The translations under genes and the position numbers were made by a program. This document shows positions 1 to 64,000 of a stretch of 64,000 nt of DNA, piece after piece; position 1 is the first letter of the stretch; the number at the start of each line of letters is the position of its first letter. Origin of the DNA: Henckelia pumila (taxonomy: Eukaryota; Streptophyta; Magnoliopsida; Lamiales; Gesneriaceae); contig NC_133122.1 in the NCBI RefSeq assembly GCF_033568475.1, forward strand, positions 137,089,402 to 137,153,401, written 5' to 3'. Below the pieces are notes generated by a model. That model was given only the letters and a program-made list of their open reading frames with translations, was not told the DNA's origin and did no database searches.

Positions 1-732
1 GAGGTACGTAAGTACTGACCGAGATAGCCGGCATGATATATTTGTATGTATGTTGCATGAGTATGTGCTATATGTCTTATCATGTTTTAGCATGTTTTAC
101 CGTCTTAGCACATACATGATTTTACGTGTGACTGCATCCGAAGAGATGTGAGTCATTGACAGTCTCCATAGGGAACAGTGATCTCATATTGGACTCGAGT
201 CAGGTATGACAGTTTCCATATGAGACTTGTATCCTATTTTGGATTCGGGTCAGGATGGGGTTGGCTCAGCCCTGATATGGAATATACGAGTACCCCGCGG
301 AGTAGCTCTCTAGCCGGTACTGTATATTCTCGGCGCCATGAGCAAGTGTTTTCACTTGAGTTTTAAATCATATTGTGTGCGCATATTTGTATTTATATCA
401 TTGCTTTCGTATTGAGCGTTGTCGCTCACGCCCCTGTGTTTGGGTATCGTGGTGTAACTTGTGGCGGGACAGGTTTGAGGCTGGATGGTCCAAGCGGCTC
501 TCAACAGGATTGATCTTTGGAGAGTGCGAGGTTGTAGAGGGTAGTGATTTGTTTACCCTGAACCTTCGATTTGGTTGTATAATAATATTTATACATGATT
601 GTTATCATCGGTTGTATTCTGCCGATTGAATTTGTTGTATTTTAATTATCTGCTCTTTACGCTTTAAGTTTTAATTGCATGCACTTTTATCGTAACTCTG
701 ATTAGTTAGTGGATCCGGGTTGGGTCGCTACA
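1..732 (+). mobile_element. Ty3/gypsy LTR, 3' part, cut by window start
   Basis: The stretch ends in GGGTCGCTACA at 722-732, the same type of terminus (GGGTCACTACA) as the complete LTR at 25502-26791. It shares with that LTR the segment around GAGGTACGTAAGTACTG and the stretch with TGAGCGTT followed by GCTCACG. It is therefore the right-hand part of an LTR in plus orientation. No coding sequence is attached. The short reading frames inside it are non-coding LTR sequence. Confidence 0.8.
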
Positions 733-1305
733 GATAGTCTGATATTACAAAAGTATATGAAACAGTTGAATGTTCTAGCACAAATGTGATCCTCAACGAT
801 CAAATATCTAACTTGAATACGTGTGTTTTTGAATTGTCTAGATTATGAGACTTTGAAAAGTCGACTGAAATCTTGATCACAATATTAGCTTTTTGAGTTC
901 CAAGTGTTCGAGAGGCCTTCTCAACTGATATCCATCCTTATTTATAAGAACGATTTGCAATGGTCAAAATTACATACAAATTATCTGTTCCTCACATTAA
1001 ATTCTGTTGCTTGAGTTGTAAGTCTTAGAGACAATTTCTGATGAATAGTATAACCCCCGCACCAAAGCTGTTCAGAGTCTGTTTTGTTTTTTTGTATCTT
1101 AGTCTTCAAAAATGTTCTGCTCTCGTTTAAGTCTTTAGATTAGTTGTATAAAATATACAATAAGCTCAATGTTGAAAGTGTTTATGTCAATTTGCCCGTT
1201 TATTACTTGGATAGGGCCTAACACATTGGGCTAACAACTAAAGTGATTGGGCCAAGTTACAAAGTTTGAGCCAAGATAGAAATCAAATCTATCGGGTTAT
1301 GTTTC
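733..1305. other. Unassigned AT-rich spacer
   Basis: No credible reading frame. A minus-strand TATA-like string (TATAAATA) lies at about 949-957, so this may be an old LTR remnant, but I see no LTR boundary, PBS or PPT to support that. Confidence 0.4.
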
Positions 1306-1667
1306 TGTAGTGACCCGCACCGTAATCACCTACTAATCAAGAGCTTACGCATTCATTTAACTTAATTAAATAATAATCAGAATTAAACAGCGGAAAACAT
1401 AACCAGATACAATTCCAAATAAAATAATCTGTAAATACTTAAGTTATACAACCATATTGAGGTAATGTATAAACCCAAATAACATAAATACTGAAAGCTT
1501 AGACAGAATCACAAACATCTTCAACTGTTGTCAACCTGCAACCTAAGCTCTCCTGGAACCACCCGCCTCATCCAGTCGCAAACCTGCCTCATGGAATAGG
1601 GTGTCCCAAAAACAGTACAAAGACGTGAGCATAAAACTCTCAATACGAAAGTATGAGTATACAATAT
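1306..1667 (-). mobile_element. Ty3/gypsy LTR fragment
   Basis: It begins TGTAGTGACCCGCACCGTAA, the reverse complement of the LTR end seen at 26791. It runs through the segment containing the reverse complement of CATGGGGCAG and stops abruptly at 1667, where the copia LTR begins with TGTTGG. It is the terminal (R/U5) part of the LTR family that recurs at 1-732, 2184-3775, 25502-26791 and 34732-35869. Confidence 0.8.
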
Positions 1668-2183
1668 TGTTGGAACCTAATTTTGGGGGGGGGGGGGAGG
1701 GAAATTAGGTTCTATTGGCAACTTTAGCAATTTAGAATAATTTTGTAAAAACGCAAGCAGAAGACTTAAGCAATCAAAAATAAATGCGGAAATTAAATGA
1801 CGTAAAGTAAATAAAGCAGTAAAAGAGTAGGATATGTTTATGAAAGTTCGACGATAAATCATTTACATCTCTCCTTCTTGGTTAAGATCGATTAACCAAG
1901 GTATCACTAGCACTCCTTTTTGGCGTTGGTGGCTCCAAGTAACCGATACAACAATAATATGATTGTCGTGTCTCTTAGCCTTGAGGGCTCCAAGGATAGC
2001 CTTACAACTCGAAACAACTTGGCCTTAAGGGATCCAAGGATAGCCGCAACAATACGAACAACTCGAGCTTCACACTCGACTTTACAACTACAATTTTTCA
2101 AGCACTTATACAACTCGATATATAAATATATTTGAGGGACTTTGAATTGGGCTTGAATGCTTGAAAAATTGCTTGAATATTGT
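1668..2183 (-). mobile_element. SIRE-like Ty1/copia LTR, R/U5 part
   Basis: On the minus strand this sequence continues the copia LTR that starts near 4250 and is interrupted by the Ty3 LTR at 2184-3775. It ends with CCAACA (rc of TGTTGG at 1668), a proper LTR terminus. It contains two near-copies of a short segment (CTATCCTTGGA with variants) at 1970-2050 and a 13-base G run at 1685-1697. Non-coding. Confidence 0.65.
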
Positions 2184-3775
2184 TGTAGTGACCCATACCG
2201 TGATCACCTACTAATCAAAATTTAAGCATGCAATTAAAACATTAAAAAATCTTAATCAGAGTAAAAGCAGAACTTAAAATAAGTCAAATACCAGGTGAGT
2301 ATAAACTTAGTGGTCAACCCTGCCATCCGGCCTTGGTCACCACCAATCCTCCCTATCCTTAGGGAAACCATCTAAAAGTGCCCCATGGAATAGGGCATCC
2401 AGCCAACAGAAAACAACCGGAAGTGAGCCTAACATGCTCAGTACGAGAGTATGAGTATACACTATTATATGTGTATGTATGAACATGAACTGGGTACCAA
2501 GACACTCAGGTCAACAACAAGCTCATATACTGGGCCCAGGGTATATAGCACGTTGCGTCGTCGCATCAGGAGGTGGCTCATATACCCAGTGGATAATGGT
2601 GATCTGATACTAGTACAAGTGTCCAACCATTATGGTGACCTGACACAAGACTTACGAATCCAACTATCCACAAACTCGTAGGGTAAGCGCCCTACTACAG
2701 GATACCTCTAAGGTAAGGCTCAATATTCTCATCTATGCAACATACAGTCATGACATGTTGTACTGATAAAGCATATAAAACATGCAATCACATAAAACAT
2801 GCAAACACATAATACATGACACTCAATCTGGATATCTCAAATAATACTTTTGTACCTTACTAAGGCAGATCCTAGAAGCTCCCCCTAGGTCCAAGCCTAC
2901 CATGCAACACTACAATACATAAATACCATGAATTATCTAGCATGCCAAACATTACCCATCATTCTCTAAAATCCTTAATTAAACTATAGCCTACCCCCTA
3001 TTTACTATAGGAAACTAGAGCCATACTTTTGGCCGTCGTCAGCCCGCTGATGATGCATGCCCCAGAGACTGGGCATAGCCTAGCTATGATCCCTAGATGC
3101 CTCGCCAGAGCTCTGCCGTCTGGCTACTACTGCGGACACTGTACACTATAAAAATACTATTTCCTACTTCTCTTAAATAAAGAGTGTTGAAGCCCTTGAA
3201 ATAAAGGCATAACGGGAGAGAAGAGGAATCGAACGCTTTTAAAATGAGCCATCATCGGCCCTATTTATAGGCCTCGATCGGACGGTCCGATCCCCGGTTC
3301 GGATGGTCCGATCTATGCATGGTGTACATGTTGCATTCATGCATCTTCGGACGGTCCGACCCCCTCTTCGGATTGTCCGATCCCACTCGTCCGAAACACT
3401 TGTAAATTCCCCCTTGCCAGTTGTTCTGGTGACAAATCGGACGATCCAATCCTCCACATTGGATCGCCCGATCCGGCTATGTGATGTCAGCAATGAAGTC
3501 ACTTCATACCCGAGATTCAGACATCTGTCATTGGGTGAGTTTGGACCGTCCGATCTCACTTCGACTCCGAACCCAAACGTGCCTCCAAAGGGGTCCGAAC
3601 CCAGTTCGGATCCTCCAAACTTCTCGAGCCCAATAAGCCTTTTTATGCATTTTTCGGAATTCTGGACCCAATTCCTTGGCCCGTTTGATCTTATTAAAAT
3701 ATCTTTTAATCATATTTTATTAACTCTTAAACGTGATTAGAAACTTAATCTTGTAAAGTGGACCGGATTACTACA
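2184..3775 (-). mobile_element. Solo LTR of a Ty3/gypsy element
   Basis: The minus-strand LTR starts TGTAGTAATCC (at 3775) and ends GGGTCACTACA (at 2184). Size is about 1.59 kb, with no internal domain on either side, so it is a solo LTR. The flanks (atttc at 3776-3780; attgt at 2179-2183) do not form a clean 5-bp target duplication. It contains a TATA box on the minus strand at about 3259-3266. Just upstream, at 3277-3560, lies a cluster of at least seven variants of TCGGACGGTCCGA. It sits inside a copia LTR. Confidence 0.8.
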
Positions 3776-4250
3776 ATTTCTTTGAGAAGATGAAAGACTT
3801 GGATGAATGAATTGTATCTCAAATGGTCTTGGAATTCCTCTATTTATATAGTGTTGCAAGGCAGAGGTCGGAGCGTCCGTTCCGTAGCAATTCAAATTCA
3901 AAAATATTTGGCTCCAACACTGTTCGGAGCGTCTGTTCGACGTGTTGTTGGCAACAATTTGTCCGACACATCTTGTCATCATCGCAGCAGATCGGACCTT
4001 CTGAAGTCCTCATCTGAGTTTCCAACTTCACTTTGAGCTATCTTGAATTTTCAACTTGATTTCAAATGTTTTTAGTCCGTGAATTTAGTCCATCAACTTG
4101 AATTTTCTTACTAAATGTAAAATATGCAATTCTTTCAATTTAAACCATTAGTAACAATTTAACCTAGTTTCGTAATTATCAAAACAAGATAAGTTATCGC
4201 ATTAAAAAAAATTAATCTCATTTAAGAGATTTGTATGCGTTTAAAGCATA
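3776..4250 (-). mobile_element. SIRE-like Ty1/copia LTR, U3 part
   Basis: It lies immediately downstream (minus strand) of the polypurine-like tract at 4253-4266 and contains a TATA box on the minus strand at 3838-3848 (CTATATAAATAG). Upstream of it, at 3867-3995, are four loose copies of the GTCGGAGCGTCCG motif. Together with 1668-2183 it makes a copia LTR of about 1 kb split by the solo Ty3 LTR. Confidence 0.6.
3838..3848 (-). promoter_or_regulatory. TATA box of copia LTR
   Basis: Reads CTATATAAATAG on the minus strand. It lies in the expected U3/R position, with GGAGCGTCCG motifs about 20-150 bases upstream. Confidence 0.5.
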
Positions 4251-4252
4251 AA

Positions 4253-4266
4253 AATCTTCCTCTTTT
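4253..4266 (-). other. Polypurine tract of SIRE-like copia element
   Basis: On the minus strand reads AAAAGAGGAAGATT after ATC. SIRE/Maximus elements typically have an AAAAAGGGGGAGATTG tract immediately before the 3' LTR, and this is a slightly decayed version in the right place. Confidence 0.5.
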
Positions 4267-4494
4267 TGATAATAACAAAACTTGTTTAATAAGAGGGATT
4301 GATAAAACAGTTGATAAAAGAAATTAAAACTCCCCCTCAATTAAGCGACAAAATTAAAAATTTATTGTTTATTATTTAACCAATTTAATTCTTTTTTTTT
4401 TTGCGATGATAAAAAATAATAAACAACACAATGTAAATAGACATTTCATTAATAAACTAAAATTACACAAGATATTTAAATACAACAAATATGA

Positions 4495-5754
4495 CTAAGA
4501 GTCATTATCCACGTCACAAAATCGGGACTCTAAATCATTGATCCTAGAGTGCACAAAGCTAAAGGACTCATTCATTTGAGTAGAAAAGTTAGCAATAGAC
4601 ACATTGATGTTTGCAAAATTGCGATCCATATTTTGTTCGAGACGATGAAAATACTCTGTAAACTGATCAGAAGGATTGGATGGAGTTGTAGGAACCTCTA
4701 AGTCGAAAAAGGAAGATATCCTATATTAAAAGGCTCGGAAGTCTGAGGGCCAGAGGAAAAAGAAGAAGAAATATCCGGATTAGTATAATCGGTAGGAAAT
4801 ATTTCTATCTAAACTTTCGAGGGATGTTCTGAAAAAGAAATATGAAAATCTAAGACTGGGTGAAACTGAGAAAAAATATGACTCGAATCATGCACCCATC
4901 TAGAAAAAAATAGGATTCCATGATAACTCCATTTTAAAGATGGAGGAATAGTCAAAAGTATGAGATGAAGAGATGGGATGCATTTCCAAGTCATAAAAAA
5001 CAATGTCGAAATGGCTTAAAATACGATTAATAAAACGAGCAAACATAAGAGTTACTCATTTTGTGGATTTAGCAATATTATGCATAACTTGCATAACAAA
5101 GCTAGGAAGATTAAAAGGACGAAAGTAAATGATATAGTAAAGAACATATAAATCCAAATACTTGCAAGGGGAGTAGTCCCCACTGAGCGGAACGATGGAA
5201 GAAGTGATAAGTTTTTGAATAATTTGAAAATCAGGATAAAGCATTTTGAGAGTTGGTCGATCACCACCAGAAGTAGCTGGACGACAAAAAATAAGAGAAA
5301 GTGCCTCATCCCAATCAAAATTGGGATAGTTCGTAGGCCAACACTGACCAAAGAAAATATTTGACCCATTCTTGGGAAGGTTAAACCAGACAGAAAGATC
5401 AGTAGAAAAAAATCTATTATGCCGAGCATGAACGATTGTGGCAACATGGATATCGTCGTTGCCCAATTACAGTTCAAGATTGACATAAATCTCATGGATA
5501 AGAGAGGAAAAGATAAAATCTGGGGCAGAAGGCTGGAAAAAAGAATCCCAATTTTGAAAATCAATAAAATTCAACAATTTAAGATTTGATTTTTATAAAT
5601 ATTCCCCATTGAAAATTCGACCGGGAAGAATTGGTCGAGAAAGATAATCATGGGGAATAGGCCTAGATATGACGGGTAAGGTAGGATCGTGGGAGACAAC
5701 TTGGGATTGATTTTGACTAGAACCGACTAGATCCCTACGGCGTTTTGGAGGCAT
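4495..5754 (-). pseudogene. Extra ORF downstream of copia pol (broken)
   Basis: The start codon at 5754 opens a basic N-terminus (MPPKRRRDLVGSSQNQS). With frameshifts, coding potential continues through 5466-5056 (segment GDRPTLKMLYPDFQIIQKL, then PFNLPSFVMQVMHNIAKSTK) to a heptad-like C-terminus before the stop at 4495-4497 (segment NFANINVSIANFSTQMNESF). The middle part resembles the 'putative plant transposon protein' domain common in plant genomes. It lies between the end of copia pol (6243) and the PPT (4253), the position where SIRE-type elements carry an env-like or accessory ORF. A TATA box (5831-5840) sits about 80 bases upstream of its ATG. Function unknown; several frame breaks make a working protein unlikely. 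Confidence 0.5.
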
Positions 5755-5830
5755 TTTGGAACAGATTTTTTGATTCAAAAGAGAGAAAGAAAGGATTTTC
5801 GGTGTGAGAAAAAAATGAAGGGGCTCGGCC

Positions 5831-6060
5831 TATATTTATACGCGCCAGGGATCGGACTGTCCGATCCGGTTTTGACAGGAATAAAACGAGCGGGATTTTA
5901 AAAGTTTGAAATTTGAGCTTGGAGGGAATTGAGATTGGACATTGCGATCCGAATTTTGGCAGGATATTTCAAAAACTTTGGAATGATTTTGGCGGGAAGA
6001 AGATCGAACGTTCCGATGTACGATCGGACGTTCCGATCCAAGAGAGGTCCGAATTTGCAG
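5831..6060 (-). promoter_or_regulatory. Internal promoter of the copia extra ORF
   Basis: TATAAATATA on the minus strand at 5831-5840. Palindromic boxes occur upstream at about 5850 (GATCGGACTGTCCGATCC), 5935, 6003 and 6023 (GATCGGACGTTCCGATCC). The first ATG downstream is at 5754. The layout matches that of the LTR promoters in this window, although this site is inside the element. Confidence 0.5.
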
Positions 6061-6242
6061 ATTTTTGACTCTTTAGCTAATATAAATTTCATTTAGGTCC
6101 TAAACAAATAACTCAAATAAAATTTAATCTTATAATATTTAATAAATACAATTAATTTGTATTATACAATATTAAGTTGCTCAAATTTTCTATTAAGCTC
6201 CCCATTAATTGACATTAAATTTATTTTTATGTCTAAAAGTGA

Positions 6243-6320
6243 TTACAATTCAATCATGTCAAGTTCACCACGCAAACGACTAAAAGTGTTTTCATCTAGT
6301 GGTTTTGTAAAGAGTACTCA
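6243..6320 (-). pseudogene. C-terminal end of copia pol (RNase H tail)
   Basis: On the minus strand reads LFTKPLDENTFSRLRGELD followed by MIEL and a stop (TAA, 6243-6245). This is the conserved end of Ty1/copia polyproteins (the FTKPL..F..LR.ELGM box). Upstream, an in-frame TGA and loss of similarity mark where the element is truncated, next to the CACTA remnant. Confidence 0.75.
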
Positions 6321-6429
6321 CCTTTTGAGAACTGTCACATATATTATGTTAATAAAAAATCATATAACAATAACTTTGAAAATTTAAAACAATTTAGTTG
6401 TAATTATTTGAGTTAAGAAAGATTACTAT

Positions 6430-9400
6430 TGATCGTAGTGAAACGTTCTCGATATTCTCAATTTCTTGAATAATTTGTCTCATATATCTCATCACATAAA
6501 GATCACATTGTTTTGCATCTGGCTGCCGAGAACCCTATGGTAGTAGAGAAAAATTTTTGGTGACAAATTTAGATATTTAAACATAATATATTAAACATAA
6601 ATTATGCATACCTGTACTACTACCCACATATCATTCTTTCTACCCTTCCTTCCTTTGTTTGAGTTAAATAATCACAAGGCCCTTCAATATACTTGATATA
6701 TGAGTTTTTGAATGAGTGAAACAAATATTTGATAAAAATAAATAAATATGAACTCACATTTCCACTACATATTTTCAATCATCATCACGAATGCGGTGAC
6801 TTAAGGAATCCAACACATAAATAACATCCTTGTATGGTTGAATAATGGTGAGAATCCAATGATAGCTACGCAAAAAAAAAACATAATTAGTGCTTATAAT
6901 TCATATGTGATTATCGAAATAAAGCAACCAAATTGATATTTAAATTTTTACTTACCCGATATTACATGGCGCCAAAACTAGTTGATCAACCGATGCACCA
7001 CTCATTCTATTTGCTAAAGCACTCGCCCTTTGGTTCAACCTTTCAATCTTACTCTTTTTGTCGTGTGTAGTTTCTCCCATATCCGAGATTCTGTGTGGAT
7101 TCACAAATTTGAATTTTCCTTCCTTGTTATCTCCCAACATTTTTGTGTAAAGGTACCTTTCATTGTAAATATAATAAAATAAACATGAATGTAAGCAAAA
7201 ATATGAAGTTGCTGTATTACTTAGCTTAAAACCAAAAAACTTACCATATATAGGCAATTACACAATTTCCTGATATTGGCCCAACATGATACAAACCATC
7301 AATGTCCTCACAGTGCAAAAGAATTACACAATCATCATCGAACACCCCACGATCTAAACGCAGTGATATAAATCTTCCTTCACCCAAAGCATGCTTGCTA
7401 TAACAATACATCATATGTAGTGACATTGGGACAGAAGGTGACACAACATGTTTCTCTTTGGGTGGTGCCAAATCCTTCTTTCGAGGCTTCTATTAATTGT
7501 AAATACATACAAGTTAGATAGGTTGAAGAATGAAAAAATTTACAATATCACATATACCTTATCTTGCTCCACTATCAAGTGTTGTGGCCAAGCCACATGG
7601 GTTCCAAGAGTATCACCCACTACTTCACATTCATTTGTAATAGGAAATGGCAAAGGCGCTGATTTATCAACTACTACATCAATAGAGACTCGGTAGCAAT
7701 TCTTTGGTAATGGAACCCCATGAAGCAACTTTTGAGGATCAACACAAATAATTGTACCATAAGCAACAATATTTGTGCTAGATTCCAAAGTTAATGCAAT
7801 TGATTTACCCTAAAAAAGACAAATAGACATGTCAATAAGTTTTATTACCTCTATTTAATATGACTAAAACTACTTTCATACCTGTAAAGCATCGGCTTTG
7901 CTCAAAATCTGCACGTCTTCATAATGATTGTCTTCCATCTTGGCTTGGTTAACTTGATTTTTCACTGAGCAACTACCTTTGTCATCAATTAAAACGTCGT
8001 GTGCACCCATGTTATACATCATTTTCTCAAGTCTTTGTAAACGTGCACCTTATTCTGAAATTATTCTATTTGCTTCTATCAACTTCCTTTCATGCTCCTT
8101 GATTACATCTGTGGGAACTCCAACGCTCTTCAATGTTCTGCCAGCATTGAAATATAAGGTTGGAGTGACATGACCTCCAATCCCCCTCACACGCCCATCA
8201 TATTCTTTGGTCTCAAGTGCTTTTGTAAGGATATCCTCTTTTGTCCCTTCAATTCTCAGCACACCATCTCGTTTTTGTTGGATATAATCATCCTGTCATG
8301 CAAATTAAAAGAATAATTACTAAAACAATTGTCATTTCAAAAAGCATGCTGATTTTCTGAAATGTGAATTCACTTACAATCTTTTGTACTCTTTGCATCA
8401 AATCCTCCCCTTTAAAGTCTCCTGCTTTGTTGGCTCGTCCTTTCTTCCACATAATAGCCCTGTTAATGTCATCATCGTCACATAATTCATCCGCCTACAA
8501 GCAAGAAAAATACAATAACATATGTGAATAAATTGTATTGAAAATTTTTGATGGTTTGTAAAGAAATACTTACTATTTCAGACGCAAATCGTGCATATCC
8601 CTTGCGTGAAAGCCGATGAGGATATACGTTTTGTTTTCTTCTATATTTTTGTTGCTCACTTAGTTTCTAGTCATTTCAAATATGCGACAAATCAAATTTG
8701 AATAATAGTTAAAGAATGACTTTTGGTTGATTATGTACAAATTATAAATAATAAAAAATCTTACAATGAAGTCTCCAGACATACGACTGATGACAAACGC
8801 ACTCCAATCATCTTTTGGTATACCATGACCAATAGGTGGCTCATACAACTCCTCAGGTTTATCAAGCTTGCCTAAAATAAACGTCTGAGTAAGATGGGCT
8901 TTGTATTGACGCCACTTACTGTTTGCTGATCTCAAACAGCCCTTCTTCCACTTTGCGTCAACATTATATAACAACTACAAATAACAAAAGCGAAAATACA
9001 TTAGAAAGATTTAATAACATAATATTAAATATATAATAGATTTTAATGCATGATAAATTACTTACATTAACCGAATCCCATATCAATTCTTTAACATCTC
9101 CTGGAACTTGCTTCCATGTGTTGTAAGAAATCTTGACCTTTTCCCGTGCAACCACGCCAATGTAACTCTGCATTCCAATAGCAGCTTCTCCAACTGGCTG
9201 TCCAAGTTTATTGAATGCAACATTCTTTTTAATTCCTTTAACTCTTTGTATTGCAAGACTATCCATTTTTGTGCGACCTCTAGGAGTTCTAGTGGTGTCG
9301 GTGTCAGCAGAATCCAACCCAGTGTTACCACACCAACTCTCTCTAGTGGCAGCATATTCTACTTTTTCTTTACCCTTGGCCGTCTTTGCGTCTTCTCTAG

Positions 9401-9452
9401 TGGCAGCATATTCTACTTTTTCTTTACCCTTTCCCATTTTTGCTTCTTTCAC
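6430..9452 (-). pseudogene. CACTA TNPA/TNP1-type gene fused to Ulp1-like protease
   Basis: About eleven exons with consensus splice sites can be followed: 9452-9068, 8975-8765, 8667-8576, 8494-8381, 8293-7882, 7811-7557, 7490-7246, 7160-6956, 6868-6757, about 6688-6612 and 6534-6430. Exons 1-5 resemble the Ptta/En/Spm plant transposase domain (GQPVGEAAIGMQSYIGVVAR). Exon 6 matches the TNP1/EN/SPM domain (VGDTLGTHVAWPQHLIVEQD). The last exons are a Ulp1/SENP C48 cysteine peptidase with the ordered catalytic set: His (SYHWILTI), Asp (YVLDSLSHR), Gln (GSRQPD) and Cys (KQCDLYVMRYM). In-frame stops at 8050-8052 and 6775-6777 show decay. Exon 1 holds a tandem duplication (KGKEKVEYAATRE twice). In an active element the DNA-binding part would bind subterminal repeats; the protease role is unknown. 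Confidence 0.75.
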
Positions 9453-10341
9453 TAATATTTATTGCTTGTAATTGTAGAGGGCAGAACCAACTTCACTTTG
9501 TCATATAAACCCCTGCATGGAAGAGTAAATTTAATAACAACATAATTAAAGGTGAACAATATTTCAAATAATAATAAATCATCAAAAACGCCAAAATTAA
9601 TCCAATTTCGTTTTTTTGGGGTCCAAAATATTATTGGAATGATTCCAAATCCAACCCTTTATGATTGATTTCTGGAAAAAATTTAATCTGATTCTGGAAA
9701 AAATTTAATCTGCCATGAGCCTTACGATGAATTCAAATACGTAATTATTGTTGCAGTCTATTGAGAGGTTTCCTCCATTGCTTTGATACCCTACACGTCT
9801 AATTATACACTTCTAATTTATTGGAGCAAATAACAAGTCTTTTAGCAAAGTGAGTGATTCTAACAAAAAGTTTTAACAATACTGAAGTTAATAGAATCTA
9901 TGAGACGAATGGCACAAAACAGATAGATTTAACATCAATATAAGATGAAAAAGTTCAGCACAGAATAACGAACAAAATGTATTTGTAAGCTTTACAGTTC
10001 AAACCAGATTTAGTCTATGATTTTTTTGGAGAAAAGGTGGTATAATTGGGTGAATCTGTTGCCCAGAGACGTAAAAGCTTTCTTGTGATAATAATTTCAA
10101 GATCTGTCAAAGATTGGCCTACAAATGAACGAGTGTTGTTATTTATTAAAGAATTTCCCTGTTTTTGCACTTGTTTTCTTCCGATTAACTGAAAAGTAAG
10201 AGACATCTAAGCTCGAGAAACATCGGTACCGCACTGAAGTAAATATGAATCAAAACCATTATATTCCATCTTCTGATAAGATTCAACAGATCAAAGAATC
10301 TGAAGTTTTGATCTAGAAAACAAGAACAAACACATTTGACA
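9453..10341. other. Spacer between CACTA genes
   Basis: AT-rich with no splice-compatible exon that I recognise. A direct repeat of TCTGGAAAAAATTTAATCTG lies at about 9672-9712. The missing TNP2 C-terminus is not here. Confidence 0.5.
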
Positions 10342-10559
10342 CTAAAAACCAACAGAATATCTGAGTCTAAAGCAAACTTTTACAGGAATCTCAAGCCTTA
10401 CCAGGCCACTAAAATAAAAAAAGGGATCATTTTTAACAGGCAAGAAAAAGCACCCAAAAAAAATGGGAGAAAGAAAGAGCAGAAGCCACTCACAAAGCCC
10501 AAAAAAAGCAGAAAAAACCTTGAAACAGCAGACGCTAATCAGGAACAGTAATGAGTAAC

Positions 10560-12390
10560 ATGTAGGTAATTGCATTCCAGACAAAGAATTCAAAATCTTT
10601 CTTTTCTCATCTTTTGTAAGTGTATAACATGCTGCTGGCAGAAAAGATTTCTTCTCCCCCATCACTGGAGCCAAATCTATCCTCAAATTCATTTCAGCAA
10701 GGTCTAATCTAGCTGCAATTCCATCCTTTGTTTTTCCCGGAATGTCAAGCAACATACCGAGAAGACTTTCACAGACGTTCTTTTCTATATGCATCACATC
10801 AAGAACATGTCTAACATATAGATGTTTCCAATACTCAAGTTCAAAGAAAATTGATTTCTTTTTGAAGGATGATTTTACATCATCCTTTGTGGAGTGAATC
10901 TTCTTTCTCATTTTTCCCCAATGACAATGAATTCCATCAACTTTTTTTAACACTTCATCGCCACTCAATGGTTTGGGTGCAGGGTTGAACTCTTGGTCCC
11001 CATTAAATGCCTTTCTTTGCCTTCGATAAGGATGATTTGCAGGTAGAAACCTTCTATGGCCTGTGTACGACATTTTTCTGCTATGTTTCAACCTTGTTGA
11101 ATATGTTTTTTCACCACAAATCGGACATGCGTGATATCCTTTCACAATACATCCTGACATGTTTCCATATGCAGGAAAGTCATTGATGGTCCACAGAAAG
11201 ACAACTCTAAGCGAGAAGGTTTCTTGTCTATATGCATCATATGCTTCAACACCTGTATCCCATAGGAATTTCAAGTCATCGATTAGAGGTGCTAAGTAAA
11301 CATCGATATCATTTCCTGGTTCTTTGGGACTAGAAATCAACATTGTGAGCATCATAAATTTTCTCTTCATAAACAACCACGGGGAAAGATTGTAAGTGAT
11401 CATTAAAACTGGCCAACAACTATATGTAGAACTCATCAAACCATGGGGATTGATCCCGTCAGCTGAAATGGCCAATCTAAGATTTCTTGCATCAGCTGCA
11501 AAATTTGGCCACTTGTGATCTACTAATTTCCAAGAAGGTGCATCAGCTGGATGGCGTAAGTATCCATCATGAAGTCTTTTATCAGCATGCCAAGTCATCT
11601 CCTTGGAAAACTCTTTATTCCGAAGCATTCGTACAAATCTCGGAATTGGAGGGAAGTACCATAGAACCTTTGCAGGAACTCCTTCCTTTATCGTATCTTT
11701 TTGGTTTATCTTCCACCTTGACATCCCACAAGTAGGACAACTGTTAAAATCCTCATACTCCTTCCGATATAAGATGCAATCATTAGGGCAAGCATGGATT
11801 TTCTTATAAGTAATCCCTAATGCACACAAGCTTTTCTTTGCATCGTAGAAAGATAAAGGCAATTTGTTGTCATCTGGAAGCATTTCTCCTAACAAATTGA
11901 GTAGGTCGGTGCAACTTTTGTCACTCCAACTATATTTGGCTTTCAAGTTGAATAATTTTACAACTGCAGATAACCTTGTAAATTTACTGCATCCAGGATA
12001 TAAAGGTTTCTCAGCATCTTCAAGTAGATTTTTGAATGTGGTTGGATTCTCAGCATAACTATCAAATGCAGCATGTACCATATCTATTGGTTCCTCGGCG
12101 TCAAACTTTGGTTCATCTTCCCTTTCTTGATCACGGTCATTCTTTGAGTTCTTCATCGCAGACCTTTCACCATGCCATATCCAAGTATGATATGTCAAAT
12201 CTATACCATTAGAATACATGTGTGCCCTTATAGTCTCTACCTTTTTCTTTTTCAGATTACCACATTTTGTACATGGACAAGATATTGCTTCCCGATCTTC
12301 GGCATTTTTTATTGCAAATTTCAAGAAAGACTCTACTCTATGCTCATATTCACTTGATAACCGAGACTTTGACATCCATTCTTTGTCCAT
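10560..12390 (-). pseudogene. CACTA transposase TNP2, C-terminally truncated
   Basis: The start at 12390 (MDKEWMSKSRLSS) fits the start of the transposase-associated domain, which spans about residues 1-75 with paired cysteines (CPCTKCGN) and the TYHTWIWHGE box. The TNP2 core follows, with CPNDCILYRKEYEDFNSCPTC, RHPADAPSWKLVDHKWPNFA, SADGINPHG, CPICGEKTYS and the HVLDVMHIEKNVCESLLG box near the end of the visible domain. Similarity stops after about 610 residues at 10565 (SLSGMQLPT), where full TNP2 proteins continue with another C-terminal part. No continuation is visible down to 9453, so the catalytic protein is probably incomplete. The long open frame suggests fairly recent activity. It is the transposase source gene of the element. 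Confidence 0.85.
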
Positions 12391-12465
12391 TCTTTTAGTA
12401 AGTAACACTATAGAGAATAAAATATATAATTTTAATATGTATATTTTCAAGCTGATGATAATCAA

Positions 12466-15398
12466 CAGCTTGACAAATCACAACTGGTAAAGTAATGTAT
12501 ATCGAGAAAATTCTCTGTTAAATCCAAGCAAACCATTAACTAATATGCAGTGACCAGCCTCGAAACTTGAACGTAAGAATTTAACTTTGTGGAAATCATT
12601 TAACATTATCCATGCTTTGAGAAAACTATGCACAATGCACTTACCAATCAGTGATCACTGAGGATGACTGGACCCTTGAACTACTAAACACATAAGTTAG
12701 AGCTAGACTTGTTTTTAAAGCAAGGAAGACACTATAAAAAATTATCTGAATTAATACTTTATGAATAAATAAATAAACCAAAATTTTCCTTCCAGATGCA
12801 CAGCCAAAAGCATAAATTACACTGGACAACCTTTCCTATTCAGATCCCTTGAATTTGTTTTCTAAAGTGATAAAATCTCATTCAAGATGCGATAACATGT
12901 AAGTAAGGTGTACAAGTTTTGAGTTAACCTCCAGAAAATTTTGAGAAGGAGACGAAGATAAATTATATATATTTTGAATAAATCAGTTTATTTATGTCAC
13001 TTAACAGAATAATATAAACTTAGAACAAATTTAAGTTAAATAAATGGATTAATGTAGTTTTTGAAAAGTGATATATCTAACGTTAATAGTATATAGTTTA
13101 ATTATTTAAGTAGGCGGACACATTCATTAAACTAGTATGCTGCACCCGGTGTTCCGTTCACTTAGAGTACATTTTTTTCCTATATTTATGTGACACAAAC
13201 ATAATTTTAAATATTTTTTTTTTGTTTTTCTTTTAATTTGTTTCAATACTTTTATGTTTTTTTAAACCAATTTTATTTGCTTGGTCAAACAGTAAAATCG
13301 AAACACCCGGGGAAAAAAATATTATTCATCAAACAGTAAAACTATACCACGAAACATACTACACGAGGCGAGCAATTCTTATTTTGAGAATAAAATAGCC
13401 TAAGGAAAGACATCATACAACGTAAACCCAACATCATGTTAACAAATACATCTTATGTTGTAAAGTCAAGAAATCCGAGTCTTAGATTTAATTCAGACGA
13501 AAAAAAAAGAAAATAAGTAGGGAGTAACCAGCAACACATCAAACCAGTGCAAGACAGTAAAATCAAACTCTTAACAAAAATGGTTCCACGATTAAAAAGA
13601 TTCCGACACCATATATATATCGAGAACACAACAAATACTGAAAAAGGGAAATATAGGAAGGGGAAGCCTAGACTTTGAGCCCTTTAATGAACGGAATCAC
13701 ACAACAAGCACACCACAGTAGTTCAAAAGTAAAAATTAAACCAAATCTTAGAACCTAATTAAGAAATCCAAATCAGAAAAAAAAATTTGAACTTGGAGGG
13801 GGAGAAAAGAAAGAAAAAGTTTGGGTTACCAGCAAAAGAAGGCAAGCAAGACTTTTGAGTAGCCAAGATAGCTTGAAGCGCTCTAACCTCAGCGAATCTG
13901 CATACTTCGAATAGGAAAGGTTCCAATATTTCCCTAGAATGAAAGAGATTTTGTTAGCACAGGCTGTGATTAGACACACTAATTAAAGATTGTAATTAGA
14001 TTTATGGATTTTATAGAACAATGGTGCTGTGCAGGGATTGGACCTAACTGATGATTGATGAATTAAACGATGGACCTAAGATTGTAATCCAACGATGGTG
14101 CTGTGCAGAATAACGAATCCAAAACCATAAATCTCGTTTTCATGCAAAAAAATATTTAATTAGAAGGAAGGTGCAAAACCTAACTGATGAGTGATGAAAT
14201 TAAAGATGAATCTCCGATAATGAAATTATGTTCACCGGCCATTGGCTATCGAAATAATATCGATATCAAGAAAAAGTACAAATCGGATGAAGAATTGGAG
14301 TTAATAAAAACTCAAGAAATCTTATGAATACCTTAAAAATCAAATTAAACTGATCTCAAGGATGAACCCAAATCTGAATTCCAAGCCATTTGACCCTTCA
14401 CCCTTTCTAATTCGAAGGATTAGTCAATCAAACAGTGTTCTAACATTCATAGCCAAAACACCCACCAATACGCTTTTTGTGGTACAGTTATATTCATGCA
14501 CATATATAAAAAGTTATTCTACAAATAGTGTCATCTGGCAAGCAAATATACATGATCATATATTTAAAGCAACTTGAGAGTTTAAAATACTTTACGAGGT
14601 TGTACAAAAATTAAGGAAGAAAATATACATGATCACATATTTATCATAAACTAAATATGATATGTTTTACTTATATTGTTATAATTTTGAGATAATTTCA
14701 TGCATAGACAAATTAAACACATAGATACAAAGAAAATCTGTGGGCAAGTCGGCTGTAAGTGCAAATTTTAAACACAAATAGAATTTATCTCACTGCTTTG
14801 CAAGGGTGATTTACGCCAGAGACTTTTATGATTTAACCAATAATTAAAAAGCACAAGATGTCTTCATGAATTTTAAACAAGATATCCGTAGATCTTGTGT
14901 GCCAAATACTAAGAATTTCATCCACAAATAAAAGGTAATAGAGGGTTGGGGCTCAGTAAACTTCTGAGTTCTGTGATGAAAATATTACAGGCAGAATAGT
15001 AAGTTTAAGCCAAGGATCTATGACTCGAAATCTGTTAATTCAACAGCCAAAATCTTGATTCTTGCAGCTTTATTTAGTTAAGCCCACTCAAGATAGCAGC
15101 TCATTTCCCTTAAAATAGTGAGTGTCGCATATTGAAGTTAAAATTATTGTAACCAATTTTAATACCACACGGACATGAGCAAATACATACAATTACTCGC
15201 ACAACGTTGAGGAAAAAAGATGTTTTACTGATAATTGAGAAATGAAGAGAGGATGGTGAGATGTAGCGATCATATGGATGAGAAAAACATATACTCTTAC
15301 CCTTGTTCGAATGCAAGCCCTTGTTCGTTGATGCGTCCTTTATTCTGCCCAAGTATTGAAACTGAACAGTGGTCAATTTTTTAATTTAGAAAGGACTC
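12466..15398. other. Non-coding interior of CACTA element upstream of TNP2
   Basis: No recognised exons. The segments ACGATGGTGCTGTGCAG and GATTGTAAT(T/C) recur around 13990-14110, and CCTAACTGATGA recurs at about 14040 and 14180, suggesting a local duplication. Nothing else can be supported. Confidence 0.4.
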
Positions 15399-16330
15399 AC
15401 CCTCTGAGCAAAATGCATAGCATTTTCCTTTCGATTTTCAAGAGGTGACACTAGTGGAAGATACTCAACCTACAATAATAATTTCAAAAATGATGAAACC
15501 GCATTAGAATAGCATGCAACATTACAGGTATCAGTTCAACAAGCCCTATGAATGTCGATGGATCAATCGAATAGAAAAGCTCTCTCTTGTGACTTTTAGC
15601 AGATATGTCACACCCCAATTAAATATTAGTTTCTTCTCCACTTTGTTATCGTACAAGTAGTTCCATAGATGCTCAGGGCAAATTTGGATACATAAACACT
15701 TGGAATATAAAAGTGAGAACCAACCACCCACCTCCCCCCCCAAAAAAAAAAAAAACTTTCTGATTGTTTTAAAGAGATGCGGAGGCAGATAACTAAAAGC
15801 TGCATTTTTTTCATTTTCCACTTTTACATTTTTATGCCTTTCTGAAGAAGTAAACCAGATTTTGTTTCAGAGAGTCTCAAAACAGGAAATTTGCAACGAA
15901 GCTCAGCATGTAAGTGCACAAAAAGCAAGAACAGCCCCACCTTGTATATAGCATATCTCATATTGTATAAGAAGTTTGAATAAATGAAGAGGGTACAGAG
16001 GGACACTCTTCAAGCATACCTCCATGAAATTGTGGAACTTCATAAACATTCTGAACATTAATTTTGCAAGTGTAATATTTCCCCTGAACAAAAATGAAAC
16101 ATCTTGTTCATGTATGGACTGTGAGAAACAAGACATAACCAGAGAATGATACTGCAAAAGGACAAGGAATAGTAATACCAGGACTGATCAAAGTGTACAT
16201 GGGGATAACGGACTACGACTGGTTGCACAGTAAAACTCGGGATGAATGCACCAAGTTGGAAGGAAATTAGAGCTCTTCCACTGGTGGTTGTTCCCTCAGG
16301 AAATAAAAGCAGCCGAGGAAATCGATTGCT
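15399..16330 (-). pseudogene. Captured fragment of an LPEAT2-like lysophospholipid acyltransferase gene
   Basis: Three exon-sized pieces occur in the right order and strand. About 16330-16176 contains LLFPEGTTTSGRALISFQLG and QPVVVRYPHVHFDQ (acyltransferase motif III, FPEGT). About 16083-16020 gives AKLMFRMFMKFHNFMEV. Piece 15473-15399 gives VEYLPLVSPLENRKEN and ends in a good donor (AGG|GTGAGT). From memory this run of motifs is that of plant LPEAT2-type acyltransferases, which acylate lysophosphatidylethanolamine in the ER. The N-terminal membrane part, the HxxxxD box and the EF-hand C-terminus are absent, so it is a gene fragment. Pyrimidine-rich leader-like sequence lies just upstream at 16400-16620. 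It sits between the CACTA right end and the TNP2 gene, on the same strand as both, so it is best read as a host fragment carried by the transposon. Confidence 0.7.
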
Positions 16331-16659
16331 AGAAGCTTTTCTCTGTATTCAAGTCCTAGAAAGCATATTTCTGTATCAAATACATTATATATTGTTCTAA
16401 ACTCCCGACGGACGGCCCGAGTGAGAACAGCGTTTCGAGGAAGGAAGGGTAGGAAGAAGCTCTTGGAGAAGGCTTGTTGGAGATCACTTCAAAATTCGTC
16501 TGAATAATCGAGCAAAAATCGACATGGGATTTTCAATTGAAAGAGAGAAAAAGGAGAAAGGCTAGGGATCAGATTGGAGAAGAGAAGTAATCGGGAAGGG
16601 TCTGATTTGGGGATCTGGGTAATATTATTTACTTTATGATTTATTTTAAATAAAAATAA

Positions 16660-16921
16660 TAGATTTTCTACAACACTATTTAAAAAGTGTTGTGATACAT
16701 GGGAAAAAAACGCTAATAGACAACACTTTTAAAAGCGTTGTCTTTGACCCCAAAAAAAGCATATTCTACAACGCTTTGTAAATAAAGCGTTTTCTTTCAT
16801 AAATAAAAAACATATAACGACAACGCTTTTCACTAAAAGCGTTGTCTTTCAAAAAATTACAACACTTTTCACTAAAAGTGTTGTCTTTTAAGTGTTGTGT
16901 TACTGTATTTTTCTTGTAGTA
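16660..16921 (-). repeat. Right subterminal palindrome array of CACTA element
   Basis: Six or more units of ACAACACTTTT/AAAAGTGTTGT or their ACAACGCTTTT/AAAAGCGTTGT variants lie between 16667 and 16890. The terminus (minus strand ACTACAAGAAAAAT) is at 16907-16920. Such arrays are the usual binding sites of TNPA-type proteins. Confidence 0.7.
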
Positions 16922-17485
16922 ATGAAAAACTACTTTTCTCAACAAGTTGAGAAAATAAAAAACATCCTAAAAACTAGTAGAAACTAGAATAAAAAACCAA
17001 TAGGATGTTTCCACCAGTGTGCCGAGAACAAAAAGAACCAAAGATCCACTTTCAGAACAACACTTCACTCGCGTGTCCTTCAGTGTCTCCAACACTCCTC
17101 GGCAACACTGTATTACGGCTAAGAGTACTGCAGGACTTCTTCAATAATCTTCGATCTTCATAGCTCCAAAATTCCTTCAGATTTTCTTTCTGCACTCTAC
17201 GCTCTCTGTACTCTGCCGCTCAACATTTGTGTAGGATTGTTATCTTAAATAGATCTTCAATCTTTTTGGAAATCCTACCCAAAATTCAAAACACAAATTT
17301 GTTAGGATAAAATATGTTATCAATGATTTAGTTAAGATATAACTGATCTCTTTAAACATAATATAAGATATTAAAAGCATATCAGTTAAGATAAACAAGA
17401 TAAGATCATTTTAACAATATGTCAAGGAAAGGCAAAATTCTAAAATTCTCAATTAGAGAATAACGTGATATCCACGTTCTTTCAA
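16922..17485 (-). repeat. 3' LTR (truncated) of copia element
   Basis: Nearly identical to 22312-22869 (for example GAGAAAATAAAAAACATCC and GTGTGCCGAGAACAAAA). The part of the LTR distal to ATGAAAAACT is absent here. Confidence 0.85.
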
Positions 17486-17498
17486 ACTCCCCTTTTTT

Positions 17499-19330
17499 GT
17501 CTTTCTGGACAAAATATACACAAGTGAAAATAACTCCCCCTGAGTTAGATAACTACTGCTCCCCCTAAATTTTATCACGTCAGCACTAAGTGTTGTGAAT
17601 TAGTATTGGCAACACTTACTCTCAACACTCAACAGATCAGAGAAGCAAGTAGCAGAAAAGCATATCTAAGAACTTGTGCAACTTATCATGTAAGCAAATA
17701 AGACTTCAGATCAAAACACTTATATAAATAATCAGAGCAAACAAGAAAACCAATAAGAGAAAGTAAGATTAAAAAACAAATCCAGCTTCCGATTATTGTA
17801 GTCTGTTTCATCAACTTCATATGCTCCAGAAGTACTTGCAGTCTATTTCATCAACTGCATATGCTCCAAAAGTACTTGCGGTATTTTTCTTTGTCACTAC
17901 TCCCCTTTTTTTTTTTTCCAGAAATGTTCAGTCCAAATAACAAACAATACTCAGCCAGTAAGGCTTCATAGTACAAAGAGTGAACTGTAAAAAATTAATG
18001 ACAGGAGCAGTGTAGCACGAAGCTTCACTAGTGTTGACATATCGTGTTGGCAACACACGACTCAACACCAAATGCAGACCAAGTTAGGTCTATATTCCTC
18101 TTTCATTTCTGCAAAATATAAGCAACCTTCAATTCTTCACCGACCAGAGACAAAGACTCATAATGTCTCAAGTAAAACCATGTGATTCCAGAATCCCATA
18201 GACGAAGGTAGGAACCTTTCGATGCTATAACACAATGAGAAACATCATCAATGCGTCCAGTAAAAAAAAATTGAGCAGGGAATTAGAGAGAAAATTGAAC
18301 AGCACAAAACAATGAATGTTAATCAAATTTGTGCAAAATATGAGGTGAACAAATCATACATTGAACAATACAAAAAATTCTACAATCAACCCTTCACCTT
18401 CCAAAAAACCTATGCAGAAACACTTTGCAATGAGAAAAAAAAATCAATGGGTAAATTTTTGAATTAAAGAGATAAAATTCAACCCAATTATGGCAATAAT
18501 TCGAGATTAATAGCAGCCAAATATTCCCATGAATAACTCCACATCGGCTCAACTCCACTCAATCATTGTCAATCACAAAAATTCAATTTTCAGTAAATAG
18601 AGTATTTCACCAAATTTTGTTTGTTTAGAACCTCAAACACTAAACAGAAAATATTCACAATTTTGAATGCATATGCATGTCTTATTTTATGCCTAAAAAT
18701 AGAATGTAACATAAAAATAAAATGCAACCACATGCACATGATATGTTCACAAATTTAGTGTTGTCTCTCGTGTTGACAGCATCATCAACAACACCATAGT
18801 TTTTCAAAAAGTATTTGAGATTTACACACTTGATTACCCTTGATTTCAGAAAATTTCCAGAAGTGGTAGCCTGCACACTAAAAAAACAGTTTTCATTGGA
18901 CTCAATTAGGTAGCTTTTTCCATTTTTTTCTGATGATTTACAAAGTTTTTATATATGACATTGGCCATCAAACTTATTAAAAAGCTGAACACTGAATTTG
19001 TGAAACCACCTTTCACATGGGACAAGAACATGGAATACACGTACATCCCTCAACTACTTCGTGGTTTAGTCAGAGTTCGATTTGCAAGGGCCAGTGTGTT
19101 TCAATAAAAATTTTGTTGAAAAACTTGGCATTAGTCGAATCACTATAACAGAGATTAAAACACTACACATCACAAAGTGAATGTAGAATGCCTAAAATCC
19201 TAAACATGCATGAAAAAGAAAACAACAGTGTTGTTTATGATATTGTAACACAGGCAACAACACCAACAAATGATTATAATGCACACATGTTGAGAGACCT
19301 CCAAATATTTGAGAATCTCTCTAAATCTAA
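17499..19330. other. 3' non-coding region of copia element
   Basis: No coding sequence recognised. It contains many short AGTGTTG/CAACACT strings (for example around 17590-17625, 18030-18065 and 18755-18795), and a direct duplication of about 50 bases (CTCCAGAAGTACTTGC / CTCCAAAAGTACTTGC with flanks) at 17800-17880. Confidence 0.5.
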
Positions 19331-19339
19331 AATATTTGT

Positions 19340-19560
19340 GAATATAACTGCCAGTTGGCAATTAGTTCCAACAAAATCCATTCGCATCACGCCTTTCTCT
19401 ACTAAATCTTGAATCAAGTGATTTCCAATGTCAATGTGTTTTGTGCGAGAGTGTCAAGATGGGTTCTTTGAAATGTCAATTTCTCTCGAATTATCACAAT
19501 AAAAACTTGCACATAAACACATACTGAGCATAACATCAAGATGACTAACATTCAAACACA
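19340..19560 (-). pseudogene. Copia RNase H C-terminal fragment
   Basis: Minus-strand pieces read YCDNSREIDISKNPS, RTKHIDIGNHLIQDLVEKG and MRMDFVGTNWQLA. This is the CDN..A..ISKNP...RTKHIDIRHHF..D pattern of the copia RNase H end, with frame breaks. It adjoins the protease region directly, so integrase, RT and most of RNase H are deleted. Confidence 0.7.
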
Positions 19561-19762
19561 AAATACAACCAGTAATCTTGTAGTATCCAGTGTTGTCAAC
19601 ACAACCTACAACACTGTCCTCACAAATTTTTTCATTCGAATCCATATGTGTTTTATTTGGCACAATATTACAGATGAAATAGGAGTGACTTACCTATGAG
19701 TACACATAACTCATGCATACTAACCCAATCATCTTTCGATAGTCAACTTTCTCTTTGGTGAG

Positions 19763-20896
19763 CTAGCAAGAAATATCCTCTCCAAGTTGATAACAATTGC
19801 CCGATGATCTGGTGCCTGTCAAAATACAAGAATTATTCTTATCAAAAACTTCACAAAGAATTTTATTGAATTTAACATAAAGATCATCATCACAAAGTTG
19901 AATAATGCTAATAAGATTAGCATTCAATCCTTCAACATGTAGAACATTGTGAAACTTGGGCAGTCCTTCTACGTTCAATGTGCCTCTACTAACAATCTTT
20001 CCGTTAGCTCCTCCTCTATATGTCACTTTTCCTTTATCTTATTCAACATAATCAGCAAGATACTTCTTCGATCCTGTCATGTGACGAGAACTCCCACTGT
20101 AAAAATAACAATAACCTGCAACATTAGTTTTCAAGGAAGCATAAACAACATTACAGTTAGATTTAGCTTTTGGAACCCAAACATTTTTCTCAGTATTTTT
20201 CTTCCTAGCAGTGTTCTGGTGCAGTATTGGCAACACTGGTGACAACACTTGCCTGATATTCCAGTACATACAATCATATCTGAGCTTAAAACAGTAAGGC
20301 TTTATGTGACCTGATTTGTGACAGTAGTGATAGATGAACCGACGCTTCCTTTGCTTGGTCCTCTGAGCAGGAACTTGTGCTTTCAATGGAATTGGTTTTG
20401 GATTAGGAGATTCACTTGGAATACTAGCAGATTTACTGTTCTCCTTGACAAACACAGTTTTCGATGACTCTCCCACTTCAAACTTGATGTTCTCAAATCC
20501 TAGTCCATTTCCATCATTCTGTTCCATCACTAGCATTGATTCCAGTTTGGCTTTGCTTGAGTTGAACTTGGCAAGTGTAGCTGTAGCTTTTTCAAGTTCC
20601 TCATTTATTCTGTACGACTCAAAATCTTTCTTGCTCAGAATAATTTCAAGTCTAGCCACTGCTGGTTTCAGTTTACTGTTCTCCTTTGATAGAGCAGAAT
20701 TTGACTTGTTCCTTGTCACCCAATCAGCAAACAATTCTTCATACATCTTCTGGACATTTTCTAGAGAAAACTCATCCTCATCAGCATCTTGATTATTCAA
20801 GTCTTCAGTTACCGATGCATTCCAGCACTTCTGTCTTCTGTGAGTGTTGTGGCTAAGTGTTGCAACACTAGCAACAGCACTGCTTTTATTTTGCAT
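19763..20896 (-). pseudogene. Copia gag C-terminus, zinc knuckle and protease
   Basis: Encodes a long charged region, a CCHC-like knuckle (YHYCHKSGHIKPYCF), the linker KNVWVPKAKSNCNVVYASLK and the protease region. The active-site line reads YCYFYSGSSRHMTG where copia proteases have W..DSGCSRHMTG, so the catalytic Asp is replaced by Tyr. It continues after a stop into the GAG-pre-integrase segment (GTLNVEGLPKFHNVLHVEGL, then LISI.QLCDDDL) at 20026-19763. Cannot be functional. Confidence 0.75.
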
Positions 20897-21097
20897 CAGA
20901 ACAGTTCGTGCATTGTGAGTTTCTTATTCTCCTGGTTCTATACCCTCTTCAACTTCATCATCGCTTAAGGAAGCATTCATTCCTCTTTGAAGTCTGGTTG
21001 GACACTCATTCGCATAGTGACCAAAACCTGTGCATTCATGACACTTCACAGAATCAATCCTCTTTGATATAGCCAGCTTTTTTCCTTCACTGTGTGT

Positions 21098-22034
21098 TCA
21101 AAATTGACTCTTAGATGGGGTGGTGTTCTCTTTTGGTCCACCAATTCTTAAGGGTCTTCCAACAGCAGGAGTGATTGGAGCTTTAGATTTCTGTCCAGGT
21201 TTCTTTGAGTCGCTCATCCTCTTTAAGTAGTTACCAAATTGTTTGTTAAGCAAGTCAATGGATTCATCTCCTAAGTCAGACTCATATACTTCCTGCGTCA
21301 GATCAACAAAATCATTGTATGAGTCGTTATAAACTTGTAGAACAATAGACTTACCTTTTTCCTTTCTTCCCATATTCATATCTAACTCATACGTTTGCAG
21401 TGAACTCATCAGTTCATCCAAACTCAGAATTGATGTATCCTTAGATTCATCAATAACACATATCTTCATTTGAAATCTTTCGGGCAGTGATCGCAGCACT
21501 TTGCTTACAAGACGTTCATTTGATATAGCATCTCCTAGATCGATTGCCTCATTTTCAATCTTCCTCAAGCGACGTTCATATTCATCAATTGTCTCACTTT
21601 CCTCCATTCTCAAATTTTCAAACTGAGTAGTGAAAATCCTTCTTTTAGTTCGGCGCACACTTTCAGATCCTTCACAATGCATTTTGAATTTTTTATCATG
21701 CCTGTTTAGCACAAACACAGTTAGTCACCAGTGCAAACATGTTAGAATCAAGAGAAGTAAATATAGCATTAAGGGCTTTGTTATTAATGTTTGAAGCAGC
21801 TGTTTCGTCAGCATTCCACTCTATTTCTGGTTTAAGTGGAAAGTCTCCTTCTCCATCAGTTCTCCTGGGTGGACTCCAGCCTTGTAGCACTCGTTGCCAA
21901 GCTTTTTCATCAATGGATTTGATGTAGACTCGCATCCTAACTTTCCAAATAGCATAATTGGATCCATCCAAGGTTGGTGGTCGTTGAGTAGTGCCGTAAT
22001 ATGGTATTTCCATAATAAACTCTGTCAAACACAA
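21098..22034 (-). pseudogene. Copia gag (SIRE-like)
   Basis: N-terminus at 22013 (MEIPYYGTTQRPPTLDGSNY) with the gag signature YAIWKVRMRVYIKSIDEKAW. A second frame at 21718-21098 carries the UBN2-type capsid core (FENLRMEESETIDEYERRLR and LVSKVLRSLPERFQMK). A CCHC knuckle region lies near 21065-21030 (CHECTGFGHYANECP). One frameshift separates the two parts near 21710. Gag would form the virus-like particle of the element. Confidence 0.8.
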
Positions 22035-22068
22035 AAAACTAGAATCTCACTTAGTATCGTCAAGTGTT

Positions 22069-22082
22069 GGTCTCTGATTCCA
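22069..22082 (-). other. Primer binding site of copia element
   Basis: Minus strand TGGAATCAGAGACC, a near match to the initiator tRNA-Met complement TGGTATCAGAGC, immediately inside the 5' LTR. Confidence 0.6.
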
Positions 22083-22084
22083 CT

Positions 22085-22869
22085 TAAAAGGTTTTGAGTC
22101 TCAATTACAGAAATACCAGAAATAAATTTCAGAATAAGTGTTGTCTCTTCAATACTTCAAAACACACTACGCAGCGGAATAATTAAACATAAAATAAATA
22201 ACACAGATATTTATGCACAAGTAATTAATACTTGTGCGGTGCCTCAGGGCAAAATAATCACTAGAAACAAAATCAGTTTACACAAAAACCAACTAGTGAT
22301 TGTATATGAAAAACTACTTTCCACAACAAGTTGAGAAAATAAAAAACATCCTAAAAACTAGTACAAACTAGAATAAAAAACCAATAGGATGTTTTCACCA
22401 GTGTGCCGAGAACAAAAAAAACCAAAGATCCACTTTCAGAACAACACTTCACTCGCGTATCCTTCAGTGTCTCCAACACTCCTCGGCGACACTGTATTAC
22501 GGCTAAGAGTACTGCAGGACTTCTTCAATAATCTTCGATCTTCATAGCTCCAGAATTCCTTCAGATTTTCTTTCTGCACTCTACGCTCTCTGTACTCTGC
22601 CGCTCAACATTTGTGTAGGATTTTCTTCTTAAATAGATCTTCAATCTTTTTGGAAATCCTACCCAAAATTCAAAACACAAATTTGTTAGGATAAAATATG
22701 TTATCAATGATTTAGTTAAGATATAACTGATCTCTTTAAACATGAGATAAGATATTAAAAGCATATCAGTTAAGATAAACAAGATAAGATCAATTTAACA
22801 ATATGTCAAGGAAAGGCGAAATTCTAAAATTCTCAATTAGAGAATAACGTGATATACACGTTCTTTCAA
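22085..22869 (-). repeat. 5' LTR of copia element
   Basis: About 785 bases from the PBS to the TTGAAAGAACG terminus (rc of TTCTTTCAA at 22861-22869). It matches 16922-17485 over its distal 560 bases and supplies the part missing from the other copy. Confidence 0.8.
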
Positions 22870-24280
<1,411 letters not shown>

Positions 24281-25368
24281 CCTTGCTTCACAGTTTGCCT
24301 ATTCCTGAGTGGAAATGGGAGCTTATCAGGATGGATTTTGTGACCCATTTGCCGGTATCCTCGAGGAATTGTGATGCTATCTGGGTTGTGGTGGACCGAC
24401 TCACCAATTCAGCGCATTTCATTGCCTATAGCCGAGAGTACTCTGCAGATCGTATGGCTCGGTTGTACATTCAGGAGATCGTTCGACTTCATGGAGTGCC
24501 TGTGAGCATTGTCAGCGATCGAGACCTCAGGTTTACTTCTAGGTTCTGGGGGAGTGTTCAACGTGCGATGGGCACAACTCTCAGTTTGAGTAATACCTAT
24601 CATCCACAGACACATGGACAGTCAGAGCGTACTATCCTTACTTTGGAGGATATGCTTTGAGCTTGCACTATGGATTTTGGTTCAGCCTGGCAGGATCATT
24701 TGACATTGATTGAGTTCGCGTACAACAGCATCTATCATAGTAGCATTGGGATGGCACCTTTTGAGTCATTATACGGGAGATGTTGTCGTACTCCACTCTT
24801 CTGGGAAGAAGTGGGGGAGAGACAGGATGAGGGACCGGAGTTAGTCCAGCAGGCAGCAGATGTTGTTGATCAGATCAAGAAACGGATTAAGACTGCACAA
24901 GATCGTCAGGCCGGCTATGCTAATACTAAGCGTAGACCATTGCAGTTTGATGTTGGGGAGAAAGTGTTTCTGAGAGTTTCACCTTTCCGCAGGATTCTCA
25001 GATTTGGCCTCAAGGGCAAGTTGTCTCCTAGGTTTATCGGTCCGTTTGAGATCTTGGAGAGCATTGGAGATTTAGCGTATCAGCTAGCTTTGCCACCGTA
25101 TCTGTCTAGTATTCACGACGTGTTCCATGTATCTCTGTTGCGACGGTATGTGGCAGATCAGTCTCATATTCTGCAGCCGTCTGAATTTCAGATGGATACG
25201 GATTTGACTTATGTAGAGAGACCTATTCGTATCCTGGATCGTAAGGAAAAAGTCTTGCGTAACAAATTTATTCCTCTGGTTTTAGTTCAGTGGCAGAACA
25301 AAGCCACTGAAGAAGCCACTTGGGAGCTTGAGAGCAGGATGCGTTTAGAACATCCTGAGTTATTTTGA
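24281..25368 (+). pseudogene. Ty3/gypsy integrase C-terminal part and chromodomain-like tail
   Basis: The frame starts abruptly at the NUPT junction in the integrase core. The DD-E residues can be followed: WELIRMDFVTHLP, IVSDRDLRFTSRFWG and THGQSERTI. A TGA at 24658-24660, where relatives have CGA (LEDMLRAC), splits the frame. The rest reads through the C-terminal integrase region (KLSPRFIGPFEILE and IHDVFHVSLLRRYV) to a chromodomain-like end (LVQWQNKATEEATWELE). The remainder of gag-pol is missing. It sits directly upstream of its own PPT and LTR. Confidence 0.85.
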
Positions 25369-25487
25369 TTTTGGTTTTCGAGTTGTATCCAGTTGTGAAC
25401 TCTGTAAACGTTTAATTTGAATAAAGATGTTTCTTCATGTTGTTTCACTTTCAGTACATAAGATCTGATTTTGAGGACAAAATATCT

Positions 25488-25501
25488 TAAGTGGGGGAGA
25501 A
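25488..25501 (+). other. Polypurine tract of gypsy element
   Basis: AAGTGGGGGAGAA directly before the LTR start TGTAGTAGCCC at 25502. Confidence 0.8.
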
Positions 25502-26791
25502 TGTAGTAGCCCGTAACCAAATCAAGAGATTAAAGAACTAATCACAATTAGGAACCTTGAGTTCGGACGCTCCGAAGGGAAGATTGGAGGCTCCGAACGT
25601 GATCGGATGATCCAAAGCCAGGATCGGAGGCTCCGAACGTGTTCGGACGCTCCGTCGGCAGGTTCGGACGGTCCGATCGGAGTTCAGTATTACGGAATTG
25701 CTTACGTCAGCAAGATGACATCATTGCTGACGCATTGATGGGACTTCGGACTGTCCGAACGTGTTCGAGGCTCCGAAGCCAGTTCAGATGGCCCGAACTC
25801 CGTCTATAAATAGGGGTTCCGAGATTCATTTTCAAACGCACCAATCACCTCTCTTCTCTCGATTCCTTAGTCTTCCAGCTTAGATCTAGGGCGTTCTAAG
25901 CGTCCCATTGGGAATCTGGAAGTGGCATAGCGATCCAGGCGTCGTAGCAGAGCTGTGGCCTAATTTTTAGGCAAGCGACAGCAACGGGCTGACGATGGAC
26001 GCAGGTATAGCTTTTGCTTCCTAAAAATATTTAGGAGTATGCAATAGCTTAGTTAAGACTTTTAGAGCACTATAATGATATTAGTATCATTTGACAGTGT
26101 AGTGCGGATTATAGGCGTGGACCTAGAGCTGGTAGAGCTTGCCTAGTATTTGAGGTACGAAAGTACTGTTCGAAATATCCTGACTGAGTATGCATGTATT
26201 ATGTGACTGCATGATTTATATGACATGATTATATGCTGCATACATTTGCATCTTGAGCTATCTTTTTTGAGATGCCTGTTAGTAGGGTTTTACCCTATCC
26301 TGTTAGTGGATGGACTTTCATCGATTTGGGTACGGAGTATCCACTGGTTTTCGGTATGGGAGCCACCTACTTAAGCGACGGCACAACGTGCTACATACCA
26401 GAGCCCGGTCTGTCTTTGTTATCCGATTCTTGACCTCTAGTCAGTAGATGGTACACTTGTATGCATGTATACTCATACTCTCATGCTGAGCGTTTTATGC
26501 TCACGTCTCGTACTTTGTGTATCTGGACACCCTATTCCATGGGGCAGTTGCGATTGGATGAGGCGGGTGGATCCAAGAGGGGCTAGGCAGTAGATGGCCA
26601 GCTGGAGCTTTGCCTAGGGATTTATTGTATTGGGTTTTTGATTGTATAACTATTTGGGTATTTGCAGATTCCTTTTCTTGGGATTGTATAATATTTATTG
26701 CTTCCGCAGTTTAATTCTGGTTATTGTTTAATTAAGTTAATTGCATGCTTAAGTTTTTGATTAGTAGGTGATCTCGGTAAGGGTCACTACA
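25502..26791 (+). mobile_element. 3' LTR of Ty3/gypsy element
   Basis: From TGTAGTAGCCC to GGGTCACTACA, 1290 bases. The U3 region at 25560-25800 is a dense cluster of GTTCGGACGGTCCGATC-type palindromes (about nine), ending just before the TATA box at 25804-25812. This is the best-preserved member of the LTR family and the reference for the others in the window. Confidence 0.85.
25804..25812 (+). promoter_or_regulatory. TATA box of gypsy LTR
   Basis: CTATAAATAGGG, about 5-20 bases after the last palindromic box of the U3 cluster. Confidence 0.65.
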
Positions 26792-28011
26792 GGTTCACCT
26801 CTGTGTTGCTAGAAAAATATCCTCTCTATTGATTCGTCACGGGCATTCGCAAGTTGACCAATTTGTATTTCAAGACTTTTCATAGAAGCACCCACACTAG
26901 TCAAGTGAGTCTCCATATTATCAAGTCTATTCTCAGTCCTCTCAAATCTTTTTGTTGACTCATATATAAAATTACCAACCAAATCCTTCAAAAATGGTCT
27001 ACCCTCACTTTTTTATTATAGAACCCGGTGGAAGATTCAACACATTATTATTATTTTCATGTGAAAATTTTCATGATTGCTCAAACTAGGTTGATATTTA
27101 TTTGGTATAGGATTACCTTGATAGCCAATAAAATTAAAGTTGTTCAAATAATGAGCTTGCTCCACACATTGAAATCCACCACTAGGATAAACTGAAGTCG
27201 CCAATGATGCCGACTCAGTTGAAACTTGATTCCCTTGCTCATTGCAGCCAACCGTGTAGAAATAGCAGCCATTTGAGCAGTCATGGCCGTGAATGCGTCA
27301 ACTTCATGAAATCCAGCATGCTTCCTCATCACAGATCTCTCACTCAGCCATTGATATAAATTGATAGTCATCTGTTCAAGAATCTTATAAGTCTTTGCAG
27401 GAAATTTAGAAAATATTGATCCTCCAGCAGCAGCATCCACAGAAATCCGAGTTAGCCCATTCAAACCATTGTAAAATAATTCAATCTGCAACCAATCTGC
27501 AAAATTATGGTTTGGGCACTTTCGTAGTAATTATTTGTAGCGCTCCCAAGCTTCATATAATTGCTAAAAATCTTGTTTTCTGAATGTAGTGATCTCAATT
27601 TTCAGTTGGGAGGACTTGACAGGAGGAAAATACTTAGCAAAAAAATTAGAAGTCATGTCAACCCATGTTGTAATACTCCCAAGAGGCAGGGATTGTAACC
27701 AACTAGGAGCATTGTCCCTAAGAGAAAACGACAACAACTGTAGTCTGATGGTGTCCTCAGTAACACCATGAATCTTCACCGTTTCAGCAATCTCCAGAAA
27801 AGTGCGCAGATGAAAATTTGGATCTTCAGTAGTAGCACCCTTAAACTGATTCTGTTGCGTCATATTAATCAATGTTGGCTTTCAACTCAAAATTATTGAC
27901 AGTGATATTTTGCTGCGAAATCCAGAATAATGGTTGTTTATCACCGGTCTAAAGTAATCTATGATTGGCACCGGACCCATATTTTCACATATTTCTCTCT
28001 CTTGAGCCATT
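26792..28011 (-). pseudogene. Athila-like gag, multiple frame breaks
   Basis: Start at 28011 (MAQEREICENMGPVPI). The retrotransposon gag core is at 27872-27564 (DPNFHLRTFLEIAETVK and LRDNAPSWLQSLPLGSITTW). A further piece at 27491-27300 contains KTYKILEQMTINLYQWLSER, and a coiled-coil segment lies at 26991-26810 (RLDNMETHLTSVGASMKSLE). It parallels the better-preserved gag at 55101-52948. Frameshifts and stops separate the pieces, and the protease part is missing. Confidence 0.8.
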
Positions 28012-28217
28012 TGCTTCAACTCTTATCTTCTAGGTTTTCTCAAGACTTTCACAGTTTTCTCAATTTCCGGATCGAAGAGCGGTAAGTCGTAACTTAGGTT
28101 TTTTTGCATAAACAGAGGAAAAAAATTTTAAATTAGAACCAATAAAATAAAAATAAATGCTCTAAATCAAAATTAAGACTAATTAGCGCAATTTAATATA
28201 AATAAAATAAAATTCAT

Positions 28218-28235
28218 TCCCCAACAACGGCGCCA
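28218..28235 (-). other. Primer binding site of Athila-like element
   Basis: Minus strand TGGCGCCGTTGTTGGGGA, next to the LTR end at 28242. The equivalent site of the second Athila-like element is at 63910-63927. Confidence 0.75.
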
Positions 28236-28407
28236 AAAACTTGTTGAGTGTTTTTCGCTCGCAATAGTACGATGTCAAGTTATAATATAGGAATTAAGAC
28301 CAGGTCGATCCCACAGAGAATGAATAAAATTATATTATATTAAATATTTGCAACTAATAAAATCTTAATCCTATCTAGAGATACGATGATGGTTTGAGTT
28401 TAAATAA

Positions 28408-28709
28408 GGGAAAATTAGTTTTTTGGTCCATTAACTTGTCCATATTTTGGTTTTGGTCCATTAACTTTTTCGATGTGGGTTTTGGTATACTAACTTTGCA
28501 TTTTAAGTGATTTTTTGGTCCAACTGCATACGTGTCAACTTCTGATTGGTCCAAAATGATGGCGTGGACCAATCAAAAGCTGACACGTATGCAGTTGGAC
28601 CAAAAAACACTGTAAATGCAAAGTTAGTGTACCAAAACCCATATCGAAAAAGTTAATGGACCAAAACCCAAAGAGAGTAAAGTTACTGGATTAAAAAACT
28701 TATTTTCAC
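28408..28709. mobile_element. MULE-type MITE (long inverted repeat)
   Basis: Two arms of about 145 bases fold on each other around 28553 (TTTGGTCCAACTGCATACGT against its complement near 28590-28610). Termini are GGGAAAATTAG and, on the other strand, GTGAAAATAAG. A perfect 9-bp target duplication (tttaaataa) flanks it at 28399-28407 and 28710-28718, the size made by Mutator-like transposases. No coding capacity. Confidence 0.8.
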
Positions 28710-29800
28710 TTTAAATAAATAAAAATTGCAATGATTAAAATTAATTAACGATGAGTTTGCAAGATGAAAGTTCAATGAGATATAAATTCTAGTGGTTCGA
28801 CACTTGACTATTCACTAGTTTAATTCCTAAAAAAATATATCTCATAAATTCTTTTAGTTTACTAACCAAAAATTATCAATGTTTCTACTCCATTTCTCAC
28901 GTGACAAGTAGAAATTTGTATCTAATATTAAATTCAATATTTATATCAAAGTTTAGATATCAAATCCGATAAACAACACAATAATTCTTACGATGGCTTC
29001 AATGAAGTTATAGGCTTCTCGAACTCTATAAACACCAACAATGTATTTTCCTATGGTACTATTCAAAATCGCCTCGATCGAGTGCTAGATTTCAAATAAA
29101 TATAACAATTCAACTAATGTTCAGTTAATTTAACACAATCAATTCAGAAAAATACAAATAAACCGAATGAAGAATTCTAATATATCAAACAAAACATAAA
29201 AAACATGGTCTCAAGTCAAGTTACATCGTCTCTCTAGACAAAGGAATTGGTTCATAACGAAATTAAAAATCCAACAAAGCATGTTCTTGAACATCATTCA
29301 AAAATTAGGAGAAAGAATGAAAGAAAAACGAAGGTAGACGATGCTTCTCCGTCTCCGAAAAGTTGCTTTGTCCGTCTTCGTGCAAAGAATGCTTCTTCTC
29401 CCTTCTCCCTGATCTCTAGCCGTCTCTAGACTTCAAAAAAACTCATGCAAACCCTCCATTCCCTTTGATATATGCCGAAGAGTCTTTTTTAAAATTCGAT
29501 AATAGAAGTTTCCAAAAATACGACAAGTCACGAACGGGTGCGCCGCGGTTTTTTGATCCCAGGTGCGGGTGCGCTGATAGGAGGGTGCGGGGGCGCTGAT
29601 CGGCGTCATATTTTTCAGAAATTAGAGGCTACAGGGCGCGGGTGCGCCGTTGTTCGGGCACAGGGGCGCTCTGCATTGTTCTTTCTTGTACGGAGTTATT
29701 GAAAAAAATCATATCTTGAGTTCTAGCCGTTGGATTAAGCCGAAATTTGGATAGCAGTTTTAAAACATCGCATAAAATGCAATTCACAAGGTCGGTCTTA

Positions 29801-30066
29801 GTGTTATTTGATGGAAATATCCATGTGAGTTATGAGGATTCAAGGATAAAACTAGTCTTGTGTATCTGCTCGGGTTTTGGGTGATTAGACTGTCAATTGA
29901 ATTCTTCCATGCGACTAGAAAATTTGATGATTGTGTTTGTTGGCTTGACCAACGATGATTATAACTCGAACTGTGGGAGGTGCTAGAGTTTTAAATCAGT
30001 TAGGAGACACTAGTGTAATGCCAGATATACTATATTCAACTACTCGGTAGTATAATAAGGTAGATT
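29801..30066 (+). other. Non-coding flank of CACTA insertion (probable gypsy interior)
   Basis: No coding sequence. It appears to continue at 34332-34731 on the far side of the CACTA element, where it leads into a PPT and LTR. It is therefore probably the 3' non-coding interior of a Ty3-type element. Confidence 0.4.
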
Positions 30067-30094
30067 CACTACAAGAAATAAGGTAGATTCACTA

Positions 30095-30345
30095 TAATCC
30101 GTTGTCGTAGGGGTCGAAAAACTGTTGTACTTTTAGGCGTTGTCGAAAGTATAACATACGACAACGGTTTATAACCGTTGTGGATTTCAACATATGACAA
30201 CGGATATGCAACAGTAAATATCTGTTGTCGTACACACTATTTGACCACGGTTTATAACCGTTGTCTTAAGTTGTCTTTTACGACAGTTATAAACCGTTGT
30301 CTATGTTGGCATACGACAACAGATTTTATCCGTTGTCGTTTCCCA
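30095..30345. repeat. Left subterminal palindrome array of gene-carrying CACTA
   Basis: Repeated CCGTTGTCGTA and ACAACGGTTTATAACCGTTGT units, at least six, starting inside the left terminus. Confidence 0.8.
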
Positions 30346-30469
30346 TATAAAAAAACAAAAAAATAATAATATAAAAATTTCTATATTATAAATAAACCAA
30401 AATTTAAAATTTCAAAAATAAAATTTAATATACAATTTTGTAGTATTAAAAATCACTCGAAATTAAATT

Positions 30470-30712
30470 CTAATGCAATGCAATTACAAATTTTTGGCAT
30501 CCATTGTTTACAAATCTTTTGTAGGAGGCTACAAAGGGTGCATGAGACCAATCAGTTTTGACTCTCCACCTTATGTATTCCAATCATCAGCATTCCATAT
30601 CGAACTGTACACCCCCATTGGTTGGTCTTTTGGAAATGGTATGCCTTTGTGCTCTAAGTTAGAGTGTACATCACACTGGAGTTTCGTCCACTGAGAATCT
30701 GCAAAAGTGTTG
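30470..30712 (-). pseudogene. Captured fragment of a xyloglucan endotransglucosylase/hydrolase (XTH) gene
   Basis: After a 3' splice acceptor (TTTTGCAG at about 30713) the minus strand reads FSVDETPV and, after a frameshift, [20 protein letters not shown]. Further frame breaks follow before KTDWSHAPF and ASYK. This is the second half of the XTH catalytic domain, downstream of the missing ExDxE active site. XTH enzymes cut and rejoin xyloglucan in the cell wall. At least two single-base shifts and a stop (TAA where relatives have a Gln codon) make it non-coding. It is the last captured fragment before the left CACTA end. Confidence 0.8.
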
Positions 30713-31120
30713 ATATTTCGTGAGCAAACTGTGCTGAGCAAAGAGAAGCATTGTTTAATGAGTTACGAAAAGGTTTCAAAAGAGTGCCTTCACCAAGAGA
30801 ACCAAGAATCAACAAGAGCAGACTTTTCTGCACAGAAAATTGAGCAAAGAGATGCATAGTCAAGAAAGTGATGATCAAGAAACATCACGACAAATGATCA
30901 AGAAAGTGCATAATTATTTGTCGTCCTCAATCAAAACAAAAAATCATCACTTTCGATTAACACATACTCGTAAAACAGAGAAAAAGGCTAAAATCAAGAA
31001 CCTAGAAATTGAAACTCGTTGAGAACTAAATCTACATTGAAGCCAACAAAAATGATTCGAGTGCAAGCAAAAATACCCTTTCAACAAATTATATGAAAAA
31101 ATTCTCAACAGATAACATAC

Positions 31121-31215
31121 CATAGAGATCTTCAGGTAAGCACGTCTAATTTCTTCGTCTGAAGAATAGGAGCAAACACCAATAACTCGATGAAGTGAAG
31201 GTGACCCTCCTCTGA
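31121..31215 (-). pseudogene. Captured J-domain exon of a DnaJ protein gene
   Basis: Minus strand reads RVIGVCSYSSDEEIRRAYLK then ISM and stops at a good donor (ATG|GTATGT, exon end 31121). This is helices I-II of a J domain, of the kind in plant DnaJ proteins with ..VLGV...SSDEEIRRAYRKLAM. The HPD motif would be in the next exon and is absent. J proteins stimulate Hsp70. Confidence 0.7.
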
Positions 31216-31415
31216 ACTCCCTATCAGAAACCAAACCCAACAAGTGGAAACTCTTTGATTCACGGAATGGAAAGAGTAATACACCCAAATTACACTTAAT
31301 TCAAGATTTTGCAACTGGGTTTCATTCATGATGCTCCACACAGGAGTATCATTCATATGCTCAGAAAGCAGCTATTGTTTTAGCTTCATATTCAAGAATT
31401 TTTAAAAAAACTCAC

Positions 31416-31487
31416 CTGAAAATTTATCGCAACCATCGCCAGTCAAATTACTTCTACTGAGATTCAAAAACAACAAGGCACCACGAG
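31416..31487 (-). pseudogene. Captured LRR exon 2 (72 nt)
   Basis: Exactly 72 bases between an acceptor (CTGCAG, 31488-31493) and a donor (GTGAGT). Reads ARGALLFLNLSRSNLTGDGC followed by DKFS. It continues the LRR begun in the exon at 31567-31638 and keeps the reading phase. One LRR per 72-base exon is typical of several plant LRR gene families. Confidence 0.75.
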
Positions 31488-31566
31488 CTGCAGGAACACA
31501 AAATCATTTGATAAAAATTGAACAGCAAACTGGCAAGTATAAGTAGAAAACAAACACAAAATATAC

Positions 31567-31638
31567 CTGCAAGTGACTCGAGACATAGAGCCGTGACGGG
31601 ACAACCCTCAATATTTAAAAGAGCAAGTTTCTTCAACG
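31567..31638 (-). pseudogene. Captured LRR exon 1 (72 nt)
   Basis: Exactly 72 bases between an acceptor (TTGCAG at 31639-31644) and a donor (GTATAT). Reads LALLNIEGCPVTALCLESLA. From memory the motif LNVEGCPVTAACL belongs to intracellular plant LRR proteins of the cysteine-containing type. Frame open and splice sites intact. Confidence 0.75.
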
Positions 31639-32002
31639 CTGCAATTCAAATATCATTAAACAACATCCAAACACAAATCACTTGCCAAGGCAAATAAAAA
31701 AATGATCCAAATGCTTCACTTCCCCAATTTGATCCTTTGTATGCCACCCAAACCTCGGAGCACAAATAATCCATATGTATAAATATAATGGTTTCTACAA
31801 TATTAAACCATACACATGGATATATAATCATTTTTATTAAGAAAATTAAATTTGTGTGGACAATAAAATCTCACGAAGTAAAAAATTCTTGGCAAAATGG
31901 AGATCCGTCAATTGCAATAGTGTAAATCAATGTTCCCAGCATAAGACAACCCAAAACACTAAAAAGAACCCTAGCTCCGACAACAGAAAGTTTGCCCTTT
32001 GA

Positions 32003-32242
32003 TCATGTTCCATCCCTAAGAGTTGATTGGACAATCAGTAAACAATTTAGGAAAAGAAAAAAATAAGATACGATAGAATACAGAGGATTTATATTTGTTA
32101 CTAACTTTTTTCTGGTTCTGAGCAAAAAAAAGTAAATAGAATCTTTCATTGATTCCTGTGGAGTTAGCTTGAAGAACTGCAAAACAATGTATCCACATGT
32201 CGTAATGCTGCAAAGGCAAAAACAGACATTTTTACCATTCAC
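32003..32242 (-). other. Possible further captured exon, origin unknown
   Basis: After an acceptor-like TTTTTGCCTTTGCAG (about 32210) the minus strand is open (HYDMWIHCFAVLQANSTGIN). I do not recognise the family. It could be an intron remnant or another captured piece. Confidence 0.25.
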
Positions 32243-32390
32243 TGGTATGCAAGCTCTACGTATCCATGTTAGAAAATATATGAGAGGATTATGACAATTT
32301 AACCATTTGGCAAGAAAAGACAGCTACAGGAATTATATATGACATGAAAAATGAAAGTTGAAATCAGGAGAATCAATAAAAACATACATT

Positions 32391-32535
32391 ATATAAGAGT
32401 AGGGCCATCCGATGGTTCCATAAAAGCAGATAAATATTCGTACAAGGAGGATCCATGTTCTTATCATTCTGCCAAGCTTCAGGAATCATCATCATTATAG
32501 CTTCCGGGAGACTTCTACCAGCTCGAACCAAAATT
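32391..32535 (-). pseudogene. Captured fragment of a glutamate synthase (GOGAT) gene
   Basis: Minus strand reads LVRAGRS then [20 protein letters not shown], and after a short deletion and frameshift [17 protein letters not shown]. This is the N-terminal glutaminase domain region of plant glutamate synthase (..[18 protein letters not shown]...ALYEYFS..MEPWDGPA..). Glutamate synthase makes glutamate from glutamine and 2-oxoglutarate in plastids. Only about 45 codons remain and the frame is broken. Confidence 0.85.
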
Positions 32536-32729
32536 GTAGCAGTATGACACAGGCACTTTGGTTCAGTGAATCGTGAAAATCCATATTATAGTGGCCTAAA
32601 GGATTTGAGTGCCCCTGATTTACTACAAAGGATTGGATATTTCCTGATTAGTACATATTGCATATGGATTGTTTTTTCTTATTGGGACGCACACCAAGTC
32701 ACCAACCCTTCCTCAAATATATTTTTACT

Positions 32730-32754
32730 TGATAAATAAATAAATAAATAAATA
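32730..32754. repeat. Microsatellite (TAAA)n
   Basis: About six TAAA units inside the gene-carrying CACTA element. Confidence 0.9.
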
Positions 32755-32896
32755 ATATCATTTATATTAATACAACTAATTAATTACTGAAATAATAAAT
32801 TCAATAATAGTCTATACACGGTTATAATACAAGATGATGACATAGTAATCGTTTTGGTTATTTTACAAAACATCCCTATTACATTTTTCACATGAA

Positions 32897-32950
32897 CATC
32901 CATCCATCCATCCATCCATCCATCCATCCATCTATCTATCTATCTATCTT
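32897..32950. repeat. Compound microsatellite (CATC)n(TATC)n
   Basis: About nine CATC units followed by five TATC units, inside the gene-carrying CACTA element. Confidence 0.95.
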
Positions 32951-33243
32951 GTTTAGTAACATGCTTCATTATCAGATCGACTAAAATTACACTCAAACAG
33001 ACCAATAATCACTCAAAACAATTCCTTGAAGAATTGTAACTAAATGCATCCAATGGAAGGGCAAACAAATGCACTAATAAAACTAGATATCTATAAATCA
33101 CACTTAACCCCAACAAAAAGAATCACAAAATTCAGTGTAATTGCATACTGATGAAAAATTACCTAAAAAAAGGAAAAAGAACTCTACAAAGCTCAGGCGA
33201 CAATGGAATTTCAAAAACAAAAGCATCACAAATTAAAAAATAC

Positions 33244-33378
33244 CTTTTAAAAAATCACAATTCTCCGCCTCTTTCCTCACCACATCGAGCACTGAATCGA
33301 GCAACTCGGCTCCCTTAGTATAATTACCCTTCGCCAAGTTGTCCCCTGCCCCAGCCTATTCGAAAACAATAATCATCC
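33244..33378 (-). pseudogene. Captured beta-tubulin exon fragment
   Basis: Minus strand reads [20 protein letters not shown] followed by [18 protein letters not shown], then the donor GTATTT. Plant beta-tubulins read [36 protein letters not shown] here, with their first intron at this place, so the native splice site is kept. Upstream, weaker similarity to the DNFVFGQ segment is visible but interrupted by a stop (TAG). Changes such as NNW to DNL show relaxed constraint. Confidence 0.85.
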
Positions 33379-33639
33379 TCTTATTATACATCATTTGTTA
33401 TAATCTGGTGTAGTGTCTAACAAAATCAGATGGGAGAAATTTGCAACAATTATCTGCAAATTAAAGTTTAAATGCGTTCTTAGTCACATAAATTTTGTAA
33501 AATTAATCTCATATAATCGACTAATCTAGACAATAATGAAAATGAAAAATAATTATCTGCAAACATAAACCATCCATAACAGAATAATATTAAGCAGCCA
33601 TTAAGTGAAGTTTGAAGCAAGAAACCTATGTTGGACAGT

Positions 33640-33900
33640 GCTGGAAATTGATTTGTAATTTGGTGAGGAGACGAGAAGCCGAGCAGGGCTGGAGGCGTGA
33701 GCGAGTTCGAGGAACTCGCTAAATCCATGAGCACGGCGCTAGCTAAAAGGAGGTCGGACGAACTGATTTCAGTGATCGAACGGTGGCTAGGGCGCCGGAG
33801 CTGAGCTAGATCGAAGGGGAGACGGGTTGGGGCTAGGGTTTGGGTTTTCTCTTTTCTTTCCTAATTTCCACTCTTCACGCGAGTAGGTGTATATAGGTTA
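33640..33900 (-). promoter_or_regulatory. Putative 5' leader of the captured transcription unit
   Basis: On the minus strand a TATA-like CCTATATACACC lies at about 33885-33896, followed by a pyrimidine-rich leader and an ATG at 33728 (MDLASSSNSLTPPALLGF). The words AVLMDL just around this ATG equal the beta-tubulin segment AVLMDL, so part of the leader may be tubulin exon. A donor-like ATAG|GTTTCT follows. No transcript evidence can be given. Confidence 0.35.
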
Positions 33901-33984
33901 TGTGTGTATGGGTGGGTACATTTATATTTTCTAAAAACATAAATATATATATTTCCTAAAATCATTAAAAAAAAAAATTAAAAA

Positions 33985-34300
33985 CAACGGTTTACAAAAA
34001 GTGTTGTCTTAGACTACATAAAGCAATGCAAAAAGACAACGGTTAAAAAAAACCGTTGTTGTAGAGCTCCAAAAACACGCATATAGACAACGGTTAATTA
34101 AAACCATTGTCGTAGGCCATAAAAAACCCGCTCATAAACAACGGTTTTAAAAAACTGTTGTCTTTTACATATAAAAGACAACGATTTTTTAACAACCGTT
34201 GTCGTTTTTAATTAAAATACGGCCAACGACAACGGTTTTCGTAAAAACCGTTGTGAAAGACCAAAAAATAACAGTTTGTGTATAAAATCGTTGTCTTTTT
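33985..34300. repeat. Right subterminal palindrome array of gene-carrying CACTA
   Basis: Eight or more ACAACGGTTTT / AAAACCGTTGT units, for example ACAACGGTTTTCGTAAAAAC near 34228. Confidence 0.8.
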
Positions 34301-34331
34301 AGTGTAGTTAATTAACATATTTGTTGTAGTG

Positions 34332-34731
34332 ATTCAACGATAGAAAGAGGGATTTTGTATCTAAGGTCGGGCATGGGATTTTGGGGTAACTTGTCCGCTA
34401 GTTTGAACTACACATTTTTCAGAGTATCGTGAAATTTCAGTCAATAGATTCTTGATTGGAGAAGGATTACAACACCAGTTTTGATAATATGATAGAAGTG
34501 TGTTAGGATGGAACTAGATTAAGATTTAAGTTCAATTATTGAGTACAACTATAATCCAGCTGGGATGAATCGTGTTTGTTTCCGACAGGACATTTTGGAT
34601 TAATAAAATCTAGACTTTCTTATGGTTTAGATCTAGGATATATCAACGGTTTGAGGAATCTTGTTGAGAATACATTCTTAGGGTTGATCAAGACCTAATT
34701 TCGAGAAAGAAATCTGTTAAGGTGGGGAGAA
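34332..34731 (+). other. 3' non-coding interior of a Ty3-type element with PPT
   Basis: No reading frame. It ends in the polypurine tract AAGGTGGGGAGAA (34719-34731) directly before an LTR. Apparent continuation of 29801-30066 across the CACTA insertion. Confidence 0.55.
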
Positions 34732-35869
34732 TGTAGTAACTCGATTTCTATTCTAGTAATTATAAAGACTAAGCATGTTTAGAATGGATATAACATGATT
34801 GAGGAATTTTCTAATTAGTCTAAGGAGTTGAAAAATGGATTTAGAACACTCAAACGGCCCGGATCGCACCATTTCCTCTACTCTCTTATTTTAGCTCGTT
34901 TTTAGGGGCTTTTAGGTGTTATTTTCGAAGACCAGGAGGCGACGGAGCGCTGCTGAAGTTGTAGCAGAGTTTTGCCCAAGTTTTTGAGGCTATCGTCATT
35001 AGTGAGCTAACGATGTACGCAGGTATAGTTCAAGGTCCTTAAAAATATTAGAGAGTATCTATTAGTTTAGTTAAAACTTTTAGAGCATTATTAGTGATGC
35101 ATGGTTATCTTGGTTTGTAGTATTGAACTTGAGTACTCGGGTGGCTAGGTTGCTTTAGTTACATGATTTGAGGTACAGATGCACTATCCAAGATACTCTG
35201 GTTGAGCATGCAGATGTGTTTGCATGTTTTATGTGGCATTGATTATATGGGCATTTATTACGCCACAAATATTATGATGTATGCATTAGCACGTGGCGCC
35301 TGTTTCCATTGATAATACCTGTAGAGGGGTCGCTCAGCCCCATCATACTTTGTGGGTGGATTCCATGACTTTGGATCCGATAATAAGGCCACATGTTTAT
35401 GGTATGAGAGTCACCTCTTGATGCGACGACCGAACGTGCTTCATATCATGATGCATTTGACTGAACAGTTTTTTGGATAGGCTTCCATTACCCATTCATA
35501 TGCATTTGTATTTTCATTCATAGCATGTTTATACTTATACTTATGTGCTGAGTGTTATTTGCTCACGTCCGTATATTTTTCTAGACACCCCATTCGATGA
35601 GACAGTTGCAGGTTTCCCAGGTTTGGGGACCAGGAATTAGTTAGGAATCGGAGAGTTGGGAACTCAGTTAGTTCCAGTAGTATTTAGATAAACTTAACCC
35701 TTTTGTATTAGATTGTAGATTAGGTTGGGTTTCAATGATTTTACCGGTTGTATTTTTTTGGGTTAGTATTTGATATAAGTTTACGCGGTTTTTCTCTGAT
35801 TTTTGTTGTTTAAGTATAATTGCATGCTTATTTTTTGTTTACTTAGTGATTCCGGATTGAGTCACTACA
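34732..35869 (+). mobile_element. Ty3/gypsy LTR
   Basis: TGTAGTAACTCG to GAGTCACTACA, 1138 bases, same family as the LTR at 25502-26791. The segments GCACTTTTAGAGCA-like, TGAGTGTTATTTGCTCACG and ATGAGACAGTTGCAG align with it. Its U3 lacks the dense palindrome cluster, so it represents another subfamily. Confidence 0.75.
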
Positions 35870-35910
35870 CTAACTCAAGATAAATCGATGCAAGTCCACA
35901 TGATGGTATT

Positions 35911-36430
35911 GTATGGAAAAGCCCACCAGTCAATCACCTCAAATGCAATGTTGATGCAACCATATTTTCAAACAGTCCACATATTCGTTATGGATGTATA
36001 TTGAGGAATTATCAAGGCCAATTGATTGATGCTATCTATGGCAGAATATGTGGCATCAATAATCAAACAGTAGCTGAAGGGCTGGGAATTAGAGAAGCTT
36101 TTAGCTGGCTCAAGAATTTGCATATCTCAAAAGTTATAATCGAATCCGATGCTTTGCTGGTGATTGATGCTTTAAATAATCCAAAACTTGACCACTCCAA
36201 CTTAGGTTTGTTTATTGAAGATTGTAGAGTCCTAGCTAAAGACATATCATCTTGTACTTTTGTGTTTGTACGTAGATCAGTGAATCAGGCTACCCACACT
36301 CTAGCAAGGATGAATGTTTCCTTGCCTGATCTTATAGGAAGGATCAGCTCCCTCTTATAGTTATTTCTGATGTACTTCTTCCAAACATTGCTTAATGTTA
36401 ATTTCATGTTCTATTCAAAGAAAAAAAAAA
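35911..36430 (+). pseudogene. LINE 3' end: RNase H domain and poly(A) tail
   Basis: An open frame from about 35915 to the stop at 36358-36360 begins WKSPPVNHLKCNVDATIFSN and matches the RNase H-like domain found at the C-terminus of plant non-LTR reverse transcriptases. The acidic residues are in place: CNVDAT, AEGLGIREAF and IIESDALLVIDAL. It is followed by a short 3' UTR and a run of ten A at 36421-36430, the usual tail of a LINE copy. Reverse transcriptase and endonuclease are absent (5' truncation). An alternative is a stand-alone RNase H-like gene, but the upstream boundary at an LTR end argues for a retroposon remnant. Confidence 0.6.
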
Positions 36431-38160
36431 GTATTTTACTTGAATCCACTTCAAATAAAAACATCAATTTTTTTTCTCAGATTAAATAAACAAATAAAGT
36501 TAAATCGAACATTTTATTTATAATGAAAAAAATTAGTACTACAAATCTAAACTTGACATCTTAGAATTGAATTAAGACCCTTATTTGTTTTCTTAAAAAT
36601 AACCTATGTATATGGGCTTTTTCCTGATTAATTTTTGGTCTTTCTTCTTGGTTCTCCCCTTAAGTAAATGCGGATGCAGTCATAGGCTGTATATGTTCAA
36701 ACTCACTCTCATTTATGATCTTCACTAGGATTATTTGAAGTTGTGACTCTCGTATTATCTTTCGAATACTCCACACATAAAGCAATTTAAAACTATTTAA
36801 TTGTACATAAGATTGTCTTTATTAGTTTAATCTTTTGCATAAAAAATATTGCAGGCCTCGTTAATTCTTAGGTCATCAGTACTGTGTAAATTTCACAATT
36901 TTATAGAATTTATCCAGCCGAGTGCCGGCTGGTTGATTTGCTTCCATTGTTCAATTAATTTATCTCTTGTAAATATGTTTTTATTCTGTGTGATATTTAA
37001 TTGGTGTGATCTTTTTTAATTATACATGTTTGCGTAATTTTCAATATAATGTTTATAGTTTTTAATATTGATTTTAGGTATCTCAAATTTAATAGTAATT
37101 GGGAATAAGTGATATGCAATTTCTATTTACACGTGTTTGAATCCGCGTTAAAACATAAACTCAATTCTGGATCACTAATGTCTAATATGCATTCAGCTTG
37201 AATTGTACATTCTAAAATTTTTTATTGCGACTAGGATTTTTCTTAAATAAAATATCTTAATAACTAATAACTAAAAACTAATTTTAGCCATAAAATTATA
37301 AATATTTTATGAAATAAAATATTATGTCTATATAGAAAAAATTATCTCCACAAAATTATATATATTTTATACGTACAAAATAATATTCTGAAATTTTTCA
37401 TATTTAAAATTGATAATATGCAAATTAAATCATGTTACCAAACAAATATGTAGAATAGGTAATCAACAATTGACAGTTATTTTTTAAAAGGCAAACACTT
37501 GTATGCAACCGTTGCACGGGTCATATTCGTGTGACGGGTCTCTTATATGGGTTATCCATTAAAAAGTATTACATTTTATGTCAAAAGTATTACTTATTAT
37601 TATAAATATGGATAGGATTGACCCGTCTCACGAATGAGACCGTTGCACAGGAGTGTTACTCTTTTTAAAAAGGGGAGAGAGATTCCTCGTCGATGGATAC
37701 AGCCATCTCATAAATAATAAAACCTTTTCAATTTTTTTTCTTAAATCTAATCATTACAACTTTTTTATATTAATAACTCTTTTACTCTCTGAAGCATTTC
37801 TTCTAGGTTGAAATCGAGAAGATCTGTCGGGAGATGGTCACGTAGATCATGATTAATGAAATGAATCAATCCTACTTATAGTTAATTTATAATCAAAAGT
37901 AATAATTTTGGCATAGAAAATAATATTTTTTTATGGATGAACCAAATAAAAGTCATCTCACAAAATTGATCTGTGAGACCGTTTCACGAGACCCTTTTTG
38001 TGAAATTATAGGGCATTAATCCAGTCATGTTTACTAAATTTTTTTTTTTTTAAACGTAGATATAATCCAATCATGTTTACTAATGCCCTTCTTTCTCTAG
38101 TTAAAGAGTAAAATTAAATTGTTATTTTTTTATTTAATAAAAAATCTTAATCAATTGAAG

Positions 38161-38164
<4 letters not shown>
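36431..38164. other. AT-rich spacer
   Basis: No coding sequence. It holds the small foldback element at 37518-37638, and a partly similar CTCAC..GTGAGACCG string at 37957-38000 that may be a relic of the same family. Confidence 0.5.
37518..37638. mobile_element. Small foldback MITE
   Basis: Inverted repeats ATTCGTGTGACGGGTC (37525-37540) and GACCCGTCTCACGAAT (37620-37635) match at 15 of 16 positions. The element is flanked by a perfect 10-bp direct repeat accgttgcac at 37508-37517 and 37639-37648. The 9-10 bp duplication suggests a Mutator-type origin. Confidence 0.6.

Positions 38165-38224
<60 letters not shown>
38165..38224. repeat. Microsatellite (TTA)n
   Basis: About twenty perfect TTA/TAT units. 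Confidence 0.98.
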
Positions 38225-38499
38225 CCATAACAAATCTACATTTTCATAAGGAAAATATTTTTTTTAATCTATTAACTTGTTCAAATTTGGATTTACTTCC
38301 ATTTTGTCAAAGTTTGATTTTGATACATTAATTTTTAATTTTCAGCTATTTTGATTTAATTGTTGACGTTTTGTTGGTATTTGTAGTGTCACAATATTTT
38401 CCATAATTATACAAGCAATTGAACCAAAATAATCGAAATTAAAAGTTAAAAGGTATCAAAATCAATATTTAAAAACTTAGCACATCCAAGATCAGATAA

Positions 38500-38695
38500 G
38501 GCCCCGTTTGGATTTGGTAGACATTTTTTTAAAAAAAGCACTTTTTTAAGCTATAATTTTTTGCTTTTGAAAAAGCTCTAATTTTGACTTAAAAATGCTT
38601 ATTTAAGCACTTTTCTGGTCAACCAAACACTTTATTAAATGAAAAACACTTAAAAAAGTGCTTTTTTGATCTGGCTTTTGAAACCAAACGGGGCC
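38500..38695. mobile_element. Tourist-like MITE (PIF/Harbinger type)
   Basis: Terminal inverted repeats GGCCCCGTTTGGATTTGG and CCAAACGGGGCC, target duplication taa at 38497-38499 and 38696-38698. The 196-base interior folds back on itself (AAGCACTTTTTTAAG-type arms). It lies about 490 bases upstream of the WAK start codon. Confidence 0.8.
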
Positions 38696-38867
38696 TAAGT
38701 AAGTGAACAAAAAACTATTTCCCCTTATTATAATAATCACCCTATAATTAAATGATCTCTTCACAATTCTCTCTCAAACTTAAACATAACCTTAGAGGTT
38801 AAATTATCAAACATATTATTATTGATTATCGCCATTTAATTTAAGAAAGCAACTTATACTCGTAAAC

Positions 38868-38953
38868 TATATTTTAAACATTCATTTCATACAAAAAATG
38901 TAGTTGACAATATATTTTAAACATTCATTTCATACAAAAAATGTAGTTGACAA
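38868..38953. repeat. Perfect 43-bp tandem duplication upstream of WAK gene
   Basis: The segment starting TATATTTTAAACATTCATTT and ending TGTAGTTGACAA occurs at 38868-38910 and again at 38911-38953 without a mismatch. Each copy ends in TTGAC, the core of a WRKY-type W-box. It lies about 230-320 bases upstream of the WAK start codon. Confidence 0.9.
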
Positions 38954-39184
38954 CCCACAAGGGCCGGCACGGCGGCATCCCCGTAATAATATTCCATTCT
39001 TTTTTTCATTCCTATTAATGCTTTCTTTGATTCCAATTCAAAAAACCCACATTCTTTGTCTTTTCCAAAATTTTCAACATCGTAATTCTCGTACCTCTTT
39101 GGATTATATAATGTATTTCCTAAAAAAAATAAAAAAATTTACTTTATACAACTCCGGAATTTGCATGTTTCCAGGGAGAGAGTC

Positions 39185-41676
39185 ATGAAGATAAAAAATG
39201 AATCTCTAATTCTGATTCTATTGTCCCTTTCACTGGCATTTGCTGATGACTCCCCTTCCAATTTTACTGTCCCCGGAAAATCTTTCAGCCAAGGATCCAA
39301 TATAGCGAAACCTGGCTGCGAAACAAAGTGCGGAGATGTAACTGTTCCATTCCCTTTTGGCATTGGAAACAACTCAGGCTGCTCCATTGACCCCTGGTTT
39401 TATATAAACTGTGATAAATCCGTCAACCCGCCGAAACTCACCATTACACCGTCTAAACTTGAAGTTTTGAACATATCTGAAAGTGAAATACGTATAAAAA
39501 ACTCGGTTGCTGCGAGATGCTACACAGAGACGGGCATTACCACCCGCCAAAACTTGACAGGAATCGACCTGACAGGATCTCCCTACAGCTTTTCTGAGCT
39601 CAACAAGTTTACCGTAGTGGGCTGCGACGATTTGGCTTTGATTGTTGGTACCAGCGGAAGGAACTTTACGAGCGGATGTTTGTCACTTTGCTCACAGCAG
39701 AGTGATTTACTAGATGGATATTGTACTGGCATTGGTTGCTGCCAGACACCGATTCCCAAAGGTTTAAAGAATTTTGCGACGGCTCTCGCGAGTCTCAATA
39801 ACCATACTAATGTTTGGAGTTTTGATGCTTGTGGGTACGCTTTTATCGGGGATCAGGACGTGTTTAAGTTTCGGGTCTCGGATTTTTCAGACGAGAATTT
39901 TCAGAACAACACCATTCAGGAAGTTCCTATTGTAATTGATTGGGCTCTTGAGAGTGAGAGTTGTGAGGAAGCTGAGAAATCTGCTGATTTTGCTTGTAGA
40001 AAAAATAGTGTTTGTGTCGATTCAAGCACCGGTCTTGGAGGATACCGATGCAATTGCACCGCAGGATACGAAGGAAATCCGTATCTTAGTCCAGGCTGCA
40101 CAGGTTAGTTTATGTTTCTCAAATTGTTGGCTCTCTGTTTCAGTGTAAAATTATGAGCTTATTGTACCTAACAGACCTTCTTTGTGACAGATATAAATGA
40201 ATGTGATAGCAATCCATGCGATGCAAATGGTATTTGTACAAACACTCGAGGTAGTTTTACTTGTGCTTGCAAAAAAGGATTCTCTGGCGATGGAAGAAAG
40301 GATGGACATGGTTGTATTGCTGTAGATCAGTTTCCAGTACTAAAATTGTCCATAGGTAATTTATTTACCAAGTTCGTGCCAATAATACAAATCATATTTT
40401 GGAGTATATATGATGCGTAAAAGTATTATCAAGTAATTTAATTAGTGTCAATTTTGGTATTCCAGGTTTGAGTATTGGTTTGCTGTCCATTTTTACTGGA
40501 ATCACATGGCTATATTTTGGAATCAAGAAAAGAAAGCTCGTCAAAATGAGAGAAAAGTTCTTCTACCAAAATGGTGGGCTCCTTCTGAAACAACAGGCTT
40601 CATCTCTCGAGTCGAGTAAGATCTTCTCAGGTGAAGAGCTAGAGAAGGCCACTAATAACTACTCTGAAGACCGTATCCTTGGCAGGGGAGGTTATGGCAC
40701 GGTCTACAGAGGAATCCTTCCCGATCAACGAGTGGTCGCCATTAAGAAATCCAGAATCATGGACCAGAACCAAATCGAGCAATTTATAAACGAGGTGATT
40801 ATTTTGACTCAAGTGAACCATCGAAATGTCGTCAAGCTATTGGGATGTTGCTTGGAGAGCGAAGTTCCTTTATTGGTTTACGAGTATATATCAAACGGTA
40901 CACTCTTTCATCACATACAAAACAGTGTCGAGGCGACTTGGTTTTCTTGGAGCAACCGTTTAAGAATTGCTGCTGAATCTGCTGGTGCACTTGCCTATCT
41001 CCACTCGGCAACTTCGATGCCTATTATCCACAGAGACGTCAAGTCCAGCAACATACTCCTAGACGACTCGTATACTACAAAAATATCGGATTTCGGAGCA
41101 TCAAGACTGGTCCCTTTAAACCAAACACAAGTGACAACTCTTGTTCAGGGGACTTTAGGCTATTTGGACCCGGAGTACTTCCAAACGAGCCAGTTAACAG
41201 AAAAAAGCGATGTTTATAGCTTCGGGGTCGTTCTTGCCGAGCTAATGACTGGGAAAAAGCCCCTTTCTCCCACAAAATCAGAAGTAGAGAGGAACTTAGC
41301 CACATATTTCATCATGTCTGTTAAAGAAAACCGCATGTTTCAAATTGTCGAGCCTAGAATCTTGAAAGAAGCTAGTTTCGAGCAGCTGCAACAAATCGGT
41401 GAGCTTGTGAAGAGATGTCTGAGTTTGAAAAGTGATGAAAGGCCAACAATGAAAGAAGTGGCATTGGAGCTTGAAGGGATAAGGAAATCAACTCAACATC
41501 CATGGATTGATCAACAACAAGATAGAGAAGAAAATGATGCTCTTTTAGGCCAAGAATCGGCCGGACCCGAAGCAGATTTATATGCAATCAATTTTGTCCC
41601 AAAAATTAGTTCATCAGAAGCAGATTTTATCCAAGATACTATGGACAGTCCTATGATACATCCCATTCCCCGTTAG
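39185..41676 (+). CDS. Wall-associated receptor kinase (WAK/WAKL)
   Basis: Three exons with GT-AG borders: 39185-40103, 40191-40355 and 40466-41676, total 2295 bases, 764 residues. I chose the ATG at 39185 because it opens a signal peptide ([20 protein letters not shown]). Next come the galacturonan-binding GUB_WAK domain (about 45-105, [13 protein letters not shown]), an EGF-like cysteine cluster at the end of exon 1, a calcium-type EGF in exon 2 ([18 protein letters not shown]), a membrane segment at about 362-382 and a Ser/Thr kinase. The kinase keeps the glycine loop [25 protein letters not shown] and DFG, so it looks active and of the RD type. WAKs bind pectin at the plasma membrane and signal in growth and defence. 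No disruption is seen; this is the only intact host gene in the window. Confidence 0.92.
40104..40190 (+). other. WAK intron 1
   Basis: CACAG|GTTAGT donor and TTTGTGACAG|AT acceptor. Splitting the two EGF modules here is the usual WAK gene arrangement. Confidence 0.85.
40356..40465 (+). other. WAK intron 2
   Basis: ATAG|GTAATT donor and TATTCCAG|GT acceptor. The joined codons run directly into the membrane segment. Confidence 0.85.
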
Positions 41677-42963
41677 TTGTTCGTTAGATGGTACCAAAAA
41701 TTGAGTTTCATTTTTATAATTTGAATTGTTTTATCAAACACTTTGTAAGAAAGATTTTGATATTTTAGAGAACACAAAATGCTTTAACAAACTATCTCAA
41801 AACAGTAGCTATAAGTAAATGCAATGAAATTAAAAACACGAATTTGTTTATGAAATCTCGAAGGCCAAATTCTTTTATATTTCCTCTTCTTCCGTAGCCT
41901 GAAGAATTTCATTTGAAGACTTTGAATTATACAAATTTCTTGTATTAGGAATGAATCTAGAAATTAGTGTTTGGATGAGTTTCAACTTAATGTAATAAAT
42001 CGAATCTAACATATTACCATGGAGATAATTAGCAAAATGATATTCGTCAATATAAATTTTGTTCTTTGAAAAAAAAACACACACACACTAATGATCTCAG
42101 TTGTATTTGAATCACTTCAAATGCATTATGAACTTGGGAGGATTACTTTTCTAAAACAAAATTAACCAAGATCAATTTTCTAAATTTTCCTATTAATTAA
42201 ATTGATATGTAACTCTTGCAATGTAGCAATAAGTTTCACTTTTTTAAACTATTTTTTTTAATAGAAAATTTTAAATGTACTTTCAAAATAAATTTTTATT
42301 AAATAAAATATTTGATAAAATAGAACGATAGTGTTTTTCTATTAATTTGTTAGAAGATCATATTACATTTATGAAAGCCATACAAATTAATATATTTCCA
42401 AGACACTTTACGTACTAAAAAGATTAATAATTTAATTTGGTATTATAAAATGTATTTAGGATAAAGAATAGATAGATAGACACAAAGTCAAACGCTTTGA
42501 GGTTTGAAAATGTTTTGACACAAAAGTGGAGGGCCGTGGGGGAAAAACAAAAATTAATTATAAATAACCAAGGTTAAATTTGAGGCAAATTATTTTAAAC
42601 TTCCCACTACCAAACTTCTCTTTAACTTAACTCTCTACCCACCCATTTCTTTATTTTCACTCCCTAATGGTCCCTATATTTGAATTAAAATATAATTAAA
42701 ACTAATCCTTTGTACGTGGCTTTGTTATACCTATCGAACCAGTCCCGGCCATGCAAGACTATTAGTTACGCAAGGTTTCCAGCCGATATACTCCAGATTA
42801 GGGTCCAACATGCTTCCGTAAGATGAATTAAATTTAAATACCTTTTTGACCATAATGTCGTCGGGTCATATCTGCCGAGTTTTACGAAGTGCTCTTCACA
42901 CTCCAACCACGCAGTCGCAACAGATGGTTTCTGCACAAGCTCCTTCAACGACATCCAGCACAA
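41677..42963. other. Spacer between WAK gene and viral insert
   Basis: AT-rich. A minus-strand open stretch at 42963-42766 (MCWMSLKELVQKPSVATAWL) is not recognised and has no supporting context. Nothing else seen. Confidence 0.4.
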
Positions 42964-43184
42964 CCTTAATTCATTTTCTACCTTAAGGCGTATGGTATAT
43001 AAATTTAATTATAAAATATGAACATGAAAGAACGAGAGATTTAGGAAATTTATTCAGACATAATATTATTACATAAATCAACTCCTTTGAAGAGGAGAAG
43101 ACAACTTTTAGCTACTCATAGTAGCCTTGTTCTTGAAAGACATAAAAGAAAACTTAATACAAAGAGAGAGAAATATTACAACAA

Positions 43185-43190
43185 TTTATT
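43185..43190 (-). terminator. Viral poly(A) signal
   Basis: AATAAA on the minus strand, about 53 bases downstream of the viral TATA box. Pararetroviruses place the poly(A) signal shortly after the promoter so that the genomic RNA is terminally redundant. Confidence 0.5.
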
Positions 43191-43242
43191 TGTAAGAAAA
43201 CTGAAGGGAATGATCGATCTCTTCAGCTTTCTCAAATGTCTG

Positions 43243-43480
43243 TATTTATAGCTGCAGTTCCACTCGTTTCACCGAGAACTTCCGAAAATCTCACAGCTGT
43301 CTTGTATTTATTTATGCCATTATTGATGGCATCTTTTACTAGTGGAGGAGGCAGCTGTCTTGAATTTTTTATGTCATTATTGATGGCATTTTTTACTAGT
43401 GGAGGAATCACATGCCTGCCACTTTCTTTTGGCTTTATTCTTCTCACATGCCTGCTTTATTATTGTCGGGGCATCTTTTG
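43243..43480 (-). promoter_or_regulatory. Pararetroviral promoter with duplicated upstream element
   Basis: TATAAATA on the minus strand at 43243-43250. Upstream of it are two tandem copies of a 55-56 base segment: 43294-43349 and 43352-43406, each with CAGCTGTCTTG, ATTATTGATGGCAT and TTTACTAGTGGAGGA. It lies directly after the last viral ORF, where caulimovirids have their genomic promoter. Confidence 0.65.
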
Positions 43481-43564
43481 CTTTTGAAGTAGGCCCCTGT
43501 AAAAACGCATCTTCGGTGGTCCTTGTCCACCTTTGCTTGTCTCGAAAAAGTCCTTTCGATCCGT

Positions 43565-44829
43565 TCAGGGTCTAAAGGTTTTTCCAAATTCTGGCTCCTT
43601 CTGATTTGGGCATTCTGGGCAGATATTCTCTGACCATCGTCCAATATGAGCCATGTTACAGAATTTTCGGCAAGTTTCTTTACTCCCCGGCAGCTTGTTG
43701 TTCCACAAAAGATTTCTCTTCTTTTCGAAGAGTTCTTCCGCAAATGCTATAGTTTTTCCTGTCATTCTGTTTAGCAGGAACGATCCATTCACAGAATTAT
43801 GATAAAATTTGAATGGAAACTTGACTTTATCCATCTCAGTAAGACAGACCCAAATACCCCATGCCCTTCTGGTTGAAATCTCATTTTCTCCGAATGTGGA
43901 CACCAAGGGTATTTTTTCAGTTTTAGGATCTTTGATAAATTTATGAGTGTTTATATCAGGTTTCCTCAGCTTGATAAAATGAAAGGGTTCGTGTGATCCT
44001 TTCACTGTTGGTTATGGAGCTGCACTGAAAAAGTATAACTCAAGCACATCTCCTCTGGCCAAATGATCATTATTTGCCCATGTTTCTTGGACTGCTTCCT
44101 GGATCCATTTTGGTAACTGTGATATCTCCGGGAAGCTTGGTGATGTTGTATAAATTGAAGCCAAAGCCCCAAATTCATATCAGAGTTTTACATCTTTAGG
44201 ATTGACATTGTTTTTTAGCCAAACCCTTGGATATATTCCTGCAACATCAACCCTGCAAGTGTTCGGGTTGATTTCACTCCTTATATTCAATTTCTTCCAC
44301 CTTTGTTGATAAACCTGGAATGGAGAAATAATAGATGGATTAGTATCAATCTTAGATTTGCTCTTGCCAGTGTTGGGCCTAAGATTTATCTCTTCCTCTT
44401 TTACCCCAGAGGCGGAGGGTTGACTTGATGAGTTATTCTCATCAATTGTTGCTTCATCCAGATCATCAAAGGCTGATGATAGATTAGCACTTGTTTCTTG
44501 AGTTTTAGATTCCTCAACATCTTGTTTCACAACCGGTGGTTGTATTTCTTGTTCTTGTAATCCAATGGTTTTAGCATATCTTGTTTATGAGAAACCAATG
44601 GTTTTTCTATAGCCTTCATAATTGGCCCTTGAATAGCAGCCCATAGTTGTGTTTGAGCTTGCATACATCCTGTAATTCGATTAGATACTTTGATCCGATC
44701 AGCTTGTTGTAACCTGCCGGCCATTTCAGCATTAATGGCTAACTGGTTGAACTCGTTTTGAAGCAACCCAAGGTGTTTCCTGAGATGCCTCTGCATTTTC
44801 ATGATGAAATCCACGTCACTGCCTTCCAT
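43565..44829 (-). pseudogene. Viral inclusion-body/transactivator-like ORF (broken)
   Basis: The ATG at 44829 overlaps the end of the pol frame (DFLTRDG). It is about 420 codons long if read across breaks: a frameshift near 44530-44545 and in-frame stops near 44178 and 44010. The N-terminal third is helical with coiled-coil character, the middle is acidic and Ser-rich, and the C-terminal part contains a Cys-rich stretch (CRKFCNMAHIGRWSENICPE). Its place after RNase H and before the promoter is that of the caulimovirid transactivator/viroplasmin gene. The assignment rests mostly on position. Confidence 0.55.
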
Positions 44830-46842
44830 CTCTTGTTAAGAAATCTGCAAGAATATTTTCATGAGATTTAATCATAACAATATCAAAAATATAATTTTGA
44901 CATAATGCTTGCCATCTTAATAACCTAGTTTTCTCAGGTTTAGATTCAATCTTATTTTTTTAGGAAAGCTTTTATCTGGGTGTTATCAACCTTCAGAGTG
45001 AATTTTTTAGCAAGTAAAAATAATGGCCATTTTTCAAAAGCCCTTTTAACTGCATAAAATTCCTTCTCGTTGATATGCCATCTAATGGCCTCAGATTCTG
45101 AAAAAAAAACCGCTACAATATCTGCATGTTATTTCCCCATCTGGAGTGATCTTGGTAAGGACTGCTGCCCACCAATCGTCACTGACATCCGTAAATAATA
45201 CCAGATCATCTTCATCTACGGGTATAGCCATTTTTGGGAGATTCTTACATATCTCTTTTAATTGGTTTACCCCTTTAGTATGGTCATCGGTCCATATAAA
45301 CCTAGCATCCTTTTTTAACAAAGGACTGAACACCTTTCTGTACATTGCTAGATTGTTAATGAACATCCCTGCAAAATTAACTACTCCAAGAAAACTCTGG
45401 AGTTGTTTTACATCTTTGAGTTTATCTGGAAAATTATTTACCTTTTCCACAATATGGGGTTGTAGAATTATTCCAGTTTCATCAATCTCAATACCGAGGA
45501 ATTCAATTTTCCTCGTTGCTATGACTGCTTTCTTTTCAGATAAAACCAGTCCTTCTTGTTTACAAATTTTAGAAAAAATCTCTAAGTGTTTAACGTGTTC
45601 GTCTATATTTTTTGATGCTATAAGAATATCATCAATATAAACAAACATAAAGTTGAAATAATCTTTAAAAAGGTTATCCATCTTTCTTTGAAATATCTGG
45701 GGTGCATTAGCTAATCCCATAGGCATAACTTCCCAAATATAGTGTCCTTGTGGAGTAGAGAAGGCTCTGAATTTCTTACTTCCTTCTTCCATTCGAATCT
45801 GGTAAAATCCAGACTTACAATCAAATTTTGAGAACACTCTAGCATTTCGTACATAGCTAATTAGGTGTTCTCTACTTGGTATAAAGTATCCATCAAACTC
45901 CAGGATTTTATTAATACCTTGGTAGTTAATAACTAGCCTGAGTTTCCCTCTTTTTATTTCACCATGATTTCTAACCAGAAAACCTGGGCTGCTATATGGT
46001 GAAACTCCTTCTTTGATTAAACCAAGGTCCAAATGTTCCTTGATAATCATTCTCATATCCCTTTGATCTGTTATGTTTATCGGGATAGGCTTATATCTGA
46101 CGAATTCATACTCTTTGCCTTCCTTTAGAGTAAGACTGGCTTTGAGTTGATTTCTATCCCACCATGCCAAAGGATGCTAGTTGTAACTTTCTTTGAACCT
46201 CTTTTTGACATCTTCAAGGGATACTTTATTCTCTAACTCTATATCTCTGTGATTTAGAGTTACCTTGAGAAGCTCCATATCCTCTGTTTGGAGTTCTTGT
46301 TCTGTTGTTATTTTCAACATGGTTTCTCCAAACCTTCTTGGATCTTTCATTTTTGGGTGAAAAAGTTGTCCTTTATCACTACGCTGGCTGCGAAATATTA
46401 TCGGCAATTGTCGTTAAAAAGAAACCTTGAGTCTTTGAACGATAATTTTATGATCACAAATTGTAGTGAACATAAGTCTTCTTGACTCATTGTCTTGTGT
46501 GTACTTCTTAAACATTTGTAAGAAGTTATTTCCTAACAGGATATCAGCTCCTGTATCATGGAAATAGATTGGTGGTGTTTTTAACTTGTACCAAGGTGTT
46601 TGACCTGCACCTCCCATAAGGATCTCTGCTTGTTTTATTCCTTTGAAAAGAATTAAAATTCTTCGAGAGAAATCTCGTCCAGCAATTTTTGGCAATTCCT
46701 CTTCACATTCTTCAGGAAAGACTCCTCTTTTTGCTATACAAATTCCTGCTCCCGAGTCAATATAAGCTGCAAAAAACTCAGCCTTATATTGTTCATATAA
46801 CATCCCTATCGGAATGTATATGGAGAAAGGACTTGTTGTCAT
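44820..46842 (-). pseudogene. Viral pol: aspartic protease, reverse transcriptase, RNase H (broken)
   Basis: It starts with an ATGA overlap with the preceding ORF at 46842. The protease at 46842-46414 has the AYIDSGAG active site. Two in-frame stops (TAA near 46414, TAG near 46177) come before the reverse transcriptase at 46170-45091, whose motifs are intact: LRLVINYQGINK, FSKFDCKSGFYQI, MGLANAPQIFQ, VYIDDILIAS and KIEFLGIEID. A frameshift at an 8-base homopolymer near 45100 and another near 44950 break the RNase H (FYAVKRAFEKWPLFLL and ILADFLTRDG). The protein copied viral RNA into DNA; this copy cannot be made intact. Clearly caulimovirid rather than Ty3, given the lack of an integrase and the neighbouring ORFs. 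Confidence 0.9.
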
Positions 46843-48418
46843 TTTTTAAAGGGATTACAAAATGGCCCCGCCATTTTTAACAGACTGTGTTGTAACTCAG
46901 TAATCCGATTAAGACTATTTACCTTTAGTTTCCCTATGGCCTCAGAAGGTAGAGTATGGTTACTCCTTTCTACTTCTTCAATGCGTTCTAGTAAATCATG
47001 TTCATGACTTACTAATTTCAACTGTTGCTTCTTCCTCTTTCTGTGAACAGAGTTCTCGAATCTGATTAAGGGACTGTCCCTTATCCAATTCTCTTGGTTT
47101 TCCATTTCGTAGAATTCTTATTGAATCCTCCAAGTCTTTTCTTTTGTCATGAACTCTATTCCTTTTTCAAGGCGTTTCCATGGTTTATGGTCCTCCAGGA
47201 ATTCTAGACAAAGAATGAGTTGATCAATTTCTTTTCCTGGAATTCCCCAGATTTGAACTTCCAATTCTCCAATATTTATCACTCCTTGGTAAGTTCCTTT
47301 TTCCTGTTTTTCCAAATAGTAAATCGAGTTACAAAGGAACAAGTTCCGATGACTTGTAATTTCGAATACTATTTTCACTTCTTTCCATCCTTCTGGAGAT
47401 CTAAGTTTTCCTATTATAGAAAACTTTTTTTTTTTTCTAGTGAAATTTCTTGAATAGGAGATTTGTCCCATCTCCTGCTTGTCATTCTGTCTCCTTGGAA
47501 AGATAACCTTCGGGGTTCTATTTTAAGGTCTCTGTATAGAACCAGTCTGTATTGAATTTGAATGTCTGTTTCCTGAATTAAAGGAAACTCGATTCTTTCC
47601 AGGTATATTGCTTGAGCAACTTTCCCAAAGATATCTGGAATTTCAATGAACTCATTTCTAATAAATAATTCGGAATGGTGAGTATTAGAAAGAGCATATG
47701 AAATTTGATACGTAATAGAATATGGTCTATTACCTTCCTTCATTAGTCTTTTTTCCTTGAAGTTTTGATGCAAAGTCAAGGCTCGACTAAAATCTCTATC
47801 AGCTAAATTGTAGGCTATTCTTGGATAAATAACTCCCACAATTTTTCCTGCACATAAATTTTCTGAGATAGTTCCTAGAACCGCATCTTGTATATTCCTC
47901 ATTCTTTTATCGCATACTACGATATCTATGGGTGAATCTATTCCCTCTTTAAAAGTAGCCTTGATCATAATCTGGATTGCTCCAATATAAATCCAAGACA
48001 TTGTATTTGCTACTTCTGCTTTTAATTTCTGTAATTCTTCTCAAATTTCTTCAAAGGGAATTAACTGCATTTCAATTTGATTACTGGTTAATTTCATAGG
48101 GATCGCCATTTCCCTTCTGGATACCTTATAAATCAAATTATGTCTTCTTTGTCTTAGCCCTAGGCTTCCTAAGACTCTTTCAACTTGTCCTGCTGAAAAT
48201 CCTTGGTACTTCTGTAATGTTGGATTTTCTCTCATAATCCTTTGGACCATATTATGAGATATCGTGGTTTGACTAAAGAACCCAGCCAAACTTTCATGTG
48301 TTTCATGGCGAAACACTTCCTCTTTACTCTGATTCTGATTCTGATTCATCTTCAGAAACTTCTCGACTAAACAATATCTCTTCTTCGTATATGCTTTCAT
48401 CTGAGGGGATATCCTCAA
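46839..48418 (-). pseudogene. Viral movement protein ORF (broken)
   Basis: It starts upstream of 48041, probably at the ATG near 48346 (MNQNQNQSKEEVFRHE), which overlaps the end of the capsid frame. An in-frame TGA lies near 48041. The core 30K-type movement domain follows (YIGAIQIMIKATFKEGIDSP and RIAYNLADRDFSRAL). A frameshift at a long A run near 47430 and a stop near 47118 break the C-terminal part, which ends in a Lys/Glu-rich coiled-coil-like segment at 46839. Movement proteins carry virus between cells through plasmodesmata. Confidence 0.8.
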
Positions 48419-49184
48419 ATTGATATACTTGGACTAGATCTTGAAAGAAGGCTGCATCATCCATATCTGGTGTTGCTTCAAAGATTTTAACTCCTTTTTT
48501 CTCTTTTTTTGGACAATTTGTAGATATATGTACTCTTGCTCTACATGTCCAGCTGTTGCAATCCTTGAAACTTTCACTTGCTCTTGTATGAGTTCTTCTG
48601 AAAGTTCTTCTTGATGGTGTTCTTCCCCTGCTTTGTGATGAGCCTGTTGCTGGGAATGTTCTTGTAGGTCCACTTCTTCTACCTGATCTATAGGATCTGG
48701 CCTTTTGTTTGGCCTAAAATGTTCTTGGTTTCCAAGAACTTTTCATTCTTTTATTATAGGGATTATTTCTGAATTTCTTCCTTTTAAATCCCTGTGATCT
48801 GTTTCCAATGATCGTTGGAAGATCATTTTCTCTACAACACAAAGGTGTACGCTTATCTATACCCCTTATTTTCTTGTAGTTCTTCTGTAATGCTGCCATA
48901 TGGCACCATTCTGCTAATTTTCCTTTCAAAAAGGAGGCACGTCTTGCCAATGTATCAAGATTGCCTGGAACATATTCTTTAATCAGCATTTCTCTCCAGG
49001 AACTTGGCATTTTTGCAAAAAATAGCTGAATAGCTATATTTTCCTCGACTCTCGAATTTCATCTGTATTTAGTGAATAACATAATGTATTCATCAACTAA
49101 GCAGATATCATGTAACTCGAGGCTATAAAGAGCTTGAGTATATCTTCTCTTTTTCTCTGTATCTTGATTATTGAAATAGTCTAC
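48336..49184 (-). pseudogene. Viral capsid protein C-terminal region with zinc finger (broken)
   Basis: The frame at 49010-48714 carries capsid-like sequence (MPSSWREMLIKEYVPGNLDT). A stop and frame change near 48714 follow. Then a basic Ser/Arg-rich stretch, a CCHC-like knuckle (WTCRARVHISTNC, first Cys replaced by Ser) and an acidic tail (EDIPSDESIYEEE) end at about 48336. Basic region, knuckle and acidic tail in this order are typical of caulimovirid capsid proteins. The N-terminal part is cut off by the Athila LTR at 49185. Confidence 0.75.
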
Positions 49185-50604
49185 TGTTGTGAAAATTCCT
49201 CGCAAGCGTACGAGTGTCAAGTTTTAATATAGTGATTTAAATCAGATATCGATCCCACAGGGAATAAAATAAAAATATTCAGTGCTTGTAATTAAAATAG
49301 TCTAAACTTTATCTAGAAAATTAAACTTTCAGAATTTTTGCAGAAAAATAAAAATAAGCAGATGATTTTATAGCACGCACACAACTTTCAGATAAATATC
49401 AATCAGAGAAAAATGGTCTAGAGGTTTAGATTTCACCTGGTTTCAACAACAATCAATCCTAATTCATTAATCTTCATGAATTTCAGATAATTAATAGCCA
49501 AGAACACTTAAGTGTATTATTCCCTCTCCCGAGTGCCGAATAAAATATATCAACTACAATTCAATTCTAATATCCCTATTAAGAATCTACTTGCAGTGAT
49601 CAATTCAAAACTATGTTCTCTTTAAAGGCTCTGTTAAAATTATACACTCTCCCGAGCAATATAAATAATTAACAGTGTATTTTCTAATGGTCCTATTCAA
49701 AATCTCCTCTCCCGAGTGTCAGATTTCAAATAAATATTACAAATCAATTATTGATCAGATAATTGAAAAGACAATCAATTCTAGAAAAACAATTAATCTA
49801 GAAGAAATTCAATTCAATAAAATCAAACATTCATGAAAGTGTCTACACCAGGTTCCATCCGACCTCTAGACTATAAAAATTTAGTTCATAATAAAATTTT
49901 GAATAAAATAAAACATGTTCAAAAATCCAAACATATTCAGAATTAAATAAATAAAAGATAAAGAAATCAAATCCGTCGTCGATGCCGTGTTCGGTCTATC
50001 AAACTCCGTCTTTGTTCTTCAATTAAGCCCCAGAAAATCCCAGAAAAATCTCACGATCAAATCCACATAATATTTCTCTAATGTATCGTAAAGTGTTGTG
50101 GCGGCTTCCTCCCTCCATTAGGTCTGACAAAAGCCTTAAATACGCCCCTAAGATTCGTCCAAACACCTTCCAAAAATATCCCAAAAATTTCCAAAATTAA
50201 ACACAGCATTCGGCATACAGACACGACGCGCGGGCGCGCATAAGACACTGACCAAAACCCTTCAACCATCGACATCACGCGTGGGCGCGCGTCAGTCATG
50301 CGCGGGCGTGCATGACACTCTGTAAAAATTTCCACAATTCGTTCAACTGACGCGCGGGCGCGCCACACCAGGCGCGAGCGCGTCTGGCCTTCTGTCCTTG
50401 ATCTCAAAAACTTCAACATACGAACCATCTTCGCTTGCTTCTCTCTTTTCTTGGCTCCTTTGGTCCCATTCATCATACATTCATTATTTCCTGTAATTCC
50501 TGACATCCAACAAAAACAACAAAAACTTCCACATAATTCCGCTCGAAACCACGCAATTATCCAATAATATCAACACAAATTAAGTGCACAAAATGCACTT
50601 ATCA
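49185..50604 (-). repeat. 3' LTR of Athila-like element
   Basis: Minus strand TGATAAGTGCATTTTGTGCA to AATTTTCACAACA, 1420 bases. The U3 contains a GC-rich cluster (GACGCGCGGGCGCGC variants) at 50222-50390 in otherwise AT-rich DNA, followed about 75 bases later by a TATA-like GTATTTAAGG on the minus strand near 50138-50150. Confidence 0.85.
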
Positions 50605-52947
50605 AATTCCCCCAAACTTAAATGTTTGCTAGTCCCGAGCAAAACCAATCAAGCCTCAAAAACTCATTCTATAAACCAACAAGAATAGTCAAGAAATATT
50701 ATGGAGCAATGACATCAACAATGATTTCAAAGAATTTTCAAATCCAATCATATCACACCCAACTAACACTTGAAAGTTTCAATAATAACAAAATAACCGC
50801 ATAAACTCACAATCTCTGCAACTCAAGTTCAAAACACCCTTCTCCAAATTCAATTCAAACATTCATAGATCATGAGGACTTTTCAGGGATAGCATAAGAT
50901 CAAATTTAGGATATTAATAAAAAACACTCACAAATAGGTAAATGCAAAGAATAATAGTGTGTGCATGTTTCGACCAAAATTTATAATCATTAAAAGCATC
51001 AATCAATAGTCCATAGGCTAAATTCTCGCAACTCTTCTCCACTAGTATATTGGGCAACTGAAACTCGGTCAATAGGACTTATTCAGCTTATAATATAAGG
51101 TCTGGCTCATGGCTACAAATGAAGGATAAGAATTCAAATAAGGAGTAATTCATATTTATCAAACTCTAATTAAGACTCCTTTTTCATTCACAATTTCACA
51201 CTTTTTCTCTTCAATTCACTTCATTAATTTTTTCTCAACTTTTTCACTTCACAAATTCTTTCACAATTTTTTTTTTCAATCAATTTTTTTTTCTTCTTCT
51301 ACTACCTCTTTTCATCTTTTCAATTCATCCACCACACCATTCCATTTTTCACAAATAAAACTAGGAGCATACAACATTTTAGCATTCAAATTACTCCCTT
51401 AAAGGTAGGAATTAGTGTTTAGGCTAATTAGGTAGTCAATGTAGGACCTTGAAATAATGACGAATGGGGGTTTAATCACACGTTTACACGCATGCCATTC
51501 GATTTTCAATAAAGCTCAAATAAGGTACTAGGGATAACATATTAATCAGAGGGTAGCTTGAAAGACTCAAACTCATCCAGAAAAATTGCCTAAATCATCC
51601 CTAATCTAAGTTTTGCCCGTATTTTTCCTTGAAGAGTGTTCAAACTAGTTCTAGACAAGTCTCAATCCACAATTAAATCATACAAATTCAATCAGTGCAG
51701 AAAAGATAACCATCAGCAGTTAATGATGATTTTCACAAATTTCAGATTTTTCGTACCTCAATGTACTCATATAAATGTGTAGGCTCAAATAGGCAACAAA
51801 AGATAAAATTTTTTCAATGAAATCAGGCCCAAAAATTTCAAACAATGCCTCAATCATATCTATGTTTGGATGTTTCAAAAATCAGATTCAAATATTAATC
51901 ACAGAGTATATAAGAAATTGTTCATCTAATTGGTTCCATTTTCTCAAAAATATTTGTCAGATAGGTAGACAATCATGGATTTCAGTTATAACACAAAAAT
52001 TTTATTTTATCAGCCATGCATCCATTTCTTTCTCAACTTCTTTTAAAAACTCAACTCCCAACTACAACTAAACTCAACAACAATTTTATCTATAAAATTC
52101 AAAACTCAACTTTCAACCAAACAACTAAATAAAACATTGATTCACCCCCCCAAACTTAATGTAATCATTGTCCCGAATGATTAAAAACCATAAAAAGAAC
52201 AAGGGACATGGGACACGTACCTTCGACACCGAGCATCAGTACTCGGTATCATCATCTCCATCTCCGTGTAAAATAATTTTGCAGCCACAATTCCATGGTT
52301 AAAATGTTTAAGACGCATGCATCACACGAACATCCAAATGATCAGCAGGAAAGTGCAATCTGCATGTGGAAGTGCTGTAGGGAGCTGGATGGCGCATGGA
52401 AAGGCTGGGAGTAGCGCGCTAGCGCTGAGGAAGCTGCGCGATGGCGTTTGGCGCAGATGGTGGGGTGAGACGCGCGATAGCGCATAGGGGGGGGGCGCGG
52501 AAGGTGATGCGCGTTAGCGCTTCATGCGGCGCGGTTGATGAGTGTGTTGGCGCTTGGAGGTGATGCGCGATAGCGCTGAGTTATGCACGAATGGTGAGCG
52601 CGATAGCGTATGTGTTGTGCACTTAAGTATGCGTAGAGGTGAGGCGGGCGCGCATGAGCCTCTGTTATCAACTCCCAAATCTTGAGCGGGCGCCTCAAAT
52701 CTTGGGCAATCGCGCATAAGTCGCTGCCACAAGTCAAAATCCTGAAAAATTTAAAATTTTTGTAATATCAGGCCTCCAAAATTCTCAAATAATATGCATT
52801 TAAAAAAAACAAAAATTAACTAATTAACTAAAATGAAAAATTAAAGCAAAAAAAATAAAGATTTTGGGTTGCCTCCCAAAAAGCGCTTGGTTTATAGTCG
52901 TCAGCCCGACTTTCACCTGATTAATTCTTCCCTTTCTCTTTCACTCG
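50605..52947. other. 3' non-coding interior of Athila-like element
   Basis: Begins with the PPT (minus strand AAGTTTGGGGGAATT). No coding sequence. Pyrimidine-rich tract at 51170-51350. GC-rich cluster at 52380-52740 with repeated GATGCGCGATAGCGC-type strings. The conserved AAGCGCTTTTTGGGAGGC box typical of this lineage is at about 52868-52890 (minus strand). Confidence 0.6.
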
Positions 52948-55101
52948 TCAAATAAATTCCACGAACCGTCTTTTAAATTTTGCTTTCTTGTTCTTCGTGG
53001 CTTTCTTTGGTAGTAAATTTGGCGCTTTCTCCTTCAATGAATCAACTGCAAAATCAGCTCTTTGACAACCCTCCATCTTCATAACCGGTTCAATTGAGCA
53101 TATGTCTTCGATAGGTGGGTTAGATGTCTTCATGAATAAGTTGAAAATCACTCTCTCGCCTTCCACACCCATCGACAACGCACCATTCTTCACCTCTATC
53201 TTGGCATCGGCAGTGGCCAAGAAAGGTCTCCCCAATATCAGGGGCATATTTGCATCCTCCTCCATATCTAACACAACAAAATCCGCAGGAAAAATAAATT
53301 TATCTACTTTTACCAGAACATCTTCAATGATTCCAAGCGGATATGTGGTAGATCTATTAGCCAACTGCAGCGTGATCATTGTGGGCTTCACCTCACCAAG
53401 TCCTAAGCTCCTGAACACAGACAAAGACATTAGATTAATGCTAGCTCCTAAATCGCAAAGTGCATTATTTAAATAAGAAGAACCAATAATGCAAGGAATA
53501 GTAAAACTCCCTGGATCCTTAAGCTTCTGTGGCATCTTCTTTTTGATCACCGCACTACACTCTTCCGTTAAATTCACCACCTCATTCTCTAGCAACCTCC
53601 TCTTCTTGGACATCATCTCCTTGATGAACTTTGCATAATTCGGCATTTGCTCCAAGGCATCAACAAAGGGAATGTTGATGTGAATTTTCTTGAAAATCTC
53701 CAAGAACTTGGAGAACTGCTCATCCAAAGCCTTCTTCTTGAACCTCTGCGGGTAGGGAAGTGGAGGCTTGTACATCGGTTTCGGCTCAGTTTTAAGCTCC
53801 TTCTCTTCGACTTTCTTCTCAAATTTCTCCTCTTCAACAGCAGGTTCTTGGACTCCAACTTCTTTTCCACTCCTCAAATCTATGGCATTACACTGCTCTT
53901 TTGGATTTACCTCAGTATTGCTAGGGAATTGGCCGCGGTTGTTGTCCTTCAGTGCGTTCGCCAACTGTCCAATGCTAGTCTCTATGGATTGCAACACCGC
54001 GCCCATGTTGGCCATGTGTGTCTCCAAACTGTCAAGGCGAGACTCAGTTCTCGCCATCCTCTTACCTGATTCCTGCACAAAGGTATTAACCACATCCTCC
54101 AAAGACAACTTACCATCACCCTTATTTGTATTGTTAGCATATGAAAATTTTTTATTATTCCGCAAATTAGGATGAAAAGTATTAGGGATAGGATTACCTC
54201 TGTAAGCTCCATAACCTCGGTAGCCATTAAGATTGATATAATTAACTTCCTCTATGGCAGGTGATCCTTCAACTCCAGTTGAATTTGCAACATTAATTTT
54301 ATTCAAAGAAGCTACCTATGTAGTCAGTGCAGATAATTGAGCAGTGATGGATGTGAGAGGATCCACTGCATATACTCCAGCTGGCTTCTTGACTCCCACA
54401 CGCTCAGATGGCCATTGAAAACTGTTTATCGTCATCTGTTCCAGCATATCATAGGCTTGAGCGGGGTCGTTTGCAAAAATAGTTCCTCCAGAAGCAGAAT
54501 CGACATTCATCCTTGTAGGCGCATTCAGTCCGTTGTAAAATCACTCGATCTGTTCCCAATCTGCAAAATTGTGGTTAGGACAACGTCTAAGTAATTCTTT
54601 GTATCTTTCCCACTCCTCGTAGAGCTGTTCAGTGTCTATCTGCCGGAACGTGCTGATCTCTATCTTCAACTGGGTGGACTTGGCAGGTGGAAAATATTTA
54701 GCAAGAAATTTTTCTGCCATCCCCTCCCAAGTAGTGATGCTTTCAAGTGGCAGTGATTGCAACCAACTTCTGGCTTGATCCCTGAAAGAAAGAGAAAACA
54801 AGCGTAAACGAATAATATCCTCAGGAACCCCGTTAAATTTTACCGTATCAGTAATTTCTAAAAAGGTCCTGAGATGCAAGTGAGGATCAGCTGTGGCACT
54901 CCCATTAAATTGGTTTGATTGAACCATGTTGATCAAGGCCGATTTTAGCTCAAAAATTTTGGCATTGATAGTTCCACGAGCTATTCCAGAGTAGTGAGCC
55001 TGGATTACTGGCCTGAAGTGATCTCTAATTGGCACCAGGGGAGCTTGATTCACGTTCTCTTCAGCCATGTTATTAATTTCTTCTCTTCTTGCTTTTCTCA
55101 A
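52948..55101 (-). pseudogene. Athila-like gag-protease (two in-frame stops)
   Basis: Continues the gag begun at 63792 on the other side of the copia insertion (ERTA joined to RALRK). Gag core: DPHLHLRTFLEITDTVKFNG and QARSWLQSLPLESITTWEG. In-frame stops near 54541 and 54307 interrupt it. The remaining 452 codons hold a coiled coil (RTESRLDSLETHMANMG), the LRSGKEVG box and a retropepsin-like protease with its DLGASINLMSL active site and LGRPFLATA flap-side motif. Then the frame ends; no RT follows. Confidence 0.85.
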
Positions 55102-55107
55102 AGCACG

Positions 55108-55112
55108 TGCAG
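55108..55112. other. Target site duplication (left) of copia element
   Basis: tgcag, repeated at 63733-63737. Removing the copia element and one copy restores the gag reading frame (EIERTA|RALRK). Confidence 0.9.
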
Positions 55113-56875
55113 TGAAAGAGTGGGTGCCCGGTGAGCCAACTTATGGCTAAGGGCTTTGATGACTCTTTGTATAAACAATCTTTTGTTTAATATAATTTAC
55201 ACTTTTATTAATGGCAATGACTTTATCTTTCTTCATATTGTTATATTGTGATATACTATTGTTGTTTTGATAAAGACCTTGAATATACTATAGTGTATGT
55301 AAGATGTGGTAGTACATGGGGATGACTATCATGAAACACATCTTATAGTCACTGTATATTCTAAACAGTTCCTAGTCGATTGAGCCGTCCGTTAATAAGG
55401 ATAAGGATCGCTCGAGATTGAGACTAGCATTTGCGATGCCGAGTACCACGTTTCATTGGTATGGAACATAGAGATGTTCAAAGCATGCAAATGGATATTC
55501 ATATGATGAATGATCGAACTACCCTATCCGGACTTTCCAAGTGGTTATCACTTATCGAGTGGATAAAGTCCGCGGTTTTGGTTGTACACCATTAGTCCTT
55601 ACTACTTGAAACATCATTGAGACTCTATATGCTAGTACTGTACTTTGACTCGTTTACCGACTCCATTGGGGTCATCAGGTGTCGGGATTGGATACAGTTA
55701 CGACACATATAGGAGTCGATGCTTTGTTGTCAAGGATTCACCACATACTTGATAGTGTGGATATCCTATGCAATCTGAGGAGATATTAGTGTGACGAATC
55801 TCTGGCCAGAGTACATGATGTGTCTTAAGAAATGGTTTTTTAGTAGCACATGCGATGTCACTATTTGATCTTCAAGATGTATTGTATAGTTATCGAATCT
55901 CGAACGACTCTCGATTTACCAATGGTTGTTGATTCGATCGGGATATATGGATGAAGGGACCGTACTGTACGCTAACCAAAATCTATTGGTTCTTGCAGGC
56001 ACTATCAGTGATACCTAGGGAATCATGGGGCGATGTTGCTAGGCGCTCTTACCATGATTCGATGGGCAAGTCGGAAATTGTTGTTCCGAGTCACAAGGAG
56101 TTGTGAGCCCACGGCTAGCTGTATCCCTGAACCATTGAGGGTCACACAGAGTAATGGATTTTTAATCCCCGTTGAGATAGTTAAATTTAAAGAGTTAAAT
56201 TTAATGAACAAAGAAGTGGGACTTCTTATTTAAGAGTAGAGGAGTAAGATTTCCTAAAATGACATAGGGATGGGCATTTTTGGAAATCACTGAATTCGGA
56301 TTCAGAAAATTTATCTTGACTTTAAAAGGTGCAGAAATGGTTTCTGTGCACATTGGTGAAATCGGTTTATCAATCAGAGTCATGATGAATTTTATATTAA
56401 TTTCTGAACATGCGGGCTTTGCTTGTGAGGCTTGAACTTATGACTAATGGGCCCTAAGCTATTAGCAGCCCACATTATAAATAAGTTATTGCAGTACATA
56501 AATTACACAACAGAGGTCACAAAATATTTTCGAAAACCCTAGCTGTGTTTTCTCTAAGTGGCCCCCCCCCTCCCTCTCTGTCGGGAAAATCCAGCCTGTG
56601 AATTTTGAATTTGCAGTCTGGTTTAACGGATCAAATTCGTTAATTCTTTTCGTAGAAACTTCTGATAGATTTTCTAGTGCAATCTATCAGAGGGATTAAA
56701 TCTCTGTTCGTGGACCTGATTGAAGAACAGTTCGTCCATCAGTTCCTGGGATATACAACAAGAGCAGAGTAATCTGTTGGTGTCCATAATCTCGATTCGA
56801 GATTGGAGGTAAAAATTTAATTGTGATTTAATTTTTACACACACAATTTAATCGTAAAGTTTTGATACCCATGAT
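55113..56875 (+). repeat. 5' LTR of copia element, missing its last 82 bases
   Basis: TGAAAGAGTGGGTGCCC to GATACCCATGAT. The 3' copy continues for 82 more bases to CCAACA, but here the sequence changes to unrelated GACAGCGTTGTGCGC. The expected PBS is not found after the break. Confidence 0.85.
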
Positions 56876-58489
56876 GACAGCGTTGTGCGCTGCGCAGAGC
56901 AGCGCACGGCACTGCCCATGGGCAGCGACGGGCAGCCCGGGAAGAAAAATTAATTTTTTTTTATTTTAAATTAAAATTTTAATATGTTAAAATTCTATTT
57001 TTGGTCCGATCGAAAATTTTTTTTGATTGGTCCACGAGGCGTCGGATCGAATTGTTCGAGTCCAAAAATTTTAAAACTGATTTTTGGATAAATTTGAATT
57101 TTTGGAAAATTTATAGATTTTATCCGTTAAATCATATTTTATGAAATTAATTATTTTTGGTACAATTGATGATAAGATATGATCTTATAATATTGAGTAA
57201 AATATGATTTTATGTATAAAATTGGATTTTATATGTAAAATATGATTTTATTTGATAAAAAGATAAAATATGATTTTGTATGTAAAATAAGATTTTATAT
57301 ATGAAATATGATTTTATCCTTTTAATTTAAATTGCCATTGCATATTATCCAATAAATTAATTTTGAATTAAATATTATTGGATAAGGATGATCGATTGCC
57401 ATGACCAATTTTGTAGGTGTATGTTAGGAATTTACATTTGTTTTTATTGTTGTTGGATTTATTAATGGGCCTGGTTTATGGCCCAATATGAATTGTCATA
57501 TGTAATAAAAGTGGGCCTGGTTTATGGCCCGTTTCCACCCCTTAAAATGTATCCCCTACGTATCATAGTTATTTATTGTAAATACATTAGACTTAGTGGG
57601 AGATGAAGATTTGAAGATGGAGGTGGGCCCAACAGACAATAAAGACAGAAGAAATGTAAATTGGAAGCTCAATGTAATAGGATTGCATTGCATACCTGCA
57701 TATTACCTAGGATTGGACTTAGACTCGTGATTGGCAACCACGGGTCGATTAGAAATGAAATCGATCATCCTATATAATATATGATATTATCGTTGTATGC
57801 ATGTTTTAGACTAAATTTTATGAATCCCGCAAGCATATAAATTATAAATGATGAGACAAATTTTCAAAATTAAAATCCCTCATTTTAAATATGATTTAAA
57901 ATTGATATCAAGATAAACAAAGGAAATTTAAATATTGTTTAAATGTTCCTACCTTCCATCAACGATCAATGTATGAGATGCTACCTGCGGATACGGTCCG
58001 GCTCATATTATTGGGGGGGCCCGTTCGTCGGAAAGCTGTACATTGGATCGACAAATGTTGTAAGTTGGGTGGAACTCCCATGGGATCGGCTCATATTATT
58101 GGGGGATCCACATGGCGACCGTCCATCACAACTTAATATTGATGGGTCATCTTGACATGTCACAATAAAAGGCGTCATATTATTGGGCCCTTATTGGACA
58201 TGAGGTAAAAACGTGGAGGTTGCTTTGGAAGCAATTGGGCTCTACCTTTTGAAAATTATGGTTGGCTGATATTATTCGGGACCATAGTTTGTCAATTGGA
58301 CTCCATGTTCCCGCTAAGGAAAACAGTTTCCCGTTTTCACTAGAGGGTAGTGAAATCGTTAAAATAGTGGGAGTGAGATTCATAAAATAAATTTCGCCAT
58401 ATTTTATGTCTTAGTAAATTAATTAAACAATCATCGATAATTGTTTGTTTCATCTCAGTATATCATTATGATGAATCTTCGTAATCCAC
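56876..58489 (+). other. Non-coding leader of copia element
   Basis: No coding sequence. GC-rich start (GCGCTGCGCAGAGCAGCGCA), AT-rich middle with repeated AAAATATGATTTTAT strings at 57170-57320, two copies of GGGCCTGGTTTATGGCCC at about 57468 and 57514, and three GGCTCATATTATTGGGGG-like boxes at 58000-58185. Confidence 0.6.
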
Positions 58490-58813
58490 ATGTTTCAATT
58501 CTCCAACAAAACAAACTTACTGGCGCAAACAATACAGAATGATTCCATAAGTTAAGATTGTCCTAAGTTCGGAAAAGATTTTCTAAGTGTTAGAAAAGGC
58601 TTCTCCGAAAACAGCCCCGGATGATGTAACTGCCGAAAGGTTGGCCAAACTAGAGAAATGGTTGGACCATGATCTCAAGGCCAAATGTTACATGCAAAAT
58701 TGGACAAGTCTAAACAAGTTTGCCATCACTGCAAGAAACCCGGTCATTGGAAACGTAACTGCAAGGAATACCTCGAGCAGTTGCGAACAGCAAAGGGTAT
58801 GTTTTACATTTAA
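58490..58813 (+). pseudogene. Copia gag remnant with zinc knuckle
   Basis: Pieces of the gag N-terminus (NKLTGANN; then DDVTAERLAKLEKWLDHDLK) are joined directly to the CCHC knuckle (CHHCKKPGHWKRNC) at 58715-58760. The capsid core between them is deleted. A TAA near 58811 separates it from pol, where relatives read through. Confidence 0.75.
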
Positions 58814-61800
58814 ATAAATGTATTTTCTTGGGTATTGGATACCAGATGTAGATCTCACATTTGCAATGAGTTGCAAATGATGACAAGAAGTAATAGGCTT
58901 AGAATGGGTGAGACCCAACTGAGGCTCGGAAATGGTTCTAGAGTTGAAGCCAAAGCTATGGGAGACGTTTATTTAATTTTGCAGAACGATTTTAAGTCAC
59001 TTTTGAGAGATGTTTTATTTGTTCCAGATTTGGTCAAAAACATTATTTCTATTTCTATGCTTGATAGAGATGGTTATTCTTGCAATTTTGTGAATGAGAT
59101 TTGCAATATTTACAAGAATGAATGTTTAATTGGAAATGGACAACTTGAAAACGATCTATATAACTTAAAATTAAAAGACGTTTCAATGAATTATGTCGAT
59201 AAACCGGTAACAACAAATAAAAGGAAAAACGATAGTCAAAACCCGACAAATCTTTGGCATGCTAGGCTAGGTCATATTTCCTCAAGGAGGATGAACAAGC
59301 TAGTGGGAGAGGGCATGTTTGATATGTCTGATATTAACTCTCTACCTACTTGTGAATCCTGCCTGAAAGGAAAAATGATTAAATCTCCATTCAAGGGGAA
59401 ACCTGAGCGTAGTCAAAATCTGTTGGATTTGATCCAAACAGATGTTTGTGGTCCATTTAGAATTGGTACTCAATTTGGCCACACCTACTTCATTACCTTT
59501 ACTGATGATTATTCAAGGTATGAGTATTTATATTTAATGAAATATAAGTCTGAAGCATTTGAAAAGTTCAAAGAATTCAAGGTTGAAGTAGAAAACAAGC
59601 TAGGTAAAAGTATTAAAGCACTTCGATCGGATCGAGGTGGAGAATACTTAAGTACCGAGTTTTTGGACTATCTGAAAGAGAATGAGATTCTCTCTCAGTG
59701 GACTCCTCCTATGACACCTCAGCTGAATGGTGTATCGGAGCGTCGTAATCGAACTTTGTTGGACATGGTTCGATCCATGATGAGCTTCACTGAGCTTCCA
59801 CCTTCTTTTTGGGGCTACGCGCTTGAAACGGCGGTGTTGTTGTTGAACAACGTCCACACCAAAGCAGTGAACAAAACACCATACGAGTTATGGAATGGCA
59901 AAGCTCCTAAGTATTCGTACTTGAGGATTTGGGGATGTCCTGCTTACGTGAAGCAGACAGTGGGAGATAAGTTGGATAGTCGATCCACCTTATGTTATTT
60001 TGTAGGGTATCCAAAGAATTCAATCGGATATTATTTCTATCATCCTGCTGAAACAAAGGTGTTTGTTTCAAGGAATGCCACCTTCTTGGAGAAGGAGTTC
60101 TTATTGGATAAGAAAGGCGAGATGATGGAACTCGAAGAAATTCGAGAAGAACCCGAAATACAAAATAATGATCCTACACCTCAGGAACCATTGATAGACA
60201 CGCCTATACCTAGAAGATCCGGGAGGACTTCTAGACCTCCTATTCGATATGGTCTTCTTCTTGAAGGGGATCAAGATGAACCCGATGTTGGATGTGATCC
60301 AAGAAACTTCAAGAAAGCAATTTCTGATGCGGATTCAAATTTATGGCTTGAAGCTATGCAGTCGGAAATAGATTCGATGCATACAAACCAAGTTTGGTCT
60401 TTAGTAGATCCTCCCGATGGAATTGTTCCAATAGGGTGTAAATGGATCTACAAGAGAAAGCTTGGGCCTGATGGTAAGGTATTGACCTACAAGGCACGAT
60501 TGGTGGCGAAAGGTTATACTCAAAGACAAGGAGTTGACTATGATGAAACCTTTTCACCAGTTGCAATGTTCAAGTCCATAAGAATCCTTATTGCCATAGC
60601 TGCTTGGTATGACTATGAGATATGGCAAATGGATGTGAAGACTGCATTTCATAATGGAAACATTAAGGAAGAGATCTATGTGACGCAGCCTGAGGGATAC
60701 ACATCCATGAGAAGTGAGCATAAGGTATGCAAGATTCAGAGATCGATCTATGGTCTCAAACAAGCATCAAGAAGTTGGAACCAGAAATTTGATGAAACAA
60801 TAAAGGATTTTGTTTTCATCAAGAACCCGGAGGAACCGTGCGTGTACAAGAAAGTAGTTAAGGATGCTGTGACATTCTTAGTACTTTATGTTGATGACAT
60901 CCTACTCATTGGGAATGATGTAGGGATGTTGCAGTCAACAAAGATATGGTTATCAGGTAGATTCTCGATGAAGGATTTGGGTGAGACATCCTATATTCTA
61001 GGGATACAGATCTATAGAGATAGATCTAAGAGAATGATAGGACTCACTCAATCAACTTACATCGAAACCATATTGAAAAGGTTTTCAATGGATGGGTCCA
61101 AGAGAGGACATCTACCTATGTGTCATGGAGTTTCTCTATCCAAGTCCATGTGTCCCAAGACTGATGAAGAGATAGAGAAAATGACACATGTACCATATGC
61201 GTCAGCCATAGGTAGTATCATGTATGGGATGATATCTACCAGACCGGATGTAGCATTTGCTCTGAGTGTCACGAGCAGATATCAAGCTAATCCCGGTCAA
61301 ATGCATTGGAAAGCCGTGAAGGACATTCTTAAGTACTTACGAAGGACTAAGAATATGTTCATGGTATATGGAGGAAGAGAACTAAAATTGGAAGGCTATA
61401 CCGACTCTAGCTTCCAAAGTGACGTGGATGACTCGAAGTCAACCTCTGGATTTGTGTTCATGCTCAATGGCGGTGCTGTCTCTTGGAAGAGTTCCAAGCA
61501 GGACACCACAGCGGATTCCACCACTGAGGCAGAATACATTGCGGCATCAGCTGCTGCTAAAGAGGCCGTTTGGATGAGGAATTTCGTCCAAGAGTTGGGC
61601 GTCATTCCTGAAGTTGTTGGTCCAGTCCCGGTGTACTGTGACAACACGGGTGCCGTTGCTCAGGCAAAGGAACCAAGGTCTCATCAAAGATCCAAACACG
61701 TACTGAGGAAATATCACATCATCCGGGAGATCGTGGAAAGAGGAGACATCACTGTCGAGAGAGTGGCCTCTGCAGACAATATCGCTGATCCAATTACTAA

Positions 61801-61873
61801 GCCCTTCCCAGGACCATTATTTGACAAACATCGCGAAGAAATGGGTCTACGTAGTATGACTAGTTGGCTTTAG
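58814..61873 (+). CDS. Copia pol: protease, integrase, reverse transcriptase, RNase H
   Basis: More than 1000 uninterrupted codons. The usable ATG is 58835, but homology starts at 58814 inside the protease. The active-site line reads LDTRCRSHIC instead of LDTGCGSHIC, so the catalytic DTG is lost. The integrase keeps its zinc-binding HHCC (WHARLGHIS..CESCLKG) and D-D-E (LIQTDVCGPF, TFTDDYSRY, NGVSERRN). The RT keeps MDVKTAFHNG and YVDDILLIG, and the RNase H keeps YTDSSF, TEAEYIAA and CDNTGAVA. The end (NIADPITKPFPG) is complete. It makes and integrates copia cDNA. With gag deleted and protease mutated this copy cannot act alone, but the enzyme domains look functional. PPT at 61877-61887. Confidence 0.9.
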   Translation: MNVFSWVLDTRCRSHICNELQMMTRSNRLRMGETQLRLGNGSRVEAKAMGDVYLILQNDFKSLLRDVLFVPDLVKNIISISMLDRDGYSCNFVNEICNIYKNECLIGNGQLENDLYNLKLKDVSMNYVDKPVTTNKRKNDSQNPTNLWHARLGHISSRRMNKLVGEGMFDMSDINSLPTCESCLKGKMIKSPFKGKPERSQNLLDLIQTDVCGPFRIGTQFGHTYFITFTDDYSRYEYLYLMKYKSEAFEKFKEFKVEVENKLGKSIKALRSDRGGEYLSTEFLDYLKENEILSQWTPPMTPQLNGVSERRNRTLLDMVRSMMSFTELPPSFWGYALETAVLLLNNVHTKAVNKTPYELWNGKAPKYSYLRIWGCPAYVKQTVGDKLDSRSTLCYFVGYPKNSIGYYFYHPAETKVFVSRNATFLEKEFLLDKKGEMMELEEIREEPEIQNNDPTPQEPLIDTPIPRRSGRTSRPPIRYGLLLEGDQDEPDVGCDPRNFKKAISDADSNLWLEAMQSEIDSMHTNQVWSLVDPPDGIVPIGCKWIYKRKLGPDGKVLTYKARLVAKGYTQRQGVDYDETFSPVAMFKSIRILIAIAAWYDYEIWQMDVKTAFHNGNIKEEIYVTQPEGYTSMRSEHKVCKIQRSIYGLKQASRSWNQKFDETIKDFVFIKNPEEPCVYKKVVKDAVTFLVLYVDDILLIGNDVGMLQSTKIWLSGRFSMKDLGETSYILGIQIYRDRSKRMIGLTQSTYIETILKRFSMDGSKRGHLPMCHGVSLSKSMCPKTDEEIEKMTHVPYASAIGSIMYGMISTRPDVAFALSVTSRYQANPGQMHWKAVKDILKYLRRTKNMFMVYGGRELKLEGYTDSSFQSDVDDSKSTSGFVFMLNGGAVSWKSSKQDTTADSTTEAEYIAASAAAKEAVWMRNFVQELGVIPEVVGPVPVYCDNTGAVAQAKEPRSHQRSKHVLRKYHIIREIVERGDITVERVASADNIADPITKPFPGPLFDKHREEMGLRSMTSWL

Positions 61874-61887
61874 GGCAAGTGGGAGAT

Positions 61888-63732
61888 TGAAAGAGTGGGT
61901 GCCCGGTGAGCCAACTTGTGGCTAAGGGCTTTGATGACTCTTTGTATAAACAATCTTTTGTTTAATATAATTTACACTTTTATTAATGGCAATGACTTTA
62001 TCTTTCTTCATATTATTATATTGTGATATACTATTGTTATTTTGATAAAGACCTTGAATATACTATAGTGTATGTAAGATGTGGTAGTACATGGGGATGA
62101 CTATCATGAAACACATCTTATAGTCACTGTATATTCTAAACAGTTCCTAGTCGATTGAGCCGTCCGTTAATAAGGATAAGGATCGCTCGAGATTGAGACT
62201 AGCATTTGCGATGCCGAGTACCACGTTTCATTGGTATGGAACATAGAGATGTTCAAAGCATGCAAATGGATATTCATACGATGAATGATCGAACTACCCT
62301 ATCCGGACTTTCCAAGTGGTTATCACTTATCGAGTGGATAAAGTCCGCGGTTTTGGTTGTACACCATTAGTCCTTACTACTTGAAACATCATTGAGACTC
62401 TATATGCTAGTACTGTACTTTGACTCGTTTACCGACTCCATTGGGGTCATCAGGTGTCGGGATTGGGTACAGTTACGATACATATAGGAGTCGATGCTTT
62501 GTTGTCAAGGATTCACCACATACTTGATAGTGTGGATATCCTATGCAATCTGAGGAGATATTAGTGTGACGAATCTCTGGCCAGAGTACATGATGTGTCT
62601 TAAGAAATGGTTTCTTAGTAGCACATGCGATGTCACTATTTGATCTTCAAGATGTATTGCATAGTTATCGAATCTTGAATGACTCTCGATTTACCAATGG
62701 TTGTTGATTCGATCGGGATATATGGATGAAGGGACCGTACTGTACGCTAACCAAAATCTATTGGTTCTTGCAGGCACTATCAGTGATACCTAGGGAATCA
62801 TGGGGCGATGTTGCTAGGCGCTCTTACCATGATTCGATGGGCAAGTCGGAAATTGTTATTCCGAGTCACAAGGAGTTGTGAGCCCACGGCTAGCTGTATC
62901 CCTGAACCATTGAGGGTCACACAGAGTAATGGATTTTTAATCCCCGTTGAGATAGTTAAATTTAAAGAGTTAAATTTAATGAACAAAGAAGTGGGACTTC
63001 TTATTTAAGAGTAGAGGAGTAAGATTTCCTAAATTGACATAGGGATGGGCATTTTTGGAAATCACTGAATTCGGATTCAGAAAATTTATCTTGACTTTAA
63101 AAGGTGCAAAAATGGTTTTTGTGCACATTGGTGAAATCGGTTTATCAATCAGAGTCATGATGAATTTTATATTAATTTCTGAACATGCGGGCTTTGCTTG
63201 TCAGGCTTGAACTTATGACTAATGGGCCCTAAGCTGTTAGCAGCCCAAATTATAAATAAGTTATTGCAGTACAGAAATTACACAACAGAGGTCACAAAAT
63301 ATTTTCGAAAACCCTAGCTGTGTTTTCTCTAAGTGGCCGCCCCCCTCCCTCTCTGTCGGGAAAATCCAGCCTGTGAATTTTGAATTTGCAGTCTGGTTTA
63401 ACGGATCAAATTCGTTAATTCTCTTCGTAGAAACTTTTGATAGATTTTCTAGTGCAATCTATCAGAGGGATTAAATCTCTGTTCGTGGACCTGATTGAAG
63501 AACAGTTCGTCCATCAGTTCCTGGGATATACAACAAGAGCAGAGTAATCTGTTGGTGTCCATAATCTCGATTCGAGATTGGAGGTAAAAATTTAATTGTG
63601 ATTTAATTTTTACACACACAATTTAATCGTAAAGTTTTGATACCCATGATATGGAATTGTTCCATATAAAATTTTTAAACTTCCGCTGCACCGGGTATCA
63701 ATTCTGATTGATCTGATCACCGTTCTCCAACA
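61888..63732 (+). repeat. 3' LTR of copia element
   Basis: 1845 bases from TGAAAGAGTGGG to TCTCCAACA, preceded by the PPT AAGTGGGAGAT and followed by the target duplication tgcag. Confidence 0.9.
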
Positions 63733-63792
63733 TGCAGTGCGCTCGATCTCCGGATCAAACAGTAAGGAATTCGCACTTTGAGATCGTCTCAT
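63733..63792 (-). pseudogene. N-terminus of Athila gag (exiled by copia insertion)
   Basis: The ATG at 63792 opens MRRSQSANSLLFDPEIERTA, the conserved start of Athila-type gag, and is cut by the copia 3' LTR. It continues at 55107. Confidence 0.85.
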
Positions 63793-63909
63793 AAACTGCA
63801 ATAACAAACAGAAGAAATTAATTAGCAACTTAAAATAAAATAAATAAAACTCTAAATTAAAATCTAGACTAATTGGTAACAAGACTAAAAAAATAATCAA
63901 AATTTACTC

Positions 63910-63927
63910 CCCGGCAACGGCGCCAAA
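63910..63927 (-). other. Primer binding site of Athila-like element
   Basis: Minus strand TGGCGCCGTTGCCGGGGA, the Athila/Tat-type PBS, directly inside the 5' LTR. Confidence 0.85.
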
Positions 63928-63931
63928 AACT

Positions 63932-64000
63932 TGTTGTGAAAATTCCTCGCAAGCGTACGAGTGTCAAGTTTTAATATAGTGATTTAAATCAGATATCGAT
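63932..64000 (-). repeat. 5' LTR of Athila-like element, cut by window end
   Basis: TGTTGTGAAAATTCCTCGCA onward, identical to 49185-49253. Confidence 0.9.

Follow-up and report, generated by a model that had tools for sequence, protein, structure and literature searches.

How a 4.3-kb segment of the Henckelia pumila genome came to hold pieces of several mutually unrelated protein families, all of the assigned ones lying on one strand, is the question raised by positions 30067-34331 of the 64,000-nucleotide stretch of contig NC_133122.1 analysed here (hereafter the window).

Ends and interior of the element

The segment 30067-34331 is a CACTA-type transposon. Two features by which the CACTA (En/Spm) superfamily is recognised are present, namely terminal inverted repeats (TIRs) starting with CACTA and a 3-bp target-site duplication (TSD, ATT/ATT). 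The whole non-autonomous element has CACTACAA at both ends and carries its captured genes on the minus strand; it reads CACTACAAGAAATA from 30067, and the minus strand, followed from 34331 into the element, reads CACTACAACAAATA. These inverted ends agree at 13 of the first 14 positions, the first 8 being all identical, and the ATT copies lie at 30064-30066 and 34332-34334. The left terminal repeat and subterminal array (30067-30366) contain the motif ACAACGGTT/AACCGTTGT in 4 exact copies and 9 copies at up to one mismatch, and the right array and terminal repeat (33969-34331) contain 8 exact copies and 13 at up to one mismatch, together with tandem units of 51 and 41 bp. All 12 exact copies of ACAACGGTT in the window fall within the element's two ends (4 left, 8 right), as compared with 0.36 copies on average over 100 shuffles. 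The clean CACTA termini, the ATT duplication and the paired subterminal arrays described in an earlier note, made from the sequence of this DNA, are all borne out, with exact coordinates. Moreover, a 21-bp direct repeat lies across the left junction (30054-30097; 20/21 identical, spacing 23), with 13 bases of the host flank recurring inside the element. Within the window we found neither a second copy of the element nor an empty insertion site. Helitrons have no TIR and no TSD and insert between A and T; a Helitron identity was rejected here, the TIRs and the 3-bp TSD being present.

The interior was scanned with Pfam over 40 open reading frames (ORFs) of at least 40 aa inside 30350-33950, 18 on the minus and 22 on the plus strand. 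None of the 40 matched a transposase, consistent with the earlier description of an element that lacks one. Matches at E <= 1e-3 were found in 5/18 minus-strand ORFs (tubulin, GATase_2, DUF1475 twice and GH16) and in 0/22 plus-strand ORFs, where the best value was 0.02; the protein searches covered the minus-strand pieces, and the plus strand was covered by Pfam alone. The Pfam matches on the plus strand to DUF6625 (0.02), Ste5 (0.023), FBD (0.046), Ndr (0.25) and KORA (0.25), that on the minus strand to Na_K-ATPase (0.4) and that of the DUF1475 peptide to DUF2909 (0.07) were taken as chance.

The gene fragments

In the order of the minus strand, the fragments are of beta-tubulin, glutamate synthase, DUF1475, two LRR exons, a probable J-domain exon and an XTH exon. 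Five donors are recognised at E <= 1e-6, and the J-domain match is weak. The beta-tubulin piece (33244-33377, minus strand) is an exon end followed by a GT donor and aligns to residues 95-132 of a beta-3 chain, with a Pfam value of 7.8e-6, which lies under Pfam's curated cut-off, and a PDB phmmer value of 8.7e-14; its upstream part has a stop codon, and 9/38 residues differ from the best PDB match, a chain that is possibly non-plant. The glutamate synthase fragment (32392-32572, minus strand; GATase_2 domain) has frame breaks and reaches 8e-9 in Pfam on the ORF and 6.6e-15 with X placed at the breaks, its single PDB match being Fd-GOGAT at 0.25. The xyloglucan endotransglucosylase/hydrolase (XTH, GH16) exon (30512-30698, minus strand) lies downstream of an AG acceptor and has both stops and frame breaks; it gives 9.8e-5 in Pfam on the ORF, 1.1e-12 with X at the breaks and 8.9e-7 in PDB, where it has a sole match. 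Pfam, PDB and protein searches between them uphold the earlier assignment of beta-tubulin, glutamate synthase, LRR and XTH fragments to the minus strand.

The DUF1475 fragment, from a membrane-protein gene, occupies 31679-32207 on the minus strand and matches the Primulina eburnea protein P0002 at 7.3e-42 (tblastn); 193/201 candidates in the protein search were at E <= 1. It consists of an exon (32207-32106), an intron, a second exon (32015-31875) with one in-frame TGA, and an exon piece (31753-31679); some of the donor protein that would link the second exon to this piece is absent. Joined at AG/GT, the two exons read ...LLRTRKKDGT*SKGKLSVVGARVLF..., the counterpart in P0002 being LLRTRKKDGTDSKGKLSVVGARVLF. 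An apparent swap of exons, with profile positions 200-235 before 8-42, was rejected by the full-protein alignment, which gives an internally duplicated protein with the pieces in natural order. It is noted that this donor had been overlooked before.

The two LRR exons (31567-31638 and 31416-31487, minus strand) are each of 72 nt with AG/GT flanks and match the protein P0121, which is the sole match of the protein search (E 4.9e-13; 28 candidates, cut-off E <= 10), the spliced exons having 74% identity to it across 96% of the query. A prior search with a near-identical piece gave 41 candidates, none at E <= 1, though P0121 (424 aa) was within its length range; when P0121 is aligned to the window by tblastn, the result is in line with the later, positive search, and the pieces are weak in Pfam (0.031) and PDB (best 0.18). 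The LRR identity is confirmed, on one protein match that the prior similar search lacked.

The J-domain (DnaJ) piece (31121-31204, minus strand), followed by a GT donor, gave 0.13 on the ORF and 0.043 trimmed in Pfam, and 1.1 on the ORF and 0.055 trimmed in PDB, where 13/13 matches of the trimmed piece are J-domain proteins; with these values the J-domain exon of the earlier note stands as probable and not as firm. Upstream of all the assigned minus-strand fragments lies a GC-rich block (33626-33847, minus strand; 55% GC vs 34% for the element) that resembles a 5' leader and first exon and is followed by GT. This block had not been described before. Its match to RMI1_N_N (0.0081 on the ORF, 0.0034 extended) was rejected, since plus-strand ORFs reach 0.02 by chance and PDB gave 0 matches.

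Because the introns are kept in the DUF1475 and LRR fragments, and splicing in silico restores the donor protein over the exon junctions, it is DNA rather than mRNA that was captured; a processed retrocopy is rejected on the same introns. Signs of decay are the in-frame stop in DUF1475, the frame breaks in glutamate synthase and XTH and the residue changes in tubulin, and the stops and frame breaks indicate that the captured fragments have degenerated.

Origin of the patchwork and orientation of its pieces

From its anatomy, we read the element with high confidence as a non-autonomous Pack-CACTA, holding a patchwork of exon-plus-intron pieces from five or more unrelated host genes, probably six. 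The multi-gene Pack-CACTA of the earlier note is supported in this respect by five donors at E <= 1e-6 between CACTA ends, with no transposase. In the pathway that we propose, the element would be moved in trans by a transposase encoded elsewhere, and the gene pieces would have been acquired successively as genomic DNA, either by the repair of excision gaps copying other templates or by two adjacent elements being re-mobilised as one. The captured pieces would later have drifted without protein-level selection. If the element is transcribed, by read-through or from the block 33847-33626, the kept splice sites could yield chimeric RNAs, as in soybean Tgm-Express1; a useful product of such RNAs is hypothetical.

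A possible though less probable history is that several CACTA elements, each bearing captured DNA of its own, landed in tandem and later moved as a single unit; this could by itself conserve the orientation of the pieces. Elements of the Pack type are reported to insert locally in the same orientation and to fuse, in the accessible parts of two papers (PMC8903248, PMC13317346). Such a fusion predicts internal remnants of the terminal arrays, and the 3602 internal bases contain zero remnants of the terminal motif at up to one mismatch, which weighs weakly against it, as deletion or decay may have removed them.

The orientation itself has been given a stronger meaning, in that selection or a mechanism favouring sense-oriented stacking was suggested before. 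All the assigned fragments lie on the minus strand, and the two-sided chance of a shared orientation is 0.0625 for five fragments, 0.031 for six and 0.016 when the GC-rich block is counted as a seventh, computed post hoc for a single element picked after inspection. The shared orientation is weak evidence of anything beyond chance, and with such values after the fact and with the fragments decayed, the suggestion is unsupported. Orientation bias has been claimed for captured pieces in maize Helitrons, and we build no argument on it. We consider it improbable that the element is a proto-gene in which sense stacking was selected or mechanistically favoured and a captured promoter and first exon drive a chimeric transcript that runs through every fragment: the single strand, with its excess of Pfam matches over the plus strand, the leader-like block at the upstream end and the retained splice sites are in line with it, but the reading frames are broken, the orientation is within reach of chance, and Tgm-Express1, as far as the accessible text of its description goes, splices captured exons chimerically with no known product (PMC1947982). 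Equally doubtful is the more specific form, an assembled sense-oriented exon cassette in which the captured promoter and first exon (33847-33626) would drive one minus-strand RNA through the exons of six donors, with sibling elements stacking likewise; if true, it would suggest either that the route of capture depends on orientation or that splicing-compatible fragments were selected. In the accessible parts of the literature on fragments captured by Helitrons and CACTA elements, we found no statement on orientation bias.

Lastly, that the segment is a fragment-rich stretch of other origin, such as a Helitron or the degenerate remains of a chimeric gene, and has CACTA ends by chance, is most improbable, for although Helitrons also stack gene fragments (PMC3288121, in its accessible part), the agreeing ends, the TSD and the arrays bound exactly this stretch and the exact motif occurs nowhere else in the window.

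Comparison with known elements

The Pack-CACTA reading can be set beside elements known from other plants, here as given in the accessible parts of the cited papers. Tgm-Express1 of the soybean wp allele is a 5.7-kb CACTA element with five unrelated gene fragments, in whose cDNA clone wp-12c the five cassette exons are all present and properly joined, clone wp-6c having the five with two splicing errors (PMC1947982). Since five exons are spliced together in the cDNA, its fragments should share one orientation, a word that the accessible text does not use. Fragment number and, by this reasoning, probably orientation have in Tgm-Express1 a close precedent. Like it, the Henckelia pumila element is non-autonomous, several kb long and made of exon and intron pieces of unrelated host genes with splice sites kept (PMC1947982); it differs in host and donors, of which five are firm and one is probable within 4.3 kb, and whereas Tgm-Express1 sits in an intron of F3H1 (PMC1947982), no host gene was identified around the present element. 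Maize Pack-CACTAs have the largest number of distinct donor loci among the Pack types studied (PMC8903248). That CACTA elements capture genes, as was stated earlier, is known, but the addition that they usually take one or two ignores both the five-gene Tgm-Express1 (PMC1947982) and the multi-donor maize Pack-CACTAs (PMC8903248).

With the Pack-CACTAs of Arabidopsis and maize, the element shares CACTACAA ends, a TSD, the lack of a transposase and host coding DNA, often from several donor loci per element (PMC8903248). It is also like the Tpn1 family of Ipomoea nil, non-autonomous CACTA elements whose interior is swapped for captured genic DNA with the termini kept, and which have 3-bp TSDs, with one exception, and TIRs of 28 bp (PMC5105172). 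The window contains, in addition, a CACTA element with a TNP2 ORF (10345-12477), which near 16685-16921 has the end sequence TACTACAAGAAA and subterminal repeats that resemble palindromes. Its subterminal motif is ACAACGCTT/ACAACACTT, whereas that of the 4.3-kb element is ACAACGGTT; since subterminal motifs vary among CACTA families, according to the accessible part of one study (PMC2613891), the TNP2-bearing element probably belongs to a separate family.

The element is a fragment-rich addition to the known Pack-CACTA class and by itself adds one case. As an instance of exon shuffling by a cut-and-paste transposon it is well preserved, introns and splice sites included, and its density, five firm donors and one probable in 4.3 kb, is rather high. 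If the one-sided orientation held across a family of such elements, the way in which CACTA elements capture genes could be put to the test.

Ends of the element and its neighbourhood

The element, a non-autonomous CACTA transposon carrying gene pieces that were probably captured, occupies exactly 30067–34331, as delimited by its termini, the flanking ATT and the subterminal motif. The left terminus is CACTACAAGAAATA and the right one, read inwards, is CACTACAACAAATA, the two being identical at 13 of the 14 outermost positions, with ATT on either side. Of the motif ACAACGGTT, the 64-kb window has 12 copies, four in the left end, eight in the right end and none outside these ends, against a mean of 0.36 copies expected by chance (100 shuffles); within the right array there are also tandem units, 51 and 41 bp long. 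PMC8978399 describes such cis-features for CACTA transposons, and the termini, the ATT target duplication and the paired arrays claimed in the earlier note are borne out, with exact coordinates. The element is real and was well described there, with one donor (DUF1475) overlooked.

It is noted that a 21-bp repeat crosses the left junction (30054–30074 and 30077–30097, 20/21 identical). Since it holds 13 bases of the host flank together with the start of the CACTA, host flank is also present inside the present left end, and the two CACTA starts, at 30067 and 30090, each directly follow ATT. The simplest reading is a local duplication over the junction that occurred after the insertion.

Elsewhere in the window, a minus-strand open frame of 711 aa (10345–12477) matches Transposase_21 (TNP2) with E 5.6e-95, and about 4 kb from it are subterminal repeats ACAACGCTT/ACAACACTT, ending TACTACAAGAAA (16685–16921). 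Together these probably represent a second CACTA element of a different family, the other end of which was not found in the window. The minus strand of 45094–48040 looks like an endogenous caulimovirid, since a movement-protein domain of viral type, a peptidase A3 of the cauliflower-mosaic type and a reverse transcriptase are found there in separate open frames. The plus strand carries a wall-associated-kinase-like gene (39086–41673; galacturonan-binding and protein kinase domains in two open frames) and an open copia-type polyprotein frame of 1019 aa with integrase and reverse transcriptase domains (58814–61870).

The gene pieces inside the element

The Pfam scan covered all 40 stop-to-stop ORFs of at least 40 aa lying entirely within 30350–33950 (18 minus, 22 plus) and six shorter minus-strand ORFs, and no transposase was found among them, as the earlier note had held. 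Matches at E ≤ 1e-3 were given by 5/18 minus-strand ORFs and by 0/22 plus-strand ORFs (best E 0.02). This contrast is an internal control for the claim of real fragments on a single strand, with the reservation that the sensitive protein searches used minus-strand pieces while the plus strand was covered by Pfam, so that plus-strand pieces with no recognisable Pfam domain could escape.

All the following pieces lie on the minus strand. The beta-tubulin piece (33377–33244) has a GT donor at its end and aligns with E 8.7e-14 to a beta-3 tubulin chain (positions 95–132; 38 residues, 29 of them identical); its Pfam score is below the curated cut-off. Upstream of it, a GC-rich block (33847–33626; 55% GC versus 34% in the element) has the appearance of a 5' leader and first exon, with GT directly after it. 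The glutamate synthase (GOGAT) piece (32572–32392) matches GATase_2 in Pfam with 8e-9 as a plain ORF and 6.6e-15 with X bridging the frame breaks, its sole PDB match being a weak one (0.25) to Fd-GOGAT. The xyloglucan endotransglucosylase/hydrolase (XTH) piece (30698–30512) gives Pfam 9.8e-5 on the ORF and 1.1e-12 with X at the breaks, and its lone PDB match is a xyloglucan endotransglycosylase (8.9e-7). The two 72-nt LRR exons (31638–31567 and 31487–31416) are weak in Pfam (0.031) and PDB (best 0.18, a non-LRR protein). Spliced, they match one Lactuca sativa LRR protein (E 4.9e-13, 74% identity, 96% of the query), in agreement with the two colinear pieces that this protein gives by tblastn (1.9e-13); an earlier protein search with a near-identical piece gave 0 matches. 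These four donors are thus as the earlier note named them. Its J-domain exon (31204–31121) is a probable assignment only: the 13 PDB matches of the trimmed piece are all J-domain proteins, but the values are weak (Pfam 0.13 and 0.043; PDB 1.1 for the ORF and 0.055 trimmed).

The overlooked DUF1475 piece (32207–31679) emerged from a protein search, with 193/201 candidates at E ≤ 1 and PF07343 in all of the 120 matches listed, and from tblastn, where a Primulina eburnea protein gives a single colinear match (7.3e-42). Among the matches listed, the most similar named relatives are from Primulina, Henckelia and Dorcoceras (70–82% identity over 77–93% of the query), and the top bit score belongs to an Arctium protein with its N-terminal part repeated (64% over 78%). 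In a six-sequence alignment, the fragment is 81% identical both to the Primulina eburnea protein P0002 and to the Henckelia pumila protein P0005. These similarities point to a host probably within or close to the Gesneriaceae, the family of Primulina, Henckelia and Dorcoceras. The annotated Henckelia pumila isoform P0012 has the C-terminal frame GLGGIQRIKLGKCSSLDHFVYLPWQ, the first part of which is kept open in the element too (GLGGIQRIKLGK; 31719–31802, minus); this terminal frame is probably the same exon read out of frame.

Proposed movement and capture

Because its ends look intact, the element may have moved in trans. Two capture routes have been published. In one, elements inserted in tandem are later excised aberrantly (PMC13317346, PMC8903248); the other, for which PMC8978399 gives a citation, is abortive gap repair. 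For maize Helitrons, stepwise capture has been argued (PMC3288121). Fusion of tandem insertions via aberrant excision predicts array remnants inside the element, yet none is present at ≤1 mismatch in the 3602 internal bases. This slightly favours template-switching gap repair over fusion as the route by which the pieces would have been acquired, although such remnants could have decayed beyond recognition or been deleted.

Capture from mRNA is spoken against by the retained introns. When the DUF1475 exons are spliced in silico at AG/GT, the junction reads RTRKKDGT*SKGK, equal to RTRKKDGTDSKGK of P0002 save for one stop, and the LRR exons, spliced likewise, give uninterrupted homology, so introns were captured too. 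The DUF1475 stop, the frame breaks in the GOGAT and XTH pieces and the nine differences within a conserved tubulin stretch indicate decay, where part of the nine may reflect the plant versus the compared chain instead.

Orientation, fragment number and precedents

The assigned fragments all have one orientation, as had been claimed from the sequence alone; the two-sided chance of this is 0.0625 for the five firm fragments, 0.031 for six and 0.016 for seven, values that refer to a single element chosen for looking striking. The soybean CACTA element Tgm-Express1 holds fragments of five unrelated genes within 5.7 kb (PMC1947982), compared with five firm donors and one probable donor here; all five of its exons occur spliced together in cDNA, so that its fragments, too, should share one orientation. 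Tpn1 elements of Ipomoea nil, like the present one, have captured genic DNA in place of their interior (PMC5105172). With these cases, both striking features, the number and, by inference, the orientation, already have precedent, and the element is a further case of an already known kind.
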